Shown here one piece after another: positions 1 to 64,000 of a DNA stretch of 64,000 nucleotides. The translations under genes and the position numbers were made by a program. Source of the stretch: Ignavibacteriota bacterium (GTDB taxonomy: Bacteria > Bacteroidota > Ignavibacteria > Tepidaquicellales > Tepidaquicellaceae); assembly GCA_016218085.1 (NCBI GenBank), contig JACREY010000011.1, positions 62,001 to 126,000 of the forward strand, read 5' to 3'. Positions within the stretch are counted from its first letter, which is position 1, and every line of letters begins with the position of its first letter. The notes beneath the pieces were generated by a model. That model was not told the DNA's origin and ran no database searches. It saw only the letters and a list, made by a program, of their open reading frames with translations.

Positions 1-338
1 AAATAACGCGTAGTATCCGTAAATCCGGGCTTTTCCGGTAAAGTGAAATAATACAGTACAAGCATCACTATACCGGTCGCCTGAACAAAAAGTGAAACTG
101 CATTCGAAACTTTTATCCGTTCCGTTATGAATTTAAGCGAAAGAAGAAATGATATTCCTAGCGAGCATACCATTACTATCTTGTAAAGGTGTTCCGTTTC
201 TTCGCGCCTGTCAAACGGCTGCCCCATCAGGTAAATCATGAATGCCGAACCTATAAGCGAAACCAGAATTACAAAGGGAAACCGCAATAGCGTCTGTTTT
301 GTGCTTTCTAAAAGTGCTTTTAATGAGGGTATTTTCAT
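1..338 (-). CDS. DUF4153-like membrane protein, N-terminal part
   Basis: Reading leftwards from the ATG at 336-338, 112 codons stay open to the window edge, so only the N-terminus is present. It begins MKIPSLKALLESTKQTLLR and is followed by a hydrophobic helix (FPFVILVSLIGSAFMIYL), a polar RREETEH stretch, and two further hydrophobic segments, which indicates an inner-membrane protein with several transmembrane helices. The opening 'K-x-PSL-x-x-L ... RFPFV' pattern matches what I remember of DUF4153 proteins; the function of that family is not known to me. It lies 69 bases downstream of the radical SAM gene on the same strand. The family call is tentative because the rest of the protein is outside the window. 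Confidence 0.55.
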   Translation of the reverse strand, partial: MKIPSLKALLESTKQTLLRFPFVILVSLIGSAFMIYLMGQPFDRREETEHLYKIVMVCSLGISFLLSLKFITERIKVSNAVSLFVQATGIVMLVLYYFTLPEKPGFTDTTRY

Positions 339-407
339 TTGCTTTTTATTTTAAATTTATTTTATAAAACAAATGATAACAAGTGCCTTTATTTTCTCCT
401 TTTGGGT

Positions 408-1349
408 TCAGGAATTGACTTTATTAATCTTGTACGTATAACTTTCACCGCTTGTTTCAGCTGATTCTCTTGTTGATGATATGTATTGCCCGCAGTTGCT
501 GCCTATCCTGTTTTCTTCGAGTTCCCCGATGCTGACCAGTGTCTCGTATCCGTGTAAATTTAGCTTTTCAATAAGCCCAAACTTTTCTATTCCCGGCCTT
601 ATGTATGATTTGTAATTATTCCTTATTACCTTTGCAGTCGGATTTAGCGGTGTGAATTTCAAAAGGAAAATTTCGGGATTGAAATATTTTTCCAGCACAT
701 CCGCTTCCACGGGACTGCTTTCCTCGAGCGCAAAATTCAGAGTGATTTTCTTCCCGCCCTTCCCGTAAAATCTTTCGGAGTAATCCGCAATTTCCCCAAA
801 ACTCCATTTTTTTACTGGAATCATTTCGTCCCGCCTTTTCCTGTCCGTTGTGTGAAGCGAAAACTGCAGTTGGAAATTTTCAGGGTATAAACTGTTTTTA
901 ATATCAAGCAGTTTTTCGAAAAAATTTTCCGCTCCCTTCGGAGCTATTGTCGAAACAGACGGAATAAAATTCTCCGTTTCATACCTTTCGTAAAATTTCC
1001 CCAGCACCTCCAGGACAGCAGGATTGAAAGACGGCTCGCCAATCCTTGCAAATTGAATCTTGAATTTTTCTGTCCTTATTTTCCTGTCGGGAAATTTTCC
1101 GGAAACTATATAATCTATCTGTGAAAAAATTTCTTCTACGGAAAGTTTTTTTCTAAAACTGCCGCCTGCATCGCAGAACGTGCAGTCTACCGGGCACCCG
1201 CATAATGTGGATACTATTAAAACCCATTTTTTTTCTAACGGAAGCGGAGGCTGAATTGACTCCACAAACTCGATTACCCCGCCGTTTTCGAGTTCGGCTA
1301 TGTAAACCGTTGCAATATCTTCCGTCCCTGCTTTGGCTCTAATTTTCAT
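408..1349 (-). CDS. RlmN/Cfr-like radical SAM protein, short form
   Basis: 313 residues. The radical SAM cluster motif is CPVDCTFC (C52, C56, C59), and the C-terminal SNCGQ (C286) corresponds to the methyl-carrying cysteine in the RlmN/Cfr 'ACGQL' motif. RlmN methylates C2 of A2503 in 23S rRNA and certain tRNAs. Two things are odd. The N-terminal accessory domain of RlmN (about 90 residues) is largely missing. Also, the residue seven positions before the first cluster cysteine, which is C118 in E. coli RlmN and is needed to resolve the RNA-enzyme adduct, is isoleucine here (I45); an extra cysteine, C50, sits two residues before the cluster. It therefore probably acts on another substrate or by a modified mechanism. 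It overlaps the flavoprotein gene by 11 bases, so the two are probably translated together. Confidence 0.8.
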   Translation of the reverse strand: MKIRAKAGTEDIATVYIAELENGGVIEFVESIQPPLPLEKKWVLIVSTLCGCPVDCTFCDAGGSFRKKLSVEEIFSQIDYIVSGKFPDRKIRTEKFKIQFARIGEPSFNPAVLEVLGKFYERYETENFIPSVSTIAPKGAENFFEKLLDIKNSLYPENFQLQFSLHTTDRKRRDEMIPVKKWSFGEIADYSERFYGKGGKKITLNFALEESSPVEADVLEKYFNPEIFLLKFTPLNPTAKVIRNNYKSYIRPGIEKFGLIEKLNLHGYETLVSIGELEENRIGSNCGQYISSTRESAETSGESYTYKINKVNS

Positions 1350-2217
1350 TTTTTATTTTTCCGTATATCTCCATCGCCGTGCGTATTCCGTCCCCGATGC
1401 TTATTGCCGCCTGGCGGTAAATTTTGTTTTTAACATCCCCGGCAAAATACAAAGAATTTTTTCTTAATGCGTTATATTCTTTTTTGCTTATGCTTTTTAA
1501 AAAATCAGCCTGGGGCTCCCTGCCAACCGCCGCTATCAATATATCCGATATAAAAATCTTTTTGCGCCCGCTTATTATGCAGTGTATAAGTACCCTGTCT
1601 CCCGATTCTACAACCTTTATCGTTTCAGCATTTCTGTTAATAGTAATGTTTTCTGATTTCCGGACTTTTTTTAGCAGTGCGGGAATGCACGAAGGAGAAC
1701 CGCCGCGCATCAGAATGTTAATTTTGTTATCCCTCCCTGCAAGATTGTATGCATAGTCAAAAGCCGCATCACCTCCGCCTATTATCGCTATCGCTTTGTT
1801 TTTTGTTTCCCTAAGTTCGTGAACTTCATAGTAGAAGTTTTTCTTCAGCAATCCAGAGGGCTCGTATTCAATTGGTTTTGTGCCTGTGGCTATAACAACA
1901 CGGCGGGATAATAAAATATTTTTTTTCGTAATGACACTGTAAATATTTTTTTTGTGTTTTACGTCAATTACTCTTTCCTTTCTTGCTTTTATCCCGTATG
2001 CATTTAAGTGCTTCTTAAAAAGACTGATAAGTGATTTACCGCTAATGCCATTCGGGAAACCGGGAAAGTTTTCTACCAGGAATGCATTTCTTAACAAACC
2101 CCCTTCTTCATCTTTTTCAAGCAGTAAAAAATCGAGACCGTATCTTTTAAGCTGAATTGCCGCCGCAATGCCCGCAGGACCCGCACCTATAATTATAACG
2201 TCAAATATTTTATCCAT
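1339..2217 (-). CDS. Thioredoxin-reductase-like FAD/NAD(P) oxidoreductase without CxxC
   Basis: 292 residues. The N-terminal FAD-binding motif is GAGPAGIAAA, followed by the ENFPGFPNGISG segment typical of thioredoxin reductases, then a second Rossmann motif GGGDAAFDYA and the C-terminal AGDV FAD contact. Where thioredoxin reductase has CATC just before the second Rossmann motif, this protein has YYEVHELRE, so it cannot reduce thioredoxin by the usual disulfide. Such CxxC-less relatives are often ferredoxin/flavodoxin-NADP reductases or act on other partners. Its gene lies between the isochorismatase-like gene (8-base overlap) and the radical SAM gene (11-base overlap). A plausible but unproven role is supplying electrons to that radical SAM enzyme. 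Confidence 0.8.
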   Translation of the reverse strand: MDKIFDVIIIGAGPAGIAAAIQLKRYGLDFLLLEKDEEGGLLRNAFLVENFPGFPNGISGKSLISLFKKHLNAYGIKARKERVIDVKHKKNIYSVITKKNILLSRRVVIATGTKPIEYEPSGLLKKNFYYEVHELRETKNKAIAIIGGGDAAFDYAYNLAGRDNKINILMRGGSPSCIPALLKKVRKSENITINRNAETIKVVESGDRVLIHCIISGRKKIFISDILIAAVGREPQADFLKSISKKEYNALRKNSLYFAGDVKNKIYRQAAISIGDGIRTAMEIYGKIKNEN

Positions 2218-2860
2218 TCTTACCTGCCTGTTTTAGCAAATCCGGACACCTGGTAACGTGCGCAAAACCGTGTGAAAGATTTCTTGAAGCCGACAAATGA
2301 AATTCTTCGTCGTATGTTGCCGTGCAGTCAACGGGAAAGAATACCTCAAACCCCCTCACAAATGCTGCCCGCGCTGTCGTCTCGCAGCAAAGATGCGCCG
2401 CAACCCCCGTGATTACAACGCTTTTCACCTGCTGTGATTTCAGGTAATCCTCAAGCTCCGTTTTATAAAAAGCATCGTACTGTGTTTTTATTATTATCTT
2501 TGCGCCGTGCGTGTCGAGTTTTTTCGTTAAACCGCTGTAATTTTCTTCCGTGATTATATCGCTCCACCATTCGGAAAGCATCCCTGCGTTTTCCTTTGTA
2601 TTGATGTGACGGGTGAATATTACAGGACGATTATTTTTCCTGAAAACCGAAATCAGTGACGAAATATCCTCAACTATGGATTCCGATGCGGGAATGTACG
2701 CGTGGGAATTTTTATTTAAAAAATATTCCTGCATATCGGTCACTATCAGGGCTGACTGCCGGATGTTGAAATTTATTTTTCGGTAATCAGGACACGGATA
2801 AATTTTTTTCAGAAATTCTTCCGTCTTTTTTTCTTTGTCTGCTAAATAGTTTTTTCTCAT
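2210..2860 (-). CDS. Isochorismatase-like cysteine hydrolase
   Basis: 216 residues, the usual size for the family. The catalytic triad is visible: aspartate in LIVTDMQEYF (D42), lysine near position 125 (IIIKTQYD), and cysteine in GVAAHLCCET (C158). Members hydrolyse amides or vinyl ethers (nicotinamidase, isochorismatase, N-carbamoylsarcosine amidase and others); the substrate cannot be read from the sequence. The protein has an N-terminal extension of about 30 residues and no signal peptide, so it should be cytoplasmic. The start overlaps the HIT gene stop by 4 bases (ATGA type) and its end overlaps the flavoprotein start, placing it inside a four-gene operon. Confidence 0.85.
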   Translation of the reverse strand: MRKNYLADKEKKTEEFLKKIYPCPDYRKINFNIRQSALIVTDMQEYFLNKNSHAYIPASESIVEDISSLISVFRKNNRPVIFTRHINTKENAGMLSEWWSDIITEENYSGLTKKLDTHGAKIIIKTQYDAFYKTELEDYLKSQQVKSVVITGVAAHLCCETTARAAFVRGFEVFFPVDCTATYDEEFHLSASRNLSHGFAHVTRCPDLLKQAGKNG

Positions 2861-3222
2861 TCGCTGAAAAGCTTCGACGCCATGTTTTCTATTGAAAAAT
2901 TCCCGCCAGACTTGCCTGAGTAACGCGGAATAATGTGAATGTGTGCGTGCAAAACACTCTGCCCGGCTATGCGGTTAATGTTAAGCCCTACATTGTAACC
3001 GCCGGGATTGTACCGCTCCTGAAGTATTACCTTCAGCTCGCTCACAAGGTCCCAGCAGGCAATTTTTTGCTCGCGCTTCAGGTCAAAATAGTTTTCTGTG
3101 TGAACCTTAGGTATCACAAGCGAATGCCCTTTTGACACGGGATGAATATCCCCGATGGCAAATGCAAGCTCTGATTCGGTAATGAATTTCTCCGCCGGTA
3201 TTTTGCAAAAAGGACAATCCAT
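2857..3222 (-). CDS. HIT-family hydrolase
   Basis: 121 residues. The histidine triad is HAHIHII, followed by PRYSG, and the N-terminus carries CPFCK as in HINT/Fhit-like bacterial HIT proteins. Family members hydrolyse nucleoside phosphoramidates or dinucleoside polyphosphates. It is the first gene of the minus-strand operon HIT, isochorismatase, flavoprotein, radical SAM, joined to the next gene by a 4-base overlap. The start ATG at 3220-3222 gives the expected N-terminus just before the zinc-ligand-like cysteines. No clear Shine-Dalgarno sequence precedes it, which is normal for this group of bacteria. Confidence 0.9.
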   Translation of the reverse strand: MDCPFCKIPAEKFITESELAFAIGDIHPVSKGHSLVIPKVHTENYFDLKREQKIACWDLVSELKVILQERYNPGGYNVGLNINRIAGQSVLHAHIHIIPRYSGKSGGNFSIENMASKLFSE

Positions 3223-3290
3223 ATCCTAAAATAAAATATTATTGCGGAAAAAATAAGGGAAAAGAAAGAGGGTGGTGGAAACTTAAGAAG

Positions 3291-3316
3291 AAATCCCTGC
3301 CTTCAGGCAGGGATTT
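3291..3316 (-). terminator. Hairpin terminator after the six-gene operon
   Basis: A perfect 11-base stem (AAATCCCTGCC / GGCAGGGATTT) with a 4-base loop lies about 70 bases after the stop of the last operon gene (3386). In minus-strand reading it is followed by a short T-rich run (CTTCTT), so it is a reasonable but not ideal intrinsic terminator. Confidence 0.6.
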
Positions 3317-3385
3317 ATTGTAATTTGCGTACTCTTTGCGTCTCGGAGAGTCGCCGTGGAGACCGCCGTGGCGGATTATTTGCTA
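3317..3385. repeat. Intergenic repeat tract with CCGCC(N)2GGCGG palindrome
   Basis: Contains a TTTGCGTACTCTTTGCG fragment of the CGCAAAG repeat family seen again at 57814-57960, and a copy of the 12-base palindrome CCGCCGTGGCGG at 3363-3374. The palindrome recurs at 15186, 15252, 15307, 15426, 20067, 20585, 34130, 49973, 50956, 55105 and 55700, always outside genes. Confidence 0.7.
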
Positions 3386-4039
3386 TTACTTTTTATTCAG
3401 CAGTGCGAGACCTTCGAGTGCTGATGCGTTGTCAGGACTGATAAGAAGAACCCTTCTGAAAAGAATCTCCGCTTCCTTTGACTTTCCGAGCTGGAAATTC
3501 GTCCACGCAAACATCAGTTCGGAGTCGCCGTCAAAAGGATACAATGTCACAACCTTTTCGAAATATTTGTATGCATTTTGGTAATCTGCCTTGTAATAAT
3601 ATCCCAGCCCCGTGTAATAATTTGCCTTCGTATTGTTCGGATCTATCGCAAGAATGTCCGCATACAGCGCATATACCTTTTCCCATTTTTCCTGTGCCGA
3701 AAGCGGATAAACCAGCCCGAACTTTGCTTCAATTGATTTTGGCATAAGTGATACTGCTTTTCCGTAGTAGTTCACGGACTCGTCATACTGCTTGTTGGCA
3801 TAATAAAGCCAGCCGAGTCTTAGGTTTATTTCATATAATTTTTCATCGTAAACTTTCTTCAGCACTTCTATTGCACTGCCGTAGTCACTCTTGGTTTCGT
3901 ATGAATAACTTTCCTTAAATGCTTTCTGCAAGTCTTCGCCGGGTCCCAAATCCGTACTGCTCCTTGCGCTTATCTGAAAAAGCACGATTATGATTAGGGC
4001 AAAGAATACAAGTCTTTTTGATTTCATCAGAATGTCCAT
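3386..4039 (-). CDS. Secreted TPR protein, last gene of PqqD/ATP-grasp operon
   Basis: 217 residues. An N-terminal hydrophobic segment (LVFFALIIIVLFQIS) gives a signal peptide or membrane anchor, so the protein should act in the periplasm. The rest is tetratricopeptide repeats: about four to five helix pairs with the W/Y-LG-YY-A-Y-A-Y-KA-P pattern, for example near residues 80-110, 115-145, 148-180 and 182-215. TPRs bind peptides or proteins. The gene overlaps the upstream TPR/barrel gene by 13 bases, so it is translationally coupled to it and probably forms a complex with it. M5 would be an alternative start with a more usual signal peptide. Confidence 0.8.
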   Translation of the reverse strand: MDILMKSKRLVFFALIIIVLFQISARSSTDLGPGEDLQKAFKESYSYETKSDYGSAIEVLKKVYDEKLYEINLRLGWLYYANKQYDESVNYYGKAVSLMPKSIEAKFGLVYPLSAQEKWEKVYALYADILAIDPNNTKANYYTGLGYYYKADYQNAYKYFEKVVTLYPFDGDSELMFAWTNFQLGKSKEAEILFRRVLLISPDNASALEGLALLNKK

Positions 4040-5376
4040 TTTATACCTCCGATTATTTTATGGTTATTGTTTTTTGTAAAAATTGTAGTGTATTGGTCTG
4101 CATTACTATATAATAAAGTGGGAATTTCCTCGTTGTAATACTGGTATCGCAGGGACAGCTCTATGCTGCTGCTCACCGGGGAAATAAGGTTAAACGAAAT
4201 CCTGTCTGAATATTTGTTAATATTGTTAAATACTATGTATGCATCGCTTTCGTTGAAATTGTAAATCTGCCCGAATGTGTATCCCGCCTCCATCCACAGG
4301 TAATCAAATGTCTTCCAGCCTATTTTCTGGTCAACTATTCCGAAACTTTTATACTTTCCCATCGCTCCCTTGCTCGAAAAAACAGTTGCGTCAGTGACTG
4401 TGTATAGGTTCAGGTTGCCGAACGGGTAAAAAATTATTTCCGCTGTATTCTGTATCTGCTTTCCTCCGTTCAGGTTGGAAAAGGAATTTTTTAAACCGAA
4501 TCGGAAATGCCCGGCGCTCTTCGCAAGAGAAAGAAAATATACGTAATTATTAATTGTCGAGCTCGTTTCGGTAAATATTGGTCCTGGCGGATTTGCAATA
4601 TTGTCATATTCAAGATATATATTTTTGAATTTCACTCTTAACAGGTGAAAGGCGGGTGCAAGGTTCCATCCGCTCCCCAAATTAATATTTACATTCAGGT
4701 AATATTCATCCTGTACCGCTTTTGTGTCGAAATTCATCATTCCCTGAAAAAGCCCGGTAAGTTGCTCCGATTTGTTTACGGATATGTTATTGTAACCGTG
4801 GAATATTTTAACGTCCCTTCCAAGCTGGTGCATTAAATTTAAGCTGATGTAACTCCCGTCTTTTGTAAGACTCTGCTGATTGTAGTTCACAGGAAGGTTT
4901 TTGTTTATTGCGCTTTTTTGCCTGTCGTAATCCGAATTTGCCGTATAACCCCCCTCGGCGTATGCTCCGTAAATGAACTTGCTCTGTACGCCAAGCTTCT
5001 TCTTCAGCTTCTTCGGCATGTCATAAATCAGCGCCAGCACATCGCCTTCCCTTCCCGAAAAAAGATAAGAGTAATAAAGATATTCCTTTGCCGTAATATC
5101 CGTGCTGCTTAATTCAAGCGCCTTCTCGAAGTGAGGTATTGCCGACATGTAATCTTCCCTGCTGTAATATGCAATTCCTATCCTCATTCTCAGAAAGAAG
5201 AAATCTATATTATTTTCAATTGCAGCTTCTCCCTGTGTGATAAGCTCGTCCCATTTTGCGGCATTATACAGCGCAAAGGTTTTTGTATCGACTTCCTGCT
5301 GAGTCAGTCTCTGCTGCGAAAATAAAGATGATACCGCGAAAAGAATGAAAGCTAATGTTATTGCTGTCTTATGCAC
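4027..5376 (-). CDS. TPR plus outer-membrane beta-barrel protein
   Basis: 449 residues. Signal peptide (MHKTAITLAFILFAVSSLFSQ, cleaved near residue 21), then about 100 residues of TPR-like helices, then about 300 residues of alternating aromatic and polar strands ending in a terminal phenylalanine (GGIKWTF), as expected for an outer-membrane barrel recognised by the BAM machinery. Architecture and context (overlap of 19 bases with the urea-transporter/M23 gene and 13 bases with the TPR gene) suggest an outer-membrane component of a transport or export system. I do not recognise a named family for the barrel. Confidence 0.7.
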   Translation of the reverse strand: MHKTAITLAFILFAVSSLFSQQRLTQQEVDTKTFALYNAAKWDELITQGEAAIENNIDFFFLRMRIGIAYYSREDYMSAIPHFEKALELSSTDITAKEYLYYSYLFSGREGDVLALIYDMPKKLKKKLGVQSKFIYGAYAEGGYTANSDYDRQKSAINKNLPVNYNQQSLTKDGSYISLNLMHQLGRDVKIFHGYNNISVNKSEQLTGLFQGMMNFDTKAVQDEYYLNVNINLGSGWNLAPAFHLLRVKFKNIYLEYDNIANPPGPIFTETSSTINNYVYFLSLAKSAGHFRFGLKNSFSNLNGGKQIQNTAEIIFYPFGNLNLYTVTDATVFSSKGAMGKYKSFGIVDQKIGWKTFDYLWMEAGYTFGQIYNFNESDAYIVFNNINKYSDRISFNLISPVSSSIELSLRYQYYNEEIPTLLYSNADQYTTIFTKNNNHKIIGGIKWTF

Positions 5377-7544
5377 GTTGCTTTTATTTTTTTGTTTTTT
5401 AAAAATATGTTTATGGTCTCGATTCCCTCTTTGCTGATTTCAATCTTAAAGTTTTTCCTTCCCGTTTGCTTTCCGAAAAATGATTTATCCGCTGACGAAT
5501 TCAGAATCAAATAAGACGGATTTATTACTTCATCTATCTCGCCGTACTGCAGTGTGTAATCGGATTTCAGAAATACAAAGAATGGAGCTATGAAATCCTG
5601 AACGAATAAGCCCGGCTTGCTGTATGTAAAGTTCAGGGCAAATGTGTCCTTCACCGCTACGTCTTTGTAAAAACCAAGCGGTACCTTGTATGCCGCAAGG
5701 AAGAAGTAATAAAGCAGGGAGCGCTTGCTTCCGACGAAATTGTAAAAGTAAAAATTTCTCCCGTCCTCGGAAAAGTATGCGTATGAATTCGATGCCCTGC
5801 AGTATATATATAAATAATTATATATGTTCGTGTAAACTTCCCATTCAATCTTTTTTACCTTTCCTTTTTTTTCGACTTCGAAAGAAATCTTTCCTCCCGG
5901 AATGAAATGGAATGCTTTTTTCATGAGCGGATTGATTTCCACGTTGGATATTATATCGCCCTCTTCCGGAATCGAATATGACCTGTATTCATAACCGCTC
6001 CCCGCTTTCTTCATATACTGTGAAACAGGGTAGTCTATCGTAGCACCGTCCACGAAAGGTACTCCCTGAAGCTGGAAGTGTATGTGCGGCTCCGGAGAGC
6101 GCCCGGAGTTTCCGCAGAATGCAATTACCTGCCCCGCCCTTACCCATTCACCTTTCATCACCTTGAATGAACCCGCTTTTATGTGAGAAATTTTCGAATA
6201 GAAGCCTTCGCCGTGCCTTATCACTATCGTATTACCCCAGTTTTCCTCCACGTTTACATCCCCTATTTCATTGTCGGGTATGCCGTCGATAATCTCATCG
6301 ACGTAACCGTCGTAAGGGGAAAGGATTGCCTTGTTGTAACAGTAATAATCCCCGGGGCTTGCTCCGTAATTCCGGAAAGTTTTTCCCTCCGAATCCGTAA
6401 TCACAAAATCCCAGGCATTTCTCCATTTTGATTTATGCGTCAGCGCACCGTCGTGACCCTGCGACACTTTCCACTCCCCGTAAAACGGAAGCCTTATCGG
6501 ATAAACCGAATAATCCCTGAACCTGTGATTGCTGTTGAGATACATATAAAGGTTCAGCTCCGGAGAGTTCCGCTGAATCTTCACTTCGAGTGACTTGGAT
6601 GAATTGTAAACCCTTAACCTGTATGCGTAAAGAAAAAGAAGAACTATAATATTGAACGGAAGAGAATAAATGTATATGTGCCATACTCCGAATATCCTGC
6701 TGAGACTTAAAGTCAGAAGCACTACGGCAGGCGTTAGTATCACAGCCCAGAAATAAGACAGCCTCGAAGGAACAAGGAAATATCCCCCGATTGCAATTCC
6801 GGTCAATATGTAATTAAATCCTATATAAGAAAAACTCTGCTCCGTGAAATTTGCGCCCATTAACTGGTAAAAGAAATAAGCAGAATAAAAACCTATCAGC
6901 GAAAGCGAGAATGCAATCCTTGAATAATAAAGCAGCGCAAGGGATATCAGCACTCCGGGTAATACCTGGTACTGGAAAAAAATTGCGCCCAGAGAAAGAA
7001 AATATGTTCTCAGCGAAGTAATAAATTCAAACTGGTCCCACCATTCGTAAACGCTTATAAGCCTGTTGCCTCCAATGACAAAAAGTTCTTTTATGAAAAA
7101 CACTCCCTGCTCGCTCAGAGACAGGAAATGAAGCTCCCTTATCGCAAGAAGCATGAACCAGAAAGGAATCAGAAAAGGCAGGCTCAAAAAAGGCAGGTTG
7201 TTTTTACCAAGCGTGTTTTCAAGCGTTATTGTTATCAGAAGAGTAAGATAAGATGCAATAAGAACTATAATAACCACAAGCCAATCTGGCTGCAGATTCA
7301 ACCCGATACCCAGCCCCACAAGAAGTGCGTTGAAGCCGTAATACCCTTTCTCTGTCCTGTACCTGTCATAGCCGAGCAAATCCGAAAGCACCGAAGAAAA
7401 TATCACAGCAAGCACTCCGCAAAACCCTGCAAATACATTCAGAAAGGATACAAGTATAAGAACCGAGGCAAACAAATACCTGTCCGAAAAGAAAATTATC
7501 GAATAACTGTTAAATATGCTCCTTATGTACTGTTTTAATGTCAC
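5358..7544 (-). CDS. Urea-transporter-like membrane domain fused to M23 peptidase
   Basis: 728 residues. Residues 1 to about 320 are a full urea transporter (UT) domain: it opens LKQYIRSIFNSYSIIFFSD, has the YGFNALLVGLGIG element, and two LPF signatures (LPFLSLPFLIPFW and a second-half SLPFN). Residues about 360-500 form an M23/LytM-type metallopeptidase: histidine in THKSKW with the paired aspartate in NAWDF, and EPHIHFQLQ for the H-x-H zinc site. About 220 beta-rich residues follow. The peptidase is expected on the periplasmic side, where M23 enzymes cut peptidoglycan peptides. The family size for UT alone is about 330, so this is a genuine fusion. Gene spacing is 3 bases after the decarboxylase stop. 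Confidence 0.85.
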   Translation of the reverse strand: MTLKQYIRSIFNSYSIIFFSDRYLFASVLILVSFLNVFAGFCGVLAVIFSSVLSDLLGYDRYRTEKGYYGFNALLVGLGIGLNLQPDWLVVIIVLIASYLTLLITITLENTLGKNNLPFLSLPFLIPFWFMLLAIRELHFLSLSEQGVFFIKELFVIGGNRLISVYEWWDQFEFITSLRTYFLSLGAIFFQYQVLPGVLISLALLYYSRIAFSLSLIGFYSAYFFYQLMGANFTEQSFSYIGFNYILTGIAIGGYFLVPSRLSYFWAVILTPAVVLLTLSLSRIFGVWHIYIYSLPFNIIVLLFLYAYRLRVYNSSKSLEVKIQRNSPELNLYMYLNSNHRFRDYSVYPIRLPFYGEWKVSQGHDGALTHKSKWRNAWDFVITDSEGKTFRNYGASPGDYYCYNKAILSPYDGYVDEIIDGIPDNEIGDVNVEENWGNTIVIRHGEGFYSKISHIKAGSFKVMKGEWVRAGQVIAFCGNSGRSPEPHIHFQLQGVPFVDGATIDYPVSQYMKKAGSGYEYRSYSIPEEGDIISNVEINPLMKKAFHFIPGGKISFEVEKKGKVKKIEWEVYTNIYNYLYIYCRASNSYAYFSEDGRNFYFYNFVGSKRSLLYYFFLAAYKVPLGFYKDVAVKDTFALNFTYSKPGLFVQDFIAPFFVFLKSDYTLQYGEIDEVINPSYLILNSSADKSFFGKQTGRKNFKIEISKEGIETINIFLKNKKIKATCIRQQ

Positions 7545-7547
7545 TGT

Positions 7548-8903
7548 TTATTTTTTTAAGAATAAATGTTCGGGAATTTTTTCAAGCCCGGTAATGTCGC
7601 TGTTGGATTCGTTGTTCCGGATTATGTGAACCTGACCACGCTTGTCTATCATCACTACCTTCGGTCTTAATGTTATGAACTGCATCCATTGAGTCATGTT
7701 GTATGCGCCTACCCTGCTGACAACTACCCGGTCTCCCTTTTTCATAGCCGGCAGATAAACAGATTCCCTTATCTGGTCAATATTCATGCAAAGCGGACCG
7801 TAAATGCTTGTCGTTTCCGAATGAGAAGAAAATTCCTGCGCCGGAGTGATTTTGTGCTCGTACCAGAATGAAGTGAATAAAATATTCACTCCGAAATCCA
7901 CTATCGTTGCATGCCTTCCGTCGGAAAGCTTCTTGTTCGCAAGCACCGTTCCCGCCAGATGACCCGCGTCATCTATCAGCGCCCTTCCCGTTTCAAGTAT
8001 CAGCATCGGCATTCTTTCCGGATCAAGCTGAGAATTAATCAGCGAAGTGGTTATAGCCTCTGCGTAGTCATCAAACGACGGGGATGTGTCTGTACCCAGC
8101 AAGTATGCTCCTTTCAGCGTGTTCTTCGATGCAAAGCCTCCGCCCATGTCTATGTAATTTAAATCGTGATTGTATTTCCTTTTCAGGTTTACCGCAAGGT
8201 CTGCAAGCTTTGTGGCGGCAATGCCGTAAGCACCTGCCGTCATCATAAACGTCCCTACGTGTGTATGAAGCCCTACCATGTCGAGCTTGTTGCTCATCAT
8301 AATTCTGTTTATCGCTTCCCACGCTTCTCCGTTTTCATAATTGAAACCGAACCTGTCCCACATCGGGTAAATTCCGGTATCCATATTGACACGGATGGCT
8401 ACCTTGGGCTTCTTCTTGTGCTTCGGGGCAATATCAATCAGCGTGTACATTTCATCGAAGTGGTCTATGTGAATCAGGGAACCGTTTTCTACTGCCAGAT
8501 TCAGGTCGTCTTCGGTTTTCTCGGGACCGTTGAATATAATCCTGTTCCCGTCCACACCAAGACTTAATGCCTTGTCGTATTCAAAACGCGATACCACTTC
8601 TGCCCAGGAACCTTCCTGGTGAAAAAGACTGCATACTGCGTTCAGATAATTTGTCTTGTATGACCAGGCAAACTGCACTTTCGGATACCTTGTTTCGAAT
8701 GCGCGCTTCGCTTCGGATATTGTACTGCGTATTGTCTTTTCCGAAAGTACAAACAGCGGCGAGCCGTATTCGGCAAGCAGGTCCTTCACAGGCACATCAT
8801 CTATGTGTGTGAATGCCTCAAATTCTGTCTTCAGACCGAACTTGTGTGACGGTCCTATATTTAGTTTTTTTATTAACGGTCTTTCGAAATTTAATTTCTT
8901 CAT
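7548..8903 (-). CDS. PLP-dependent decarboxylase, diaminopimelate/ornithine decarboxylase type
   Basis: 451 residues, fold type III (alanine-racemase barrel plus beta domain). The PLP lysine is K83 in FAWSYKTNYL; further signatures are HTHVGT, the glycine-rich MGGGF phosphate loop, ETGRAL, and YGPLCMNID with the catalytic-type cysteine near the C-terminal domain. The family decarboxylates basic or D-amino acids such as meso-diaminopimelate, lysine, ornithine or arginine. Because it is placed in an operon with ATP-grasp and PqqD-like genes and not with lysA partners, it more likely makes an amine or modifies an amino acid for a conjugate than serves lysine synthesis. Substrate unknown. Confidence 0.85.
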   Translation of the reverse strand: MKKLNFERPLIKKLNIGPSHKFGLKTEFEAFTHIDDVPVKDLLAEYGSPLFVLSEKTIRSTISEAKRAFETRYPKVQFAWSYKTNYLNAVCSLFHQEGSWAEVVSRFEYDKALSLGVDGNRIIFNGPEKTEDDLNLAVENGSLIHIDHFDEMYTLIDIAPKHKKKPKVAIRVNMDTGIYPMWDRFGFNYENGEAWEAINRIMMSNKLDMVGLHTHVGTFMMTAGAYGIAATKLADLAVNLKRKYNHDLNYIDMGGGFASKNTLKGAYLLGTDTSPSFDDYAEAITTSLINSQLDPERMPMLILETGRALIDDAGHLAGTVLANKKLSDGRHATIVDFGVNILFTSFWYEHKITPAQEFSSHSETTSIYGPLCMNIDQIRESVYLPAMKKGDRVVVSRVGAYNMTQWMQFITLRPKVVMIDKRGQVHIIRNNESNSDITGLEKIPEHLFLKK

Positions 8904-8915
8904 ATGATTTCATTT

Positions 8916-9962
8916 TTAAAGTTCTGCATTATGTGTTAGTTTCTCGAATTCCGATATGTCGCAGATTAACTCGTATGAATACCGGATGAAAAGCTTCCCG
9001 CTTTTAAATTTCCTGAAAGGTGCCGTCTCCATTCCAAGCGCCAGCTTTATAAGGGATTCGGGAAGATTCTGCCCGACACCTACTGCCAGGTAAACCCACG
9101 CGGGAAGACGAGGATTTATTTCTATCAGGTAATATTCGTTTTCCTCCGTCTTTATAAGCTCAAGCTCCATTCCGCCGCGCCATTTTGTTTTCTTTATAAG
9201 CTTCCTTGTCAGTGTGAGAAGCTCCCTGTCGTCTATGCTGATTCCTGCCCACGCTTTTCCCTTGTCCGTTATATACTGCTTCTTCATCGGCACCGCTCCT
9301 ATCGTGTTTCCCTGTCCGTCTCCGAGTGCAACTACATTGACCTCAGTCCCTTCGATAAATTCCTGTATAATAATGGGCAGCCCCCACTTGCCGCTTATCT
9401 TGTAATAGTACATCTTTGCCTGCTCGGGTGTGTGCACAATCTGCGCATCGTAATACTTTCCCTTTATAAGCAGCGGATACGAAAATTCATCCGTTACATT
9501 GTAAAGCTCTTTTTCGGAAAATACCGCCCTGCTGTTCGGTACCTTTACTTTGTACTTTTTTCCGAATTGAGGCAAGACTGCTTTCTGCCTCTCCTCGAAC
9601 TGCGATAATGCGGGCAGAAAAGTTTTTATACCCATCTTCTCCAGCTTGTCGGCGGATTTCATGAAAGTGTATAACTCCGCATCAAAATTCGGAATCAGTA
9701 CGTCTATCTTTTCCTTCTCATTTATATATTCAAGCCTCTTAAGCAAAATGTCCGAACCTGCCGTGGGATAAGGAATCTGATAGGATTTATTTACAAGGTC
9801 GTGCATGTAAATTCCCGGTTCAAGATTTTCGTAAGCAAGGCCTATTATCCTTGCATCAAAAATTTTTGATTCGAGTATTCCTCTTATAACAGGAATGCCC
9901 GGTCCCGGATTGTCTGTGTTATTCAGCCCCGTCAGGGCAACAGTGATTTTCTTTTTCTTCAT
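8916..9962 (-). CDS. ATP-grasp ligase
   Basis: 348 residues. An N-terminal pre-ATP-grasp Rossmann-like domain (residues 1 to about 110, PGPGIPVIRGI) is followed by an ATP-grasp domain with the ATP-binding lysine in LLIKGKYYD, the QEFIEGTEVNVV strand, and the metal-binding MELELIKT and EINPRLPAW segments, resembling the carbamoyl-phosphate synthase/PylC branch. Such enzymes join a carboxylate to an amine or thiol using ATP via an acyl phosphate. The gene shares one base with the stop of the PqqD-like gene (TAATG) and ends 12 bases before the decarboxylase, so the three are co-translated. A model in which it ligates the decarboxylase product is inference. Confidence 0.85.
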   Translation of the reverse strand: MKKKKITVALTGLNNTDNPGPGIPVIRGILESKIFDARIIGLAYENLEPGIYMHDLVNKSYQIPYPTAGSDILLKRLEYINEKEKIDVLIPNFDAELYTFMKSADKLEKMGIKTFLPALSQFEERQKAVLPQFGKKYKVKVPNSRAVFSEKELYNVTDEFSYPLLIKGKYYDAQIVHTPEQAKMYYYKISGKWGLPIIIQEFIEGTEVNVVALGDGQGNTIGAVPMKKQYITDKGKAWAGISIDDRELLTLTRKLIKKTKWRGGMELELIKTEENEYYLIEINPRLPAWVYLAVGVGQNLPESLIKLALGMETAPFRKFKSGKLFIRYSYELICDISEFEKLTHNAEL

Positions 9963-10204
9963 TAATCTTCTGCGATGTTAAGCTTTTTTAAGGTTTCTAT
10001 GAATTCATCATAACTTTTGTTCAGAATCGATTTGCTTACATCATACTTTTCAAAAAGGGCATTTTTTATCTCCTCCTCGCTCATTTCCTTTTTCAGCATG
10101 TCCAAAATTTCCGTAGCTATCGGATTCATCGAATATGAATCACCTGATGCCGGATTAAAAATAAATCCAGTTTCGCTGACTGCAATTTTTTTGTTTATTT
10201 TCAT
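9962..10204 (-). CDS. PqqD-like peptide-binding protein
   Basis: 80 residues, the usual size for PqqD-family proteins. The pattern (N-terminal strands, ISETGFIFNPASGDSYSMN, then ATEILDMLKKEMSEEEI and a C-terminal helix FIETLKKLNI) is the winged-helix PqqD/RRE layout with the 'N-x-TA/ATEIL' element. PqqD and related RiPP recognition elements hold a peptide substrate for modifying enzymes; relatives in other clusters accompany ATP-grasp or HprK-like enzymes. It is the first gene of the six-gene operon. No short precursor peptide gene is evident nearby in the 260 bases upstream, so the peptide, if any, may be encoded elsewhere. Confidence 0.7.
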   Translation of the reverse strand: MKINKKIAVSETGFIFNPASGDSYSMNPIATEILDMLKKEMSEEEIKNALFEKYDVSKSILNKSYDEFIETLKKLNIAED

Positions 10205-10404
10205 AGCTTTATTTTTAATTTGAATACTTTCTATTAGTCAAGTCTTATATTATAGACAATTATCGGACCAAAAATGTTTACTCTTCTACCTGCATTTTTG
10301 CAATCTTTTACAATAATTTACAAATTATGATTCGACAAAAATGACGAATTAACCCGGTTTTAACCGAATTTGACGTGCTTTTTAATTCTTTTAATTATAG
10401 ATAC
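10205..10404. promoter_or_regulatory. Upstream region of the PqqD/ATP-grasp operon
   Basis: About 200 bases of AT-rich non-coding DNA between the operon start (10204) and the terminator at 10405-10446. It must hold the operon promoter. A small dyad CGGTT-TT-AACCG lies at about 10354-10366. On the minus strand TTGACT occurs about 40 bases before the first ATG, but no convincing matching -10 element follows at the right distance, so I do not assign a promoter. Confidence 0.35.
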
Positions 10405-10446
10405 AAAAAAAAACAGTAAATAATTACTTATTTACTGTTTTTTTTT
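10405..10446. terminator. Bidirectional intrinsic terminator
   Basis: A perfect 19-base stem, nine A then CAGTAAATAA paired with TTATTTACTG then nine T, with a TTAC loop. It follows the Spy-like gene on the minus strand (stop at 10465) and has U-runs in both directions. Confidence 0.85.
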
Positions 10447-10464
10447 AAACCGGATTTCTAATAC

Positions 10465-11028
10465 CTATCGGGGGGGCGGTCCTTTTGGACCCATCTTTTT
10501 TGTTATATCTTTCAACAATAAATCAAATTTCTCTTTCTGCTTTTCATCGCAAATCTCCCTTACGCTTTTAAAATGCCTGAAAGATAGCAGCTGGAGCTCC
10601 TTTTGCTTCGCTGATGACAGTGCGGCATATTCTTCGGCTTTCTTCTCATCTCCGCCTGACTTTATCAGTTCCATCATATCATCCATTGACTTGTGCATCT
10701 CGTCTATTAATTTTCTCGATGATTCAAAATGCTCGTCTCTGAGCTTCGCAAATTTCTCGCCCTGCTCGGGTGTGAATCTGAGCTCTTCGGCAAGAAACAT
10801 CTTTCCGTCCATTTGCATATGTTCACCCGGAGGATGCTGCATTCCGGGAGGCTGCATTCCGGGGTGCTGCATTCCGGGGTGCTGCATTCCGGGAGGCATG
10901 TGACTCCCGATTAAAGGAGGCTTTCCGCAGGATCTCATCAGCCACATCGAACCTACTGAAGCTACGTTCAGTACGATTAATACCGCAAGTACTATGTAAA
11001 GAACTCTGTTTTTGGTTGTCGGTTCCAT
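10465..11028 (-). CDS. Spy/CpxP-like periplasmic protein with GMQHP repeats
   Basis: The ATG at 11026-11028 (MEPTTKNRVLY...) is preferred over the upstream in-frame ATG at 11082, because the latter would lie inside the preceding gene. The product is about 187 residues: an N-terminal membrane anchor (VLYIVLAVLIVLNVASVGSMWL), a methionine/histidine/proline-rich linker with tandem GMQHP-type pentads (10840-10903 in DNA), and a helical region (LRFTPEQGEKFAKLRDEHF ... RHFKSVREICDEKQKEKF) with the LTPEQ-like pattern of Spy/CpxP/CnrX metal-sensor proteins. Met/His-rich linkers often bind copper or other metals. It is the third gene of a sigma/anti-sigma operon and is probably the periplasmic sensor or stress chaperone of that system. 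Confidence 0.75.
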   Translation of the reverse strand: MEPTTKNRVLYIVLAVLIVLNVASVGSMWLMRSCGKPPLIGSHMPPGMQHPGMQHPGMQPPGMQHPPGEHMQMDGKMFLAEELRFTPEQGEKFAKLRDEHFESSRKLIDEMHKSMDDMMELIKSGGDEKKAEEYAALSSAKQKELQLLSFRHFKSVREICDEKQKEKFDLLLKDITKKMGPKGPPPR

Positions 11029-11038
11029 AAAAGTTTTT

Positions 11039-11380
11039 TTAATAAAAATAAAAATTGTTTGTTGATGAATATTCGGATGCAAGAGAATTTATCTGCGCCT
11101 GCCTTACGCTGTCAGATGCATTTGTGACGGCGGATACAACTGCCCCGTCGTAAATATTATTACTCTGTATGGAAAACAGTGTCGCAAGGTTTGCAAAGAA
11201 ACAGATAATCACTGTGACAAAGGCAAGCCTGAAATTAAATTTCCTGCTTTCCCTTTCCGGCTCGTTTATTCCGTTCAGAATTTTATTGAATAAATATGGA
11301 TTCACGTCGGCCTTTTTGATGCCGTTCAGCACCTGAAGCGTTTTTTCTGTCTCGTTTTCTATTAAATTTTTCTTTTCCAT
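11039..11380 (-). CDS. Single-span membrane protein, anti-sigma factor candidate
   Basis: 113 residues: a cytoplasmic N-terminal helical part of about 50 residues, one transmembrane helix (LAFVTVIICFFANLATLF) and a short outer tail. Size, topology and position directly after an ECF sigma gene (43-base gap) are those of a small anti-sigma factor, although no zinc-binding HxxxCxxC motif is present. The outer tail probably meets the Spy-like protein encoded next. I infer the function from context, not from a family match. Confidence 0.6.
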   Translation of the reverse strand: MEKKNLIENETEKTLQVLNGIKKADVNPYLFNKILNGINEPERESRKFNFRLAFVTVIICFFANLATLFSIQSNNIYDGAVVSAVTNASDSVRQAQINSLASEYSSTNNFYFY

Positions 11381-11423
11381 CCTTCTTTTTCTTTAGATGT
11401 TACTTTTTATAAATACTTGCGGA

Positions 11424-11990
11424 TTAAATTTTATCATTATAATAATTATACAGTTCCTTTTTCAGATTTTCCTTTGCCCTGAAAATAAGCGACTCCACCG
11501 ACGAATGCGATACCTTCATTATTTCGCTGATTTCCTTATAACTTAAATGGTCTATCTTATTGAGTAAAAATGCCGTCTTCTGGTTTTCGGTAAGTTTGTC
11601 TATCGCTTTAAATAATATTTTTGCTCTGTCTTTGTTTTCCGCTATTATTCCGGGATGAAGAAAATCGGGCAGCTCTTCTGCTTCTTCCTTTGCGAAAATG
11701 GATTTTACTATAGCAAATCTTTTTTTTCTTTTTTTGCTTCGGATGAATTCAAGCGATTTGTTCACGGCAATTCTGTATATCCACGTGGAGAGACTCGAGT
11801 CGCGGTTGAAGTTTTTTATTGACCTGTGAATAAGAATGAATATTTCCTGTGTTATGTCTTCGGCATCTTCCGTGCTCTGCAAAAAACCAAGCGCAGTATT
11901 ATACACCCTCGAAGAAAATGTATCATACAATTCCCTGAATGCTGCCTCGTCATTTTCTATTATGCGGTCTATTAATTTATTTTCTTCCAA
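11424..11990 (-). CDS. ECF-type RNA polymerase sigma factor
   Basis: 188 residues. Region 2 is near residues 10-85 (FRELYDTFSSRVYNTAL ... DAEDITQEIFI ... STWIYRIAVN) and region 4 near 125-180 (LTENQKTAFLLNKIDHLSYKEI ... SVESLIFRAKENLKK), with a charged linker between. It directs RNA polymerase to promoters of an extracytoplasmic response. Together with the downstream anti-sigma candidate and the Met/His-rich Spy-like protein, the stimulus may be metal or envelope stress. The operon ends at the strong terminator at 10405-10446. Confidence 0.92.
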   Translation of the reverse strand: MEENKLIDRIIENDEAAFRELYDTFSSRVYNTALGFLQSTEDAEDITQEIFILIHRSIKNFNRDSSLSTWIYRIAVNKSLEFIRSKKRKKRFAIVKSIFAKEEAEELPDFLHPGIIAENKDRAKILFKAIDKLTENQKTAFLLNKIDHLSYKEISEIMKVSHSSVESLIFRAKENLKKELYNYYNDKI

Positions 11991-12205
11991 TAATTTTTTG
12001 ACAAATACTAAATACTAATTTCGAAAAACTAAACAAATTCTAAATACCAAATGCCAAATAAAATTTTTATTTAGAAATTAGAATTTAGATTTTAGAATTT
12101 ACCGTTAAAATTCTAAATAATATCTAAATTTTAAATTAAAAAAATAAGTTGTTTCGATTTTAATTTTTCGTATTTGCTTAGAATTTAGATATTCGGATTT
12201 AGGAT
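11991..12205. repeat. AT-rich low-complexity repeat tract
   Basis: 215 bases of degenerate repeats of the form AAATACCAAATGCCAAAT and TTAGAATTTAGA, including an imperfect inverted pair around 12035-12100. The same word style reappears in frame in the C-terminal domains of the genes at 25555 and 50010 (AAATATCAAATACCAAATA...). No gene is visible. Confidence 0.6.
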
Positions 12206-13237
12206 TTAACGAATGATGTCGTTCATTTTTCCCGAGTAAACCAAATCGTTTATCATCGGCTCTTTCAGGAATTCGTGCGGAAATCCTAAATCAATCTTGC
12301 TGACTTCGTTGAGCCGTTGCATCATTTTTTCGGGCAGTGTGAAATTCAGACAATCCAGAGAATCCCTTATCTGGGCTTCTGTTCTTGCTCCGACTATCGG
12401 AATGAAGCTCCCCTTCTGCTGTCGAACCCAGTTAAGCGCAACCTGTCCGGGAGTAACTCCCATTTCTTCGGCTACACGCACAACTTCTTTTGCAATTTCC
12501 GTGCTTCTTTCGTTAAGACGTTTGCTTCCTTCGGGAACGCGGTGCGGCTCATCTGATTTTTTATTCAGGTACTTGCCCGTCAACGCTCCGCCTGCAAGTG
12601 CCGCCCAGGGAGTTACGGTCATTCCAAATGCATTTGCCATCGGAATTAAATCCCTTTCAGGTGTGCGTTGAATCAAACTGAATTCGATTTGCAATGCGAC
12701 AAACTTAGTCCAGCCACGAAGCTCGGCAATTGTGTTTGACTTTGCTACTATCCACGCAGGTGTATCTGAAATTCCTATGTACAGAATTTTTCCCGCCCTC
12801 ACCATATCATCAAGCGCTCGCATTACTTCCTCTTCGGGAGTGTGAAAATCCCATGCGTGAACCCAGTATAAATCTATGTAATCGGTTTTTAATCTTTTCA
12901 GACTCTGCTCGAGCGAGTACACCATATTTTTTCTGCTGTTGCCGGAAGCAAGCACATCATCTTTTCTTCCGGGATTGTAAAGTGTGTATTTTGTTGCAAG
13001 GACAAAACTGTCCCTTTTTGATGCGATAAAATCACCGGTAAATTTTTCGCTTGTACCGTCGTGATATCGATTTGCGGTATCCAGAAAATTTCCCCCTTTG
13101 CTTACGAAGGCATCGAATATTTTTTTGCTCTCATCCTTTTCCGCGCCCATTGCGCCCCACTCCTTGCCGAATGTCATAGTGCCGAGACAAATTTCCGAAA
13201 CCCTAAGCCCGCTTTTTCCAAGTAATTTGTATTTCAT
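12206..13237 (-). CDS. Aldo/keto reductase
   Basis: 343 residues, usual length. The catalytic tetrad is visible: D53 and Y58 in FLDTANRYHDG, K83 in LATKYT, and histidine in YWVHAWDF. C-terminal cofactor contacts include FIPIVGARTEAQIRDSL. It resembles the general-stress/YghZ-type AKRs that reduce aldehydes with NADPH. It is a single-gene unit flanked by repeats on both sides. The substrate is not predictable. Confidence 0.9.
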   Translation of the reverse strand: MKYKLLGKSGLRVSEICLGTMTFGKEWGAMGAEKDESKKIFDAFVSKGGNFLDTANRYHDGTSEKFTGDFIASKRDSFVLATKYTLYNPGRKDDVLASGNSRKNMVYSLEQSLKRLKTDYIDLYWVHAWDFHTPEEEVMRALDDMVRAGKILYIGISDTPAWIVAKSNTIAELRGWTKFVALQIEFSLIQRTPERDLIPMANAFGMTVTPWAALAGGALTGKYLNKKSDEPHRVPEGSKRLNERSTEIAKEVVRVAEEMGVTPGQVALNWVRQQKGSFIPIVGARTEAQIRDSLDCLNFTLPEKMMQRLNEVSKIDLGFPHEFLKEPMINDLVYSGKMNDIIR

Positions 13238-13302
13238 AATCTTATTGTTTTATTTATTACCGAAACTTAAAAAGAAATATTGTGATTCGAAACGCAAAAA
13301 AA

Positions 13303-13359
13303 GGGAGGGGGGGGTAAAGCTCGCCATATCCCTCGTTACGAAGCTCCTGCTTCGTAACG
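13303..13359. repeat. G-run and CGTTACGAAGC hairpin
   Basis: A GGGAGGGGGGGG tract at about 13303-13314, followed by a perfect hairpin at 13334-13359 (stem CGTTACGAAGC, loop TCCT). The same hairpin, with loop CCCT, is at 33898-33923, and longer versions with an inserted palindrome are at 15168, 15234 and 34110. Confidence 0.8.
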
Positions 13360-13361
13360 CA

Positions 13362-13823
13362 TCATAGTTTTTCCCTCAGCATTAAAATAATTTTCTCAAG
13401 CCTTCTTTGTAGTGTCTCCTCTTTCTTCGCAGTGGAAATCCATTCGGCATATTCCTTGCGGTGGGAATAGGATAGCTTATCGAATATTTTTTTCTCTTTC
13501 GGATTTTTTGCAAGATGCTTTTTAAGCACGGGCGGGATTTCTACAATCCTTTCTTCCGTATCGATTTCAAGCGTGACATTCACAACATCGCCTGCCGACT
13601 TGCCAAATTCCGCCATCAGCGCGGTTTTAAGACCCATACAGTGATTCCCTTTTCCGTCAGGCATCAGCAGTCCGCGATGGAAAAGCTTATCTACGTTTGC
13701 CTTTACCTTAACAGATTTTTTTGTTCCCCATACTTCCGGTATGCTGTAGGGTACATAAAAATAACACGTGCTTTTTGTATTCTTAACCGGCAAAAGCTCC
13801 GCTTTGAATTTAAGAATCTGCAT
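13362..13823 (-). CDS. DUF1905/YdeI-like protein
   Basis: 153 residues. The N-terminal half (FYVPYSIPEVWGTKKSVKVKANVD ... LMPDGKGNHCMGLKTALMAEFGKSAGDVVNVTLEID) matches the DUF1905 beta-barrel pattern; the C-terminal half (PPVLKKHLAKNPKEKKIFDKLSYSHRKEY...) matches the bacteriocin-protection YdeI/OmpD-associated helical domain. No catalytic activity is established for the family as far as I know. No signal peptide, so it is cytoplasmic. Confidence 0.8.
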   Translation of the reverse strand: MQILKFKAELLPVKNTKSTCYFYVPYSIPEVWGTKKSVKVKANVDKLFHRGLLMPDGKGNHCMGLKTALMAEFGKSAGDVVNVTLEIDTEERIVEIPPVLKKHLAKNPKEKKIFDKLSYSHRKEYAEWISTAKKEETLQRRLEKIILMLREKL

Positions 13824-13859
13824 AATTAGTCGCTCCTACTTTTTACGTTTTACAATTTA

Positions 13860-15095
13860 CTATTTACGTTTTACGCTCTGATATATTTTATCCGTCTCCA
13901 CCCTCTCCACCAGCGAGCTGTTCCAGACACGGAGGAAAACCTCTTCCAGCGCAGAGTTTACTTTCTTGCTTTGAATAATCATCGTTGCATTTCTCGATTC
14001 ATAAAAATATCCGCGCTCCCAGTTCGAAGTGCTCACCCAGCTGATATCGGAATCCGCTATCAGGTACTTGCAGTGGTCAACCCTTGAATACGGAATGAAT
14101 CCGCCGCTGTATTCGGGAATGCTGCTGAATTTGATTTCGATATTAGGCACCGTTGATAAATCCTGAATGTTTTCCGTTGCGCCTTTTTTGATTGCCCAGT
14201 TGGAGAAAATAATTTTGATTTTCACTCCGCGCGCCGCCGCATCGCGGAGAGCTTTATCTATTTTATCGAATTCCTCTTCCTTGTTTTCGCCTTTTAAAGA
14301 ATATGTCATAACCTGTATGCACAGGCTGCTTTTCGCTTTCTTTATAATTTTTACCAGCTCCGTTATTTCCTTGCTGTACTTCGACGGGGTTACAATACCC
14401 GGACTGAAGGCGGGATATAACTTCACAATTCCGTAATCCGTTGAATTTATTTTTACGGGAGCTTTCGAGCTTAGTTTGCTGTCGCCGAATTTTTTCTTTA
14501 ATTCCTTTATCTTTGAATCATCGTATTCCTCGCACAGCTTCCAGTCAATTTCAAAGATGCTCGAAAAATTTTTTGCTGTTTTTTCATTCTTAACCCGCAC
14601 GCCCATTTCGTGAATGTGCTTAAGCGCGCGCCAATCCATATTCTGGCTGCCGACGAATAAATCAAATTTATCAACAATAAAATATTTGGCGTGCATCACT
14701 CCGCCTGCGATTTTTTTGAAATTTATTTTTCTTAAAGTGATATTTGGAATGTTGTCGAGTTCGTCTGCGGATTTTTCGCTCGATTTGTAAAAACTTTCAT
14801 CTATAATCACTCGCACCTTAACTCCGCGCGCGGCGGCATCTTTCACGGCTTTCAGGATTTTTTCGAGCACTTCACCTTTTTCGTTTGCAATGTAAAAGGT
14901 CTCTATATCGAGCGAGGTCTTTGCGCCGTTAATCATTTCAAGCCACACATCTGCGGCGCGGGGGAGCTTCGACTGCTCGAGCACGGTTTCGACGGGAGTA
15001 GATTCAACGAGCCAGAAGTTGTCTTGACTAAAGCCGTAGAGTGAAAACAGAAAAAAGAAAATGGAAAAAAGTAATTTTTTATTTAATAACTTCAT
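13860..15095 (-). CDS. Secreted phospholipase D-like protein
   Basis: 411 residues with a signal peptide (LLFSIFFFLFSLYGFSQ). Two HKD catalytic motifs are present: HAKYFIVDKFDLFVGSQN in the first half and HCKYLIADSDISWVSTSNW in the second, the pair that forms one active site in the PLD superfamily. Likely a periplasmic or surface phosphodiesterase acting on phospholipid or nucleic acid. Its last codons (QSVKRK, then stop) already lie in an intergenic repeat of the form GTAAAACGTAAATAGTAAA, which suggests that the natural C-terminus was altered by repeat spread. Confidence 0.85.
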   Translation of the reverse strand: MKLLNKKLLFSIFFFLFSLYGFSQDNFWLVESTPVETVLEQSKLPRAADVWLEMINGAKTSLDIETFYIANEKGEVLEKILKAVKDAAARGVKVRVIIDESFYKSSEKSADELDNIPNITLRKINFKKIAGGVMHAKYFIVDKFDLFVGSQNMDWRALKHIHEMGVRVKNEKTAKNFSSIFEIDWKLCEEYDDSKIKELKKKFGDSKLSSKAPVKINSTDYGIVKLYPAFSPGIVTPSKYSKEITELVKIIKKAKSSLCIQVMTYSLKGENKEEEFDKIDKALRDAAARGVKIKIIFSNWAIKKGATENIQDLSTVPNIEIKFSSIPEYSGGFIPYSRVDHCKYLIADSDISWVSTSNWERGYFYESRNATMIIQSKKVNSALEEVFLRVWNSSLVERVETDKIYQSVKRK

Positions 15096-15167
15096 ACTTT
15101 ATTTTAATTAAGATATTCTAATAAAAAAACAGAAAAAGGAAAATGGAAAAAGGAAAACAGTATTTAT

Positions 15168-15284
15168 GCGTTACGAAACAGGAGTCCGCCACGGCGGATT
15201 TTCAACTTCGTAACGAGGAGGACGAGATATTGTGCGTTACAAAGCAGAAGTCCACCACGGCGGATTTTCAACTTCGTAACGAGG
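15168..15284. repeat. Tandem pair of composite palindromes
   Basis: Two 51-base units at 15168-15218 and 15234-15284 (66-base period). Each has outer arms GCGTTACGAA / TTCGTAACGAGG and, between them, the palindrome CCGCCACGGCGG followed by ATTTTCAACTTCG. A third copy is at 34110-34162. A small open frame across this pair encodes only the repeats and is not a gene. The wider gap 15096-15568 holds no genes. Confidence 0.85.
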
Positions 15285-15306
15285 GGGGCGAACAAATAGA
15301 AAACTG

Positions 15307-15320
15307 CCCGCCACGGCGGG
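15307..15320. repeat. CCCGCCACGGCGGG palindrome
   Basis: A 14-base palindrome of the GC-rich interspersed family; another copy lies at 15426-15437 in the same gap. Confidence 0.7.
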
Positions 15321-15348
15321 TGCACAGAGCGCATAAATAGTAAAATAA

Positions 15349-15560
15349 AAAAAAGCGCTGCAAATAATTACAACGCTCTTGCTTTATAACCTTATAACTT
15401 TAAAAACTTGACGAACTTAATAAATCCGCCACGGCGGTCTCCGCTGCGACTCTTAGAAACACAAAGAACGTGCAATAGTCAATAGTGAATAAAAACGAGC
15501 TAAAAAAAAGAGCGCCGAAAAATTTTCAACGCTCTTACTTTATAACCTTATAACTTTATA
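15349..15560. repeat. Two related terminator-like hairpins
   Basis: Two copies about 156 bases apart share an A-run, an AGCG stem, a variable loop, CGCTCTT and then CTTTATAACCTTATAACTTT. The second (15509-15536) has a 7-base stem AAGAGCG/CGCTCTT and could end the tnaA transcript on the minus strand; the first has only a 4-base core stem. Between them are a CCGCC palindrome and an AATAGTCAATAGTGAAT tract. Confidence 0.6.
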
Positions 15561-15568
15561 ACTTTCAA

Positions 15569-16978
15569 CTAAGAGGCCGGGGCGAACTTAGCCGTAAAGT
15601 GCCTGAGGAACTTCGGCTCTTCAATTATCTTTATTCCTTTGATTTTCTTTGATTTCTTTTTAATTGATTCAAAGATTTCGAGTACATAATCTATATGGCT
15701 CTGCGTATAGACGCGGCGCGGAATTGCAAGTCTTACAAGCTCCATATCCGCGGGAATGGTTTTTCCTTTTTCATCGTACTTGCCGAACATCACGCTGCCG
15801 ATTTCCACTGCGCGTATTCCGCCTTCTATGTAAAGCGCCGCCACGAGCGCCTGTCCGGGGAATTTATCTACGGGGATATGCGGCAATAATCCCTTTGCGT
15901 CCACATATATTGCGTGCCCGCCCGGAGGCTGGATTATCGGCACGCCCATTTTTAAAAGCCTGTCGCCGAGATATTTTGTAGAGACGATTCTGTACTGCAG
16001 GTAACTTTCGTCGAGGATTTCCTCGAGTCCCTGCGCAATCGCTTCCATATCCCTGCCCGCGAGTCCGCCGTATGTTTCGTATCCTTCGGTGATGATGAGA
16101 AGGTTTTTGCACTGCGTGTACCAGTTTTTATCATTCATTGCAATGAATCCGCCGATATTGGCAAAGGCATCTTTCTTCGCGCTCATCGTGCATCCGTCCG
16201 CATAGGAAAACATCTCTTTACAAATGGAAAGAATCGATTTATTCGCATAGCCTTTTTCCCTCGTCTTGATGAAGTATGCATTCTCCGCAAACCTGCACGC
16301 ATCGATGAAGAACGGGATTTTATATTTTTTACAAATCTTACTTACGCCCTTAATATTTTCCATCGAAACAGGCTGGCCGCCGCCTGTGTTGTTTGTTATG
16401 GTGTGCATACAGACGGGAATATTTTTTGCCCCTATTTTATTAATGTATTTTTCGAGTTTCTTCAAATCCATATTTCCCTTGAAGGGATGAATCTTGGAGG
16501 GATGTTTGCCCTGCTCGATTACCAAATCCATTGCGGTGGCACCGTTGAATTCTATATTAGCCCTCGTGGTATCGAAGTGGTTATTACTCGGAATGTATTT
16601 AGTGTTTCCGACATTTATAAATCTTCCGTCTTTATCAATTTTGCTTGTGAGCATTGTGAAGAGTATCCTCTCCGCCGCCCTGCCCTGGTGAACCGGCATT
16701 ATGTATTTAAATCCGAAAATCTTTTTCGTAACCTGCTCAAATCTTATATAGCTCTTCGAGCCCGCATATGATTCATCGCCGTCGAGTATTCCAGCCCACT
16801 GCTTTGCGCTCATTGCGGATGTGCCGCTGTCCGTGAGGAGGTCTATCAGCACGTCTTCCGCGGGAATCAGGAACGGATTGTAATATGCTTTCTTTAATAT
16901 TTTTTCTCTCTGCTGTCTCGTAGTGGTTTTTACCGCTTCGACAGATTTTATTTTAAAAGGTTCTATAATTGTTTTCAT
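15569..16978 (-). CDS. tnaA: Tryptophanase
   Basis: 469 residues, usual length. The PLP lysine is K269 in TMSAKKDAFANIGG. The paralogue tyrosine phenol-lyase has Thr124 and Arg381 where tryptophanase has Asp and a hydrophobic residue; here the corresponding residues are D136 in HFDTTR and isoleucine in RAVEIGS, which favours tryptophanase. The C-terminal ending EPKFLRHFTAKF is also tryptophanase-like. It splits tryptophan to indole, pyruvate and ammonia. It follows the methyltransferase gene by 22 bases. No TnaC-like leader is apparent. Other beta-eliminating activities remain possible. Confidence 0.9.
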   Translation of the reverse strand: MKTIIEPFKIKSVEAVKTTTRQQREKILKKAYYNPFLIPAEDVLIDLLTDSGTSAMSAKQWAGILDGDESYAGSKSYIRFEQVTKKIFGFKYIMPVHQGRAAERILFTMLTSKIDKDGRFINVGNTKYIPSNNHFDTTRANIEFNGATAMDLVIEQGKHPSKIHPFKGNMDLKKLEKYINKIGAKNIPVCMHTITNNTGGGQPVSMENIKGVSKICKKYKIPFFIDACRFAENAYFIKTREKGYANKSILSICKEMFSYADGCTMSAKKDAFANIGGFIAMNDKNWYTQCKNLLIITEGYETYGGLAGRDMEAIAQGLEEILDESYLQYRIVSTKYLGDRLLKMGVPIIQPPGGHAIYVDAKGLLPHIPVDKFPGQALVAALYIEGGIRAVEIGSVMFGKYDEKGKTIPADMELVRLAIPRRVYTQSHIDYVLEIFESIKKKSKKIKGIKIIEEPKFLRHFTAKFAPAS

Positions 16979-17000
16979 ATATTTTGTGTGATGTAATTTT

Positions 17001-17750
17001 TTATTTAATTTTTCCGAAATAAACTTTAGTATTATAGACGAATTTTATCTTTCCGTCTTTGCTTTGCTTGTTAAAAATTTCTTTTAATTTGTTTAACATT
17101 TCTTTATTTGCCGCTCCGCTTTCGGGTGTGTAAGATGCAGATAACAGCCTGCCCTTTACCCCTGCAAAATCGAAAACCTGCGTGTTGCTGAAGTTTGCCT
17201 GTCTGAAATTCCTGACTCCGTAGAAACGATTGAAAACTTTTTCATCGAGTCCCTGCTCGGGCTTGTAATCGGAGCAGAATTCCTGCACCAGCTTTTCGTA
17301 ATCTTTCATAAAAGCCGATGTGTCGTTGTCGCGTTTATTCCATATCAGCACCACGTATCCGCCGGGTTTGAGTATTCTGTTGAATTCCACTTTCGCCTTA
17401 TCCGTATCGAACCAGTGAAATGCCTGTCCGGAAACGATTACGTCTATGCTCCTGTCCGCAAGCGTCGTGAATTCCGCCGTGCCGTTTATGCTGATAAAGT
17501 TAATATAATCCTTCATCAGCCGCTCGCCTGCCTCGCGCATTTCATCGTTCGGCTCCACGCCGTAAACAAGGTTGTCGTTATTCAGAAAAAGACGCGAAAG
17601 CTTTCCCGCTCCCGAACCTATATCCGCAACGTCTTTAAACTGGTCGAAACCGGTTTCCTTATCGAGTAAATGCAAAATTGCTTCGGGATACGAAGGCCGG
17701 TATTTCACGTAATTCGCTACCCTTCCGGTAAACCTCGTTGTTGATTTCAT
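17001..17750 (-). CDS. Class I SAM-dependent methyltransferase
   Basis: 249 residues. Motif I is VADIGSGAGKLS (about residues 40-51), with VEPNDEM as the acidic strand-2 end and a FHWFD element after motif II (VIVSGQAFHWFD), the layout of UbiE/type-11 methyltransferases. The N-terminal FTGRVANYVKYRPSYP is common to a broad group of small-molecule methyltransferases. The start lies 3 bases after the stop of the FNR-like gene, so the two are co-transcribed. Substrate unknown. Confidence 0.85.
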   Translation of the reverse strand: MKSTTRFTGRVANYVKYRPSYPEAILHLLDKETGFDQFKDVADIGSGAGKLSRLFLNNDNLVYGVEPNDEMREAGERLMKDYINFISINGTAEFTTLADRSIDVIVSGQAFHWFDTDKAKVEFNRILKPGGYVVLIWNKRDNDTSAFMKDYEKLVQEFCSDYKPEQGLDEKVFNRFYGVRNFRQANFSNTQVFDFAGVKGRLLSASYTPESGAANKEMLNKLKEIFNKQSKDGKIKFVYNTKVYFGKIK

Positions 17751-17753
17751 AAT

Positions 17754-18464
17754 TTAAAATCTTTCCAATTTAATTTTCTCTTTACTGACGCCGAGGCTTA
17801 TCAGCATTGCCTCCATTGCGTCCACCATTGCAAGCGGTCCGACAATATAATAAATCGGTTTGTTTATATCAGGAATGTTTTTCAGGATTAATTCTTTGTT
17901 TATGTAACCGATGTTGTATTTCCATTCTTTGTCCGTATCGTCGTCTATGGTAGGGATGAATTTGAACTTCGGATAAATCCTTGCCCAGTTTTCGAAGTCA
18001 TCAAAGTAAGCCATTGATTTTGCATTCGGATTTGAATAAAATAAATATGCCTCGTAAGGCAGATTGTTTTCTACAATGTGTTCAACCATACAGCGTGCAG
18101 GAGTGATTCCGATTCCGCCGATTAAGAAAGCCGCCGGAACGGACGAATCCTTGTGTAGTACTGTATTTCCGCCGGGTTCGCTTATGGAGACTTTTGCGCC
18201 GGGGGGCATTTCAAGTATATTTTTATTAAATGCCGTATCGAGCGCGCGGGTAGTGAACATTAAATAATCTTTTAACGGAGAGTTGCAAATTGAAAATAAT
18301 CTCGAATTGCCGTCACTATCGTGATGAATCGGCTCGAGCAAAGTGATTTTTGCATACTGTCCGGGCTCGAATTCGAATCCGCTGCCCGTCTTATCAAACC
18401 ACATCGCAAGAGTATTTTCGTTTATCAGTTTCCTGTCCTTCAGTGTTATAATTTTTTCCGCCAT
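17754..18464 (-). CDS. Ferredoxin-NADP reductase-like flavoprotein
   Basis: 236 residues. An N-terminal FAD-binding barrel with FEPGQYAKI and SRLFSICNSP (the RxYS flavin motif with F for Y), and an NAD(P)-binding half with FLIGGIGITPARCM and the C-terminal YYIVGPLAMVDAM. There is no 2Fe-2S domain, so it probably receives electrons from or gives them to a separate carrier. It leads a probable operon with the methyltransferase and tryptophanase. Confidence 0.88.
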   Translation of the reverse strand: MAEKIITLKDRKLINENTLAMWFDKTGSGFEFEPGQYAKITLLEPIHHDSDGNSRLFSICNSPLKDYLMFTTRALDTAFNKNILEMPPGAKVSISEPGGNTVLHKDSSVPAAFLIGGIGITPARCMVEHIVENNLPYEAYLFYSNPNAKSMAYFDDFENWARIYPKFKFIPTIDDDTDKEWKYNIGYINKELILKNIPDINKPIYYIVGPLAMVDAMEAMLISLGVSKEKIKLERF

Positions 18465-18487
18465 AAATATATAGTAAATAGAATTTC

Positions 18488-18523
18488 GGGAGTCCTCCGA
18501 TGAAAAACATCGAAGAGACTCCC
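18488..18523. repeat. Imperfect hairpin, GGGAGTCCTCC family
   Basis: GGGAGTCCTCCGATG and CATCGAAGAGACTCCC face each other across five A. A second copy in the opposite orientation is at 18754-18792, with CGGTG/CACCG in place of CGATG/CATCG. Confidence 0.75.
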
Positions 18524-18625
18524 CATTAAAAATAACAAATTTAAATGCTTACTGAAATTCAGAAATTAGGGGGGTAGTGTTTTGTAAACCATTAAAATGG
18601 TTATGGGGTTTAGGCGATTTGTTTT

Positions 18626-18680
18626 CCCACGGCTGAAACCGTGGGCTATAAAAAGCAATATAAACCCGCTTCGCGGGTTT
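18626..18680. repeat. Two short palindromes
   Basis: CCCACGGCTGAAACCGTGGG at 18626-18645 belongs to the CCCACGGC family also at 33954 and 34064. AAACCCGC-TTC-GCGGGTTT lies at 18662-18680. The whole 18465-18848 stretch has no gene. Confidence 0.75.
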
Positions 18681-18753
18681 CCTGTGATTTGAAAAGGGTA
18701 GTCCCTACGGGGTTATTAAATATACTCCTTGTTTCGGGGGGTCTCCCCTGTTT

Positions 18754-18792
18754 CGGGGAGTCTCTCCGGTGCTCTTCACCGGAGGACTCCCG
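18754..18792. repeat. Second copy of the GGGAGTC hairpin, inverted
   Basis: Stems GGGAGTC/GACTCCC and CTCCGGTG/CACCGGAG with a CTCTT loop. Relative to 18488-18523 the inner stem differs by paired (compensatory) changes. Confidence 0.75.
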
Positions 18793-18823
18793 AAAAATTT
18801 TATATTTCTATTTCACCAGCATT

Positions 18824-18878
18824 CCCGATTTGCTTCGCTATCGGGATTATGATAAAATAGCTTTCGCTATTTTATCAT
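18824..18878 (-). terminator. Hairpin pair overlapping the T9SS gene stop codon
   Basis: In minus-strand reading, the last codons ATG ATA AAA TAG of the gene form a perfect 13-base stem with GCTATTTTATCAT (18849-18878, GAAA loop). A second hairpin CCCGAT...ATCGGG follows at 18824-18845. The same two hairpins follow the gene at 25555-26823. Confidence 0.75.
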
Positions 18879-19757
18879 TAACATTTTTTTAGCATCTTTT
18901 TTTTCTCCGTCTGCATAAAGCACATAATAATACATTCCGCTCGATAAATTTTCACCGTCAAAAACCACTTCGTACTCTCCCGCATTTTGTTTTTGATTAA
19001 CAAGCACCGCAACCTCTTTCCCGAGCATATCATAAACACTCAACTTTATAACTTTATAACTTTCAACTTTATAACTTATATTTGTTACCGGATTAAACGG
19101 GTTGGGATAGTTCTGTCCGAGACTGAATTCTTTTACGTTTTGATTGCCCGTGTTATTGCTTACCGAAGTCGTCCCTAATGTTACTCCGAAATTATACACG
19201 TATGCGTCCTGTCCCTGCACGTTAAACGGGGGCGGAGTAGTGCTGTATGTTCTTCTTTTGCCTGTCAGATATGTATTGCCGAGAGAGTATAATGCAGGTC
19301 CCGTAGAACCGAGCTGTTCGAGCTGAATTACCAGACTTTTTGTATTGTCATACGCAAACGGATGGTCCAAAGTAAACTCTAACCAGTTCATTGCAACTCC
19401 CGTTAGTGAAACCGAAGCCCTTTTATATACCGTATCCCGTGTTCCTGTGTAGAATGCGCTTGTCGGGAGCGCCGTAATGGTTGCCTCACCAAATAATATA
19501 CTCAGGTTTGTATATGTTATCGGACCGAAGTTTGCCGCAACCATAAGATATATCTTCGTAATATTGCCTGAAGGTGCGGGACCGGGTTGATTTAAATCAC
19601 CAGGCAATGCAAGCCACTGCACCATTCTTCCCGACGTTGTTCCGAGAGGAAAAGTGTTTCCCGAATTTGTTGTGTTGTAATTATAATACTGCGGTGTCTG
19701 GGGGTAAACGGATAAAACCGTTAAAAATAAAACAGCAAAAAGAAATATTTTTTTCAT
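18867..19757 (-). CDS. T9SS cargo protein, beta-rich
   Basis: 296 residues: signal peptide (IFLFAVLFLTVLSVYPQ), about 190 residues of beta-rich sequence without a family I recognise, then a type A T9SS C-terminal domain of about 85 residues (LGQNYPNPFNPVTNISY ... YDMLGKEV ... GEYEVVFDGENL ... KKMLMIK). The protein should be exported by Sec and then carried to the cell surface or released by T9SS. The loop between the first two strands of the C-terminal domain (VESYKVIKLS) is encoded by a tandem AAAGTTATAAAGTTGAAAGT tract that matches intergenic repeats. The stop codon sits inside a hairpin. Confidence 0.85.
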   Translation of the reverse strand: MKKIFLFAVLFLTVLSVYPQTPQYYNYNTTNSGNTFPLGTTSGRMVQWLALPGDLNQPGPAPSGNITKIYLMVAANFGPITYTNLSILFGEATITALPTSAFYTGTRDTVYKRASVSLTGVAMNWLEFTLDHPFAYDNTKSLVIQLEQLGSTGPALYSLGNTYLTGKRRTYSTTPPPFNVQGQDAYVYNFGVTLGTTSVSNNTGNQNVKEFSLGQNYPNPFNPVTNISYKVESYKVIKLSVYDMLGKEVAVLVNQKQNAGEYEVVFDGENLSSGMYYYVLYADGEKKDAKKMLMIK

Positions 19758-20126
19758 TAACGTTCCTCTTAATTTTTTGGTTTTTGAAATGCGGATTTAT
19801 TTTATATCTCTATTTTGTACAATAATTAATCAATTTGAAATTAAAATTCAATTAACAAATAAAAAATATTTCCCCCTCCGCGGGGGGTACTAAACGGAGA
19901 AACTAATAAGCGACGCTGCCGCAATATAATTTTGTCTTTTTAGAGTGAAGCACTAAAATATTGCCGTCAGCTTTAGCTAACGGACAGAAGAACAAAAAAA
20001 ACGGCTTTAGCAGCATTTCCCTTTTTACAAGCTCTTCTTCCCTCGTTCCCAACGTCCTGTCGAAGACCCGCCGCGGCGGGGGAATGCAAAACCAGCTTTT
20101 GTTCTTACGCTCTCCCAACAACCTTG
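19758..20126. repeat. Repeat-rich intergenic stretch
   Basis: Holds a CCCCC-TCCG-CGGGGG mini hairpin near 19873-19887, an imperfect hairpin CCGTCAGCTTTAGCTAACGG at 19964-19983, and the palindrome CCCGCCGCGGCGGG at 20067-20080. A 75-codon open frame on the minus strand (19903-20130) runs through these repeats and looks spurious. Confidence 0.6.
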
Positions 20127-20158
20127 TCATCCCCGCGTGCTCTTAGCGGGGATCTCGC
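20124..20158. repeat. TGTCATCCCCGC palindrome, copy A
   Basis: TTGTCATCCCCGC, a 9-base loop, then GCGGGGATCTCG. It contains the last nine codons and stop of the GIY-YIG gene. Copies: inverted at 20512-20545 and in frame inside a gene at 47698-47730. Confidence 0.85.
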
Positions 20159-20504
20159 TCTTGTACTTTTCTTTAAGGAAACTCTCCAATTCATTAATTT
20201 CGCTTTCGGTAATGTAATCATAAATCAAATCTCGTAATGTCGGATTTTCTTTCTTTATTATTTCAAGTTTCCATTCCCTGTTCCATTTTTTCAAACGCTT
20301 TTCTCTTTTAATTGCAGAATATACATCTGTAAAACACTCAAAGTAAACAAGTTTTATAATCCTGTATTTTTTTGTGAATCCTTCTGTAATTTTTAACTTG
20401 TGTTCAGAAACCCTGCGGAGAAGATTATTGGTAAAGCCGGTATAAAAGACTGTGTTGTTCTTGTTCGTCAGGATGTATACATAATATGTATATACTTTTT
20501 CCAT
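20127..20504 (-). CDS. GIY-YIG nuclease, COG2827/UPF0213 type
   Basis: 125 residues. The GIY-YIG core is YYVYILTNKNNTVFYTGFTN (Y-V-Y ... Y-T-G), followed by the conserved NLLRRVSEHK, the YFECFTDVYSAIKREKRLKKW helix with the catalytic-type glutamate/lysine pattern, and NPTLRDL. The small COG2827 proteins are single-domain nucleases of unclear biological role. Here the family's normal end is extended, and the last residues, EIPAKSTRG and stop, are translated from a palindromic repeat; an inverted copy of that repeat lies just upstream of the start. The arrangement resembles a nuclease travelling with, or being hit by, the repeat. Confidence 0.85.
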   Translation of the reverse strand: MEKVYTYYVYILTNKNNTVFYTGFTNNLLRRVSEHKLKITEGFTKKYRIIKLVYFECFTDVYSAIKREKRLKKWNREWKLEIIKKENPTLRDLIYDYITESEINELESFLKEKYKSEIPAKSTRG

Positions 20505-20511
20505 TTCAGAC

Positions 20512-20545
20512 TTCGGGATCCCCGCTTAAAACATGCGGGGATGAC
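20512..20545. repeat. TGTCATCCCCGC palindrome, copy B (inverted)
   Basis: On the minus strand it reads TGTCATCCCCGC, a 9-base loop, then GCGGGGATCCCG. It lies 7 bases upstream of the GIY-YIG start. A CACCACGGCGGGTG palindrome follows at 20585-20598. Confidence 0.85.
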
Positions 20546-20617
20546 AGACGTGTTGGGTTTTTATTTTTTATTTAAGCAATACTACACCACGGCGGGTGTT
20601 AGGATTTTTTTGCAATA

Positions 20618-21172
20618 TTATCTTTCGATATATTTATCAAATATATTTTTCGAGCGATAAATTTTGGCTTTTACTGTGTCATTTTTAATAAATAAAATAT
20701 CGCCAATGTATAACGCTAAATTAAACTCATCTCTGATATTAAAATTAAAATTAGGATGCCTAACATACTTCAACGTGTCTCGATATATCTCAAATTCATA
20801 TGAACTGCCTTTTTTTAGCATTTCATATTTTTCAAATGGAATACTCCCGTAAATTATTTTGTTTGAATATATAATAAAATTATTCTTCCTTAATGTATCT
20901 TTATTTAATTCGTTTATATAAATACTGTCTTTATTAAATTCTTGATATTCTATTTCGGGAATAATTGTTTTTGAAATTTTATTTGAGAATAAAACGATAT
21001 TTTCCCCTAAGGAATTTTTCAACAAAAACACACAAATATCATCCAAAATCCCATAATCAATACTAATGATTTCGTATTTATTTTTCGTCCGAACTTCTTC
21101 TTTAACAGATGTGCAGCCAATCAGGAGTATAAAAATTAAGAAAAAATATCTGATTTGTGATAATTTATTCAA
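20618..21172 (-). CDS. Putative lipoprotein of unknown function
   Basis: 184 residues. The N-terminal hydrophobic segment ends in the lipobox LIGC, so the mature protein should be lipid-anchored. The remainder is charged and beta-rich (KYEIISIDYGILDDI ... SKTIIPEIEYQEF ... DILFIKNDTVKAKIY) with no motif I recognise. It uses more AT-rich codons than its neighbours, and it stands alone between repeats and a plus-strand gene, so it may have been acquired. A real gene is likely because of the clean lipoprotein signal. Confidence 0.6.
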   Translation of the reverse strand: MNKLSQIRYFFLIFILLIGCTSVKEEVRTKNKYEIISIDYGILDDICVFLLKNSLGENIVLFSNKISKTIIPEIEYQEFNKDSIYINELNKDTLRKNNFIIYSNKIIYGSIPFEKYEMLKKGSSYEFEIYRDTLKYVRHPNFNFNIRDEFNLALYIGDILFIKNDTVKAKIYRSKNIFDKYIER

Positions 21173-21365
21173 GAAAAATTAAAATTAAAGGATTATTATT
21201 TTTTCCTTTCAATATAACACAAAATATAAAAACAATTACTAAAAAACCATTTAAACAATAATTCCAATCATCACCGCAATCGGCTTTTGGAATCTTTTTC
21301 CGCCTTTCAATCATTCTTTAAATCCCCTAAATTTGCATATACACACATCAAATAAATAAATTGTT

Positions 21366-22796
21366 ATGATAAATTATAAGAACATTAACTCGCGGCTGAT
21401 AGAGGCACAGTATGCCGTGAGGGGAAAAATTGTTTTGCGCGCGCAGGAACTGGAAGAAAAAGGAAAGAAAATAATCTACTGCAATATAGGCAATCCGCAG
21501 GCACTGAAACAGAAACCTATGACATACATAAGACAGGTGCTGAGCCTGCTGGAATATCCCGAGCTGATTACGAATCCCGATGCACAGAAACTGTTTCCGA
21601 AAGATTTAATCGAAAGAGCTAAATTCATACTCGAAAAAAATCCTACCGGCACGGGCGCATACACACAGAGCGCAGGCATAGGATTTATCAGGCAGGCAAT
21701 AGCGGAGTTTATTAAAAACCGTGACGGCATCCCCGCAGATAAAGATAAAATTATTTTAACCGACGGAGCAAGCAAGGGCGTGCAGTCCGTGCTTACCGTC
21801 CTTCTGAAAAATCCGAACGATGGAATTATGATTCCTATCCCGCAATACCCGCTCTACAGCGCCACGCTTACGCTCTACGGCGGACAGCAAATCGGGTATT
21901 ACCTCGACGAAAATAATTCGTGGCAGCTGAATGAAAAAGTTCTTACCGAAAGTATAGAAAACGCAAAGAAAAAAGGCGTGAACCCGGTCGGCATTGCCGT
22001 AATAAACCCGGGAAACCCCACAGGCGCAGTGCTTTCCGAAGATAATATTAAAATGATTTTAAACTTCGCAAAGAAATATAATTTATCCGTTCTTGCCGAC
22101 GAAGTATATCAGGAAAACGTTTACCTGAAAGGAATAAAATTTATTTCATTTGCAAAAGTCCTGCACGATATGAACGACAAGGATATTACACTTTTCAGTT
22201 TCCATTCGGTATCGAAGGGCTTCCTCGGAGAGTGCGGACACCGTGGCGGATATTTTGAAATAAGAAACATACCTGAAGATGTATTCGAGCAGATTATTAA
22301 ACTGCAGTCGGTAAGCCTCTGCTCGAATGTTGACGGACAGATAGTTACATACCTTATGGTGAATCCTCCAAAACCCGGTGATGAATCTTATGAAACCTAC
22401 ATAAAAGAAAAAGACGGAATATTGAACGAGCTGAAATTCAAGTCAAGCCTGCTCGGAACGGAGCTCAACAAAATCGAAGGAATGTCAACAGAAGTGCCAG
22501 CGGGAGCAATGTATGCCTATGTTAAGTTTGAACTTCCGCACAAAAAGGGATTTGACCCGTCGAAGATGAGCGAAGAGGAAAGACTGAAATACGAAGCGCA
22601 GAGAGATAATGCATATTGTATGACGCTTCTGGAAGAAACGGGAATCTGCGTAGTACCCGGCTCAGGCTTCGGACAGATGCCGGGAACTCTTCACTTCAGG
22701 ACTACCATACTTCCGCCGAGAAATGAGATGGAAGATTTGATTAGATTAATTAAAGATTTTCACGTAAATTACGTAAACAGACTGAAAACAGAGTAA
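21366..22796 (+). CDS. Alanine aminotransferase, eukaryotic-type
   Basis: 476 residues, fold type I PLP enzyme. Signatures include IIYCNIGNPQALKQKP near the N-terminus, TGAYTQSAGIGFIRQAIA, LTDGASKGV, IPIPQYPLYSATL, INPGNPTGAVLS, LADEVYQENVY, the PLP lysine in HSVSKGFLGECGHRGGY, SLCSNVDGQI, and VVPGSGFGQMPGTLHFR. This combination is what I remember of animal and plant alanine aminotransferases, not of bacterial AlaA. It should interconvert alanine + 2-oxoglutarate and pyruvate + glutamate. It is a single gene ended by the terminator at 22829-22859. Glutamate:glyoxylate activity is a possible alternative, as in the plant homologues. Confidence 0.88.
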   Translation: MINYKNINSRLIEAQYAVRGKIVLRAQELEEKGKKIIYCNIGNPQALKQKPMTYIRQVLSLLEYPELITNPDAQKLFPKDLIERAKFILEKNPTGTGAYTQSAGIGFIRQAIAEFIKNRDGIPADKDKIILTDGASKGVQSVLTVLLKNPNDGIMIPIPQYPLYSATLTLYGGQQIGYYLDENNSWQLNEKVLTESIENAKKKGVNPVGIAVINPGNPTGAVLSEDNIKMILNFAKKYNLSVLADEVYQENVYLKGIKFISFAKVLHDMNDKDITLFSFHSVSKGFLGECGHRGGYFEIRNIPEDVFEQIIKLQSVSLCSNVDGQIVTYLMVNPPKPGDESYETYIKEKDGILNELKFKSSLLGTELNKIEGMSTEVPAGAMYAYVKFELPHKKGFDPSKMSEEERLKYEAQRDNAYCMTLLEETGICVVPGSGFGQMPGTLHFRTTILPPRNEMEDLIRLIKDFHVNYVNRLKTE

Positions 22797-22828
22797 CACA
22801 ATTTTAATATAGAGGAAAAAGTGATTAG

Positions 22829-22859
22829 CCGTCCCGATTAACATCGGGGCGGTTTTTTT
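22829..22859. terminator. Intrinsic terminator between convergent genes
   Basis: Stem CCGTCCCGAT/ATCGGGGCGG (one G-U pair), TAAC loop, then seven T. It serves the plus-strand aminotransferase and partly the minus-strand T9SS gene that ends at 22858. Confidence 0.85.
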
Positions 22860-24147
22860 ATTTTATCAATACAAACTTTCTCGTGTCTTTTCTCACGCCG
22901 TCTATTATTAAGGAATAAGAATAAATCCCCGATGGCAATTCGTGCAATTTTACGCTTACTTCATAAACTCCGCCTGTAAGTACTTTTTTAAAAAGTATTT
23001 TTATTTCTTTCCCGAGAATATCATAAATAATAATTTGTGCTGTTCCGGAATTTAACATTTGAAATTTAACTTTTGTCATTGAGTTAAACGGATTCGGATA
23101 ATTCTGAATTAACCTGCTTTCAGAAGGTAAGTAATTTCCCGGCTGCAAGACGCCTGTCCATCCCCCTGTCACTGACCCGAGAACCTTGTTTCCGCCGGTT
23201 GCCCAGCCGTTGAGCGAATCGCAAAAGTGTACCGAATTCAGGTTCGCAGTACCCGTAAATTGCATCGTCCACGAATTTCCGCCGTTCGATGTTCCCAGCA
23301 CCACATTCGTCCCCGCAACCCAGCCTTTATCTGCATTATAAAAATGAACCGAATACATATTTGCGGTCGAAATCGACGGCTTCATCGTCCAATTTGCTCC
23401 GCCGTTTGTGGTTTTATATATAAACCCGCCGTTTCCGCAAACATATCCGGTGTTAGCATCCGCAAAGTAAATTGAATTAAGCGTCACAGTTGATGTCATT
23501 TGTATTGTTGACCAGTTAATTCCCCCGTTAGTTGATTTTGCCGTGTTTCCGCTTGCTCCGCACGTCCAGCCTGTTAAACTATTAATAAAAAAAATTGAAT
23601 ATTTTGCAAATGCGGTTGAAGTTGAATACTGCGTATAATTTGTTCCTCCGTTTGTGGTCTTGCCGATTGTTCCGTCAAGTGCGCACGTCCAGCCTGTCTG
23701 CGAATTTATAAAATGAATGTCTTTTATATCTATGCTTGTGCTTCCGTTCATAACGAAAGAAATAGCCGAATTCCAGTTTGCTCCTCCGTTTGTTGTTTTG
23801 TAAAGACACTTGCCAACCATATTCTCTGGCATTATAAAATATGCTCCGCCTCCCGCATAACCGGTAAGACTGTCTATGAATTGAACCGATGTAAAATAAA
23901 ATGCTCCGCCTGTCGATATTGCGCCCCAATTCACTCCCCTGTTCGTAGTCCTGTAAACGGTATAAATATTAGTTGCAAGATCCTGAATGTATCCGCCCGC
24001 TATTATGCACGTGCGCGGACTAATCGCATATGCGCTGTTAAGGTTATTACTGCCTGAAGCAATATTTTGCTGAGTCCATCCCTGGGGAAATAAATAAAGA
24101 GGATTTAAAAGAAAAATAAAAACAAAAAAACCATAAACATTTTTCAT
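22858..24147 (-). CDS. T9SS cargo with YCF48/BNR-type propeller repeats
   Basis: 429 residues: signal peptide (FFVFIFLLNPLYLFPQ), then about seven repeats of roughly 45 residues built on xxIxFIDxxTGYxxGGxGxIxKTTNGGxNW, the pattern of YCF48-like (photosystem II stability factor) and BNR propellers, then the T9SS domain (IQNYPNPFNSMTKVKF ... YDILGKEIKIL ... GGVYEVSVKLHELPSGIYSY ... RKFVLIK). It should form a seven-bladed beta-propeller at the cell surface; the ligand is unknown. The C-terminal loop here (QMLNSGTAQI) has no repeat insert. Confidence 0.85.
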   Translation of the reverse strand: MKNVYGFFVFIFLLNPLYLFPQGWTQQNIASGSNNLNSAYAISPRTCIIAGGYIQDLATNIYTVYRTTNRGVNWGAISTGGAFYFTSVQFIDSLTGYAGGGAYFIMPENMVGKCLYKTTNGGANWNSAISFVMNGSTSIDIKDIHFINSQTGWTCALDGTIGKTTNGGTNYTQYSTSTAFAKYSIFFINSLTGWTCGASGNTAKSTNGGINWSTIQMTSTVTLNSIYFADANTGYVCGNGGFIYKTTNGGANWTMKPSISTANMYSVHFYNADKGWVAGTNVVLGTSNGGNSWTMQFTGTANLNSVHFCDSLNGWATGGNKVLGSVTGGWTGVLQPGNYLPSESRLIQNYPNPFNSMTKVKFQMLNSGTAQIIIYDILGKEIKILFKKVLTGGVYEVSVKLHELPSGIYSYSLIIDGVRKDTRKFVLIK

Positions 24148-24262
24148 AGCTTTTTTATTTAAAACTACAAAAAGAACATCCCTGTATCAAGTACAATATT
24201 TTTTTTTGAAGTATTTTGCTTCAGGAGATAAATTTTGGTATTTATTAAATTTAGTATCCTTG

Positions 24263-24363
24263 TTAATTTTGTAATGTAAATTTTGTTTTCATAGTTTTTT
24301 TATTGTTCGCCTCCTTTTCGGCAAATACGTGTTCCTCCTCCTTAACGTATTTGCCGTTTTTTT
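24263..24363. ncRNA. Structured intergenic element, possible small RNA or leader
   Basis: A perfect 11-base stem GGCAAATACGT/ACGTATTTGCC at 24320-24355 is followed on the plus strand by nine T, so it is terminator-like in that direction, although no plus-strand gene precedes it. On the minus strand the loop reads TAAGGAGGAGGAAC, and an AAGGAGG then precedes a nine-codon open frame (MKTKFTLQN, then stop at 24263), about 115 bases before the T9SS gene start. It could be a small RNA on the plus strand or a leader on the minus strand. Confidence 0.4.
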
Positions 24364-24439
24364 TTATACCGGTCGTATTAAAATAATTCCGTTTAATTTT
24401 TATTAAAGATTTTTTAGATTCAAAAGGGATAAGGGATAA

Positions 24440-24817
24440 ATGAAAAAATACCGCCTTACAAATAACGCAGAGGACTACCTTAAAACAGGTATGGAAAAAA
24501 TTGAGGTTCTGGACTTCGATGGCGCCTATTCGGACTTTACCATTGCCATAGAAATGGACTCCTCCAATGCCGAGGCATACTACAGGCGCGGACTCCTGCT
24601 GGGAAAAGAACTTCATAAATATTCAAAAGCCATTAAGGACTTTACAAAAGCTATCAAGCTGAAGAGCGATTTTGCTGAAGCGTACTATGACCGTGGCGTG
24701 ACCTATAGGATTCTGGACGACCTTGCGAATTCCTGCGCCGACTGGCACAGGGCTAAAGAACTCGGATATCAGGATGCCGAAGCTCTGATAGAAAAATACT
24801 GCAGAAAATCAGAATAA
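24440..24817 (+). CDS. Small TPR protein
   Basis: 125 residues with about two and a half TPR units (YLKTGMEKIEVLDFDGAYSDF..., AEAYYRRGLLLGKELHKYSKAI, AEAYYDRGVTYRILDDLANSC). There is no signal peptide, so it is a cytoplasmic protein-protein interaction module. Its 3' end overlaps the convergent ThpR gene by 9 bases. No partner can be named. Confidence 0.75.
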   Translation: MKKYRLTNNAEDYLKTGMEKIEVLDFDGAYSDFTIAIEMDSSNAEAYYRRGLLLGKELHKYSKAIKDFTKAIKLKSDFAEAYYDRGVTYRILDDLANSCADWHRAKELGYQDAEALIEKYCRKSE

Positions 24818-25375
24818 GGGAAATTTCTTTATCTCCCTGTAAACCGACCCGCTGGAATCCAACCTGCTCTCCATCAGAAAAAATTCATTGACGGAAAACT
24901 CAATACGAAATTTTATTTTTTCCTTTAAGGAAACGAGGTTCACCTTTCTTTCCCTGCGAACCCTGCCAAGCGTGATATGAGGATGGAATTTCTTGTCCGG
25001 CGCATAACCGTATCCCGAAAGCTTTTCACAGATTTTATCATAAAGAATAAATGCGTTACCGTCGGGATTTTCCAGCCCGATAACCAGCACTCTCGGATAT
25101 CTTAAATTCGGGAATGCCGTAATTTCATTTGCTGTGAAGGATATTTTTTCAAATGAAATTTCCGGTTTTATTTTTTCCAGATCGCGTGAAATTCCAACCA
25201 GCATATTCTCCGCAGTGTCGCCGAGGAAAAATAATGTCTGGTGGAATTTATCCTTTCCTTCCCATTTTATCGAATCGACAGCACGGCTGTCAAGTGAATC
25301 TTTTACTTCGTCCTGAACTCTTGCAAACTCCCGCTTTGTTTCTTCCGATAGATTTAATGAAATAAATGTACGCAT
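24809..25375 (-). CDS. thpR: RNA 2',3'-cyclic phosphodiesterase
   Basis: About 188 residues from the ATG at 25373-25375 (MRTFISLNLSEETKREF), which is the usual N-terminus of the family; an upstream in-frame ATG at 25414 would add a 13-residue hydrophobic extension and is less likely. Two HxTx motifs of the 2H phosphoesterase fold are visible, HQTL and HITL (in KFHPHITLGR). The enzyme hydrolyses 2',3'-cyclic phosphate RNA ends and was originally described as a 2'-5' RNA ligase. The overlap with the convergent TPR gene is unusual but small. Confidence 0.88.
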   Translation of the reverse strand: MRTFISLNLSEETKREFARVQDEVKDSLDSRAVDSIKWEGKDKFHQTLFFLGDTAENMLVGISRDLEKIKPEISFEKISFTANEITAFPNLRYPRVLVIGLENPDGNAFILYDKICEKLSGYGYAPDKKFHPHITLGRVRRERKVNLVSLKEKIKFRIEFSVNEFFLMESRLDSSGSVYREIKKFPLF

Positions 25376-25554
25376 GGTACAAGATATTAAAAATAAAAAA
25401 GAAAAAATATTCAAGCACGTAACCTCATTTTTAATGAAATTAAATGTTGATGCATGCTTTTTATTGAAATATTTTGTAATTGATTTTAATAAAAATAATC
25501 TTTACAATTTATTAACTTTTTAGATTTTTTATAAATCTCAAATACTCTAAAAAA

Positions 25555-26823
25555 ATGAAAAAGTCACACCTTCTTTTCTTAATGTTACTCGTCTCGATAA
25601 ATCTTTTTTCTCAATCGTGGACGGAGCAGTTTTCGGGAATTACAACCGGTCTGCAATCAATCTCTGCGGTAGATGACAACATCGCCTGGGCCTGCGGAGC
25701 CAGCGGTAAGGTAATAAAAACTACCAACAAGGGAGTTAACTGGATAAATGTAAGTGGCAATGTACCTACTGTGCTTACATTATTAAACATTTATGCGAAA
25801 GATGAAAATATCGCTCTCGTAACAGGAGTAAGCGTACAATACACCGTAATATACCACACGTCAAATGGAGGTCTAAACTGGACAGAGGCAAATGTACATG
25901 TGGGATTAGGTGATTTTTTATGGATGACTTCTTCGACCGATGCTTATTTTATCGGAGATGTTACTTCGGGAAACTGGGATTTATTAAAAAGCACAAACGG
26001 CGGTTTGAACTGGTCGGTCTGGTCTGTTCTTCCCGAAAATAACGGTGTAGGATCTGATGCTAACGGTCCGTGTTTTGTGGGACAGCAGGTCTGGTTTGGG
26101 GTTTCGGGCGGCTCTAAATTAATGTATTCTTCAAATATGGGAACGAACTGGGTTACACAGACCACGCCAATAGGAGCAACCGGTTGCATCTGCTTTGTTT
26201 CCCCCACAAAAGGAATGGCGGCAGGTACTTCAAATCATCCCGGATTAATACTAACTACTAATTCAGGAACAAACTGGGTTGTTGTAACTAACCCGTATTC
26301 CGGATATAACATTGCCGGAATCTGTTATATGAATTCTGCCTGGTTCATTGCAAATGGATTTCAATCTCCTTGTGGAATAAGCATTTCCTCTAACGACGGA
26401 GCAACCTGGACAACATCTTATACGTCTCCGGTATCACTTAGCTGTATGTCTAAATCACGCTCAGGCAGTACAATATGGGCAGTAGGCGCAAACGGAGGCA
26501 TTTCAAGATACGGTACACCGATAATAGGAATAAATTCAAATTCCACGGAACTTCCTTCGGATTTTGCACTAAAGCAAAATTATCCGAATCCGTTTAATCC
26601 AACAACAAATATCAAATATCAAGTAGCAAATAACAAATTCATTACTTTGAAAGTGTTTGATATTCTCGGAAAAGAAGTTGCAGTACTTGTTAATCAAAAA
26701 CGAAATGCCGGAGAGTACGAAGTGATATTCGATGGTGAAAATTTATCGTCCGGAATGTATTATTATGTACTTTATGCAGATGGAAAAAAAATTGATACTA
26801 AAAAAATGTTAATGGTAAAATAG
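25555..26823 (+). CDS. T9SS cargo with YCF48/BNR-type propeller repeats
   Basis: 422 residues: signal peptide (LLFLMLLVSINLFSQ), then propeller-type repeats with the KTTNKGVNW, HTSNGGLNW and KSTNGGLNW signature, and a T9SS domain (LKQNYPNPFNPTTNIKY ... FDILGKEVAVL ... GEYEVIFDGENL ... KKMLMVK). Its C-terminal third and the two hairpins after the stop are about 90 percent identical by eye to the minus-strand gene at 18867, including the hairpin formed with the last codons. This points to duplication or gene conversion of a C-terminal-domain-plus-terminator module. Confidence 0.85.
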   Translation: MKKSHLLFLMLLVSINLFSQSWTEQFSGITTGLQSISAVDDNIAWACGASGKVIKTTNKGVNWINVSGNVPTVLTLLNIYAKDENIALVTGVSVQYTVIYHTSNGGLNWTEANVHVGLGDFLWMTSSTDAYFIGDVTSGNWDLLKSTNGGLNWSVWSVLPENNGVGSDANGPCFVGQQVWFGVSGGSKLMYSSNMGTNWVTQTTPIGATGCICFVSPTKGMAAGTSNHPGLILTTNSGTNWVVVTNPYSGYNIAGICYMNSAWFIANGFQSPCGISISSNDGATWTTSYTSPVSLSCMSKSRSGSTIWAVGANGGISRYGTPIIGINSNSTELPSDFALKQNYPNPFNPTTNIKYQVANNKFITLKVFDILGKEVAVLVNQKRNAGEYEVIFDGENLSSGMYYYVLYADGKKIDTKKMLMVK

Positions 26824-26866
26824 CGAAAGCTATTTTATCATAATCCCGATAGTGAGGCAAATCGGG
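26812..26866 (+). terminator. Hairpin pair at the T9SS gene stop
   Basis: ATGGTAAAATAGC with GCTATTTTATCAT (26812-26841, GAAA loop, one mismatch) includes the stop codon; a CCCGAT...ATCGGG hairpin follows at 26845-26866. The same pair occurs at 18824-18878. Confidence 0.75.
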
Positions 26867-27011
26867 AATGCCGGTTAAATAAGTTCACAGTTCAGGCAAA
26901 TCCTTTTTCTTACCTCTTTCTCTCTAAAAAAATCCTCTTTTTCTTTTCACTACTTATTCAATTGAAATAAAAAATACAAATGATTAATATAATTAATTAT
27001 AATAATTTTTA

Positions 27012-27800
27012 ATGAATAAAGACGAAGCATTAAAGAATAGCTTTCTGGAATTTGTGGAAATAGTCAGGCGGCTGAGAAAAGAATGCCCGTGGGACCGCGA
27101 ACAGACTCACGAATCGCTCCGCCGTTGCCTGCTTGAGGAGTCTTACGAAGTTCTGGAATCTATTGATAATAATAACCTGCACGAACTGAAAAAAGAACTC
27201 GGAGATGTGCTGCTTCAGGTGGTATTTCACGCATCAATAGGCGAAGATGAAAAAACATTCACGCTCGAGGAAGTGATAGAGCACGAAAAGAAAAAACTCA
27301 TAGAGCGGCATCCTCACATTTACGGCGACGTGAAAGTCTCCGGAAGCGAAGAAGTAAAAATCAACTGGGAAAAGCTGAAACGCAAAGAAGGCAGGGAATC
27401 AGTGCTGGACGGCGTTCCAAACGAACTCCCCGCGCTCTTCAAGGCATACCGCATTCAGGAAAAAGCCGCAAAAGTCGGATTCGACTGGAAAGACCCGAAA
27501 CCTGTTTATGATAAAATTCTCGAGGAAATCGGTGAACTGAAGCAGAATATGGAAAAAAATCTCGAGCATAATAAAATAGAAGAGGAGTTCGGGGATGTGC
27601 TTTTCTCAATCGTGAACTATGCGCGCTTCCTTAAAATAAATCCCGAAGATGCACTCAGAAAAACCATAAAGAAATTTTCCGTCAGGTTCAGAAAAATTGA
27701 AGCCCATGCAAAATCAATCGGAAAGAAACCCGAGGATATGACACTCGAAGAAATGGACGCAGTATGGAACAGCGTCAAAGGAGAATCCGATGAAAAATGA
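27012..27800 (+). CDS. mazG: Nucleoside triphosphate pyrophosphohydrolase MazG
   Basis: 262 residues, the usual length for the two-domain enzyme. The first MazG domain has CPWDREQTHESL and EExxE-type metal ligands (LLEESYEVLESI ... KKELGDVLLQVVFH); the second has KAAKVGFDW, KILEEIGEL and EEEFGDVLFSIVNYAR. It hydrolyses NTPs to NMP and pyrophosphate, cleaning damaged nucleotides, and can lower (p)ppGpp responses. It is the first gene of a plus-strand run and overlaps the nudix gene by 11 bases. Confidence 0.95.
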   Translation: MNKDEALKNSFLEFVEIVRRLRKECPWDREQTHESLRRCLLEESYEVLESIDNNNLHELKKELGDVLLQVVFHASIGEDEKTFTLEEVIEHEKKKLIERHPHIYGDVKVSGSEEVKINWEKLKRKEGRESVLDGVPNELPALFKAYRIQEKAAKVGFDWKDPKPVYDKILEEIGELKQNMEKNLEHNKIEEEFGDVLFSIVNYARFLKINPEDALRKTIKKFSVRFRKIEAHAKSIGKKPEDMTLEEMDAVWNSVKGESDEK

Positions 27801-28224
27801 TTTGTCTATGGGGGTGATTGTCTTTTACCAATTCCCCCGCTCGGTAAAATATTTAATAATAAAACACCGCAAGGGACACTGGTCCTTTCCCAAAGGACAT
27901 GCCGACCTTGGGGAAACGAAACTCGAAACCGCTCTCCGTGAGTTAAAGGAAGAAACAGGGGTAACTAAAATTAACCTCCTGAAAAAAAGAGTCCTGCTTA
28001 AGGAAGCTTATAAATTTACCGACAGAAAAGGGGTTAAAATTTTAAAAAAAGTTAATTATTTTATCGCTGAAACAAAAAGTAAAAAAGTAAAAATTGACTA
28101 TAAGGAAGTTACAAATTTCAGATGGGCTACCGTTAAAGCCGGAATGGAAAAAATCACCTTCGAAGAATCAAAATCGATTTTAAAAAAAGCAGATAAAATT
28201 GTGAAAGCATATTTGGAAAAATGA
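27790..28224 (+). CDS. Nudix hydrolase, Ap4A-hydrolase-like
   Basis: 144 residues. The nudix box reads G-x5-E-x7-REL-x-EE-x-G in GHADLGETKLETALREL followed by KEETGV, with the WSFPKGH element in front, as in bis(5'-nucleosyl)-tetraphosphatases. It cleaves nucleoside diphosphates linked to another moiety. Position directly after mazG suits a house-cleaning role. It overlaps dacB by 4 bases (ATGA). Confidence 0.88.
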   Translation: MKNDLSMGVIVFYQFPRSVKYLIIKHRKGHWSFPKGHADLGETKLETALRELKEETGVTKINLLKKRVLLKEAYKFTDRKGVKILKKVNYFIAETKSKKVKIDYKEVTNFRWATVKAGMEKITFEESKSILKKADKIVKAYLEK

Positions 28225-29444
28225 AAAAACTGTTAAAATATTTTTCGGTATTATTTATCATCACCACCCTCTCCTTTGCAAAGGACGGGGAAAAGGATAA
28301 ACTCGCCGTATTCCAGGCAAGAATGGACAGCATTGTGGCAACCGTGAACTGCGGAGCTTCGATTCAGGTCGTGAGCGCTTCTAAGTACGACCTGCTCTAT
28401 GCTTATAAACCCGAATCTAAAATGATTCCTGCTTCCATTACCAAGGTTATTACTGCCGCAACTGCGTTTAACCTGCTCGGGGTCAACTATGAATTCAAAA
28501 CTATAATTTATTCCGACGATAATAATCTCGGCGACGGTGTCGTGAACGGCAATATCTACCTGAAAGGTTACGGCGACCCGGACCTTAGCTCTTATGACAT
28601 TTCCCTCCTTGCAAAACAGATTGCAGGAAAAAATATCAGGCAGATAACGGGAAATATTATTTATGACGATTCATATCTCGACGCCGAGCATTACGGCCTC
28701 GCAAATTACTATAATGCCGATACAAAAATTGCATACTGGCCATATGTCTGCGCTCTCAGTCTCGATAAAAATAAAGGCAGTTCTGATCCGGCTTATTCTG
28801 CCGCAAATGTACTGCTCAGTTCGCTTTCATCAGGCAATGTAAAAGTTGACGGAATAATTGTTTCCGGCACTACCCCCGATATCGCAAAGGAAATTACAAG
28901 GGTCTCCCGCTCGATTTTCAGCGTCCTTGCTAATATGAATAAAGTCAGCGATAATCAGTCTGCTATCACGGTGTTCAAGGTAATCGGGGCAAACTATAAA
29001 TCCCCTCCGGGCACCCTGAAAAACGGCAGCGACGCAGTCGTCGACTTCCTTACCTCTATCGGAGTCTCCAGAAAAAATTATGAAATACTCGAGGGCTCGG
29101 GACTTACAAGGTATAACTACGTAACATCCGATTTGTATGTTCAGCTTTTGAAGTATATGTACGACGATGCAAAGAATTTCGATTATTTCTATTCGACCCT
29201 TCCCATCGGCGGAATAGACGGAACCCTTAAAGACAGAATGATTAATACCGAAGCCGAAAAAAACGTCCACGCAAAAACCGGCTCCATAAACGGCGTCAGC
29301 ACGCTGGCAGGATATGCAATATCACGTGATAATGAACTCATAATTTTTTATATTGCAATGAACGGCTTTGGCAGTAATAACAAGCCGTATAGGAAAAAAC
29401 AGGACGAAATCTGCGACCTGATTTGCAGGTTTTCAAGAAAATAA
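28221..29444 (+). CDS. dacB: D-alanyl-D-alanine carboxypeptidase/endopeptidase (PBP4 type)
   Basis: 407 residues with a signal peptide (FSVLFIITTLSFAK). The penicillin-binding triad is present: SxxK as S72-ITK75 (PASITKV), SxN as SDN (KVSDNQSA), and KTG in HAKTGSING. The sequence is somewhat shorter than E. coli PBP4 (about 477), consistent with a smaller inserted domain. It trims the pentapeptide of peptidoglycan and cuts 4-3 cross-links in the periplasm. Coupled to the nudix gene by a 4-base overlap. Confidence 0.93.
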   Translation: MKKLLKYFSVLFIITTLSFAKDGEKDKLAVFQARMDSIVATVNCGASIQVVSASKYDLLYAYKPESKMIPASITKVITAATAFNLLGVNYEFKTIIYSDDNNLGDGVVNGNIYLKGYGDPDLSSYDISLLAKQIAGKNIRQITGNIIYDDSYLDAEHYGLANYYNADTKIAYWPYVCALSLDKNKGSSDPAYSAANVLLSSLSSGNVKVDGIIVSGTTPDIAKEITRVSRSIFSVLANMNKVSDNQSAITVFKVIGANYKSPPGTLKNGSDAVVDFLTSIGVSRKNYEILEGSGLTRYNYVTSDLYVQLLKYMYDDAKNFDYFYSTLPIGGIDGTLKDRMINTEAEKNVHAKTGSINGVSTLAGYAISRDNELIIFYIAMNGFGSNNKPYRKKQDEICDLICRFSRK

Positions 29445-29463
29445 CTTTTTAACCGTTTCAAAA

Positions 29464-29730
29464 ATGGAATACAAGGAAAAAGAAGAAGTTATTACCGAAG
29501 ATATTACTACGGATATCCGCAGACTCATTTTATATAATTCAAACCATCTCTGGGAAGATGTAATAAAGCAGCTCAGGAAAGCCACTGATTACGACATCAT
29601 TCACTGCGAGCAGATTGCCGTCATTGCCCATACAAAAGGACAGGCCGTAGTTAAATCCGGAAAGTTCGAAGAACTTAATCCGGTTAATATTGTTTTAAAA
29701 GAAATAAATCTGATTACTGAAATCAAATAA
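29464..29730 (+). CDS. clpS: Clp protease adaptor ClpS
   Basis: 88 residues. The core LILYNSNHLWEDVIKQLRKATDYDIIHCEQIAVIAHTKG, then QAVVKSGKFE, matches ClpS, with H and D/N residues that hold the N-terminal residue of N-degron substrates partly changed (NSNHLW in place of NDDxT). It delivers substrates to ClpA/ClpC-ClpP. It is shorter at the N-terminus than E. coli ClpS (106), as in many non-proteobacterial forms. No clpA lies next to it. Confidence 0.85.
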   Translation: MEYKEKEEVITEDITTDIRRLILYNSNHLWEDVIKQLRKATDYDIIHCEQIAVIAHTKGQAVVKSGKFEELNPVNIVLKEINLITEIK

Positions 29731-29749
29731 ATTTCTTCATGATACTGGT

Positions 29750-31687
29750 TTGAAAAAATTCTCTAAATATCCGGCGTTTTTATTTTTCCTTTTTCTGCTT
29801 GCCCGGATTTCCCCAGCACAGATTAATTACGAATTCGATTTTAATAAAAAATGGGAGTGGTTCGACCTCTATTCCAGCGAACCCGCTATCTCAAACGGCC
29901 TCATTAAACATATTCAGGCGCTCTCCGAAGACTGGACCGTGGAAGAAGGCAGAACCCTTTTCAGAAATCTCGCAAAGCTCGACTCACTTAACGAACTGCA
30001 TAACCTGCAGAAAGTTATCGATACTGATTCAAATGCGGGTAAAAATCTCTGGAAGCATTATACGGCAAGGGAACTGAAATATTTTAATGAACCGCAGACT
30101 TTCCGCGGAATTATTACAGCCGCAATAGTCGTTTCAAAAATCAGAAAAAGCATCTTTCCCGACAGAAAAATTTTTGCAAACAGAAATTTTTATATAAAGA
30201 TAACTGATAAAATCGATACATCATCTCATATTTCCTTTAACCTCAACGGCGCCGCAGATATTTATAACCTCTGCATCACAAACGATGTCACCGAAAAAGA
30301 AATTGCGTTCATCGATACTTCATCAGTGCTGAAATCCGTTTTCAGAAAAAAATCACCTTATTTCAACAGGGATTTGTTCGTTGCTTTTCTCAAGCTTTCG
30401 AAAAATAAACAACCTCTTTACGAAATCTATAAGCTGATGAATCCGTATAGCTACGGAGGGCTCGGATTTACTGCCGCCCATCTGCCGGAATTCAGGAACG
30501 TAATCAGCTCGGTTAATAAATACCAGCAGAATCTGAAATTTTATTCAATTAACCTTCTGTCGCAGTTCTTCCCGGTCGGCGCATGGCTCGAGGCAAACGT
30601 TTTCTTCTTCTTCGGAAATGTCGAGGAAAAAAGCGCTAAGACATCACTTAGCCACGGCGAAGAATATCAGGAGAAACTCCTCGTAAACCTCGCAACAATC
30701 GGAGATGACTACGAGTACCTTGCAAAGTATATGACACGCCGGCTTTTTATCTATGAAAAATATAATACCCAGCTCGATATCTTCCCGTATATCTTCTCGG
30801 ACGAAGATACGCTCATATACCAGCTTATGAATGAGGTTTATGAAGGCGGAATTTCAAACTATATGGCACCCATACTCGAGGAAAACAGGCCGCTCTCCCT
30901 GATGGAGATTGACTTCTACCACTTTAAATCCACAACAAGCGCCATTCTTTTTAAAAAGAAAAAAAATGTAATCGACAGCCTGCTTAAAGCCGGATTGGAA
31001 GGCCGCTTCCTCTTTTATACTATGGGTGCGCAAATGGCTTATTCGATTGACAGAACGCTCGGCAGAACCGCCCTCACCGAAGCGCTTATCTACGGTCCGC
31101 TGGAGTTTTTCAAGATTTATATAGATGCTTACGAAACCGATAAAAAACAGATTACCGATAAGTTCAGGTTTAACTCCGATATGGAAAAAAAGATTTATTC
31201 GATGAGGAAAAAAGTACCGAAAGAAATTTATAAAATGATGTTCGATATGAACGTGAAGTACCGAGACCCTGCTCCCATTCCCGGCGAACTCGAAAAGCTC
31301 AAAAAAAATTACATGGAAGACAAGGAAGATTCTTTCTATTTTTACCTTATCGGCGGACAGCTTTTATTCGATAACGACTTCTATGCGAAATCTCTCGGAT
31401 ATTTCGAAAAAGTTTTAAACGAACTTCCCGATAAAAATTATGTTGCAAGAAAACTGGGAATGGCATATTACGGAAAAGGCGCGTATGAACAGGCCGCAGC
31501 TATGCTTGGATATTATGTCAGGTATTCACCGCTCTCCGCAGACCCGTACCTGCTAAGGGGTAAATCGTATTTTATGCTTAAACAGTACGGCAATGCAAAA
31601 ACGGATTTTGAAAAAGCCCTGCAGCTTAACCCTGCAGGAGATGAAGCTAAACAACTTTTAGAACAGGTAAAAGAAAATGGATTTTAA
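29750..31687 (+). CDS. Large secreted TPR protein
   Basis: 645 residues from a TTG start at 29750; no in-frame ATG gives the signal peptide, and TTG AAA AAA TTC begins a normal one ([17 protein letters not shown]). The middle 350 residues are helical without a family I recognise. The C-terminal 130 residues hold three TPRs ([26 protein letters not shown]..., [48 protein letters not shown]). It probably acts in the periplasm. Its end overlaps uvrB by 11 bases, so uvrB may be translationally coupled to it. Confidence 0.8.
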
Positions 31688-33707
31688 ATTACAGGCTCCT
31701 TATAAGCCCACTGGCGACCAGCCGAAAGCCATAAAGGAATTGACTGAAGGAATTGAAAAAGGACTGAAACATCAGGTCTTTGTTGGCGTCACCGGCTCGG
31801 GAAAAACTTTTTCCATATCAAATGTGATACAGAATATCGGCAAGCCCGTACTCGTGATGTCCCATAATAAAACCCTCGCCGCCCAGCTCTACGGAGAGTT
31901 CAAAAGATTCTTTCCCGAAAACCGCGTCGAGTTTTTTATATCGTACTACGATTACTACCAGCCCGAAGCATATATACCTTCTACCGATACTTATATCGCA
32001 AAGGATTTATCAATCAATGAGGAAATTGACCGCCTGCGTCTCCGCGCTACCTCTGCCATACTCGAAGGAAGAAAAGATATCATAATTGTTTCTTCCGTCA
32101 GCTGTATATACGGCATAGGCGCGCCGGATGAATATGCGCGGCAGGTTCTTGTGCTGAAAAAAGGAATGAAGATTTCACGGAAGAAACTGCTCACCGCCCT
32201 CGTGGATATTCATTATGTCAGGAATGATGTCGAATTTAAAAGAGGAAATTTCCGCGTGCGCGGCGATGTTGTGGAAGTGATTCCCGCATACGAGGATGAA
32301 ATCGGAATACGCGTAGAACTTTTCGATGATATTGTAGAAAGACTTTGTTATATAAACCGCCAAGACGGAAGCATCATCCGTACCGACGACAGCGTTGCAA
32401 TATATCCTGCAAAATACTTCGTTACCACGCAGGAAAAAATCGAGAATGCCATTACCGATATTCAAAAAGAACTCCAGCACCAAATCGAATATTTCCAGAA
32501 AGATAATAAATTAATTGAAGCGCAGAGAATCGAACAGCGCACGAACTTCGATATAGAAATGATAAAAGAAGTCGGCTACTGCTCGGGTATAGAAAATTAT
32601 TCGCGCCATCTCGACGGACGAGAACCCAACTCGCGCCCCTACTGCCTATTCGATTATTTCCCGAAAGATTATTTGCTTATAATAGACGAATCCCACGTTA
32701 CCGTTCCGCAAATCCGCGCAATGTACAACGGCGACCGCGTGCGCAAAAAAACACTTGTCGAGCACGGCTTCCGCCTGCCCTCTGCGCTGGATAACCGCCC
32801 GATGACATTCGAAGAATGGGAAAGTATGACAAAACAGATTGTCTTCGTAGGAGCAACTCCGGGAAATTATGAACTCGAAAAAAGCGGCGGCGCGATTGTC
32901 GAGCAGGTGATTCGACCGACCGGACTGCTCGACCCTGCTATAGAAGTTCACCCGGTGAAAAACCAAATTGACGACCTGATAAATGAAATCCGCATACGCG
33001 CAAATAAAAAAGAAAGGGTGCTTGTAACCACGCTTACAAAGCGAATGAGCGAAGACCTTACCGATTACCTCGAAGGCATAGGCATCCGCGTAAAGTATAT
33101 GCACTCCGAAGTAGAATCGCTCGATAGAATCAATATTATCCGCGGACTCCGCCTCGGCGATTTCGATGTGCTCGTCGGCGTGAACCTCCTGCGTGAAGGA
33201 CTCGACCTGCCTGAGGTTTCGCTCGTTGCCATACTCGATGCCGATAAGGAAGGATTTTTACGTTCCGAAAAATCACTACTCCAGACCGCTGGCAGAACAG
33301 CAAGAAATCAGAACGGACTCGTGATTATGTATGCCGATAGAATCACCGACTCGATGAGGAAGGTTATAGAAGAAACAGAACGCCGCAGGAAAATCCAAAC
33401 CGAATACAACAAAAAATATAACATAGAGCCGAAAACTATTTATAAGACATACGAGGAAATTATGTCCTCCACTATCGTTGCCGACTCCAAACCAAAATCA
33501 GACGCGCGGAAAAAGAAACGCGAAGAGCAGTACGGCGGAAAGACAAGCCTGAGCGTGGTAACCGACCCGCTCTTCAAGCAAATTACGAAAGAACAACGCA
33601 AGGAATTAATAGACCAGCTCCGCCGCGAAATGATTGAAGCCGCAAAAGACCTCGAATTCGAGCGCGCCGCCGAACTGAGAGATGAAATCGAGAGACTGGA
33701 CGAGTGA
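31677..33707 (+). CDS. uvrB: Excinuclease ABC subunit B
   Basis: 676 residues, usual length. Walker A is GVTGSGKT (residues 37-44), the DNA-clamping beta-hairpin has [12 protein letters not shown], the DEAD-like box is [11 protein letters not shown], motif VI has QTAGRTARN, and the C-terminal UVR domain has [16 protein letters not shown]. It verifies damage and loads UvrC in nucleotide excision repair. It is the last gene of the mazG run; a palindrome-rich gap follows. Confidence 0.98.
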
Positions 33708-34321
33708 TATTCAATGTACAATGTTCAATTGGAAAATGTACAATTATAAATTGTGCAATCCTCCCGATTTGTTATTTCGCCGGATTTTCAACAAATAAAA
33801 ATTGAAATGATTGCTCAATAGCCACGACCTTTAGGTCGTGGAACAGATGTCCCAAATCCGGGCTTTAGCCCATAATATAGATTATTATTTCCCCTCTCGT
33901 TACGAAGCCCCTGCTTCGTAACGGCGAAACAGTTTTCTCTTTTTTCAATATATCCCACGGCTTCAGCCGTGGGAATATTAATCAAAAAAAAATCATAACC
34001 GTTTCAACGGTTTACCGCTCTGAAAACCGATGAATCGGTTCGGAAATTTATTTCTATTCCTTTCCCACGGCTAAAGCCGTGGGCTGAACCGAAGAGCAAT
34101 AATTTTTATCTCGTTATGAAGTAGAAAATCCGCCATGGTGGAACCCAGCTTCGTAACGAGGGAAAGAGTTGTTTTGCGTTACCAAGCCGGAACTTTGTAA
34201 CGAGATATAACGTGCTCTTCGCTTTCTCCGTGTCTCTGTGGCAAACAGACCTGATTTTTATCTTATGATAGTTAATTGCAATTTTGGAAATATCGTTTTA
34301 TATTTATAAAAAATTATCGGT
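33708..34321. repeat. Island of unrelated palindromes
   Basis: 614 bases without a gene. It holds a TCAATGTACAATGTTCAATTG tract (33712-33770), then CCACGACC-TTTA-GGTCGTGG (33822-33841), CGTTACGAAGC hairpin (33898-33923), CCCACGGCT-TC-AGCCGTGGG (33954-33973), AACCGTT-TC-AACGGTT (33997-34012), AACCGAT-GA-ATCGGTT (34025-34040), CCCACGGCT-AA-AGCCGTGGG (34064-34083), a composite palindrome (34110-34162) and a degenerate one (about 34175-34205). Most are perfect stems with 2-4 base loops. Confidence 0.85.
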
Positions 34322-35545
34322 ATGAAATTTCCCTTATTGCTTATTGCTGTTCTGATGTCTGTTTTTATGAACTGCCGCGCCGGCGGCGGATTCGAAATAT
34401 CCGGCAAGGTGCTGGATGAGCGCTACTTCCCCGTTCCCGGTCTCAAGCTTTACTTCAGCGGCGGCGCGAGCGCTTCCACTAATACAGAGGGAAAATTCAA
34501 GGTCACGCTTGCCTCTGCTTCATATGATGTTTTTATCTATGATTATGCCAATATGAATTCGACCGTTTACAGGAACCTCTCCGCTCCGAATCCCGAACTT
34601 ACTTTCTTCGGCAATATTTCATCGAAGTATGTGAATACCGATATCATCAGGGTGAACTTCCAGCCCGTGCCTCAGGGAAAAACCGCAATCATAAAATTTA
34701 TAAGCGATAAGGTTTTCAGCAGTAAGGAGGTTACGGCGTCTTCGGGAGAAAAAATGAAAGTGCTGACCGTGGATTATCCGAATACAAAAGACTATGTCAA
34801 CGGAAGAATTATATACCTGGAAAAATCACCGCAGAGCTTCGACAGGTTTTCTGAAAAATCCGTTACCATAATGAAGGATAATTATAACCAGTCAGTGACG
34901 TTCGATACTATGTCTTATTACTCGAAGCCGGGCGAGGCTTACGTGACCATCTACCTGCCCGGTCAGGAAAGCGATAAAAAATCATTCGAAGTGTATGCTG
35001 ATTTTCTTTCACTCCACAGAAATTCTGAATTTGTCCTTAACCGCACCGAGGGGGATATTGTCTCGACTAAAGTTCTGATTCCTCAAAGCCTCCCTTACGG
35101 ATACAGGATTAAAATCACCGGAAGCGCAGGATTCAAGGGAGGAGCGGGATATGACAGCTACTTCTATTCATACCCGGGCGCAACATATAATATCAACAGC
35201 GAAACTCCCCCAACACTAAGCTCTCCGCAGGATAAGCTCTATACCGTGAATGATAATACTCAGTTTTCCTATGAGTGGGGTTCCGGCTCGGGTGTTTATG
35301 TCGTGCACTTCCATTGCTTTGACCCTGTCGGAGATGTGTATATTGTTACAACTGACAGGAATATAAAATCTCCCGTTAACCAGATGAAGGAAATTCTGAA
35401 AGGCACCGAATACAGCTGGTCGGTTACCAAATACCTTACATATACTTCCACCGATGCTTTTGTCAGGGTAAAGGATTTTGCAAATGATGTGGGCTACCGC
35501 GCCAGTACTTTTTCCGAGATGAGAACGTTCCGTACTAAGTTTTAA
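34322..35545 (+). CDS. Secreted or lipid-anchored beta-sandwich protein
   Basis: 407 residues. The signal segment LLLIAVLMSVFMNC could be a lipobox variant (VFMNC), giving a lipoprotein. Residues about 24-90 look like a carboxypeptidase-regulatory-like/SpaA-type beta-sandwich (FEISGKVLDERYFPVPGLKLYF ... TNTEGKFKVTL). The rest is beta-rich with a fibronectin-like C-terminal part (YSWSVTKYLTYTSTDAFVRV). No enzymatic motif. It stands alone after the palindrome island. Confidence 0.7.
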   Translation: MKFPLLLIAVLMSVFMNCRAGGGFEISGKVLDERYFPVPGLKLYFSGGASASTNTEGKFKVTLASASYDVFIYDYANMNSTVYRNLSAPNPELTFFGNISSKYVNTDIIRVNFQPVPQGKTAIIKFISDKVFSSKEVTASSGEKMKVLTVDYPNTKDYVNGRIIYLEKSPQSFDRFSEKSVTIMKDNYNQSVTFDTMSYYSKPGEAYVTIYLPGQESDKKSFEVYADFLSLHRNSEFVLNRTEGDIVSTKVLIPQSLPYGYRIKITGSAGFKGGAGYDSYFYSYPGATYNINSETPPTLSSPQDKLYTVNDNTQFSYEWGSGSGVYVVHFHCFDPVGDVYIVTTDRNIKSPVNQMKEILKGTEYSWSVTKYLTYTSTDAFVRVKDFANDVGYRASTFSEMRTFRTKF

Positions 35546-35688
35546 AGTTTGTAAAGTTCATCAAGTTTATAAAGTTTATGAAGTAAAGATTACAATGTTC
35601 TTAAATCTTTAACTTCTTAACTTCTTTTAACTTCTTAAATTCTACTAACTTCTTAATTTCTATTCTGCTACTAACTACTATCTACTAT
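35546..35688. repeat. Low-complexity tract after two convergent genes
   Basis: Tandem variants of GTTTATAAAGTT and AACTTCTT, then CTACTAACTACTATCTACTATCTACT. These are the same word families as other intergenic tracts in the window. No hairpin terminator is obvious. Confidence 0.5.
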
Positions 35689-36576
35689 CTACTGCTTAAA
35701 AGCTTCGCGCAAAAACCTCTTGTCTTTTCTCCAGTCTTTGCGCACTTTCACGAAGAGTTTTAGATATACTTCTTTTTTCAGGAATTTCTCTATTGATTCG
35801 CGCGCTGCCCTGCCGAGCGTTTTTATTTTTTCCCCGCTGCGCCCGATGAAAATCACCTTCTGGCTTTCGCGCTCCAGCACTATCTCTGCATTGATGTAGT
35901 CCTTTGATTCCTTGCGCTCTATGAATTCTACTATGTCAACGTAAACGCTGTACGGCACTTCATCCTGGTAAAGTTCGAGTATCTTCTGCCTTATAATTTC
36001 CGCAACGAAAAATTTTTCGGGCTTGTCGGTTAGAATTTCCTCGTCGAAGAAAAATTCCGATACCGGAAGGTTGTCCGTTATCTCTCTCTTTACTTCCCCG
36101 AGATTGAACTCTTCTTTCGCCGATACGGGTATGATGGTTTCAAATCCGAACTCCTCCTTCAACTGGATTATCCTGCTCATTACATCATCCTGCTGAACAA
36201 GGTCGATTTTATTAAGGACTATTATTCTCTTCTTTCCTTTGAACTCTTTCCTGAACTTTTCCTCGATACTTTTAAGCTCGGCGATGTTGAATTCAGAAAC
36301 ATCTATCAGGTGCAGTACCATATCCGCTTCGTTGAATGAGGACTTGAGCTCTGTCATCATGAACTTTTGCAGTTCGTACTTCGGCTCGAATAGACCGGGA
36401 GTGTCTATGAATACTATCTGTATGTTATTCTCTGTGTGGATTCCGAGTATCTTGTTTCTTGTTGTCTGCGCCTTACGGTTAACGATTGATAAATCATATT
36501 CCAGGAATGCATTCATCAGGGTTGACTTGCCTGCGTTCGGCTTTCCTATTATTGCAACGTATCCGCATTTTCTCAT
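35689..36576 (-). CDS. era: GTPase Era
   Basis: 295 residues, usual length. G1 is GKPNAGKST, G3 DTPG, G4 NKID and G5 SAKE in the GTPase domain, and the C-terminal KH domain has VIFIGRSGEKIKTLGRAARESIEKFLKKEVYLKLFVKV in outline. It binds the 3' end of 16S rRNA in 30S assembly. Its start overlaps the upstream lipoprotein gene by 4 bases (ATGA), so it is translated as part of the TPR, lipoprotein, era operon. Confidence 0.96.
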   Translation of the reverse strand: MRKCGYVAIIGKPNAGKSTLMNAFLEYDLSIVNRKAQTTRNKILGIHTENNIQIVFIDTPGLFEPKYELQKFMMTELKSSFNEADMVLHLIDVSEFNIAELKSIEEKFRKEFKGKKRIIVLNKIDLVQQDDVMSRIIQLKEEFGFETIIPVSAKEEFNLGEVKREITDNLPVSEFFFDEEILTDKPEKFFVAEIIRQKILELYQDEVPYSVYVDIVEFIERKESKDYINAEIVLERESQKVIFIGRSGEKIKTLGRAARESIEKFLKKEVYLKLFVKVRKDWRKDKRFLREAFKQ

Positions 36577-37037
36577 TTAAGTATCCGTATTTGGTTTTTT
36601 GATGTAATAATTATTTGCGGCTTATCTTTGTATAAAGTTATCTTTCCCTTAAGCTCGATGTTCTTGTTCCTGTATATGCTCAGGTCGCCGACTTCCTCGA
36701 ACTTCTCCTCGAAGACTACTCCCGTAAAAGTATTCTTCGGGTATTTCCTGTCGAAGTTAAGGTACGCAACTCTTTCCCTCTTGACTACGTCTGCCACATA
36801 TCCGGTCACAACCGCATTTTCACCCCCGTGATTTTTTGCTTCTTCTGATGAATATGCCTTCGGTGTCTCACCGCTTCCCCCCGGCTTTTCGGTGCTGTCC
36901 TTGCTTTCTTTCGGATCTGCCGTCCGGGTATCCCTGCCTTCGGATACCTTGTGAATCCTGACTTCCTCCTGCTTCTTTCCGCAGGAATAAAAAGCAAGAG
37001 AAAGGAAAACCGCCGTTAACAGAAAAAGCTTTCGCAT
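36573..37037 (-). CDS. Lipoprotein with possible OB-fold
   Basis: 154 residues. Lipobox FYSC near residue 19, then a disordered, charged linker (about residues 25-70), then about 80 residues with an OB-like strand order (AVVTGYVADVVKRERVAYLNF ... FTGVVFEEKFEEV ... IELKGKITLYKDKPQIIIT). This resembles the nucleic-acid-binding-like domains found in small envelope lipoproteins; real binding is not shown. It is co-translated with era. Confidence 0.7.
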   Translation of the reverse strand: MRKLFLLTAVFLSLAFYSCGKKQEEVRIHKVSEGRDTRTADPKESKDSTEKPGGSGETPKAYSSEEAKNHGGENAVVTGYVADVVKRERVAYLNFDRKYPKNTFTGVVFEEKFEEVGDLSIYRNKNIELKGKITLYKDKPQIIITSKNQIRILK

Positions 37038-37043
37038 AGAATA

Positions 37044-37868
37044 TTATTTGTTTTTCTCTTTTGCTTCTTTATAATAATTTTCTGTCTGCTCTTTCAGCCC
37101 GGGATCAAGCACGTAGCCGTATTCCATGTCTTCGACTGCTTCCCTGTATTTGCCCGTTGCAAGATAAAGGATTCCGCGCCTTACATACGCTTCGGCATTG
37201 TTGGGCTCAAGCCTTATTGCAGTATTAAAATCCTCCATTGCCTTTTCATACTGGTTTGTATATTTGTAAAGTGTGCCCCTGAAGTAAAAACTCTTTGCAA
37301 TCTTTGGATTTATTTCTATTGCCTTGTTCACATCTTCGAATGCCTTTGGAAAATTATCCCTGTTGAAATAATATGCGCCCCTGTTCCAGTATGTTTCCAG
37401 ATATTCTGGATTGACCTCAGCCGCTTTATCATAATAAGCATAAGCCGTGACCGAATCTCCCTGCGTGGCAAATAAAGTTGCAAGCGAGTTGTATGTCAAT
37501 GCATCATTCGGGTCAAGCTCGAGCGATTTAAATAAATCCTTCTTTGCGCTTTCGTAATCGTTGAACAGCATATAGCAGGCACCACGGCTGGAATAAGCTC
37601 TTGCATAACTGCTGTCCAGCTTTACTGCTTTATCAAAACAGTTATAAGCGTCGCTGTATTTTTTAAGGTTTATAAACGCAGCACCAAGTGAGACATATGC
37701 GGATTTATCGTCGGGATTTCTTTTCAGGTATTCATTAAAATATTCTGCGGCAAGCTTATCGTTTTTATTGTACATTGCATCATTGCCTTTTATTATTAGA
37801 GAATCGGTCTCCTGCGAAAACACTTCGGCGGCAAATAAAATAATAAATAAAACAATAAGGTATCTCAT
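37044..37868 (-). CDS. Secreted TPR protein
   Basis: 274 residues with a signal peptide (LIVLFIILFAAEVFSQ) and about seven regular TPR units (for example DKSAYVSLGAAFINLKKYSDAY, ARAYSSRGACYMLFNDYESAK, LETYWNRGAYYFNRDNFPKAF, AEAYVRRGILYLATGKYREAV). The pattern is closely repetitive, as in bacterial periplasmic TPR scaffolds. It begins the operon that leads to era, with 6 bases to the lipoprotein gene. Confidence 0.85.
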   Translation of the reverse strand: MRYLIVLFIILFAAEVFSQETDSLIIKGNDAMYNKNDKLAAEYFNEYLKRNPDDKSAYVSLGAAFINLKKYSDAYNCFDKAVKLDSSYARAYSSRGACYMLFNDYESAKKDLFKSLELDPNDALTYNSLATLFATQGDSVTAYAYYDKAAEVNPEYLETYWNRGAYYFNRDNFPKAFEDVNKAIEINPKIAKSFYFRGTLYKYTNQYEKAMEDFNTAIRLEPNNAEAYVRRGILYLATGKYREAVEDMEYGYVLDPGLKEQTENYYKEAKEKNK

Positions 37869-37947
37869 AATAATTTTTGTGGGTTTGTTATTAACAAAAT
37901 TAAGAATTTTTATCGGTATTTTACAGACTTAAAATTAAATTTATTTG

Positions 37948-38286
37948 TCAGGTTAAAGTCCTTAACTTTGCAATTACGTCGTTCAGTTTTTCTTCCTGAA
38001 GCCGACAAATGAATTCCGTATTTCGGTTTTTCCAGTTCAGGCTTTTTACCTGGTCCGAAAGAATGAATCCCTTCGCCTTTGAGTCTTCGGGAATCGTGAC
38101 TTCGAAAGGATAGCCTTTGGATTTGTTCTTTACAGGACAGAATAATGCAAACCCCGTTTTTTCATTGTATGCTTTCGGAGAAACAACCAGCATATTCCTT
38201 TTAAGCCTATCCTGCTGTAAAGGATTTTCAGTCCCTGTGTCTAGCCTTACAATATCACCCCTGGAAGGAATGTAATCAGTGCTCAT
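37948..38286 (-). CDS. mazF: Endoribonuclease toxin MazF
   Basis: 112 residues. The N-terminal YIPSRGDIVRLDTGTENPLQQ, the RNMLVVSPKAYNEKTGFALFCPV strand pair and the FILSDQVKSLNW element match MazF/PemK, with R in the RGDIV loop and S in LSDQVKS. The enzyme cleaves mRNA at short ACA-like sites. It overlaps the antitoxin gene by 4 bases, so toxin translation depends on antitoxin translation. Confidence 0.93.
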   Translation of the reverse strand: MSTDYIPSRGDIVRLDTGTENPLQQDRLKRNMLVVSPKAYNEKTGFALFCPVKNKSKGYPFEVTIPEDSKAKGFILSDQVKSLNWKNRNTEFICRLQEEKLNDVIAKLRTLT

Positions 38287-38528
38287 TCTTTTTCCTCCTT
38301 CTCCCGGGTTTTTCCAAATACAATTTCCTTGTGAAGGTTTTTTTCTGCCACATTATCCAGCAGGTCTTCGAGCCTGAATTCCTGCTTTCTTTTTCTTGAA
38401 ATTATAAGCTTGCCTTTGACTATCTTGAATTTTACATCCGAACCCTCATCGAACTTGAGAGCTTCAGCATAGGACTTAGGTATCCTAATAGCCAAAGAAT
38501 TACCCCATTTTTGAATTTTTGTGCTCAT
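38283..38528 (-). CDS. mazE: Antitoxin MazE, AbrB-type
   Basis: About 81 residues from the ATG at 38526-38528 (MSTKIQKWGNSLAIRIPK). A TTG two codons earlier is also in frame but less likely. IQKWGNSLAIRIPKSYAEAL is the classic swapped-hairpin AbrB/MazE DNA-binding motif, and the charged C-terminal tail is the toxin-binding part. It should repress its own promoter together with MazF; likely operator repeats lie just upstream (38536-38578). Confidence 0.92.
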   Translation of the reverse strand: MSTKIQKWGNSLAIRIPKSYAEALKFDEGSDVKFKIVKGKLIISRKRKQEFRLEDLLDNVAEKNLHKEIVFGKTREKEEKE

Positions 38529-38535
38529 AATCAAA

Positions 38536-38578
38536 GTATATACAATGAATATACCGTTTAATTAATGGATATACAATG
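38536..38578 (-). promoter_or_regulatory. Likely MazE operator
   Basis: Two direct repeats ATATACAATG at 38538-38547 and 38569-38578, 31 bases apart (about three helical turns), with a degenerate ATATACCG between them (38549-38556). The position, directly before mazE, suits autoregulation. Confidence 0.5.
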
Positions 38579-38608
38579 GAATTTTGTTTGAACAGATATA
38601 AAACAATT

Positions 38609-38628
38609 AGGCGGGTAATATCCCGCCT
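38609..38628 (-). terminator. Terminator of the aldehyde dehydrogenase gene
   Basis: Stem AGGCGGG/CCCGCCT with a 6-base loop, followed in minus-strand reading by AATTGTTTT. Confidence 0.65.
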
Positions 38629-38664
38629 TATCGTTATATATTTAATATGGTTATAGAATTAATT

Positions 38665-40173
38665 CTAATAATTGTCTATCTGGGCGCGTTGTAACTTGCC
38701 TGAATAATCAATATATACAGCCTTCCATTCGGAATAAAATTCATAAACTGTCCATCCGCCTTCGCGATGACCATTTCCCGTAGCTTTTACTCCGCCAAAC
38801 GGCATATGTGCTTCAGCCCCGATTGTCGCACCATTTATATATGTGATACCTGCCTGTATATCTCTGACGGCTTTGAATGCATCATTCACATTATTTGTAA
38901 ATAGGCTCGATGATAATCCGTATTCTGTGTTGTTTAAAATTTCGATGCCTTCTTCCAGACTGCTGCATTTTAATACCGAAAGAACAGGTCCGAATATCTC
39001 TTCTTTTGCAATTCTGTGTTCGGGCTTTACATCAACGAAGATTGTCGGGTGGTAGAACCAGCCTTTTGCAAGCTCGCCTTCGGTTGCAAACTTTCCGCCC
39101 GTGAGAAGCCTTGCTTTATCTTCTTTCAATCCAATCTGTACGTATTCATCAACAGTTTTTCTCTGCTCTTCGCTGACGCAGGGTCCGACATCGATGCCTT
39201 TATCGTTGCCGTATCCGAGTTTAAGCTTTTTAACTCTTTCAACGAGCTTTTCTACAAACTTATCGTGAATATCTTTATGAAGGATGAGCCTCGAAGTTGC
39301 GGTACACCTCTGTCCTGTGGTGCCGAATGCGCCCCACAGCACTGCGTCCATTGCAAGATCCATATTTGCATCGGGCATAACAATCTGCGCATTCTTTCCC
39401 CCGAGCTCGAGAGAAACCCTCTTCAGTTCTCTGCCGCCGACTTCGTTGATACGTCTGCCAACAAGTGTCGAGCCAGTGAATGAAATCAGATTTATGTCTT
39501 TATTTGCGAGGAAGCATTCTCCCACAACGCTTCCTTTTCCGTGAACGAGGTTAATGACTCCCGGAATATAATCGGGTCCGAGAACTTTTTTCATCGCTTC
39601 ATCGATAATCTGAACCAGCGTATTAGCCGTCTTGGGCGTGATTTCCGCGGGTTTGAAGATTACGGTATTTCCGCAAACGAGCGCCGGAAATATTTTCCAC
39701 GTTGGAATTGCCATCGGGAAATTCCACGGTGTGATGATGCCTGCAACGCCTATAGGAACCCTGAAAGATAGGTTCATTTTGTTTGCTAGTTCGCTTGGTG
39801 CATTCATCCCGAAAAGCCTTCTGCCTTCAGATGCTGCGTAGTATGCCGTGTCTATGCCTTCCTGCGTGTCGCCTTTTGTTTCCGCAAATACTTTCCCCAT
39901 TTCACGTGTCATTTCGAATGCGATTTCATCTTTGCGCGCAAACATTATATCGCCGACCTCTTTTAATACATCGCCTCTTTTGGGAGCGGGAATCAGTCTC
40001 CATTTTTTGAAAGCTTCCTTTGCGGCTTTCACTGCTTCGTTTACATCTTCTTCTGTAGAAAGAGGAAACTTTCCGATTAAGTCATCGTTCCAGTTTGCCG
40101 GATTCCTGTTCTCGCTGTATTTTCCGTTCGAGGAAGGTTTCCATGCTCCGTTTATAAAGTTCTTAAATTCCAT
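38665..40173 (-). CDS. Aldehyde dehydrogenase
   Basis: 502 residues. The NAD(P) motif is FTGSTLVGRR, the catalytic glutamate is in SLELGGKNA, and the catalytic cysteine is in GTTGQRCTATSR. The C-terminal MPFGGVKATGNGHREGG is typical of ALDH families that oxidise semialdehydes such as glyceraldehyde, aminoadipate or succinate semialdehyde. The substrate is not decided by the sequence. It is divergently arranged with lhgO across a 173-base AT-rich gap that must hold both promoters. Confidence 0.92.
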   Translation of the reverse strand: MEFKNFINGAWKPSSNGKYSENRNPANWNDDLIGKFPLSTEEDVNEAVKAAKEAFKKWRLIPAPKRGDVLKEVGDIMFARKDEIAFEMTREMGKVFAETKGDTQEGIDTAYYAASEGRRLFGMNAPSELANKMNLSFRVPIGVAGIITPWNFPMAIPTWKIFPALVCGNTVIFKPAEITPKTANTLVQIIDEAMKKVLGPDYIPGVINLVHGKGSVVGECFLANKDINLISFTGSTLVGRRINEVGGRELKRVSLELGGKNAQIVMPDANMDLAMDAVLWGAFGTTGQRCTATSRLILHKDIHDKFVEKLVERVKKLKLGYGNDKGIDVGPCVSEEQRKTVDEYVQIGLKEDKARLLTGGKFATEGELAKGWFYHPTIFVDVKPEHRIAKEEIFGPVLSVLKCSSLEEGIEILNNTEYGLSSSLFTNNVNDAFKAVRDIQAGITYINGATIGAEAHMPFGGVKATGNGHREGGWTVYEFYSEWKAVYIDYSGKLQRAQIDNY

Positions 40174-40346
40174 TTTTTTCTCCGTTAAATTTGGTTAGAT
40201 ATTAATGCAAAATAATCACTTAATCTGACATAAAAAATTCAAAATAATTTCTTTTTGTGTATAAAAATAATAATTTGTTAATTATAAATTTTTGAATTTA
40301 TACTAAATATTAAAAAGGCAATATTACAAAGAATAACATTTAACAG

Positions 40347-41588
40347 ATGAAACATTTTGACATAGTAATAGCAGGAGCAGGAATAGTAGGGCTTGCAACC
40401 GCATACAAGCTAATCGAAAAAAATCCCGATTTAAAAATCTGTCTTCTGGAAAAAGAAGACTCTGTATCGAAGCATCAGACGGGAAATAACAGCGGGGTTA
40501 TTCATTCGGGAATCTACTATAAGCCCGGTAGTCTTAAAGCAATAAACTGCAGGCACGGATACAGGATGCTGCTTGACTTCTGCGACGAGAACGGAATACA
40601 ATATGATATTTGCGGAAAAGTAATTGTTGCAACAAACGAAGAGGAGATTCCGGGGTTGAACAACCTCTTCGAGCGCGGACAGCAAAACGGGCTTCAGGGA
40701 ATAACAGAGCTGACAGCCGATGAGGTGAAAGAACTCGAGCCGCATGTACGGGGAGTAAAAGGTATCCGGGTGCCCGAAACGGGAATAATTGATTACAAAA
40801 TTGTTTCGGAGAAACTTGCGGAATTGATTGCCGCAAGGGGTGTTGAAATTAAATTCGAAGAGAGGCTTACAAATATTAACGAAAACCAAAAGGTTTCACA
40901 TTTCACGTCTCACGTTTCACAGCAAAATATAGAAATAGAAACCAACAAGGAGGTTTATTCCTGTAAGTTATTAATCACCTGCTGCGGTCTTCAGTCGGAC
41001 AGGGTTGCAAAGCTCAATACAAAAGATTTAAACGTCAAGATTATTCCCTTCCGCGGAGAATATTATACAATCAGAAAAGAAAAAAAATATCTCGTTAAGA
41101 ATTTAATTTATCCTGTGCCTGACCCGCAGTTCCCTTTTCTCGGTGTTCATTTTACAAGGATGATTAACGGAAAAGTTGAGGCAGGTCCTAATGCCGTATT
41201 TGCATTTAAGCGTGAGGGATATAAAAAAACCGACCTTGATTTCGGCGACCTTGCCGACAGCCTTTTCTGGAAAGGCTTTACAAGTGTTATGATGAAATAC
41301 TGGAAAGTCGGAATAGGGGAGTTTTACCGTTCATATTACAAACCTGCATTTGTGAAAGCACTGCAGAAACTTCTTCCGGAAATTCAGTCTGAGGATTTAG
41401 AGCCGGGTGGAGCGGGAATCCGCGCGCAGGCCTGCGATATAAAGGGAAATCTTACGGATGATTTTCTTTTTGTTGAAAGCGAAAAGGTTATACACGTATG
41501 CAATGCACCGTCTCCCGCGGCAACTTCATCGCTTTCGATTGGAGATACTATTGCGGAAAAGATCACAAATAAGTTATTGCGTTATTGA
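40347..41588 (+). CDS. lhgO: L-2-hydroxyglutarate oxidase
   Basis: 413 residues. FAD motif IAGAGIVGLATAYKL, then LLEKEDSVSKHQTGNNSGVIHSG and YYKPGSLKA, FRGEYYTI, IYPVPDPQFPFLGVHFTRM and CNAPSPAATSSLSIG match the LhgO/L2HGDH family, which oxidises L-2-hydroxyglutarate to 2-oxoglutarate. Odd features: about ten extra residues (KVSHFTSHVSQQ, near residue 187) encoded by a TTTCACATTTCACGTCTCAC repeat, and a stop codon that lies within a five-fold GTTATTGn tandem repeat, so the natural C-terminus may be replaced. The reading frame is intact. Confidence 0.92.
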   Translation: MKHFDIVIAGAGIVGLATAYKLIEKNPDLKICLLEKEDSVSKHQTGNNSGVIHSGIYYKPGSLKAINCRHGYRMLLDFCDENGIQYDICGKVIVATNEEEIPGLNNLFERGQQNGLQGITELTADEVKELEPHVRGVKGIRVPETGIIDYKIVSEKLAELIAARGVEIKFEERLTNINENQKVSHFTSHVSQQNIEIETNKEVYSCKLLITCCGLQSDRVAKLNTKDLNVKIIPFRGEYYTIRKEKKYLVKNLIYPVPDPQFPFLGVHFTRMINGKVEAGPNAVFAFKREGYKKTDLDFGDLADSLFWKGFTSVMMKYWKVGIGEFYRSYYKPAFVKALQKLLPEIQSEDLEPGGAGIRAQACDIKGNLTDDFLFVESEKVIHVCNAPSPAATSSLSIGDTIAEKITNKLLRY

Positions 41589-41612
41589 GTTATTGGGTTA
41601 TTGGGTTATTCG
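41573..41612. repeat. Eight-base tandem repeat across the lhgO stop
   Basis: Five units of GTTATTGN (the last GTTATTC); the lhgO stop TGA lies in the second unit. Confidence 0.85.
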
Positions 41613-41663
41613 TTCGTAAATCTTTTATTGTTTTATATATTTTACTTTATAATCTTATAACTT

Positions 41664-44624
41664 TTACTCTACCAATACGAACGCAGCCCAATAGTAGGGA
41701 GGATATTTTTTTCTCATTTCATTTTGAGCTGAGGCAAACGCATCATATTTAGTCATTCCTCCGAGCCATTTTTCATAAAATAATTTCATCAGTTCAACAG
41801 TTTCTTTATCCGGTACTTTCCAAAGGCTCATTATAATATTTCGAACGCCTGCAATCTTAAAGGCTCTCTGCAATCCGAAAACTCCTTCACCGCCTTTAAT
41901 ATCGCCAAGTCCTGTTTCGCAGGCAGAAAGGATTACTAATTCAGTATTGCCCAAATCCATGTTACTTACTTCGTAAGCAGTGAGTATTCCGTTTTCAATT
42001 CCTTCTATTTCGCTTCCACCAAGCCAAACTCTGTTAGCACCGGCGAACAGCAGCCCTGAACGCAGAAGGGGGTTTACGGAATACCTGAACGGATTACTGT
42101 TTCCGCTTAAATTATTTTCTCCCGGGTCGGGAAAAAAATACCCGTGTGTGGCAAGATGAAGCACAAGTGGTGAATTTTTCTTTGTAAAGTATTTCAATTT
42201 TTCTTCTTTTGCATTGCTGCCTGTAACAATAAAAACATCTTTGCCGTGCAAGCCGGTTACGGATTTTATTTGTTCCGTTTCCTCGAGTGTTCCCGGCAGG
42301 AAGTTCCATTTTTTCATGCTCGCCCTTGGAACATCATACACAATCATATTCGCGGGAGGTACCCATTCTTCTTCTTCCTTTTCTCCCCTTGTGTTTTTTT
42401 CTTTGTGAATAACAACTCCGCCGGAATCAAAATCATAATTTATTCCGCCAAAAATAACCTCGAAATAATTTGCGTGCGTTTCATACGATTTTTCCGAAGT
42501 AAGATAATCTTTTATGTTTGTAAGATATCTCAGCCTGTAATTATCTCCAAGAAGTTTGTCGCTTCCTGAATTCAGTGCGGAGAAGGAAATCTTATTCAGC
42601 ATGCCGCTTGGAGAAAGATATATTGTCTTTGCTTCTTTAAGATACGGTTCAATCGGTGAAAACACGTAACGGTAAAGCATCCTGCTTATTTCGGAATTTA
42701 ATTGGTAGCTGTTTTCATCTTCGGCTTTTACCGAAAGTATTTCGGAAATATCCGGCTGGGTACAGAGCCTTACAAAGACGGGATATTTAAAATCTTTTCT
42801 GATAATTCCCGCATAATAAACTATCGTATCGGAAAAGTTCTTATCGAAAGGATGGAAATTTATAAATTCAATAAAACATTCATCTTTATTCATTTTCTCT
42901 TTTATTTCCAGCCAGCCGGTGCCCTCTGCTTTGAAATTAATAAGGCTTGATGCGGCGAGTTCTTTTTCGATGCTGTTTGCTTCTGATTCTATTGAGCCGA
43001 TACTCACTCCTTTTTTGTTCAGGTCATCTTTCTGCATCGAGTATGCATTGGAGAGCATCTGCCTGAGATAAAGCAGTCTTTCATATTTATTAAGCAAAAC
43101 CGAATCGCCGCTGTTTTGAATTACGTTTTTCATAGCGGTAACCGAGTTTAAAATTAATCCTTTCGATGCAATGCTCAGGTTCATCATTTCTTCGGCAATC
43201 TCCGGGTCCGTTCCGCACCGCTTTACGGCAAAGGAAAAGAATTTTTCTATATGAGGTGTAATGGTTCTGTTGAACTCAAGTTTCTCTTTTTCGCTAAGAC
43301 CATTGTAAAACCTGTTTATTCTATCAATGTAAAAAGTATTTGCTTCCAGGTAAAGCTCGTCCGCCTTGTCGTCTTTGCCTTCTTTGTAATACACTTCTGC
43401 AAGCGAAGACAGCATACTTCCGTAATCAGAAGATTCACCTCCAAGGATTTCCTTATCTGTTGAAATAGCTTTTTCATAAAGTTGTTCGGCATTTTCATAA
43501 TCTCCAAGGCGGTAATACGTATAAGCAAGGCTCGATAAAATATCCGCAGTGTTTAAAGATTTTTCACCAAATCTTTTTATGCATTTTTCAAGCGCGTCTT
43601 TCAGAATAGCTTCAGCCTTCCGGCTTTCGCCTGTTTCGTTATAAAATACCGCAAGGGATTTTTTAAATTTTGTATAGTATTCCGGGTAATCGGTAATTTT
43701 CAGGTTCTCAAAAATTTCAACTGCTTTAAACAGATATTTTTCGGCATCGGCATAATTATTTTTTCTCCACTCGATATATGCAAGATTGTGGTAGGCATAG
43801 GAGCTTGTTGCGTCTTTGTCCGCATACATCCCAAAAATTATTTCCGCAGATTTTTTCATAACGGGTTCCGCATCTTCGTACCTGCCAAGGCGGAAGTAAT
43901 ATGCGCCAAGGTTTGAAAGTTGTTTTGCATACCATCGGTTTTTTTCACTGTAAATATTTTTTCTGATTTCCAGCGATTTTTTTATATATGGCTCGGCAAG
44001 ATTGTCAAATCCCCTTTCAATATAATAAGTTGCTATCGAATTAAGCATAAAAGCATATGGTTCGGTGTCCTTTTTTATATAATCCCTATAAATTAAGTAA
44101 GATTGCTCGAAATATTTCCATGCAAGCGAGAAATTATTTTTGTGAAGGTAAACCCATCCGAGATTATGAAGATAGCCCGCATAAATAGCAGATTTGTCAC
44201 CGTATATTCTACCTGAAATTTCCAGAGTTTTTTTCGCGCACCACTCGGCTTTATCGTAATCATAACAGTCGTCATATATATAGTTAAGGTAATAAACTAT
44301 AAACATATACTGGCGGCTTGCTGTATCCCGGCGGTTTTCGAATACCATCCTGACAGAGTCTATGGTTTTTTTCGATTTTTCAATCGTAAAAAATTTTAGG
44401 TAATTATAAAAAGCTCTATCTCCGAGGGTTTTGGCATAAAATATACTTTCTGTACCGAAATTCTTTTTTGCCGATTCTCCGGATTTTGAAATAAATACAT
44501 CCGCTTTATCAAGCTCTTCATCTTCGAGATAATAAGATGCAATACTGTCAATCTCCTGCCAGGACTGGGCTTTGGCAGATGATAACGCAATCAAAATGAC
44601 CATTATGCTAAACAGATATCTCAT
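41664..44624 (-). CDS. Secreted TPR-CHAT protease-like protein
   Basis: 986 residues with a short signal peptide (LFSIMVILIALSSAKAQ). About ten TPR-like units fill residues 80-450 (for example ETSSYAYHNLAYIEWRKNNYADAEKYL in outline), followed by a linker and a C-terminal CHAT domain of about 300 residues with the caspase-type dyad: histidine in LHLATHGYF and cysteine in LSACETGLGD. Other CHAT marks are GEGVFGLQRAFKIAG and MSLWKVPDKET. CHAT proteases in other systems are activated through their TPR part; a secreted one could act on surface proteins. It lies 3 bases after the SDR gene. Confidence 0.88.
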   Translation of the reverse strand: MRYLFSIMVILIALSSAKAQSWQEIDSIASYYLEDEELDKADVFISKSGESAKKNFGTESIFYAKTLGDRAFYNYLKFFTIEKSKKTIDSVRMVFENRRDTASRQYMFIVYYLNYIYDDCYDYDKAEWCAKKTLEISGRIYGDKSAIYAGYLHNLGWVYLHKNNFSLAWKYFEQSYLIYRDYIKKDTEPYAFMLNSIATYYIERGFDNLAEPYIKKSLEIRKNIYSEKNRWYAKQLSNLGAYYFRLGRYEDAEPVMKKSAEIIFGMYADKDATSSYAYHNLAYIEWRKNNYADAEKYLFKAVEIFENLKITDYPEYYTKFKKSLAVFYNETGESRKAEAILKDALEKCIKRFGEKSLNTADILSSLAYTYYRLGDYENAEQLYEKAISTDKEILGGESSDYGSMLSSLAEVYYKEGKDDKADELYLEANTFYIDRINRFYNGLSEKEKLEFNRTITPHIEKFFSFAVKRCGTDPEIAEEMMNLSIASKGLILNSVTAMKNVIQNSGDSVLLNKYERLLYLRQMLSNAYSMQKDDLNKKGVSIGSIESEANSIEKELAASSLINFKAEGTGWLEIKEKMNKDECFIEFINFHPFDKNFSDTIVYYAGIIRKDFKYPVFVRLCTQPDISEILSVKAEDENSYQLNSEISRMLYRYVFSPIEPYLKEAKTIYLSPSGMLNKISFSALNSGSDKLLGDNYRLRYLTNIKDYLTSEKSYETHANYFEVIFGGINYDFDSGGVVIHKEKNTRGEKEEEEWVPPANMIVYDVPRASMKKWNFLPGTLEETEQIKSVTGLHGKDVFIVTGSNAKEEKLKYFTKKNSPLVLHLATHGYFFPDPGENNLSGNSNPFRYSVNPLLRSGLLFAGANRVWLGGSEIEGIENGILTAYEVSNMDLGNTELVILSACETGLGDIKGGEGVFGLQRAFKIAGVRNIIMSLWKVPDKETVELMKLFYEKWLGGMTKYDAFASAQNEMRKKYPPYYWAAFVLVE

Positions 44625-44627
44625 GTA

Positions 44628-45371
44628 TTAAAATCCGTAATTAATAAATCCACCGTCAACGGCAATGTTCTGTCCTGTCACAAAAGAAGCTGCGGGCATA
44701 CAGAGGAACGCAACAACGGAAGCAACCTCTTCGGGCTGTCCTACCCTGTTGAGCGGAGTTCTGTTTATTACATCTTTATAAAAAAACTCGTTGTTAAGAA
44801 GCTTCTGCGTAAGCGGAGTCCGGATGTACCACGGCGATACGGCATTCACTCGGATATTATCAGCGGCCCATTCGGTACTCAGGTTCTTTGTGAGCTGGAT
44901 AATCGAAGCTTTAGACATTGCATACGGCGTACCCGTTCTCAGCGACGTCATTCCCGCAACGGAAGAAATGTTTACAATATTACCTTGCTTAGATTTTTTC
45001 AAGAGGGGATAAGAAAGCCTGCACATATCGTAGCAGGATTTCAGGTTGGTCTCCATTACGGTTTCGATTTCCTCTTCTGTATATTCGCTTGTTCTCCTGC
45101 GTATATTTGTACCCGCATTATTAACAAGTATATCAAGGCTACCCCATTTAATTTCAATTTCGTTTACAAGCTTAAACCTGTCCTGCTTTTTGCTTAAATC
45201 TGCTTTCAGAAAAAAAGGATTTTTGCTGTTGTCGTTATTCGTACCGCTTCTGGCACAGAACACAACTTCTGCTCCGTGATTCAGCAGTTCGTTTACGATT
45301 GCATTTCCGATTCCCCTGGACCCCCCTGTCACAAGGGCTTTCAGTCCCTTTAACGTCCAATTCGAATCCAT
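44628..45371 (-). CDS. Short-chain dehydrogenase, tropinone-reductase-like
   Basis: 247 residues. Cofactor motif TGGSRGIG, the NNAG element (LVNNAGTN), catalytic S in NISSVAG and YxxxK in YAMSKASI; the C-terminal [13 protein letters not shown] is normal for classical SDRs. The N-terminal [18 protein letters not shown] resembles tropinone reductase-like SDRs. Substrate unknown. It precedes the TPR-CHAT gene by 3 bases on the same strand, an unusual pairing that is probably transcriptional only. Confidence 0.9.
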
Positions 45372-45776
45372 AAAAAATAATTATTGAAATTAGTATTTCT
45401 TATCCTTTCAAAATTTACTTAAAATTTTTCAGTTTATAAACAAAATAAGAAATCCAAATAAAATAATAATTTAAAAAAATAAAATTCAGAACCCCGGTAA
45501 AAGAAATGAGGGTGAAAATCTATAATCCGAAAAACATAGTATTAATACAGTGTTTTATAGTGCAGTAACTATGTTTAACGACATAATTTCATATGGAATG
45601 TGTTGAAAAAATACACGGGGTAAATATAACATACTGATATTTTGTTATTTAATTTTTTGTGCTTTAAAATACTAAAATGCATAAAATTTGCAGTGTTTTT
45701 CACGGGGGAAAATAATTTTTAAGAGGAAAAATTTATCCCGTCGATTTTTATTTTCATAATTTAAAGAGGGTAATTT
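45372..45776. promoter_or_regulatory. 405-base non-coding region with a dyad
   Basis: AT-rich, no open frame with coding character. The arms AAACATAGT (45532-45540) and ACTATGTTT (45568-45576) form a perfect 9-base inverted repeat around 27 bases. It lies about 200 bases before the T9SS gene and could be an operator or leader structure. Otherwise nothing recognisable. Confidence 0.4.
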
Positions 45777-47909
45777 ATGAAAAAAATAATTCTGTTTTTA
45801 TTGCTTTTTATTCTGTCTCATTCACTTGCATCGTCTCAAACCGATGACAACGGGGCACCTTATTTTCCGCTAAGTGTGGGAAATTCTTTTTACTACAAAT
45901 GCTACGACCACGATCCGGGAGGAACCGATTCCTCATTTGTCGTCTCACGAATAACAAGCGTGAAAACAATCCAGGGAAAAAGATATTACTACTGCACAAA
46001 CTTTTTAGGAACGGCTAATAATTATTACCTGCGTTTTGACAGGGCATCGGGAAACCTTGTAAAATATGATTCTACTGCATCGGGATGCAGTTACGAACTT
46101 GCACTTTTCAGATTGTCCGCAAGTGCAGGAGATTCCTGCGGGACAACCTGCATAGGAAATTTTAATACAAAGTGCATTAGAATATTCGATACAACAATTT
46201 TTAATGTCAGTGCAAGAACAAAAATATTCAGTTATTCTTATTATAATATAAACGGATATGGAAATAAGTATGAAGTATTCTTTTCAAGGAACTTAGGCGG
46301 TCTCAGTTATTACACGGAAACTTTTACGGTCCACGCAGACCACTGGACAAAAGATATATTACAGGGATGTAAAATAAACGGAATTGTTCGGGGAGATACG
46401 GTTAATCATATAACTCCAACGTATGCAGATTCAGGAAAGTATATGCCGCTCGCTGTAGGAAATAAATGGGTATATTATAAAACATCTTATTATGGTTATC
46501 ATGATGACTACCAGTTTTCAAAAGTCGTTTCAAAAATAACAAAAGATTCTGTTATAAAAGGATTAAGGTATTATTATGTAGAAAATTTTGCGGGACCGGG
46601 TTATCCTTACTGGGTAAGATATGATGCAAACACTGGAAAATTAATTAAAAGAACGGATTTTCCTTTGTGTGGTGGAGATTTGACTTTATATAATTTTGCA
46701 TATTCTGTTGGGGATTCATCGCGTAAAGATACGTGTAGCGGTAATACAAATATTGTTTCGGGTATTTTCGATACAACTTTATTCAGTATGCATACGAAAA
46801 CCAAAGAATATAGTTTTTTATCATCAGTCTGGCACGAAGGACATTATTGGGAAACTGAATTTACTAAAAACATCGGACCAAACTACTATACTTCCAGAAC
46901 CAGCACACTCACGGGTTACAGCGGGGAAATATTCGAGTTAACCGGTTGTGTTTTGAACGGAATTGTTTACGGGGATACAACGACCGTAATTCCCCCCTCT
47001 TATGTTGATTCTTCAAGATATTTCCCGATGAAAATCGGAAATAAATATTATTATAAACGAAATTACACATATCATAGTTCGACTCCGGATACAACCATTC
47101 TTGACTCGAGCTATTATATTGTAAAGATAACCGACACAACGAGGCTCCACGGAAAACTTTATTACAAAATGAATTCTTTTATTGCCGGAACAAAAACTTA
47201 TTTCCGTCACGACCTTGACAGCGGTTTTTTGTTTTCGTATGATTCTTTAAGCTGGTGTACTAATTATCCTTATGAATTTAAGTGTTTTATGCTGAGTTCA
47301 AACGCAAACCAGGATGGAAGCGGCACCTGCTGGCTTAACAACTATTATTCAAGATGTTTCCAGATTCACGATACGAGCGCATTCGGAAACGCGCGAAAAG
47401 TAAAAGGATATATGACGAGCTGGGGTGGAACATCGGGAGGGCATTATTATACCTGGCTGTTAAAAGATATCGGAGTGTGTCAGTACGAAGGTTATTCTTA
47501 TAGCTATTCATTCGGGTCCTCCTCTACGACTAAATACAGGTTAATCGGTGCTTTTGTGGACGGCGTAAAATACGGAGATACAATTACTACCGGAATCCGA
47601 ACGATTAGCAATATTTTACCGGATAAGTTTGAGTTGTTCCAGAACTATCCAAACCCGTTTAATCCGACAACAAATATAAAATATCAGATTCCTATATTGT
47701 CATCCCCGCATGCTTTAGGCGGGGATCTCGTTCTTCTTAAAATTTACAATATTCTAGGGAAAGAGGTTACAACGCTTGTAAACGAAAAGCAATTGCCGGG
47801 AGTGTACGAGGTAACCTGGGATGCGTCAGCATTTCCTTCGGGGGTATATTTCTATACACTTGAATCACAAAGTCACAGAGACACAAAGAAAATGTTGTTG
47901 ATAAAATAA
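45777..47909 (+). CDS. T9SS cargo with three tandem YFPLxVGN domains
   Basis: 710 residues: signal peptide (ILFLLLFILSHSLASSQ), then three tandem domains of about 195 residues, each beginning Y(F/M)P(L/M)xxGNxxYYK and ending in (N)GIVxGDT-like text, with paired cysteines in each. One copy of the same domain makes up the gene at 50010. The T9SS domain follows (FQNYPNPFNPTTNIKY ... YNILGKEV ... GVYEVTWDASAFPSG ... HRDTKKMLLIK). Between its first strands lies an insert ILSSPHALGGDLVLL, translated from a TGTCATCCCCGC palindrome. The domain has no name that I know. Confidence 0.85.
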   Translation: MKKIILFLLLFILSHSLASSQTDDNGAPYFPLSVGNSFYYKCYDHDPGGTDSSFVVSRITSVKTIQGKRYYYCTNFLGTANNYYLRFDRASGNLVKYDSTASGCSYELALFRLSASAGDSCGTTCIGNFNTKCIRIFDTTIFNVSARTKIFSYSYYNINGYGNKYEVFFSRNLGGLSYYTETFTVHADHWTKDILQGCKINGIVRGDTVNHITPTYADSGKYMPLAVGNKWVYYKTSYYGYHDDYQFSKVVSKITKDSVIKGLRYYYVENFAGPGYPYWVRYDANTGKLIKRTDFPLCGGDLTLYNFAYSVGDSSRKDTCSGNTNIVSGIFDTTLFSMHTKTKEYSFLSSVWHEGHYWETEFTKNIGPNYYTSRTSTLTGYSGEIFELTGCVLNGIVYGDTTTVIPPSYVDSSRYFPMKIGNKYYYKRNYTYHSSTPDTTILDSSYYIVKITDTTRLHGKLYYKMNSFIAGTKTYFRHDLDSGFLFSYDSLSWCTNYPYEFKCFMLSSNANQDGSGTCWLNNYYSRCFQIHDTSAFGNARKVKGYMTSWGGTSGGHYYTWLLKDIGVCQYEGYSYSYSFGSSSTTKYRLIGAFVDGVKYGDTITTGIRTISNILPDKFELFQNYPNPFNPTTNIKYQIPILSSPHALGGDLVLLKIYNILGKEVTTLVNEKQLPGVYEVTWDASAFPSGVYFYTLESQSHRDTKKMLLIK
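47698..47730 (+). repeat. TGTCATCCCCGC palindrome, copy C, in frame in a gene
   Basis: TTGTCATCCCCGC, a 9-base loop, then GCGGGGATCTCG, inside the C-terminal domain of the T9SS cargo gene. It matches copy A at 20124 in all but the loop. Confidence 0.9.
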
Positions 47910-47916
47910 TTTCTAT

Positions 47917-49950
47917 ATGAAAAAATTCATACTATTGTTATTAATTGTACATTGTTCATTGAGCATTGAAGATTGTATGTGCCAGTGGGTGCAGACAGAT
48001 GGTATCTACGGAGGTAATGTTTATTACATAGAAGCTGAGGGAAACAATGCTTATTCCGTTGTTAACAGTTCATTTTACAAAACTACTAACGGCGGAATAA
48101 ACTGGTCATATGTTTTTATCGACAGTGTTGGTGTTAAAAAAATTCTTGTTAACGAAAATAATCTTTTTGCAGGAACGAATAAAGGAGTTTATCTGTCAAC
48201 AAATAATGGTGTATACTGGGTCAACAAAGGACTTACCGATTATCAGATTAATTATCTTGTTTTGAGCGGAACAGTTTTGTATGCTGGTGCAAGCAAATAT
48301 CCAAGTATCAATAGAATTTTTATGTCTACTAATAATGGAACAAACTGGACTCAGACTTCTTTTGACTTAGGATATATTCATTGTCTTGCAACCAGCGGGA
48401 ATTACTTGTTCTGCGGAACAGAATCCGGAGGAGTTTATTTTTCAACAAACAACGGGGTAAACTGGCAGCAAACAACTTTAAATAACCAGTCTGTATACTC
48501 ACTTTCTGCTAACGGAAATAGTATTTTTGCGGGCACATCAAGTAACGGAGGGTATTTATCAACAAATAACGGCACAAGCTGGGTTCAGACTACTTTAAAT
48601 AATCAATGCGTGAATTCAATTGCTATCAACGGTAGCACCGTATTTGCAGGAACGACATTTGGTGTTTACCGCTCAACGGATTTCGGAACAAGCTGGGGTT
48701 TAAATACATTAAATAATATATGTGTTTATTCCGTAAAGTCGGCCGGTAATCATATTTATGCGGGGTCATATACTTACGGAATTCATCACTCTACTAACAA
48801 CGGTTTAACGTGGAACGAAAGTTCGTTAAATTGCAGTGAAATATATTCGTTCGGTGCAAACGGAAATAATATTTTTACAGGTGTTGCGTTTGGCGGGGTT
48901 TACCTTTCAACAAACAACGGAGCGAACTGGTCACAAACATCTTTAAATAATAAAACGGTTTATTCGTTTGCTTTTTCCGGTAACAATATTTTTGCGGGAA
49001 CAGGAGAGAGCGGTGTATACTTATCTACAAATAACGGATTAAACTGGACACAGACAAGCTTAAATACAAATATTGCAAAAACCCTTGCAATTCTTGGAAA
49101 TGCCGTCTTTGCAGGTACAGTTAACGGGCTTTACATTTCGACAAACAACGGTACTAACTGGACACGTACCCGTATGGACACACTGCCAAACTATTACCCG
49201 CCGGTTAACTCTTTATTAATAAGCGGAAATAAAATTTTTGCAGGGTGCGAAAACGGTGTTTTTTATTCAACAAATAACGGAACAAACTGGATTCATTCTT
49301 TAACAGGATTATATTCTTATGGTCTGATTTCAACTGGAAATTTTATTTTTACGGTTACAAATAATGGGGTATACCGCTCAACTAATACGGGTTTAAGCTG
49401 GGCACAGGTTTTTAGTAATTCAAACAGCGTTCAGGCTTTGGCTGTAAGCGGGAATATTATTTTTGCGGGAACAGGCGCATATGGGGTATTTCTCTCAACT
49501 GATTTCGGAATAAGCTGGATTCAAAAAAGTCAGGGGTTTTATCCGTATCCAGGTATTAATACTTTATTTGTTGCCAATAATTACATTTTTGCCGGAACAC
49601 TCGGATATTCGGTCTGGCGGCGGGCTATTTCAGAAATTATAGGGGTTAAAAATATTTCTTCCGAAATTCCAAAGAGTTTTTCTCTGTTCCAGAACTATCC
49701 TAACCCGTTTAATCCGACAACAAGTATAAAGTATTCCATTCCGTCAATCGTGAATCGTCAAACGTCAATTGTAGTTTTGAAAGTATATGATATCCTCGGA
49801 AAAGAAGTTGCAACACTTGTAAACGAAAAGCAATTACCGGGGACGTATGAGGTTACTTTCGACGGGACGGCTTACCCGTCGGGGATTTATTTTTATACTC
49901 TTGAAACACAAAGTCACAGAGACACAAAGAAAATGTTGTTGATAAAATGA
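47917..49950 (+). CDS. T9SS cargo with about fourteen propeller repeats
   Basis: 677 residues with a signal peptide (FILLLLIVHCSLSIEDCMC) partly translated from a TTGTACATTGTTCATTGAGC repeat. About fourteen repeats of 40 residues follow, with consensus SxNGNxIFAGTxxxGVYLSTNNGxxWxQTSLNN, consistent with two seven-bladed propellers. The T9SS domain carries a repeat-encoded loop (SIVNRQTSIVVLK) and ends HRDTKKMLLIK. Only 7 bases separate it from the preceding gene, so the two are probably co-transcribed. The ligand is unknown. Confidence 0.88.
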   Translation: MKKFILLLLIVHCSLSIEDCMCQWVQTDGIYGGNVYYIEAEGNNAYSVVNSSFYKTTNGGINWSYVFIDSVGVKKILVNENNLFAGTNKGVYLSTNNGVYWVNKGLTDYQINYLVLSGTVLYAGASKYPSINRIFMSTNNGTNWTQTSFDLGYIHCLATSGNYLFCGTESGGVYFSTNNGVNWQQTTLNNQSVYSLSANGNSIFAGTSSNGGYLSTNNGTSWVQTTLNNQCVNSIAINGSTVFAGTTFGVYRSTDFGTSWGLNTLNNICVYSVKSAGNHIYAGSYTYGIHHSTNNGLTWNESSLNCSEIYSFGANGNNIFTGVAFGGVYLSTNNGANWSQTSLNNKTVYSFAFSGNNIFAGTGESGVYLSTNNGLNWTQTSLNTNIAKTLAILGNAVFAGTVNGLYISTNNGTNWTRTRMDTLPNYYPPVNSLLISGNKIFAGCENGVFYSTNNGTNWIHSLTGLYSYGLISTGNFIFTVTNNGVYRSTNTGLSWAQVFSNSNSVQALAVSGNIIFAGTGAYGVFLSTDFGISWIQKSQGFYPYPGINTLFVANNYIFAGTLGYSVWRRAISEIIGVKNISSEIPKSFSLFQNYPNPFNPTTSIKYSIPSIVNRQTSIVVLKVYDILGKEVATLVNEKQLPGTYEVTFDGTAYPSGIYFYTLETQSHRDTKKMLLIK

Positions 49951-49988
49951 CGGAGTCATTTTATCATAAAATCCGCCGCGGCGGAGTG
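49901..49988 (+). repeat. 88-base 3' module, copy 1
   Basis: Contains the last codons of the gene, a hairpin GATAAAATGAC-GGA-GTCATTTTATC (49941-49965) that includes the stop TGA, and the palindrome CCGCCGCGGCGG. Copy 2 at 50884-50971 differs at one base. Confidence 0.9.
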
Positions 49989-50009
49989 TTACTTAAATAA
50001 TTTATTATT

Positions 50010-50933
50010 ATGAAAAAAATATTTTTATTGATTATTTCGTTATTAATATTATTGTGTTCTCATTCTTTTGCAGATACTCTATCGGCAAAATATTTTCCTC
50101 TTGCAGTCGGGAATAAATGGGTGTATCTTAATGGTTCGACTTCGGGCGGTCCTTTTTATTACTCAACTTCAATAACAAGAATTACTAAAGACACCGTAAT
50201 AAACGGGAAAAAATATTTTTCTATTAACAATATTCCGTTTACAAATATTATTAATTTTTGGATTAGGTATGATTCGACAAGTGGCCAATTAAAATGGTTC
50301 AATAATATTGCCTCTTGCAACAATGAAGATATGATTTTCGATTTATCCGCAATTATAGGGGATTCCTGTAACAACTCAACAATGCCCTGTACGGTTAATA
50401 ATTACATTTGTAACTATATAAACGATTCACTTCTCTGGGGTATAAACTCAAGAGTAAAGGCATATTCATATTACTTTACAAGTTCCGGTGGGCCTGGTTT
50501 TCATACTTATAAATTTGCTAAATCGATAGGATTTTTATATTTACAATATACATATAGCGGGAATTATTTTTCCAGTACACATAGTTGGTTAAAGGGCTTT
50601 GTAATTAATGGGCAGGTTCATGGAGATACAAATACAATATCGCTGATTCAAATAAGCGGTATGGTACCCGATAAGTTTGCATTATATCAGAATTATCCCA
50701 ACCCGTTTAATCCCGTAACAAATATCAAATACCAAATAAAAAATAACAGTTTAGTAAATTTGAGAGTATATGATGTCCTCGGAAAAGAGGCGGTAACACT
50801 TGTAAACGAAAAGCAATCGCCGGGGGTTTATGAAGTAACCTGGGATGCATCGGCATATCCATCCGGTGTTTATTTTTATACCATTGAAACACAAAGCCAC
50901 AGAGACACAAAGAAAATGTTGTTGATAAAATGA
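50010..50933 (+). CDS. T9SS cargo with one YFPLxVGN domain
   Basis: 307 residues: signal peptide (IFLLIISLLILLCSHSFA), one copy (about 190 residues) of the YFPLAVGNKWVYL... domain that is triplicated in the gene at 45777, with the ending VINGQVHGDT, then the T9SS domain (YQNYPNPFNPVTNIKY ... YDVLGKEAV ... GVYEVTWDASAYPSG ... HRDTKKMLLIK). The loop after the first strand (QIKNNSLVN) is encoded by an AAATATCAAATACCAAAT tract like the intergenic repeats. Its 3' end is nearly identical to that of the preceding gene. Confidence 0.85.
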   Translation: MKKIFLLIISLLILLCSHSFADTLSAKYFPLAVGNKWVYLNGSTSGGPFYYSTSITRITKDTVINGKKYFSINNIPFTNIINFWIRYDSTSGQLKWFNNIASCNNEDMIFDLSAIIGDSCNNSTMPCTVNNYICNYINDSLLWGINSRVKAYSYYFTSSGGPGFHTYKFAKSIGFLYLQYTYSGNYFSSTHSWLKGFVINGQVHGDTNTISLIQISGMVPDKFALYQNYPNPFNPVTNIKYQIKNNSLVNLRVYDVLGKEAVTLVNEKQSPGVYEVTWDASAYPSGVYFYTIETQSHRDTKKMLLIK

Positions 50934-50971
50934 CGGAGTCATTTTATCATAAAATCCGCCGCGGCGGAGTG
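50884..50971 (+). repeat. 88-base 3' module, copy 2
   Basis: Same as 49901-49988 except for C in place of T at the 13th base. The hairpin GATAAAATGAC/GTCATTTTATC lies at 50924-50948 and the CCGCCGCGGCGG palindrome at 50956-50967. Confidence 0.9.
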
Positions 50972-51006
50972 ATGATAAAATAAAAAACAAATAAATAATA
51001 ATACAA

Positions 51007-52947
51007 ATGAAATCATTTTTCAAAATTACCTTAATCATTTTTATAATTTTTTTGCTTTGCTCCGATTCTTTTTCGCAGAAGCTGAAGCCGAATTTTCAGA
51101 TAATAAGAAAAGACACATTGATTGCAATGACAGACGGGATTAAGCTCGATGTCACTGCATTCTATCCCGATACGACAAAACCCACTGCGGGCTGGCCTGC
51201 GGTGATATTCTGCCACGGATACGGCGGCTCGAAATATGATTACTTCCTCGATGCCACACAGCAGGCACAGGACGGATTCTATTGCCTCTGCTATACAATG
51301 CGCGGACAGAGGGCTTCGGAAGGATTATCCAACCTGATGAGCACAACAGAGATGAATGATTTCGTACAAGTTATAAATTATGTAAAATCAAAAACAATAG
51401 TAAACCCTAATATGATAGGGGCAATGGGCGCCTCGCAGGGCGGTACGATTCCGCTGATGGCAACGTGCTACTATCCTACATCCAATTTATTAAAAGCTAT
51501 TTGTTCGGATGTTTCCTCGCCCGAATTTGCTACAAGCTGGATTGAGAATAAAAGTGTAAAAATGTCTTTGCTCTGGACTCTGAGTTATCCCGACTCGATT
51601 GCACGCTATACAAACCAGGTGAGGGCATACAGGAACTGGATTCTGGCAGACACGCCCGACAAGTGGGACAGCCTTGCATATTATTTTCCGCTGAACAGGG
51701 ATTTTACTTCCAAACTTCACGATAACACCGTTCCGCTTTGCATAGGAGTAGTATGGCAGGATAAATTTTTTAATGCAGATGGATTTATAAAAAATCTCGG
51801 AAACATTTCGGGTCCTTACAGGATGTATTTGGGAACATTCGATGCGCACGGCGCAGACCCGAGCCAGCCGGAAACATTTTTCTATGATTGGATAACGGGA
51901 GAATGGATGGATTACTGGCTTAAGGGAATCGTAAATCATTCGCTTGACTCGAGTAAGTTTATGTATGCGGCAAGCAGTCATCCGAAAACAAATTACGTAT
52001 GGACGTGGCAAAGATATTATTCGGATGTATGGCCTCCGCTGGGAACGCAGAACATAAAATTTTATCTTCAGCCGAACGGAAGACTCTATGACCAGGAAGT
52101 TTGGAATGTGAATTACGACACGGTAAGCCTTGTCAATAATTTAATTGATACAACACTAACAATGACGGAAGCCGTGAACAGGGAGTTTACAGGGGCAATA
52201 TTCAATTCCAAGTTTGCAAAACACGAACTTGTTTTTGAAACCAAGGCACTTCTTTCGGATGCAAGAATGGCGGGAACGCCGTTTGTGAATATTCATTATA
52301 TGCCCTCGGCAAATAAATCACAATTTAATATGCAGGTTTGGGATGTTTTGCCAAACGGCACTGCAGAGCTGGTAACAAGAGCAAACTACACGGAAAGGAA
52401 CATAACTCCCGGGGTAATCAGACAGCTTTATTTTTACGGAACATCTGCCGCCCATACATTTAAAGCGGGAAATAAAATAAGGGTGATAGTAACAAATCTT
52501 GATAACCAGTCTTATGACCCTTTTTTGAGAACAAATCCTTACGTGCTTCCTTCGCTTGTGAGGGCGAGGAATAAAATGTATATGAATATGTACAATCCGA
52601 CATACATAAGACTTCCGCTAATCGGGTACACACCGATTAATGTGAATCAGATTTCGAGCACGGTGCCGGAGAGGTTTTCGCTCGTACAGAACTACCCAAA
52701 CCCGTTTAATCCGACTACAAATATCAGATATTCTATTCCGTCAAACGTGAATAGTCAATCGTCAATGGTAAAGCTTGTTGTATTCGATATCCTCGGGAAA
52801 GAAATAGCAACACTCGTTAACGAAAAGCAGTCGCCGGGAACATACGAAGTGAAATTTGGTTCCGGTGCATTGCCGAGCGGGATATATTTTTACAGGCTTA
52901 TAACAGAAAAATTTAGAGATACAAAAAAAATGATATTATTAAAATAA
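51007..52947 (+). CDS. CocE/NonD (S15) hydrolase exported by T9SS
   Basis: 646 residues: signal peptide (ITLIIFIIFLLCSDSFSQ), an alpha/beta-hydrolase domain with nucleophile serine in GAMGASQGG, aspartate in VVWQDKFFN and histidine in GTFDAHGAD, and a jelly-roll C-terminal domain (X-Pro dipeptidyl-peptidase type) before the T9SS domain. It should cleave esters or X-Pro dipeptides outside the cell. The T9SS loop (SNVNSQSSMVKLV) is repeat-encoded, and the domain ends FRDTKKMILLK. Lipase-like roles are an alternative. Confidence 0.87.
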   Translation: MKSFFKITLIIFIIFLLCSDSFSQKLKPNFQIIRKDTLIAMTDGIKLDVTAFYPDTTKPTAGWPAVIFCHGYGGSKYDYFLDATQQAQDGFYCLCYTMRGQRASEGLSNLMSTTEMNDFVQVINYVKSKTIVNPNMIGAMGASQGGTIPLMATCYYPTSNLLKAICSDVSSPEFATSWIENKSVKMSLLWTLSYPDSIARYTNQVRAYRNWILADTPDKWDSLAYYFPLNRDFTSKLHDNTVPLCIGVVWQDKFFNADGFIKNLGNISGPYRMYLGTFDAHGADPSQPETFFYDWITGEWMDYWLKGIVNHSLDSSKFMYAASSHPKTNYVWTWQRYYSDVWPPLGTQNIKFYLQPNGRLYDQEVWNVNYDTVSLVNNLIDTTLTMTEAVNREFTGAIFNSKFAKHELVFETKALLSDARMAGTPFVNIHYMPSANKSQFNMQVWDVLPNGTAELVTRANYTERNITPGVIRQLYFYGTSAAHTFKAGNKIRVIVTNLDNQSYDPFLRTNPYVLPSLVRARNKMYMNMYNPTYIRLPLIGYTPINVNQISSTVPERFSLVQNYPNPFNPTTNIRYSIPSNVNSQSSMVKLVVFDILGKEIATLVNEKQSPGTYEVKFGSGALPSGIYFYRLITEKFRDTKKMILLK

Positions 52948-53035
52948 ATATTAATTTATATTAAAAGAATATTATCTTTATTGAAAATTTAGAGGATCTT
53001 CTTTTAAAATATTTATAAAATAACATAGGTAGAAT

Positions 53036-55048
53036 ATGAAAAAGATATTTTTGTTTTTACTTATTTTACTTTTGTTCTCAAAAAAAGATTTATACTCACA
53101 ATGGGTACAATCGGGTGGCCCGATTGGAGGAACCGTTTACTCGCTTACCACGATAGGTTCAAATGTTTTCGCAGGAACACTCTACGGAGGAGTTTACCTT
53201 TCAACAGACAATGGGCAAAACTGGAATCCAACCTCTCTTCGGGGATATAATGTCCTGTCGATTAGAAACAAAGGAATAAATATTTATGCGGGTTGTTACG
53301 CATACGGAATATTTTTGTCAACCAATAACGGTCTAAACTGGAGCTGGACATCACTAAATAATCAAACGGTTTTTTCTATAGCATCCGGCGAAACAAATAT
53401 TTTTGCGGGCGTTTCATATAACGGAATTTTAATTTCGTCAAATAACGGGCAAAACTGGACTCAGTCTTCATTGAACAATAAGACGGTTTACTCAATTTCC
53501 CTGTATGGGTCAACAATATTTGCCGGAACACTGTTAAACGGTATCTACTCGTCCACAAATAACGGATTAAACTGGGTTCAAACATCCTTAAATGGTAAAA
53601 CCGTACGAACGATAATAACCCATAACAATAAAATTTTTGCGGGACTGGACTCCGGTGTTTATATATCATCAAACGGAGGGCAAAGCTGGTATCAAAGTTC
53701 GTTAAACAATAAAGTCGTTTATTCTCTAGAATCTGATAGTGTCAGCCTTTTTGCGGGAACATACAAAAACGGAATTTACCGATCCACAGATAATGGCTTA
53801 ACATGGACTCAAATGGCCATTAGCAATAAAACAATAAATACAATTACGATAAACAACAGCCGTGTTTTTACCGGAACTGACAGCTCGGGAATTTTTTTGT
53901 CGTCTGACAACGGGCTTTCATGGGAACAGTCACCTTTAAAAAACATTATAATTCTTTCTCAGGCAAATGACGGAGCAAATATATATTCCGGAACAAAGGG
54001 TTATGGTGTATTTTTGTCTTCTAATAACGGTGTAAACTGGATTCAGGCCGGTTTAAGTAACAGGGAGATATTATCTTTTTTGATAAAAGAGAATAATATT
54101 TATGCCGGAACTTCAGGATACGGGGTGTATATATCTACAAATGGCGGACAATCATGGGTTCAGAACGGATTAAATTCGCAAAGTGTTTATTCGATTGCCA
54201 AAAATGACACGTTTATATTCGCGGGAACAGGGGGCGGAGTATGCGTTACATCCAATAACGGACAGAATTGGATTCAGACATTTTCCTCTTCCTGGGTTAC
54301 ATCTGTTTCTGTAAATGGTTCGACTATTTTTGCGGGAACACCTAATTATAACATTTACAAATCAACGAATAACGGACAGAATTGGATTCAGGTCATAATT
54401 CCAAATCAAAATTATATTAATACGCTTGCTAATATAAGTACTTTTATTTTAGCCGGAACACCGGATGGCGCATATCTTTCCTCAAATTCCGGAGCGAACT
54501 GGGTAAAGACTCTTTACAGTGAGTCGGTGTTATCTTTTACAGTAAGCGGACAAAATGTGTTTGCGGGTACATGGGGATCTGGCGTTTATCTATCAAGGGA
54601 CAATGGGGTGAGTTGGATAAAAAAAAGCGAGGGATTAGGTGTCATGAGAGTTAATTCTTTAATTGTTAGTAATGGTTATCTTTTTGCTGGAACAGATGGT
54701 TATTCTGTGTGGCAACGCTCAATTCAGGAAATTATAAGAATAAAACAAATCTCAAATACTGTTCCCGATAAGTTTTCACTTGAACAAAATTACCCCAACC
54801 CGTTTAATCCGACTACGAGTATAAGGTATTCTATCCCGTCAATCGTGAATCGTCAAGCGTCAATGGTTAAGCTTGTTGTATTTGACATTCTCGGGAAAGA
54901 GGTAGCAGTGCTGGTTAACGAAAAGCAGTCGCCGGGAACGTATGAGGTGAAATTTGACGGAACAAATCTGCCCTCAGGCGTGTATTACTATAAACTGGCA
55001 ATTGATAATGTACCATATTCGGTTAAAAAAATGGTGTTACTCAAATAG
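53036..55048 (+). CDS. T9SS cargo with fourteen propeller repeats
   Basis: 670 residues and a paralogue of the gene at 47917: signal peptide (IFLFLLILLLFSKKDLYS), fourteen repeats with the core IFAGTxxxGIYxSTNNGxxWxQ, and a T9SS domain whose loop (SIVNRQASMVKLV) is almost the same as in the paralogue and in the S15 gene. It ends SVKKMVLLK. Equal repeat number in both paralogues fits two seven-bladed propellers per protein. It is preceded by a separate 88-base gap, so it may have its own promoter. Confidence 0.88.
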   Translation: MKKIFLFLLILLLFSKKDLYSQWVQSGGPIGGTVYSLTTIGSNVFAGTLYGGVYLSTDNGQNWNPTSLRGYNVLSIRNKGINIYAGCYAYGIFLSTNNGLNWSWTSLNNQTVFSIASGETNIFAGVSYNGILISSNNGQNWTQSSLNNKTVYSISLYGSTIFAGTLLNGIYSSTNNGLNWVQTSLNGKTVRTIITHNNKIFAGLDSGVYISSNGGQSWYQSSLNNKVVYSLESDSVSLFAGTYKNGIYRSTDNGLTWTQMAISNKTINTITINNSRVFTGTDSSGIFLSSDNGLSWEQSPLKNIIILSQANDGANIYSGTKGYGVFLSSNNGVNWIQAGLSNREILSFLIKENNIYAGTSGYGVYISTNGGQSWVQNGLNSQSVYSIAKNDTFIFAGTGGGVCVTSNNGQNWIQTFSSSWVTSVSVNGSTIFAGTPNYNIYKSTNNGQNWIQVIIPNQNYINTLANISTFILAGTPDGAYLSSNSGANWVKTLYSESVLSFTVSGQNVFAGTWGSGVYLSRDNGVSWIKKSEGLGVMRVNSLIVSNGYLFAGTDGYSVWQRSIQEIIRIKQISNTVPDKFSLEQNYPNPFNPTTSIRYSIPSIVNRQASMVKLVVFDILGKEVAVLVNEKQSPGTYEVKFDGTNLPSGVYYYKLAIDNVPYSVKKMVLLK

Positions 55049-55086
55049 TTCTTGTTACAAATAAATTGGCAGAGTTAAATGTTTTG

Positions 55087-55126
55087 CTTTATAACCTTAT
55101 AAATCCGCCACGGCGGACACAAAAGA
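55087..55126. repeat. Left inverted repeat around the 55193 gene
   Basis: CTTTATAACCTTATAAATCC followed by GCCACGGCGGACACAAAAGA. The right copy at 55690-55730 is its inverse, with a few changes and one extra base. Confidence 0.8.
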
Positions 55127-55192
55127 AGTGCTTTATAATCTTTATGCGATTTTTGCATCCGCTGTGACGGACAAACTTTAAAAACTACTTTT

Positions 55193-55663
55193 ATGAAAAA
55201 ATTAATTTTTCTCTTCTCGTTTATTATTTTATTTGCTGGGACGCAGTGTTCTTTTGCCCAGCTTTCCGCAACAACCATGAAAGACATAATGGAATCCGTA
55301 ACCGACAAAGTAAAAACACTGGAAGATGTAAATGACCAGGAAATTGTAAATATTACGGTTGACCTGCTTGTCGGCTCGGGACAGAAATTTGTTTACAGGT
55401 ATCTCGATAATAATTTCGATTACAAGGTTCTTGCCATTGGAGACAGAAGGATAAATTCGCTTAATGTCGAAATCAGGAAAAAAAGCGGTGAGAACTGGAT
55501 TAAGGTTGACAGGGTTTCCGGCCAGAACGCCGAGATTGATGTGTTTCCCGACAGCAGGGCGTTCTATGAGTTCACGATTTCGGTGGATGAGTTTAAAGAA
55601 GACAACACTGCGGGACATTTTGCGTTTCTGCTGTATCATTACGACCCGGTGAAAAAGAAATAG
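55193..55663 (+). CDS. Small secreted protein of unknown function
   Basis: 156 residues: signal peptide (LIFLFSFIILFAGTQCSFAQ), then a helix and a beta-rich domain (VNITVDLLVGSGQKFVYRYLD ... YKVLAIGDRRINSLNVEI ... FYEFTISVDEF ... HFAFLLYHYDP). I do not recognise the family. The gene is bracketed by a 40-base inverted repeat (55087-55126 and 55690-55730), which is unusual for the window and might mean that it moved as a unit. Confidence 0.75.
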   Translation: MKKLIFLFSFIILFAGTQCSFAQLSATTMKDIMESVTDKVKTLEDVNDQEIVNITVDLLVGSGQKFVYRYLDNNFDYKVLAIGDRRINSLNVEIRKKSGENWIKVDRVSGQNAEIDVFPDSRAFYEFTISVDEFKEDNTAGHFAFLLYHYDPVKKK

Positions 55664-55689
55664 AGCGGTTATAAAGTTCATAAGGCACG

Positions 55690-55730
55690 TCTTTTGTGTC
55701 CGCCGTGGCGGATTTGTAAAGTTTATAAAG
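55690..55730. repeat. Right inverted repeat around the 55193 gene
   Basis: TCTTTTGTGTCCGCCGTGGC followed by GGATTTGTAAAGTTTATAAAG; the inverse of 55087-55126. Confidence 0.8.
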
Positions 55731-55821
55731 AAAAAGAAGTAATTTCGGTTTTAATTGATTTTTCCATTGCATTCCCCTTAAAACTTTATAACTTTATAAC
55801 CTTATAACATTAAACTTTTTA

Positions 55822-56286
55822 ATGATAATATACAAAACCGCGGAAACAAAAAAAGATTACGAAGACGCAAAAGTGCTCTTCCTTGAGTTTGCGGATTCGC
55901 TTAATTTCAATCTCTGTTTCCAAAATTTTCAAAAAGAAATCGAAGACCTGCCCGCAATGTATTCCGAACCCGGCGGATGCCTGCTTCTTTCCTGTGAAAA
56001 TGAAAAGCCGTTCGGCTGCGTTGCCGTTAGAAAATTTGAAGATGGCATCTGCGAAATGAAAAGATTGTACATTCCTGAATCTCATAGGGGGCGAGGCATA
56101 GGACGTGAGCTTGCCGAAAGAATAATTTCAAAAGCAAAAGAGCTCGGTTACAAAAAAATGCGGCTCGATACACTTGAAACCATGAAAGAGGCAATTTCGT
56201 TATATAAGACAATGGGGTTCTGTGAAATTACAAAATACAGAGAGAATCCGATTAAAGAGGTGGTTTACATGGAGATAAATTTATAA
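55822..56286 (+). CDS. GNAT acetyltransferase
   Basis: 154 residues. The acetyl-CoA motif A is ESHRGRGIGRELAERII, with preceding MKRLYIPE, and motif B has LDTLETMKEAISLYKTMGF as in many ElaA/PhnO-like GNATs. The acyl acceptor is unknown. It starts a three-gene run with 3 bases to the AlkD-like gene. Confidence 0.88.
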   Translation: MIIYKTAETKKDYEDAKVLFLEFADSLNFNLCFQNFQKEIEDLPAMYSEPGGCLLLSCENEKPFGCVAVRKFEDGICEMKRLYIPESHRGRGIGRELAERIISKAKELGYKKMRLDTLETMKEAISLYKTMGFCEITKYRENPIKEVVYMEINL

Positions 56287-56289
56287 AAA

Positions 56290-56973
56290 ATGACAACAAA
56301 AGAAGTATTAACCCTGCTTGAAAAAAACAAAGATGCCCGCGGAATAGAGCACTGGAAAAAAATCCATCCCGAAAACAAAATGCAATCATTCGGCATCGGG
56401 CTTACGAAGCTGAAAGCGCTGGTTAAGAAAATCGGTAAGGACCATACTCTCGCCTCTGAATTATGGAAGATAAATATTTATGACGCAAAGATGACGGCAA
56501 TACTGATAGAAGACCCAAAGCTGGTGACCGAGGCACAGGTTGACAGGCAGGTAAAAGAACTTGGCAAGGGAATGTTTGTTCACGTTTTCTGCACTGTATT
56601 AATGCCGAAACTTCCTTTTCTTAAAAAGAAAGTTGATGAGTGGACTAAAAGCAAGGACGATTTTCTTAGAAGATGCGGATATTATTCCCTTTATGCCCTT
56701 GCACAATCAAAAGATAAAATTGAAGATGAATACTTCGAAGCCTTCCTGAAAATTTTTGAGGAGAGTCTTCAAAAAGAAGAAAATATGGTAAAGGATGCGA
56801 TGAACGGCTCAATCTTAACAATCGGAAAGAGGAACAAAAACCTGAACACTAAGGCAATTGCCGCGGCAAAAAAAATCGGCAAGGTTGTGGTTGATTACGG
56901 CGATAACTCCTGCCAGGCGCCTGACTGCCTTAAACACCTTACAACGGAACGGCTTCAGAAAAGCTTTAAATAA
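56290..56973 (+). CDS. DNA alkylation repair protein, AlkD-like
   Basis: 227 residues, all helical, matching HEAT-like alkylation repair proteins (KMQSFGIGLTKLKALVKKIGKDHTLA in outline, ASELWKINIYDAKMTAILIEDP, DFLRRCGYYSLYALAQSKD). AlkD removes bulky cationic alkylpurines such as 7-methylguanine by base excision without base flipping. Whether the catalytic Trp/Asp pair is complete cannot be settled by eye; many members of this branch are uncharacterised. Located 3 bases after the GNAT gene and 6 before the methyltransferase. Confidence 0.8.
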   Translation: MTTKEVLTLLEKNKDARGIEHWKKIHPENKMQSFGIGLTKLKALVKKIGKDHTLASELWKINIYDAKMTAILIEDPKLVTEAQVDRQVKELGKGMFVHVFCTVLMPKLPFLKKKVDEWTKSKDDFLRRCGYYSLYALAQSKDKIEDEYFEAFLKIFEESLQKEENMVKDAMNGSILTIGKRNKNLNTKAIAAAKKIGKVVVDYGDNSCQAPDCLKHLTTERLQKSFK

Positions 56974-56979
56974 TTTTAT

Positions 56980-57813
56980 ATGAAAAATTATCTGCAAAAT
57001 ATTTTCGATTCGGAAAATAAAAAATTCATTGATGCCATAGACGAGGTTGCAATCTGGTCGGCACCTTTTGGTTTTACGCTTCTTAACACAATTAAAATGA
57101 AACGCGGAATCAAAGCTCTGGATATCGGCTGTGGTACAGGATTTCCGCTGACAGAGCTTGCAACGCGGCTGGACGGCGCAAGCAGAATTTACGGAATCGA
57201 CCCGTGGGATAAAGCGGTTGAGCGCGTTAAGGAAAAAATTTCTCTTTATGAAATCAAAAACGCCGAAGTAAAAACAGGAACGGCAGAAAATCTTCCGTTT
57301 GAAGACGGTTATTTTGATTTAATCGTATCAAATAACGGGATAAATAATGTACAAGATTTGGATAAAACTCTTTCGGAATGCTACAGGGTGTTGAAGGCGG
57401 GCGGGCAGTTTGTTTTTACGTTCAACCTGCCTGATACTTTCATCGAATTTTACAATATCTTCGAAGAAACTCTTAACGACCTCGGACTGCTGAACGAAAT
57501 TCAGAAAATGTACGGGCACATATTTGAGAAAAGAAAACCCATAGATTATATGAAGAATATAGTTGAACAAAATAATTTTAATATTTCAGAAATAAAGGAA
57601 GGAAGTTTTAATTACAGGTTTTCAGACGGAACATCATTTCTATATTACCCCATGATTCGTTTTCACTTCCTTCCTTCGTGGATAGAACTTCTGCCTTCGC
57701 AGAGAGTTGAAGAGGTTTTTGAAATAATCGAAACTAAGCTGAACAAAGCGGCATCTGAAAAAGGCGAATTGATAATGACCGTGCCATATGCGTGTTTCTC
57801 TTGCTTTAAATAA
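56980..57813 (+). CDS. SAM-dependent methyltransferase, UbiE-type
   Basis: 277 residues. Motif I ALDIGCGTGFPLTELA, acidic IYGIDPW, motif II-like FDLIVSNNGINNV, motif III VLKAGGQFVFTFN. Small-molecule methyltransferase of unknown acceptor. It ends the GNAT, AlkD-like, methyltransferase run; a CGCAAAG repeat tract follows directly after its stop. Confidence 0.85.
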   Translation: MKNYLQNIFDSENKKFIDAIDEVAIWSAPFGFTLLNTIKMKRGIKALDIGCGTGFPLTELATRLDGASRIYGIDPWDKAVERVKEKISLYEIKNAEVKTGTAENLPFEDGYFDLIVSNNGINNVQDLDKTLSECYRVLKAGGQFVFTFNLPDTFIEFYNIFEETLNDLGLLNEIQKMYGHIFEKRKPIDYMKNIVEQNNFNISEIKEGSFNYRFSDGTSFLYYPMIRFHFLPSWIELLPSQRVEEVFEIIETKLNKAASEKGELIMTVPYACFSCFK

Positions 57814-57960
57814 ATTTAAACGCAAAGTTCGCAAAGTACTGCGCAAAGAGCGCTAAGGAGAGAGGGCATTTGCTTTGCGGTCTTTGCGAAATCCTTTGCG
57901 GTCTTTGCGGTAAAGTTTTTCGAATTGGGCAAAATTACCTTATATCTATTACAAACCAAT
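57814..57960. repeat. CGCAAAG-type repeat tract
   Basis: Variants of CGCAAAG, TTTGCGGTCTTTGCG and GAGCGCTAAGG over about 110 bases. A fragment of the same family occurs at 3317-3345. No gene. Confidence 0.65.
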
Positions 57961-57995
57961 ATAACTATTTTTACCGATTATCTGATTAATTTTTT

Positions 57996-59390
57996 ATGGA
58001 TAGGACTTTACGTTTAGAAAAAGAAAGCATTGGAAAGCTATTATACCAATTTTCTCTCCCTGCTATTATCGGAATGATGGTAATGGCATCATACAATATT
58101 GTTGACAGGATATTTGTCGGACGCGGTGTAGGCGCGCTGGCGATTTCCGGAATAGCAATCACTTTCCCCGCTATCATAATTTTCATGGCATTCGGAATGC
58201 TTGTCGGCATTGGCGCAACGGCGATTTTATCTATAAGATTAGGCGAGAAAAAAATTCAGGAAGCAGAGCAAACACTCGGCAATGCGCTTACGCTGTCCGT
58301 AGTCATCGGAATAATTTTAACCGCAATATTTTATATTTTTCTCGACCCGCTTCTTATTTTGTTTGGAGGAACGGGTGAGGTGTTGGAGTATGCAAGAGAC
58401 TTTTCAAAGGTGATGCTCATTGGCGGAGTATTCCAGATGATTTCATTCACGATGAACAATCTCATCCGCGGCGAAGGTAATCCGAAGATGGCAATGACTA
58501 CAATGATAATAGGCGCTGTGCTCAATACAATTTTAAATCCGATTTTTATTTTCGGATTAAACTGGGGCATACAGGGTTCTGCCTGGGCAACTGTAATTTC
58601 CCAGGGAATAAGTTCTGCGTGGGTATTGCTATACTTTTTTGGAAAAAAGAGCCATGTACATTTTCATTTTGCAAACCTGAAATTAAGAAAAAATATTGTT
58701 TCGAAGATTTTCTCAATAGGTGTATCTCCTTTCATAATGCAGATTGCTGCAAGCATAGTAATAATGATATTCAATAAATCGCTCGCGCATTACGGCGGCG
58801 ACCTTGCTGTGGCTTCTATGGCAATTACAAACGCCATAACGATGTTTATAGTTATGCCGATTTTCGGAATCAACCAGGGAATTCAGCCTATACTGGGATA
58901 TAATTTCGGAGCGAAGCTTTATCACAGGGTAAGAAGAGTATTTGAACTTGGCATTTTGGCCGCTACTGTTATTTGCGTACTCGGATTCGTAACTGTAATA
59001 TTTTTCAGCGGGGACATTGTAAGGTTTTTTGAAAGAGGCAATGAAGAACTTTTGTATATCGGCTCAAGGGCACTGAGGATTTATCTTTTTATGCTTCCGG
59101 TTGTCGGCTACCAGATTATCAGCGCGGCTTATTTTCAGGCAGTAGGCAAACCGAAATTTTCACTAATATTAACTGTGGCAAGGCAGGTGGGAATATTAAT
59201 ACCTGCAATTTTAATACTGCCAGATTTTTTCGGGCTTGACGGAGTATGGGCGGCAGGACCTGTTTCTGATTTGCTTTCAGGTATTCTCTCGGCGGTTTTC
59301 CTTATCCGTGAAATGAAAATTCTGAAGAAGTTGGAGCTGGAAATGAAAGAGGTCAGGCCCGAACCGAAAATTACCCCAGCCAGTTTTTAA
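57996..59390 (+). CDS. MATE-family efflux transporter
   Basis: 464 residues with twelve predicted transmembrane segments. Family marks include SLPAIIGMMVMASYNIVDRIFVG at the N-terminus in outline, NNLIRGEGNPKMAM, and QGIQPILGYNFGAKLYHRVRR in the second half. It exports cationic drugs using Na+ or H+ gradients. The last six codons (ITPASF, stop) are the antisense of the final codons of a YciI gene (see 59371-59405), so the protein's natural end has been altered. Confidence 0.92.
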   Translation: MDRTLRLEKESIGKLLYQFSLPAIIGMMVMASYNIVDRIFVGRGVGALAISGIAITFPAIIIFMAFGMLVGIGATAILSIRLGEKKIQEAEQTLGNALTLSVVIGIILTAIFYIFLDPLLILFGGTGEVLEYARDFSKVMLIGGVFQMISFTMNNLIRGEGNPKMAMTTMIIGAVLNTILNPIFIFGLNWGIQGSAWATVISQGISSAWVLLYFFGKKSHVHFHFANLKLRKNIVSKIFSIGVSPFIMQIAASIVIMIFNKSLAHYGGDLAVASMAITNAITMFIVMPIFGINQGIQPILGYNFGAKLYHRVRRVFELGILAATVICVLGFVTVIFFSGDIVRFFERGNEELLYIGSRALRIYLFMLPVVGYQIISAAYFQAVGKPKFSLILTVARQVGILIPAILILPDFFGLDGVWAAGPVSDLLSGILSAVFLIREMKILKKLELEMKEVRPEPKITPASF

Positions 59391-59405
59391 TCATAGGATT
59401 GTTTT
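59371..59405 (-). pseudogene. Remnant of a YciI gene end
   Basis: Read on the minus strand this encodes KNNPMIKNWLG and stop, against KNNPMIKDWLG at the end of the intact YciI gene at 61052. The DNA match is about 32 of 35 bases. The remnant overlaps the end of the MATE gene. The two copies flank the T9SS gene at 59685 as direct repeats about 1.7 kb apart. Confidence 0.75.
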
Positions 59406-59684
59406 TATTATTTCACATTTTTTGTTAATTGACATTTTCACCCCCCCCCATAAAATGGTAACAAATCAAATATAATTAATAATTAATAAAATTATTTATA
59501 AATCCTTATATTGTTGACAATCTTAATATATTAATTCAGATATTACACGACTTTATTTATCGCTTAATTCTTTTTACGAATATCGAATTTAACAATTAGT
59601 TAATTTGCCTTTGGGTTGATGGTACTTGACAGTGATAAAAAAATAATTTAATTTATTAAAAAATCACCTGTCAAAATTGTTATT
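59406..59684. other. AT-rich non-coding gap
   Basis: 279 bases with a run of nine C at 59441-59449 and otherwise very AT-rich sequence. No open frame, palindrome or promoter that I can support. Confidence 0.5.
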
Positions 59685-60950
59685 ATGAAAAAGATATTAA
59701 TAATTATTTTGTTTTTATTTGCGCGATGTGTAGAGTCTCAGTGGGTCCAACAGAGTTATATGCAATATATATCATTTTCCTCCTTAAAATTTTTTAACAA
59801 TAACACTGGGTTCGTTATTGGAACAGGTGACGGAATATTTACCAATGTCTGTTATTTCTTTAAAACAACAAACGGAGGTTCAGATTGGAATTCAATACAG
59901 TTACCCTCCTTTATGTCCTCATATGAATTATATAACCATAGTTTTTTAAATATTAACACAGGTTACGTTTGTGGTTTTACAAATAAAATATTTAAAACAA
60001 CCAACGGTGGGTTAAATTGGGATTATTCATTGGCTCCTTATTCAACAACAGGTAATCAATCATATGGTGCGATTCATTTTTTGAATGAACAAACCGGATA
60101 CATAGGTGGCAGGTTCGGATTTCGGGCAAAAACAACAAATGGAGGTAATAACTGGATTACTCTAGATACGGCTTATTCACAAATTGTAAGTGTTTATTTT
60201 TTAGATAGTAATTATGGATTTATGGGTGATAATTGGAGCAATGTTTACAAAACAACAGATGGGGGTATATCTTGGAACTATCAATATTTAAAAGATTCAT
60301 TGTCAAATGAATATGCATATACCTATATGAAATTCTCAAACTACAATACAGGCTTTCTAATGGGAAGAAATGCTTATGACGGAATTCTTTTTAAAACGAC
60401 AAATAGCGGAAATAATTGGAAAAAAATAATTTACAGACAAAACGAACCTTTTAATTCAATATTCATTTTAGATAGTTCAAATATTTATATTGGGTGTAAT
60501 CAGGGGCTAATATTAAAGTCTTCAAATCGTGGATTAAACTGGATAAGTCAATTATTGCCGGTCCAAAATTCTTGTAATAGTATTTATTTTGTTAGTCTTA
60601 ATACTGGTTATGCCGCAAGTTGGGAGCGTATATACAAAACCACCAACGGGGGAGTGTTTATAAGCTCAGTTTCGTCAGACATTCCAAACGAATTTATGCT
60701 TTTCCAAAATTACCCCAACCCGTTCAATCCCGTAACAAACATAAAATATAATTTACCAAAAGATGTTTTTGTTAAAATAAAAATTTATGATATACTTGGC
60801 AGAGAAATTAAAACCCTTGTAAACGAATTTAAAAATGCAGGTAGTCACATTGTTTTCTTTAACGGTTTTGAATTTGCAAGCGGTATATATTTCTATAGGA
60901 TTGATGCCGGCGGCTTTACACGGGTGAAAAGAATGGTGCTTATTAAATAA
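59685..60950 (+). CDS. T9SS cargo with YCF48-type propeller repeats
   Basis: 421 residues: signal peptide (ILIIILFLFARCVES), YCF48-like repeats with FKTTNGGSDW, FKTTNGGLNW, AKTTNGGNNW, YKTTDGGISW and FKTTNSGNNW, and a T9SS domain (FQNYPNPFNPVTNIKY ... YDILGREI ... HIVFFNGFEFASGIYFY ... KRMVLIK) without a repeat insert in the loop. Its codons are visibly more AT-rich than those of its neighbours, and it is flanked by direct repeats of the YciI gene end, so it may have been inserted here. Confidence 0.85.
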   Translation: MKKILIIILFLFARCVESQWVQQSYMQYISFSSLKFFNNNTGFVIGTGDGIFTNVCYFFKTTNGGSDWNSIQLPSFMSSYELYNHSFLNINTGYVCGFTNKIFKTTNGGLNWDYSLAPYSTTGNQSYGAIHFLNEQTGYIGGRFGFRAKTTNGGNNWITLDTAYSQIVSVYFLDSNYGFMGDNWSNVYKTTDGGISWNYQYLKDSLSNEYAYTYMKFSNYNTGFLMGRNAYDGILFKTTNSGNNWKKIIYRQNEPFNSIFILDSSNIYIGCNQGLILKSSNRGLNWISQLLPVQNSCNSIYFVSLNTGYAASWERIYKTTNGGVFISSVSSDIPNEFMLFQNYPNPFNPVTNIKYNLPKDVFVKIKIYDILGREIKTLVNEFKNAGSHIVFFNGFEFASGIYFYRIDAGGFTRVKRMVLIK

Positions 60951-61019
60951 TCCTGAATTATCGGGATGCCCGCCAAAGCGGATTGCTGATAAAGACTACA
61001 TAAAAAGCAAAATATTATT

Positions 61020-61050
61020 AACCGCAAGAGTTAAAGCTTTTGCGGTTTTT
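61020..61050 (+). terminator. Intrinsic terminator of the 59685 gene
   Basis: Stem AACCGCAAGAG/CTTTTGCGGTT (one G-U pair), 6-base loop, five T. It may also act on the opposite strand after YciI. Confidence 0.8.
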
Positions 61051-61051
61051 C

Positions 61052-61345
61052 TTACCCCAGCCAGTCTTTAATCATAGGGTTATTTTTCACGGGAGTGAAT
61101 TCGATAAACCTGTATGATGCAAATCCGCCTTTCTGATACGGGTCGCGTGAAAAATATTCCTGAATTTCTTCGAGAGTTTCCGCGCGGGCAACTACCATGC
61201 CTCCGACTTTCGGATTCTGCGGGCCTGACATCAACAATAATCCTTTTTCATATCCTTCGTCGAGGAAGGAGCGGTGTGCGGCAAGTGTGCCCTGAAGCTC
61301 TTCGAACGTAACTTTGTATGTGATTTCTACTATGAAGTGTTTCAT
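61052..61345 (-). CDS. YciI-like protein
   Basis: 97 residues, usual length. It has the histidine/aspartate pair of the YCII dimeric alpha/beta fold (LAAHRSFLDEGYEKGLLLMSGPQ ... SRDPYQKGG). The family is tied to small-molecule or oxidative chemistry without a firm general function. It is last in a tight minus-strand operon, 8 bases after DUF190. Its final 35 bases are duplicated at 59371-59405. Confidence 0.88.
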   Translation of the reverse strand: MKHFIVEITYKVTFEELQGTLAAHRSFLDEGYEKGLLLMSGPQNPKVGGMVVARAETLEEIQEYFSRDPYQKGGFASYRFIEFTPVKNNPMIKDWLG

Positions 61346-61353
61346 ATTATATT

Positions 61354-61692
61354 TTATTGTTTTCCGTACTGGTAAATTTTTACGTTTTCTTCCGTAATCA
61401 GCGCGCTGCCGATACAGTCGGTTTCGTCAAACATTTTTTTAAGCCCGGAGATTTTTTCTTCCGTATCAACGATTTCTATGACTATAGGCAAATCGGATGA
61501 AAGTTCGAGCAGGTTTGTCGTGTGTAGCTTGCTCGCTTTTCCAAACCCAGAAATCCCGCGCAGAACTGTGACTCCGGCGAAGTGGTTTTTTCTGAGCCAC
61601 TCGACAAGAAACTGATAGAGGTTTTTCCCCCGATACTTATCGCTTTCCCCGATAAATATCCTCATTAAAACAGCTGTTGATTCTTTTTGCAT
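61354..61692 (-). CDS. DUF190 protein
   Basis: 112 residues. LMRIFIGESDKYRGKNLYQFLVEW, VTVLRGISGFGKASKLHTTNLLELSSDLPIVIEIVDTEEKI in outline: the clear DUF190 pattern, a PII-like small ferredoxin-fold protein often next to crcB. It could regulate the fluoride channel. It begins 4 bases after the crcB stop. Confidence 0.9.
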   Translation of the reverse strand: MQKESTAVLMRIFIGESDKYRGKNLYQFLVEWLRKNHFAGVTVLRGISGFGKASKLHTTNLLELSSDLPIVIEIVDTEEKISGLKKMFDETDCIGSALITEENVKIYQYGKQ

Positions 61693-61696
61693 TTTA

Positions 61697-62080
61697 TTAT
61701 CCTTTATTAGTTAATAAAACCGCAAGCTCTTTTCCGAAATAAACCGCAAGCAGGCAAAGCACAACATTCAGTACAATATTCAAAATCAAAAACATTACTT
61801 CGCTCAGTTCGGCAAGGCGGAAAGATTCGTATGCAAAGGTTGACATCGTGGTATAAGCGCCGATAAATCCGATTGTTGAAAAATCCCTGAATTCAGGTGA
61901 TATATTTTTCCCTGTTGCAACGCTGTAAATAATAAATCCAAGCACAAAGCTTCCCGTCACATTTACAAAAAGTGTTCCCAGCGGGAAATTTCCTACTAAA
62001 TTATTTATATATTTCGCGATTACGTAACGCGCTATCGAGCCGAGAAATCCGCCAATTCCTATATATAATATTCTAAGCAT
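61697..62080 (-). CDS. crcB: Fluoride channel CrcB (Fluc)
   Basis: 127 residues and four transmembrane segments. GGFLGSIARYVI, the conserved asparagine in GTLFVNVTGSFVLGF, and GFIGAYTTMSTFAYES (TTxSTF with the phenylalanine box and Na+ site) are diagnostic. It exports fluoride as a dual-topology dimer. Only 2 bases separate it from the GroES-like gene upstream. I see no fluoride riboswitch in front of the operon, so control may come from elsewhere. Confidence 0.95.
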   Translation of the reverse strand: MLRILYIGIGGFLGSIARYVIAKYINNLVGNFPLGTLFVNVTGSFVLGFIIYSVATGKNISPEFRDFSTIGFIGAYTTMSTFAYESFRLAELSEVMFLILNIVLNVVLCLLAVYFGKELAVLLTNKG

Positions 62081-62082
62081 TT

Positions 62083-62454
62083 TTATTGAAACATCCCTTC
62101 GTCGCGCACAAGCATTAAAATCAGATGCTGGGGAACAATGTAATATTTTTCATCTTCGTACATCACTTCGATTGCTCCTTTTTGAAGAAAGATTGCAAGG
62201 TCGCCCTCCTTTACCTGGAGCGGGATGTATTTTACTTTTTCTTCGGTGCTTTTCCACGATTCGTTGAAGTCATCCGCTGCCTGCGGTACGGCATAGCCGG
62301 GTCCGACCTTCATAATGTATCCGCTCTGAACGTCTTCTTTCTGCTGTACGCCGGGGGGAAGATATAAGCCCGCCTTTGTTCTGTCGTCGAGAGATTTAGG
62401 TTTTATCAAAACCTTATCCCCGATTACAATTATATTCTTTAATTTATCATCCAT
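62083..62454 (-). CDS. GroES-family co-chaperone, long form
   Basis: 123 residues. IIVIGDKVLIKPKSLDDRTKAGLYLPPGVQQKEDVQSGYIMKVGPGY carries the GroES dome and mobile loop (TKAGLYLPPG); GDLAIFLQKGAIEVMYEDEKYYIV gives the second half. The protein is longer than normal GroES (about 95) because of an insert near residues 55-80. No groEL lies next to it, so it is a second GroES or a specialised one. It leads the operon GroES, crcB, DUF190, yciI. Confidence 0.85.
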   Translation of the reverse strand: MDDKLKNIIVIGDKVLIKPKSLDDRTKAGLYLPPGVQQKEDVQSGYIMKVGPGYAVPQAADDFNESWKSTEEKVKYIPLQVKEGDLAIFLQKGAIEVMYEDEKYYIVPQHLILMLVRDEGMFQ

Positions 62455-62560
62455 TGTGCAAATTTACAGTAATAAATTCGAAATTAAAATTCAAAATTTG
62501 AATATATACAGATTTAAGTTAGTTTATTTTGGGTAAATAATTTAATAAATTAACAATATT

Positions 62561-62589
62561 AATTCGGATATTTAAATATTATCCGAATT
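62561..62589. promoter_or_regulatory. Inverted repeat between divergent genes
   Basis: AATTCGGATA, nine bases, TATCCGAATT; a perfect 10-base dyad about 107 bases before the GroES-like gene and 84 bases before the T9SS gene. The 9-base spacing is like the CIRCE element of chaperone operons, but the sequence is not CIRCE. Confidence 0.45.
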
Positions 62590-62672
62590 GTATATTCTTT
62601 TCGCAATACAAATTATCGGGGGAAATTTGTGATACTCGCAAAATGTCAAATCAATTTAAATTAATTTCACAT

Positions 62673-64000
62673 ATGAAAAAAATATTTTTAATATTTTTAA
62701 TTGTACATTGTACATTGGCAATTGGACATTCCCAAAGCGGCTGGTTTTGCCAGAATCCAATTCCTTGCTCGGGAAATTTGCTAAATAATTTTGCTCTCGA
62801 TGCAAATACAATATATGCCGTCGGGGGCGGAGGAACAATCGTTAAAACCACAAACGGAGGCGTTAACTGGATTTCCCAGGCGTCAAATGCAGTTGTCGAT
62901 TTATTTGGAGTATACTTTATCAATTCAAATACAGGCTGGGTAGTTGGTGATTTTGGAGTTTTAAGAAAAACTACTGACGCAGGAAATCACTGGTTTGCAC
63001 AAACTCCGCCACAGGGTTATGTTTTAAGAGATGTTATGTTTATAAATGCTAATACGGGCTTCATTGCGGCGGCATCGGGTAAGATACTGAAAACAACAAA
63101 CGCGGGTGATAACTGGGTCGAGCTTTCGACTCCAACATCTGTTGTATATTTTTCCGTTTTCTTTTCAAATGAAAATACCGGATGGGCTTCGGGGCAGACG
63201 GGAACAATAATAAAAACTACTAACGGTGGATTAAACTGGGCGGCTCAATCAAGCGGACACGATAAAAATATCTGGTCTGTATATATGCTCGATGCAAGCA
63301 ACGGATTTGCGGCAGGAGAATTCGGTTATATTTTAAAAACTACAAATGGTGGAACTAGCTGGACAAAACCAACATTAAATTGGACTTCACAATATTTAAA
63401 AAATATATCCTTTATAAATTCTTCGACAGGATTTATAACCGCCGGAGAGGGAATTTATATGAAGACTACAAATGCGGGTGGTAGCTGGTCGCAATTATAT
63501 TCGCCTGTTTCAAACGGTCTTTACGGAATCCGTTTTCCATCTTCAACGGGATATATAGTAGGTGGCGAAGGAACTGTATTAAAATCCACAAATTCAGGAC
63601 AGAGCTGGTTGAAAATTTCGGGTGGATATACGGAAGAACTTTATTGTTATTATGCGGCGGACTCCTTGAATGTGTGGGTTGGGGAAGATAACGGACGGGT
63701 TTTAAAAACAACAAATGGAGGAATTGACTGGTTCGAGCAGGCTATATTAACCAATAATTATGCAATTTATGCTATAACCGGAATCGGTAGCCAAACTATT
63801 TTTGCGGTTGGCGGATACGGAAAAGGATTTAAATCAACCAATGGAGGAAATGACTGGACAGATTTATCCGTTGGCACAACGAATAATTTAATGTTTATTA
63901 AATTTTTTGATGCCAATAACGGGATAATATTTACTAATTACACAATATGTTTAAGAACCACAAATGCAGGAAGTTCATGGGCCATTCAACCAATTTCACC
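62673..64000 (+). CDS. YCF48-type secreted protein, 5' part
   Basis: Starts at the ATG at 62673 and stays open for 442 codons to the edge. The signal peptide (IFLIFLIVHCTLAIGHSQ) is partly translated from a TTGTACATTGTACATTGG repeat, as in the gene at 47917. At least eight YCF48-type repeats follow (VKTTNGGVNW, RKTTDAGNHW, LKTTNAGDNW, IKTTNGGLNW, LKTTNGGTSW, MKTTNAGGSW, LKSTNSGQSW, LKTTNGGIDW). A T9SS domain is expected beyond the window. It is divergent from the GroES operon. Confidence 0.85.
   Translation, partial: MKKIFLIFLIVHCTLAIGHSQSGWFCQNPIPCSGNLLNNFALDANTIYAVGGGGTIVKTTNGGVNWISQASNAVVDLFGVYFINSNTGWVVGDFGVLRKTTDAGNHWFAQTPPQGYVLRDVMFINANTGFIAAASGKILKTTNAGDNWVELSTPTSVVYFSVFFSNENTGWASGQTGTIIKTTNGGLNWAAQSSGHDKNIWSVYMLDASNGFAAGEFGYILKTTNGGTSWTKPTLNWTSQYLKNISFINSSTGFITAGEGIYMKTTNAGGSWSQLYSPVSNGLYGIRFPSSTGYIVGGEGTVLKSTNSGQSWLKISGGYTEELYCYYAADSLNVWVGEDNGRVLKTTNGGIDWFEQAILTNNYAIYAITGIGSQTIFAVGGYGKGFKSTNGGNDWTDLSVGTTNNLMFIKFFDANNGIIFTNYTICLRTTNAGSSWAIQPIS

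Follow-up and report, generated by a model that had tools for sequence, protein, structure and literature searches.

Within the window, the 64,000-nucleotide stretch of DNA that was analysed, six genes lie in series on the minus strand between positions 3386 and 10204 (Table 1). Their spacings, taken from the ORFs of the window, are -1, +12, +3, -19 and -13 bases, exactly the five values given in the initial annotation of this DNA. Domains of the six proteins were assigned with Pfam and NCBIfam profiles, which backed the domain calls of that annotation with one exception: the barrel part of the TPR-barrel protein matches no Pfam family, and is predicted from the signal peptide, the TPR start and the sequence pattern. 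A hairpin beyond the last gene is the probable end of the operon. Matches to sigma-70 promoters did not exceed chance level, and Rfam matches at 10397-10630 fell under gathering scores.

Table 1. Genes and terminal hairpin of the minus-strand operon
Feature	Coordinates	Strand	Length and attributes
PqqD-like protein	9962..10204	-	80 aa; PF05402 E=1.4e-10; small peptide-binding family
ATP-grasp ligase	8916..9962	-	348 aa; CPS-like/PRK12767-type subfamily; Pfam ATP-grasp
PLP decarboxylase, alanine-racemase (AR) fold	7548..8903	-	451 aa; Orn_Arg_deC_N + Orn_DAP_Arg_deC; own subfamily, nearest FslC/FigC
UT-M23 fusion	5358..7544	-	728 aa; PF03253 E=3.1e-53 (181 bits), PF01551 E=1.1e-13
Exported TPR and predicted outer-membrane beta-barrel protein	4027..5376	-	449 aa; signal peptide, weak TPR match
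Exported TPR protein	3386..4039	-	217 aa; PF07719 E=4.9e-18; signal peptide, without lipobox
Terminator-like hairpin	3291..3316	-	11 pairs, 3' of TPR gene; symmetric stem; minus-strand tail T-rich

The six-gene set is a real conserved unit, not a chance neighbourhood. When 296 genomes from the phylum were searched with UT and ATP-grasp profiles, the UT domain was present in 36, and in 27 of these the match was the gene fused to M23; the remaining nine, one of which has a weak UT match only, carry neither the fusion nor the gene set. The ATP-grasp profile retrieved the same 27 genomes, representing 22 genera, and none of the 269 others. In those 27 genomes (about 9% of those sampled) the two genes adjoin, the UT-M23 copy of one (G005, locus L058) being split across two frames. 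This pattern of 27/27 versus 0/269, which reaches far past close relatives, bears out the earlier proposal that the genes form one functional unit.

Approximately 106 loci were read in all, comprising those of the 27 genomes and 80 named public loci, the latter from Ignavibacteria, Bacteroidales, Flavobacteriales, Cyclobacteriaceae, Chlorobi and one Neomarinimicrobiota bin. Throughout, the genes succeed one another as PqqD, ATP-grasp, decarboxylase, UT-M23, barrel and TPR; strand is conserved too, and the genes stay closely spaced (median gaps -4, 21, 16.5, -13 and -13). The first three genes occur jointly in essentially all loci. Pairwise protein distance matrices correlate, with r = 0.61-0.89. 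Where at least 7 kb of downstream sequence is available (74 loci), the decarboxylase is found in 74, UT-M23 in 73, the TPR protein in 71 and the barrel in 59. Locus L063 has the PqqD, ATP-grasp and decarboxylase genes and lacks the channel gene, as seemingly does L081 as far as its contig reaches. The ATP-grasp family has more than 550 matches in public genomes. Its only match on plasmids is a remote one from Streptomyces (26%), with the other set genes absent from the annotation, and the decarboxylase has no plasmid match at 1e-60. A defence system was considered and set aside, there being no PADLOC match. At L042, an FG-GAP gene stands between PqqD and ATP-grasp.

The decarboxylase bears the hallmarks of AR-fold PLP decarboxylases: the PLP lysine, active-site His, GGG motif, EXGR, catalytic Cys and Tyr. 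Residues K83, H213, G254-256, R307, C372, D376 and Y401 are invariant in 102 members of its family, which are further distinguished by T344, W347, M373, I375 and Q405. Its best solved relative is the N-citrylornithine decarboxylase of Francisella (7KH2; 196 bits), with DAP decarboxylase at 129 bits and BtrK at 95 bits. Two comparisons, with positions counted on the alignment with solved relatives, bear on its substrate: (i) in MjDAPDC, R343 binds the DAP carboxylate (PMC7857480), and the equivalent residue is Thr in 101 of the 102 members and Ser in one, the same Arg-to-Thr change being found in FigC (T327), which also shares the Met that follows the catalytic Cys (M355); (ii) FigC contacts citrate through H357 and R387 (PMC7857480), positions that are occupied by Ile375 and Gln405 in all 102 members. 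Given this FigC-like Thr and Met but altered citrate contacts, the substrate is probably an amino acid already conjugated at its far end, though to something other than citrate.

Two candidate functions were accordingly ruled out. Lysine synthesis, already rejected in the initial annotation, is contradicted by the loss of R343, by a score of 219 bits against the curated LysA profile (cut-off 297.9), and by a second decarboxylase of the strain on contig 8 (G000:C8), which lies in the order asd-dapB-dapA-dapD-lysA and retains the DAP-carboxylate Arg. An N-citrylornithine decarboxylase is contradicted by the absence of H357 and R387 and by a score of 231 bits against the curated FslC profile, under its cut-off of 500.

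In the ATP-grasp protein, K127, K167, E268, E281, N283 and R285 are invariant in the subfamily. Its AlphaFold model (pLDDT 90.7) has 2PN1 as nearest solved structure, with the L-amino acid ligase RizA (4WD3), many carboxylases and carbamoyl-phosphate synthase as further fold neighbours. These catalytic residues and neighbours together point to ligation of a carboxylate or of bicarbonate, and amide formation appears the likeliest reaction. Residue-level evidence strengthens the suggestion, made before this analysis, that the first three genes would yield an amide or amine product.

Once six frames are read, all ~106 loci have the PqqD gene ahead of the ATP-grasp gene, including 14 of 14 loci in which it was missing from the picked ORFs. 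The protein is a normal family member with a variable C-terminus. A LysW-like amino-group carrier was ruled out because in such a role a conserved acidic C-terminus receives the amino acid, and the PqqD-like proteins have none. A conserved small ORF or substrate gene, which the initial annotation had advised looking for nearby, did not emerge when 204 small ORFs lying no more than 400 bases before PqqD were compared across 93 loci; where these ORFs cluster, they are mostly the ends of AraC, DUF2202 or T9SS neighbours.

Two known pathways resemble this portion of the operon. The butirosin side-chain pathway (BtrI/BtrJ/BtrK), in which BtrJ is the ATP-grasp ligase, likewise combines such a ligase with an AR-fold decarboxylase and a small protein partner. 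That partner, BtrI, is a carrier protein of 87 aa (PMC7857480), whereas the small protein of the operon belongs to the PqqD family and not to acyl-carriers, and the butirosin pathway has no channel or peptidase fusion. The rhizoferrin pathway of Francisella (FslA/FslC/FslB; FigA/FigC) shares the succession of ATP-dependent amide synthesis, action of an AR-fold decarboxylase on the conjugate, and export; however, its ligase is an NIS synthetase in place of an ATP-grasp enzyme, the citrate residues of FigC are missing from the operon enzyme, and the system as described includes no PqqD, UT, M23 or barrel component (PMC7857480).

The UT-M23 protein comprises a UT channel (residues ~7-307), an M23 metallopeptidase (~355-495) and a C-terminal beta domain (~507-725). 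Its model (pLDDT 86.8) places the UT part at TM 0.83-0.86 to dvUT, and the protein has the UT fold and both signature motifs. It thus shares fold and overall pore architecture with the SLC14-type urea transporters (dvUT, UT-A, UT-B), from which it differs in an enlarged central loop, in its C-terminal M23 and beta domains, and in the pore itself. Of the pore and filter positions Q24, T130, E187 and T294 (PMC4357013), Glu187 is Ala in 72 of 89 fusions, and the filter Thr is replaced by Ser at Thr130 in 85 and at Thr294 in 67; Gln24 is kept in 77 and is Ile in the window protein. The comparison set for these positions held only eight unfused UT sequences, one of them (L009) actually the broken fusion.

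The zinc and catalytic residues of the M23 domain (H370, D379, H454, H487, H489) are all present and conserved, and its nearest folds are mostly peptidoglycan hydrolases. The usual spacing in M23 enzymes is His-x3-Asp. The domain in the fusion, although sharing the fold and the full His/Asp/His/His/His set with M23/LytM endopeptidases such as ShyA, DipM and lysostaphin, has His-x8-Asp, is joined to a channel and is predicted to be cytoplasmic. The latter prediction follows from UT topology: since the loop joining the two UT halves is periplasmic (PMC4357013) and each half has five membrane helices, both termini would face the cytoplasm. It agrees with the charge pattern, in which the R309 and R311 positions directly past the last UT helix are basic in 84 and 92% of the family, the post-UT segment has 6.6 K/R and the central loop is net negative, and with the lack of any further hydrophobic or transmembrane helix beyond the UT part. 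By these topology rules the M23 domain most likely lies on the cytoplasmic side.

The two remaining proteins both have signal peptides, as a rule without a lipobox (absent from the TPR protein in 85 members). Most of the 15 loci (among the 74) without a barrel match belong to the same class as the window, and many loci of this class have instead an exported protein of ~275 aa without TPR, placed after the TPR gene. The pair would fit transport as far as the outer membrane or through it, with outward as the presumed direction. The initial annotation had assigned the last three genes to action across both membranes: export of the last two proteins is supported by their signal peptides, and the part that finds no support as it was put concerns M23, predicted to be cytoplasmic and not on the far side.

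The gene set is conserved and apparently undescribed, a system of Bacteroidota and related groups whose function is most likely the making and exporting of a small conjugate. More specifically, and at a likelihood that we place somewhat short of even, the six genes would synthesize a small decarboxylated amide and export it through a UT-derived channel with a built-in peptidase. In the first step, as family membership suggests, PqqD would position the ATP-grasp enzyme, and the amide would join an amino acid or acid to an amine-bearing amino acid, which may be free or carried by a peptide or protein whose gene lies elsewhere. The PLP decarboxylase, with residue-level support, would then remove CO2 from the amino acid within the conjugate to give an amine-ended product, much as FslC/FigC, SbnH, MccE and BtrK decarboxylate other conjugates. 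At the cytoplasmic face M23 may cut an amide or peptide bond, thereby releasing or trimming the product, which may then leave through the altered UT pore in the style of a peptidase-fused exporter. Finally, the TPR and TPR-barrel proteins would take it over the periplasm and outer membrane.

C39-ABC transporters are peptidase-containing exporters and offer the closest parallel to the proposed third step, with a cytoplasmic peptidase attached to the exporter itself; UT-M23 differs in that its families are unrelated, it has no ATPase domain, and no leader-peptide substrate was found. Counted against our proposal are the narrowness of the UT pore, which a large product would not fit, the want of a conserved precursor ORF upstream of PqqD, the possession of the first three genes without the channel gene by L063 (and seemingly L081), and the carboxylase and carbamoyl-phosphate synthase neighbours, which leave room for other ATP-grasp chemistries. 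The bolder version, a new class of exporter whose UT-fold channel carries a cytoplasmic M23 and so cuts free and releases a PqqD-presented, ATP-grasp-made, decarboxylated conjugate that then exits through TPR and barrel proteins, we consider rather doubtful. A search of the open-licence literature returned no description of the six-gene set or of a urea transporter joined with peptidase M23, which is weak evidence of novelty. If our proposal is true, it would represent a new route to amine-ended conjugates and a role for the UT fold unrelated to urea; to our knowledge no earlier M23 enzyme has a predicted cytoplasmic action, and UT-M23 would be the first.

Other explanations may be weighed against this proposal. 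It is unlikely that the operon modifies a ribosomal peptide or protein encoded elsewhere, in which case PqqD would bind it, the ATP-grasp enzyme aminoacylate it, the decarboxylase act on it and cytoplasmic M23 cut it before export. The presence of PqqD in every locus accords with such a scheme, and a cytoplasmic M23 beside an export channel recalls exporters that carry their own maturation peptidase; against these stand the UT pore, narrow for a peptide, and the upstream regions of PqqD, devoid of a conserved small ORF within 400 bases in 93 loci.

A system acting on peptidoglycan peptides is less probable still: the decarboxylase would act on the D-centre carboxyl of stem-peptide DAP, M23 would cut the stem or cross-bridge, the ATP-grasp enzyme, as a relative of D-Ala-D-Ala ligases, would re-ligate, and the barrel, TPR and UT components would move muropeptide fragments. 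Homology to LysA with loss of the residues that recognize DAP by its free distal end is consistent with this, as are the complete M23 active site and its nearest folds, mostly peptidoglycan hydrolases. However, M23 is predicted to be cytoplasmic, a pore of UT size is unsuited to muropeptides, and the same residue changes occur in FigC, whose substrate is not DAP (PMC7857480).

Similarly improbable is a metallophore or metal-stress system, in which the ATP-grasp enzyme and decarboxylase would build a rhizoferrin-like chelator, and metals would control its export by way of UT and barrel. The siderophore enzyme FslC is indeed nearest to the decarboxylase; an HMA-like AraC regulator occurs upstream in 25 loci, directly before PqqD in 20; and the genes immediately upstream in the window, all on the strand of the operon, encode an ECF sigma factor, a probable anti-sigma and an LTXXQ/Metal_resist protein. 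Yet the CxxC pair is missing from the HMA-like domain in many members, the decarboxylase lacks H357 and R387, through which FigC contacts citrate, the gene set includes no TonB-dependent receptor, and the surroundings of the loci, when scanned for motifs, yielded no CPC-type metal ATPase, and CusA-like pumps at two loci only.

Ordinary uptake of urea or small amides tied to amino acid metabolism, discounted from the outset and probably rightly so, is very improbable: the UT fold and the Gln24 site kept in most relatives would allow it, but a urease alpha gene is absent from the genome, the pore is altered by loss of Glu187 in the family and of Gln24 also in the window protein, and unfused UT domains never co-occur with the set genes.

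The upstream genes hint at envelope or metal stress in an unspecific way. A DUF2202 protein is encoded upstream in ten loci, and locus L066 has a cassette resembling the sigma, anti-sigma and LTXXQ neighbours of the window.

Directly upstream of the operon lies a cassette of three genes (window 10465-11990), and a comparable cassette stands ahead of the operon at L066, one of the loci in other genomes carrying the same gene set. At 25 such loci (L139 and 24 more), the PqqD gene is preceded by an AraC regulator whose N-terminal part is HMA-like; the regulator immediately adjoins the PqqD gene in 20 of these, and many of its copies have a degenerate CxxC pair.

Features flanking the operon in the window and at related loci
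Feature	Coordinates	Strand	Remark
ECF sigma factor-like gene	window 11424-11990	-	upstream cassette
Likely anti-sigma, small	window 11039-11380	-	upstream cassette
LTXXQ/Metal_resist protein gene	window 10465-11082	-	upstream cassette
RlmN/Cfr-like radical SAM protein, divergent	within window 408-3222		54 bits against a cut-off of 290
Thioredoxin-reductase-like flavoprotein	within window 408-3222		downstream
Isochorismatase-like hydrolase	within window 408-3222		downstream
HIT protein	within window 408-3222		downstream
AraC regulator, HMA-like N-terminal part	L139:4501-5094		upstream of PqqD gene
Split UT-M23 gene	L058:8944-11198		genome G005

A protein of about 280 residues or larger is encoded just ahead of PqqD at L033, L035, L048, L049, L053, L055 and L057, and between PqqD and ATP-grasp at L042; where scanned (L035), the pre-PqqD protein contains FG-GAP repeats and carries a type IX secretion tail. 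All eight loci belong to the window's own class, Ignavibacteria. Ten loci (L099 and nine more) encode a DUF2202 protein upstream of PqqD, and at L097, L118, L138 and L141 the decarboxylase and UT-M23 genes are separated by an inserted IF-2B-like (eIF2B-alpha/sugar isomerase) gene. The four genes downstream of the operon in the window are arranged in series, nearly overlapping. The UT-M23 copy at L058 may be frameshifted, since it falls into two overlapping frames.

Follow-up and report, generated by a model that had tools for sequence, protein, structure and literature searches.

We consider it likely that a TGTC-tagged REP palindrome, related to the CGTC repeats, has landed in frame in a loop of a type IX sorting domain, that this loop is a recurrent site of such landings, and that the REPs are the non-autonomous ends of a GIY-YIG element. 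The role of the enzyme, the cause of the excess of copies in the loop, and the production and secretion of the proteins are inferences within this reading, made without enzymatic or mobility data. The DNA analysed, here called the window, is a stretch of 64,000 nucleotides from an Ignavibacteriota bacterium (G000:C2:62001-126000), whose genome assembly, G000, comprises 3.31 Mb in 22 contigs.

The palindrome and its host protein

The features concerned are the following.

45777-47909, + strand: insert-bearing ORF of 710 aa, a predicted secreted protein with a type IX C-terminal sorting domain (ORF and profile matches)
47646-47897, + strand: the type IX sorting domain of this ORF, with the insert in a loop between two predicted strands
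47698-47730, + strand: TGTC-tagged REP palindrome (tag TGTC, stem ATCCCCGC/GCGGGGAT, 9-nt loop, tail CTCG), coding for LSSPHALGGDL

The sequence at 47698-47730, 33 bases long, is TGTC-AT-CCCCGC-ATGCTTTAG-GCGGGG-AT-CTCG, i.e. TGTCATCCCCGC-ATGCTTTAG-GCGGGGAT-CTCG, and lies in frame in the ORF. The initial annotation of this DNA had described a palindrome here, and its presence is confirmed; the reading frame of the ORF yields (L)SSPHALGGD(L), which agrees with the peptide SSPHALGGD given at that time. The six-base stem then reported, CCCCGC/GCGGGG, is present but too short, as the AT preceding CCCCGC also pairs with the AT following GCGGGG, giving a stem of 8 bp (RNA fold -14.6 kcal/mol). An Rfam scan of the whole window returned no matches at gathering thresholds. 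The host domain is a member of the type IX type A sorting domains by the curated cut-offs of both profiles (TIGR04183, 33.4 bits against a cut-off of 23; PF18962, 35.5 bits against 27), and differs from them by the extra loop, the REP insert lengthening the domain by about 8 residues.

In a structure predicted from eight sorting domains of the window, strands at residues 29-35 and 51-55 flank the insert, and the REP-coded residues 40-47 have the lowest confidence outside the N-terminus. The model is weak, with a mean pLDDT of 65.5. A fold search gave as its best match 8glk_D, the structure of a type IX substrate, at an E value of 0.0019, with no match reaching 0.001; this match is only consistent with the assignment.

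Free copies of the palindrome in the genome

The 12-mer TGTCATCCCCGC occurs three times in the window at no more than one mismatch, compared to 0.21 occurrences expected, a number reached in none of 100 shuffles. Across the 3.31-Mb genome it is found 19 times, with no match for a reversed-pattern control, and the strict form, which requires both arms, has 17 copies on seven contigs, again with none for the reversed control. Taking the 12-mer and strict searches together, the TGTC tag is present in the window copy and in 16 of the 17 strict copies of the genome. Exact matches to the 28-bp core of the window copy lie at G000:C2:171139 and C12:66597, neither of which is covered by an ORF of 60 aa or more. 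A further sorting-domain copy, on contig C14, is identical not to the window variant but to another free variant (C2:53093, C2:82518, C3:78272 and C22:17226). Each of the two strict sorting-domain copies of this genome thus matches a different free variant exactly, a result that points to two or more separate acquisitions from among the free copies.

Sorting domains with and without the insert

Several paralogous sorting domains are encoded downstream of the insert-bearing ORF, as seen from domain alignment.

49633-49947, + strand: paralogous sorting domain with another insert, SIVNRQTSI, in the same loop
50631-50930, + strand: paralogous sorting domain, closely related (73% identity over the domain) and free of the insert, with the loop KNNSL; the empty site within the window, 3 kb downstream
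52630-52944, + strand: paralogous sorting domain with the insert SNVNSQSSM in the same loop
54728-55045, + strand: paralogous sorting domain with the insert SIVNRQASM in the same loop

The initial annotation had proposed comparing orthologues to find an empty site, and one is observed in the sister species G001, where the best match, 56% identical over the full length of the protein, has the short loop SVQN and no insert. At only 56% identity this loop cannot serve as a base-exact empty site. The paralogue comparison uses three alignment rows, a stretch of L338, badly chosen and not aligning, being left out. From the empty loops of the paralogue at 50631-50930 and of the G001 orthologue it follows that the insert adds about 8 residues, and a short loop is evidently the usual state, since 43 of the 56 sorting domains of G000 caught by a regular expression have a loop of seven residues or fewer.

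The earlier statement that paralogues lack the palindrome holds for most of them but not for all: C14:125946-125973, encoding VLSSPHVLSGDPVLLK, and C8:174830, encoding KMSSLHALSGDLVLLK, bear it at the same position of the sorting domain and in the same frame as the window insert. The description of the palindrome as a mobile one that has become coding sequence is supported by the empty G001 orthologue, the empty paralogue at 50631-50930 and the exact matches to free variants. Recurrence at this site across the order, the fit to the CGTC REP superfamily and the part of the GIY-YIG gene go beyond what had been noticed before.

The three neighbouring domains at 49633-49947, 52630-52944 and 54728-55045 share an insert of the type SIVNRQ.S, with DNA of the form tcaatcgtgaatcgtcaa... 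Within the window and the G000 loci examined, no insert of this type was found outside sorting domains, the two distinct matches both lying inside them, so that no claim of a dispersed repeat is made for it. The 3.3-Mb genome G000 encodes at least 150 type IX sorting domains (150 scored among 246 candidates).

Recurrence at the same loop across the order

A pattern combining the sorting-domain motif with a following CCCG..CGGG matched 93 times, in 25 of the 44 genomes of the order, and the control not at all. By manual reading 32 of the 93 are TGTC-type REPs, of which 24 pass the REP finder, six are degenerate and two were not run through the finder. The remainder are mostly ordinary codons (e.g. 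IPESG) or other repeats, nine of them with a GTAGAGACG..CGTCTC palindrome. Loop REPs occur in both orientations, the forward ones reading SSPH..GGDLV and the reverse ones DSRIRGND or GFPIGAFGND. A single frame is common to 12 of the 13 forward inserts, the exception being L370 of G005 (CHSCESRNP), and two of the three forward frames are open in REPs of the G000 type; a frame preference of forward inserts is likely, and rests on few independent events. With a reverse-type pattern, 17 places were found in 11 of 391 genomes of the class. Those bearing a palindrome are all in the order of the window, and the matches in five genomes outside it look like chance codons. The sorting-domain loop is thus observed to be an insertion hotspot in this order.

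Other repeats have been seen in the same loop. At L358-L365, in four genomes (G026, G028, G030 and G034), it holds a GTAGAGACGACCCGGCGGGTCGTCTC palindrome that looks GTAG-tagged, and at L369, L371, L373 and L376 of G005 it holds repeats of the type CCCCCCTT..AAGGGGGG, encoding SPLRRGAGGM. The loop is long in 15 of 17 sampled sorting domains of G005.

Tolerance, copying or constraint

In five relatives (G001, G005, G008, G027 and G043), 14 of 61 REP copies lie in the sorting-domain loop (7/19 in G043, 3/9 in G008, 3/26 in G005 and 1/7 in G001; the last pattern used found no REP in G027). Uniform insertion would place 0.06 copies there, and a loop as tolerant as intergenic DNA 0.3-0.5, so that the excess over intergenic-like tolerance is about 30-fold. 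These expectations assume a 15-nt target, 150-246 domains per genome and about 10% intergenic DNA (9.6%, taken from this window only), and 14/61 is not an order-wide average, as G005, G008 and G043 were picked because inserts had already been seen in them. It could be argued that REPs insert at random everywhere and that the loop is merely one of the rare coding sites that bear them without damage, and both the presence of other, unrelated inserts in the loop and the predicted structure, which places the insert in a flexible loop, are in keeping with such tolerance. The numbers are not: intergenic-like tolerance predicts 0.1-0.2 copies in G000, where two are seen, and the same 0.3-0.5 in the five relatives against the 14 found there, and we regard tolerance alone as a rather unlikely explanation. 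A constraint on the peptide, under which the turn is favoured for the sake of the protein and its resemblance to a REP is convergent, is hardly credible. The frame kept by 12 of the 13 forward inserts makes protein-level selection on frame likely, yet the 28-bp identity with free copies contradicts convergence; and where the initial annotation would have taken the same peptide without similarity at the DNA level as a refutation of mobility, the opposite is found, different repeats putting quite different peptides into the same place.

A single insertion into one sorting domain, followed by spread through duplication or short-tract gene conversion, remains possible, though we doubt that it is the main explanation. 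The flanks speak on both sides. Near the insert, the flanks of domains that bear it resemble each other more closely than average in G000 (three such domains versus others: left 0.80 vs 0.74 and near right 0.77 vs 0.62) and in G008 (near right 0.85 vs 0.60), so that short-tract copying between sorting domains is not excluded and may contribute, whereas in G005 the flanks show no resemblance beyond background (left 0.76 vs 0.76; near right 0.77 vs 0.72; far right 0.66 vs 0.67). Copying would also fit the common frame of the forward inserts, three sorting-domain copies of G043 that share a loop form, ATGG..TTGG, absent from the listed free copies of that genome, and the G043 domains L329 and L330, which are near-duplicates. 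Against it stand the exact matches of the two strict G000 copies to different free variants, as well as the occurrence of both orientations, several palindrome variants and unrelated repeats in the one loop. This comparison rests on flank identity and not on a tree, and draws on the 88 domains that passed the regular expression, a part of those retrieved.

A GIY-YIG nuclease gene between inverted REPs

The other two REPs of the window form an inverted pair, tags outward, around a GIY-YIG gene (20125-20546), the arrangement asked of the REPtron-like unit proposed here.

20125-20153, + strand: REP at the 3' end of the GIY-YIG gene, tag outward (strict palindrome search)
20127-20504, - strand: small GIY-YIG nuclease, the proposed mobiliser, its last codons and stop lying within the REP at 20125-20153 (PF01541, 61.1 bits)
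20518-20546, - strand: REP 5' of the GIY-YIG gene, inverted, tag outward (strict palindrome search)

The resemblance noted earlier between the palindrome at 47698-47730 and a copy at the end of the GIY-YIG gene is real, and it is the copy at 20125-20153 that supplies the last codons of that gene.

The same association is observed well beyond the window. A search of 42 relatives gave 55 related GIY-YIG matches at E ≤ 1.5e-20, from which 54 distinct genes were examined. A TGTC-type REP lies within 300 bp of 29 of these 54, compared to one of 17 distant GIY-YIG genes (Fisher P 0.0005), and the inverted, tag-outward pair is present at 16 of the 54 versus none of the 17. Among 80 GIY-YIG loci from named genome records, such a REP was found at 55, REPs on both sides at 43 and the inverted tag-outward pair at 36, tags pointing outward in 50 of 70 upstream and 51 of 70 downstream REPs; the background of the finder at more than 600 bp from a GIY-YIG gene was 13 matches in 124,544 bp. 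Taxa with pairs include Bacteroidota families, Bradyrhizobium, Patescibacteria, Omnitrophota, Chloroflexi, Cloacimonadota, Armatimonadota and a Mesoaciditogaceae bacterium, many of them represented by MAGs; loci of this sort are also present in Flavobacteriaceae, e.g. Hanstruepera. Over both sets, 52 of 132 GIY-YIG genes, from many phyla, have the pair, its REPs lying mostly 15-55 bp upstream and 4-50 bp downstream of the gene; no recognised inverted pair was found at the other 80 of the 132, some of which have other palindromes beside them.

Similarity between the two REPs of one gene exceeds that between REPs from different genes (0.76 vs 0.38, permutation P 1e-4), a comparison not corrected for relatedness. 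In 14 of 86 locus pairs at 70% identity or more, including L283 and L284 of a single genome, the limits of homology lie no more than 12 nt from both outer tags; in the other 72 they do not, mostly since homology stops inside the unit. The number of REPs correlates only weakly with that of GIY-YIG genes (Spearman 0.40, P 0.009, 42 genomes), using a REP pattern that covers only CCCGC-type stems. REPs are also present in 11 of 18 genomes without a detected GIY-YIG gene; spread of REPs as non-autonomous copies, gene loss, incompleteness of the MAGs or an error in the hypothesis could each account for this. Across 22 aligned GIY-YIG sequences, the Tyr, Arg, Glu and Asn positions of the catalytic site are invariant or nearly so.

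A Flavivirga locus (L246) contains three tandem copies of the unit of GIY-YIG gene and REPs, repeating about every 500 bp. Elsewhere in G000 a second GIY-YIG gene, 52% identical (G000:C8:117905-118234, L189), is bracketed by a different REP, TGTCATCCCGGCGGATTTTAGGCCGGGATCCA, which suggests that each nuclease lineage has its own palindrome.

A mover of another kind would be a Y1 (RAYT-like) tyrosine transposase, of the sort suggested for GTAG REPs; genes for Y1 transposases are present in 36 of the 42 genomes. No REP pair, however, was found at any of 20 Y1 loci, where the finder gave three matches in 57,987 bp, of which one looks real, and the 2013 survey likewise reported no tyrosine transposase with CGTC repeats on its flanks (PMC3733652). 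We consider this mover very improbable, and retain the GIY-YIG nuclease as the candidate.

Relation to known repeat systems

The CGTC REPs described by Di Nocera et al. (2013; PMC3733652) are often TGTC-tagged, have stems that start with AT, and occur in several phyla, including Chlorobi and Bacteroidetes, sometimes within genes. According to that account, they lack associated transposase genes and seem to have no dedicated transposase (PMC3733652). The repeats studied here resemble this superfamily in the terminal tag, there CGTC and often TGTC, in the AT-starting stem and in the short unpaired tail, and are likewise dispersed and mostly intergenic, with dimers and with copies inside ORFs, as are known there (PMC3733652). 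They differ in the loop, of 9 nt in the window compared to 4-5 nt there, with exceptions reported, in the tail, CTC(G) rather than the consensus CCA, and in the GIY-YIG nuclease gene bracketed by REPs, where the survey records no associated transposase (PMC3733652). The window element thus meets the tests of a TGTC tag, an AT-starting stem of 8 bp (8-9 bp being asked) and dispersal in multiple copies, but neither the usual 4-5 nt loop nor the CCA tail. Because the loop length is not met, the palindrome is filed as a variant and not among the four CGTC families. Relatives also have REP forms with a 4-nt loop, and the tail is CCA or CTA at many other REP loci of the named-record GIY-YIG set.

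Rickettsia palindromic elements are similar in their mode of insertion only, being palindromic repeats in frame inside protein-coding genes. The examples that the survey lists are at differing sites in genes of various kinds (PMC3733652), whereas here one loop of one domain family has received several repeats; two of them, RPE-4 and RPE-6, are given there as CGTC REPs (PMC3733652).

GTAG REPs with their RAYT genes (REPtrons) offer a parallel in architecture, i.e. a small enzyme gene flanked by inverted REPs of the matching type, while other, non-autonomous copies are scattered elsewhere. The window tag is, however, TGTC and not GTAG, the enzyme is a GIY-YIG nuclease instead of an HUH tyrosine transposase, and, with no REP pair at the 20 Y1 loci, the tests for a GTAG REP/RAYT system are not met. 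The GIY-YIG protein matches TIGR01453, a model of GIY-YIG homing endonucleases, only weakly. Those enzymes share with it the GIY-YIG catalytic domain and a selfish-gene logic, and differ in that here there is no intron and the protein is a REP-bracketed single domain of about 100-125 aa.

Proposed mechanism and significance

We propose that the GIY-YIG nuclease mobilises these REPs, an action on the REP that is inferred from gene neighbourhood and not demonstrated. The palindrome would be a TGTC-tagged REP related to the CGTC superfamily, inserted in frame between two putative beta-strands of the type IX sorting domain, where its codons may make a hydrophilic turn (SSPHALGGD) that the domain tolerates. 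REPs of this sort most likely form the termini, themselves non-autonomous, of a small element with a GIY-YIG gene between its two inverted REPs. Cleavage of REP hairpins or of targets by the nuclease would be followed by repair, in which a REP is copied into the break. Insertions into most genes would presumably be lost, and those in the sorting-domain loop that keep an open frame could persist. As a recurrent landing site, the loop would have received REPs of several variants and of either orientation, through separate events in different genes and genera of the order.

No paper linking GIY-YIG nucleases with REPs, or palindromes with sorting domains, was found in the open-access literature, subscription papers and preprints being outside the search. 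To our knowledge, and within the literature searched, both the recurrent insertion into a single protein loop and the bracketing of GIY-YIG genes by REPs are new.

On balance, if only by a little, we favour a wider view, in which CGTC/TGTC REPs are the ends and the non-autonomous offspring of widespread tiny elements with a single-domain GIY-YIG enzyme, and in which, in this order, the sorting-domain loop has been colonised so often that secreted proteins have been shaped by it. If this is true, a repeat superfamily spread over many phyla and described as lacking an enzyme would gain a candidate for one, and the question would become testable by means of one gene (about 375 bp) and one palindrome (about 30 bp). 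A protein domain would, moreover, have served as a repeated landing site, through which many secreted proteins of one genome acquire new peptide loops from mobile DNA at once.
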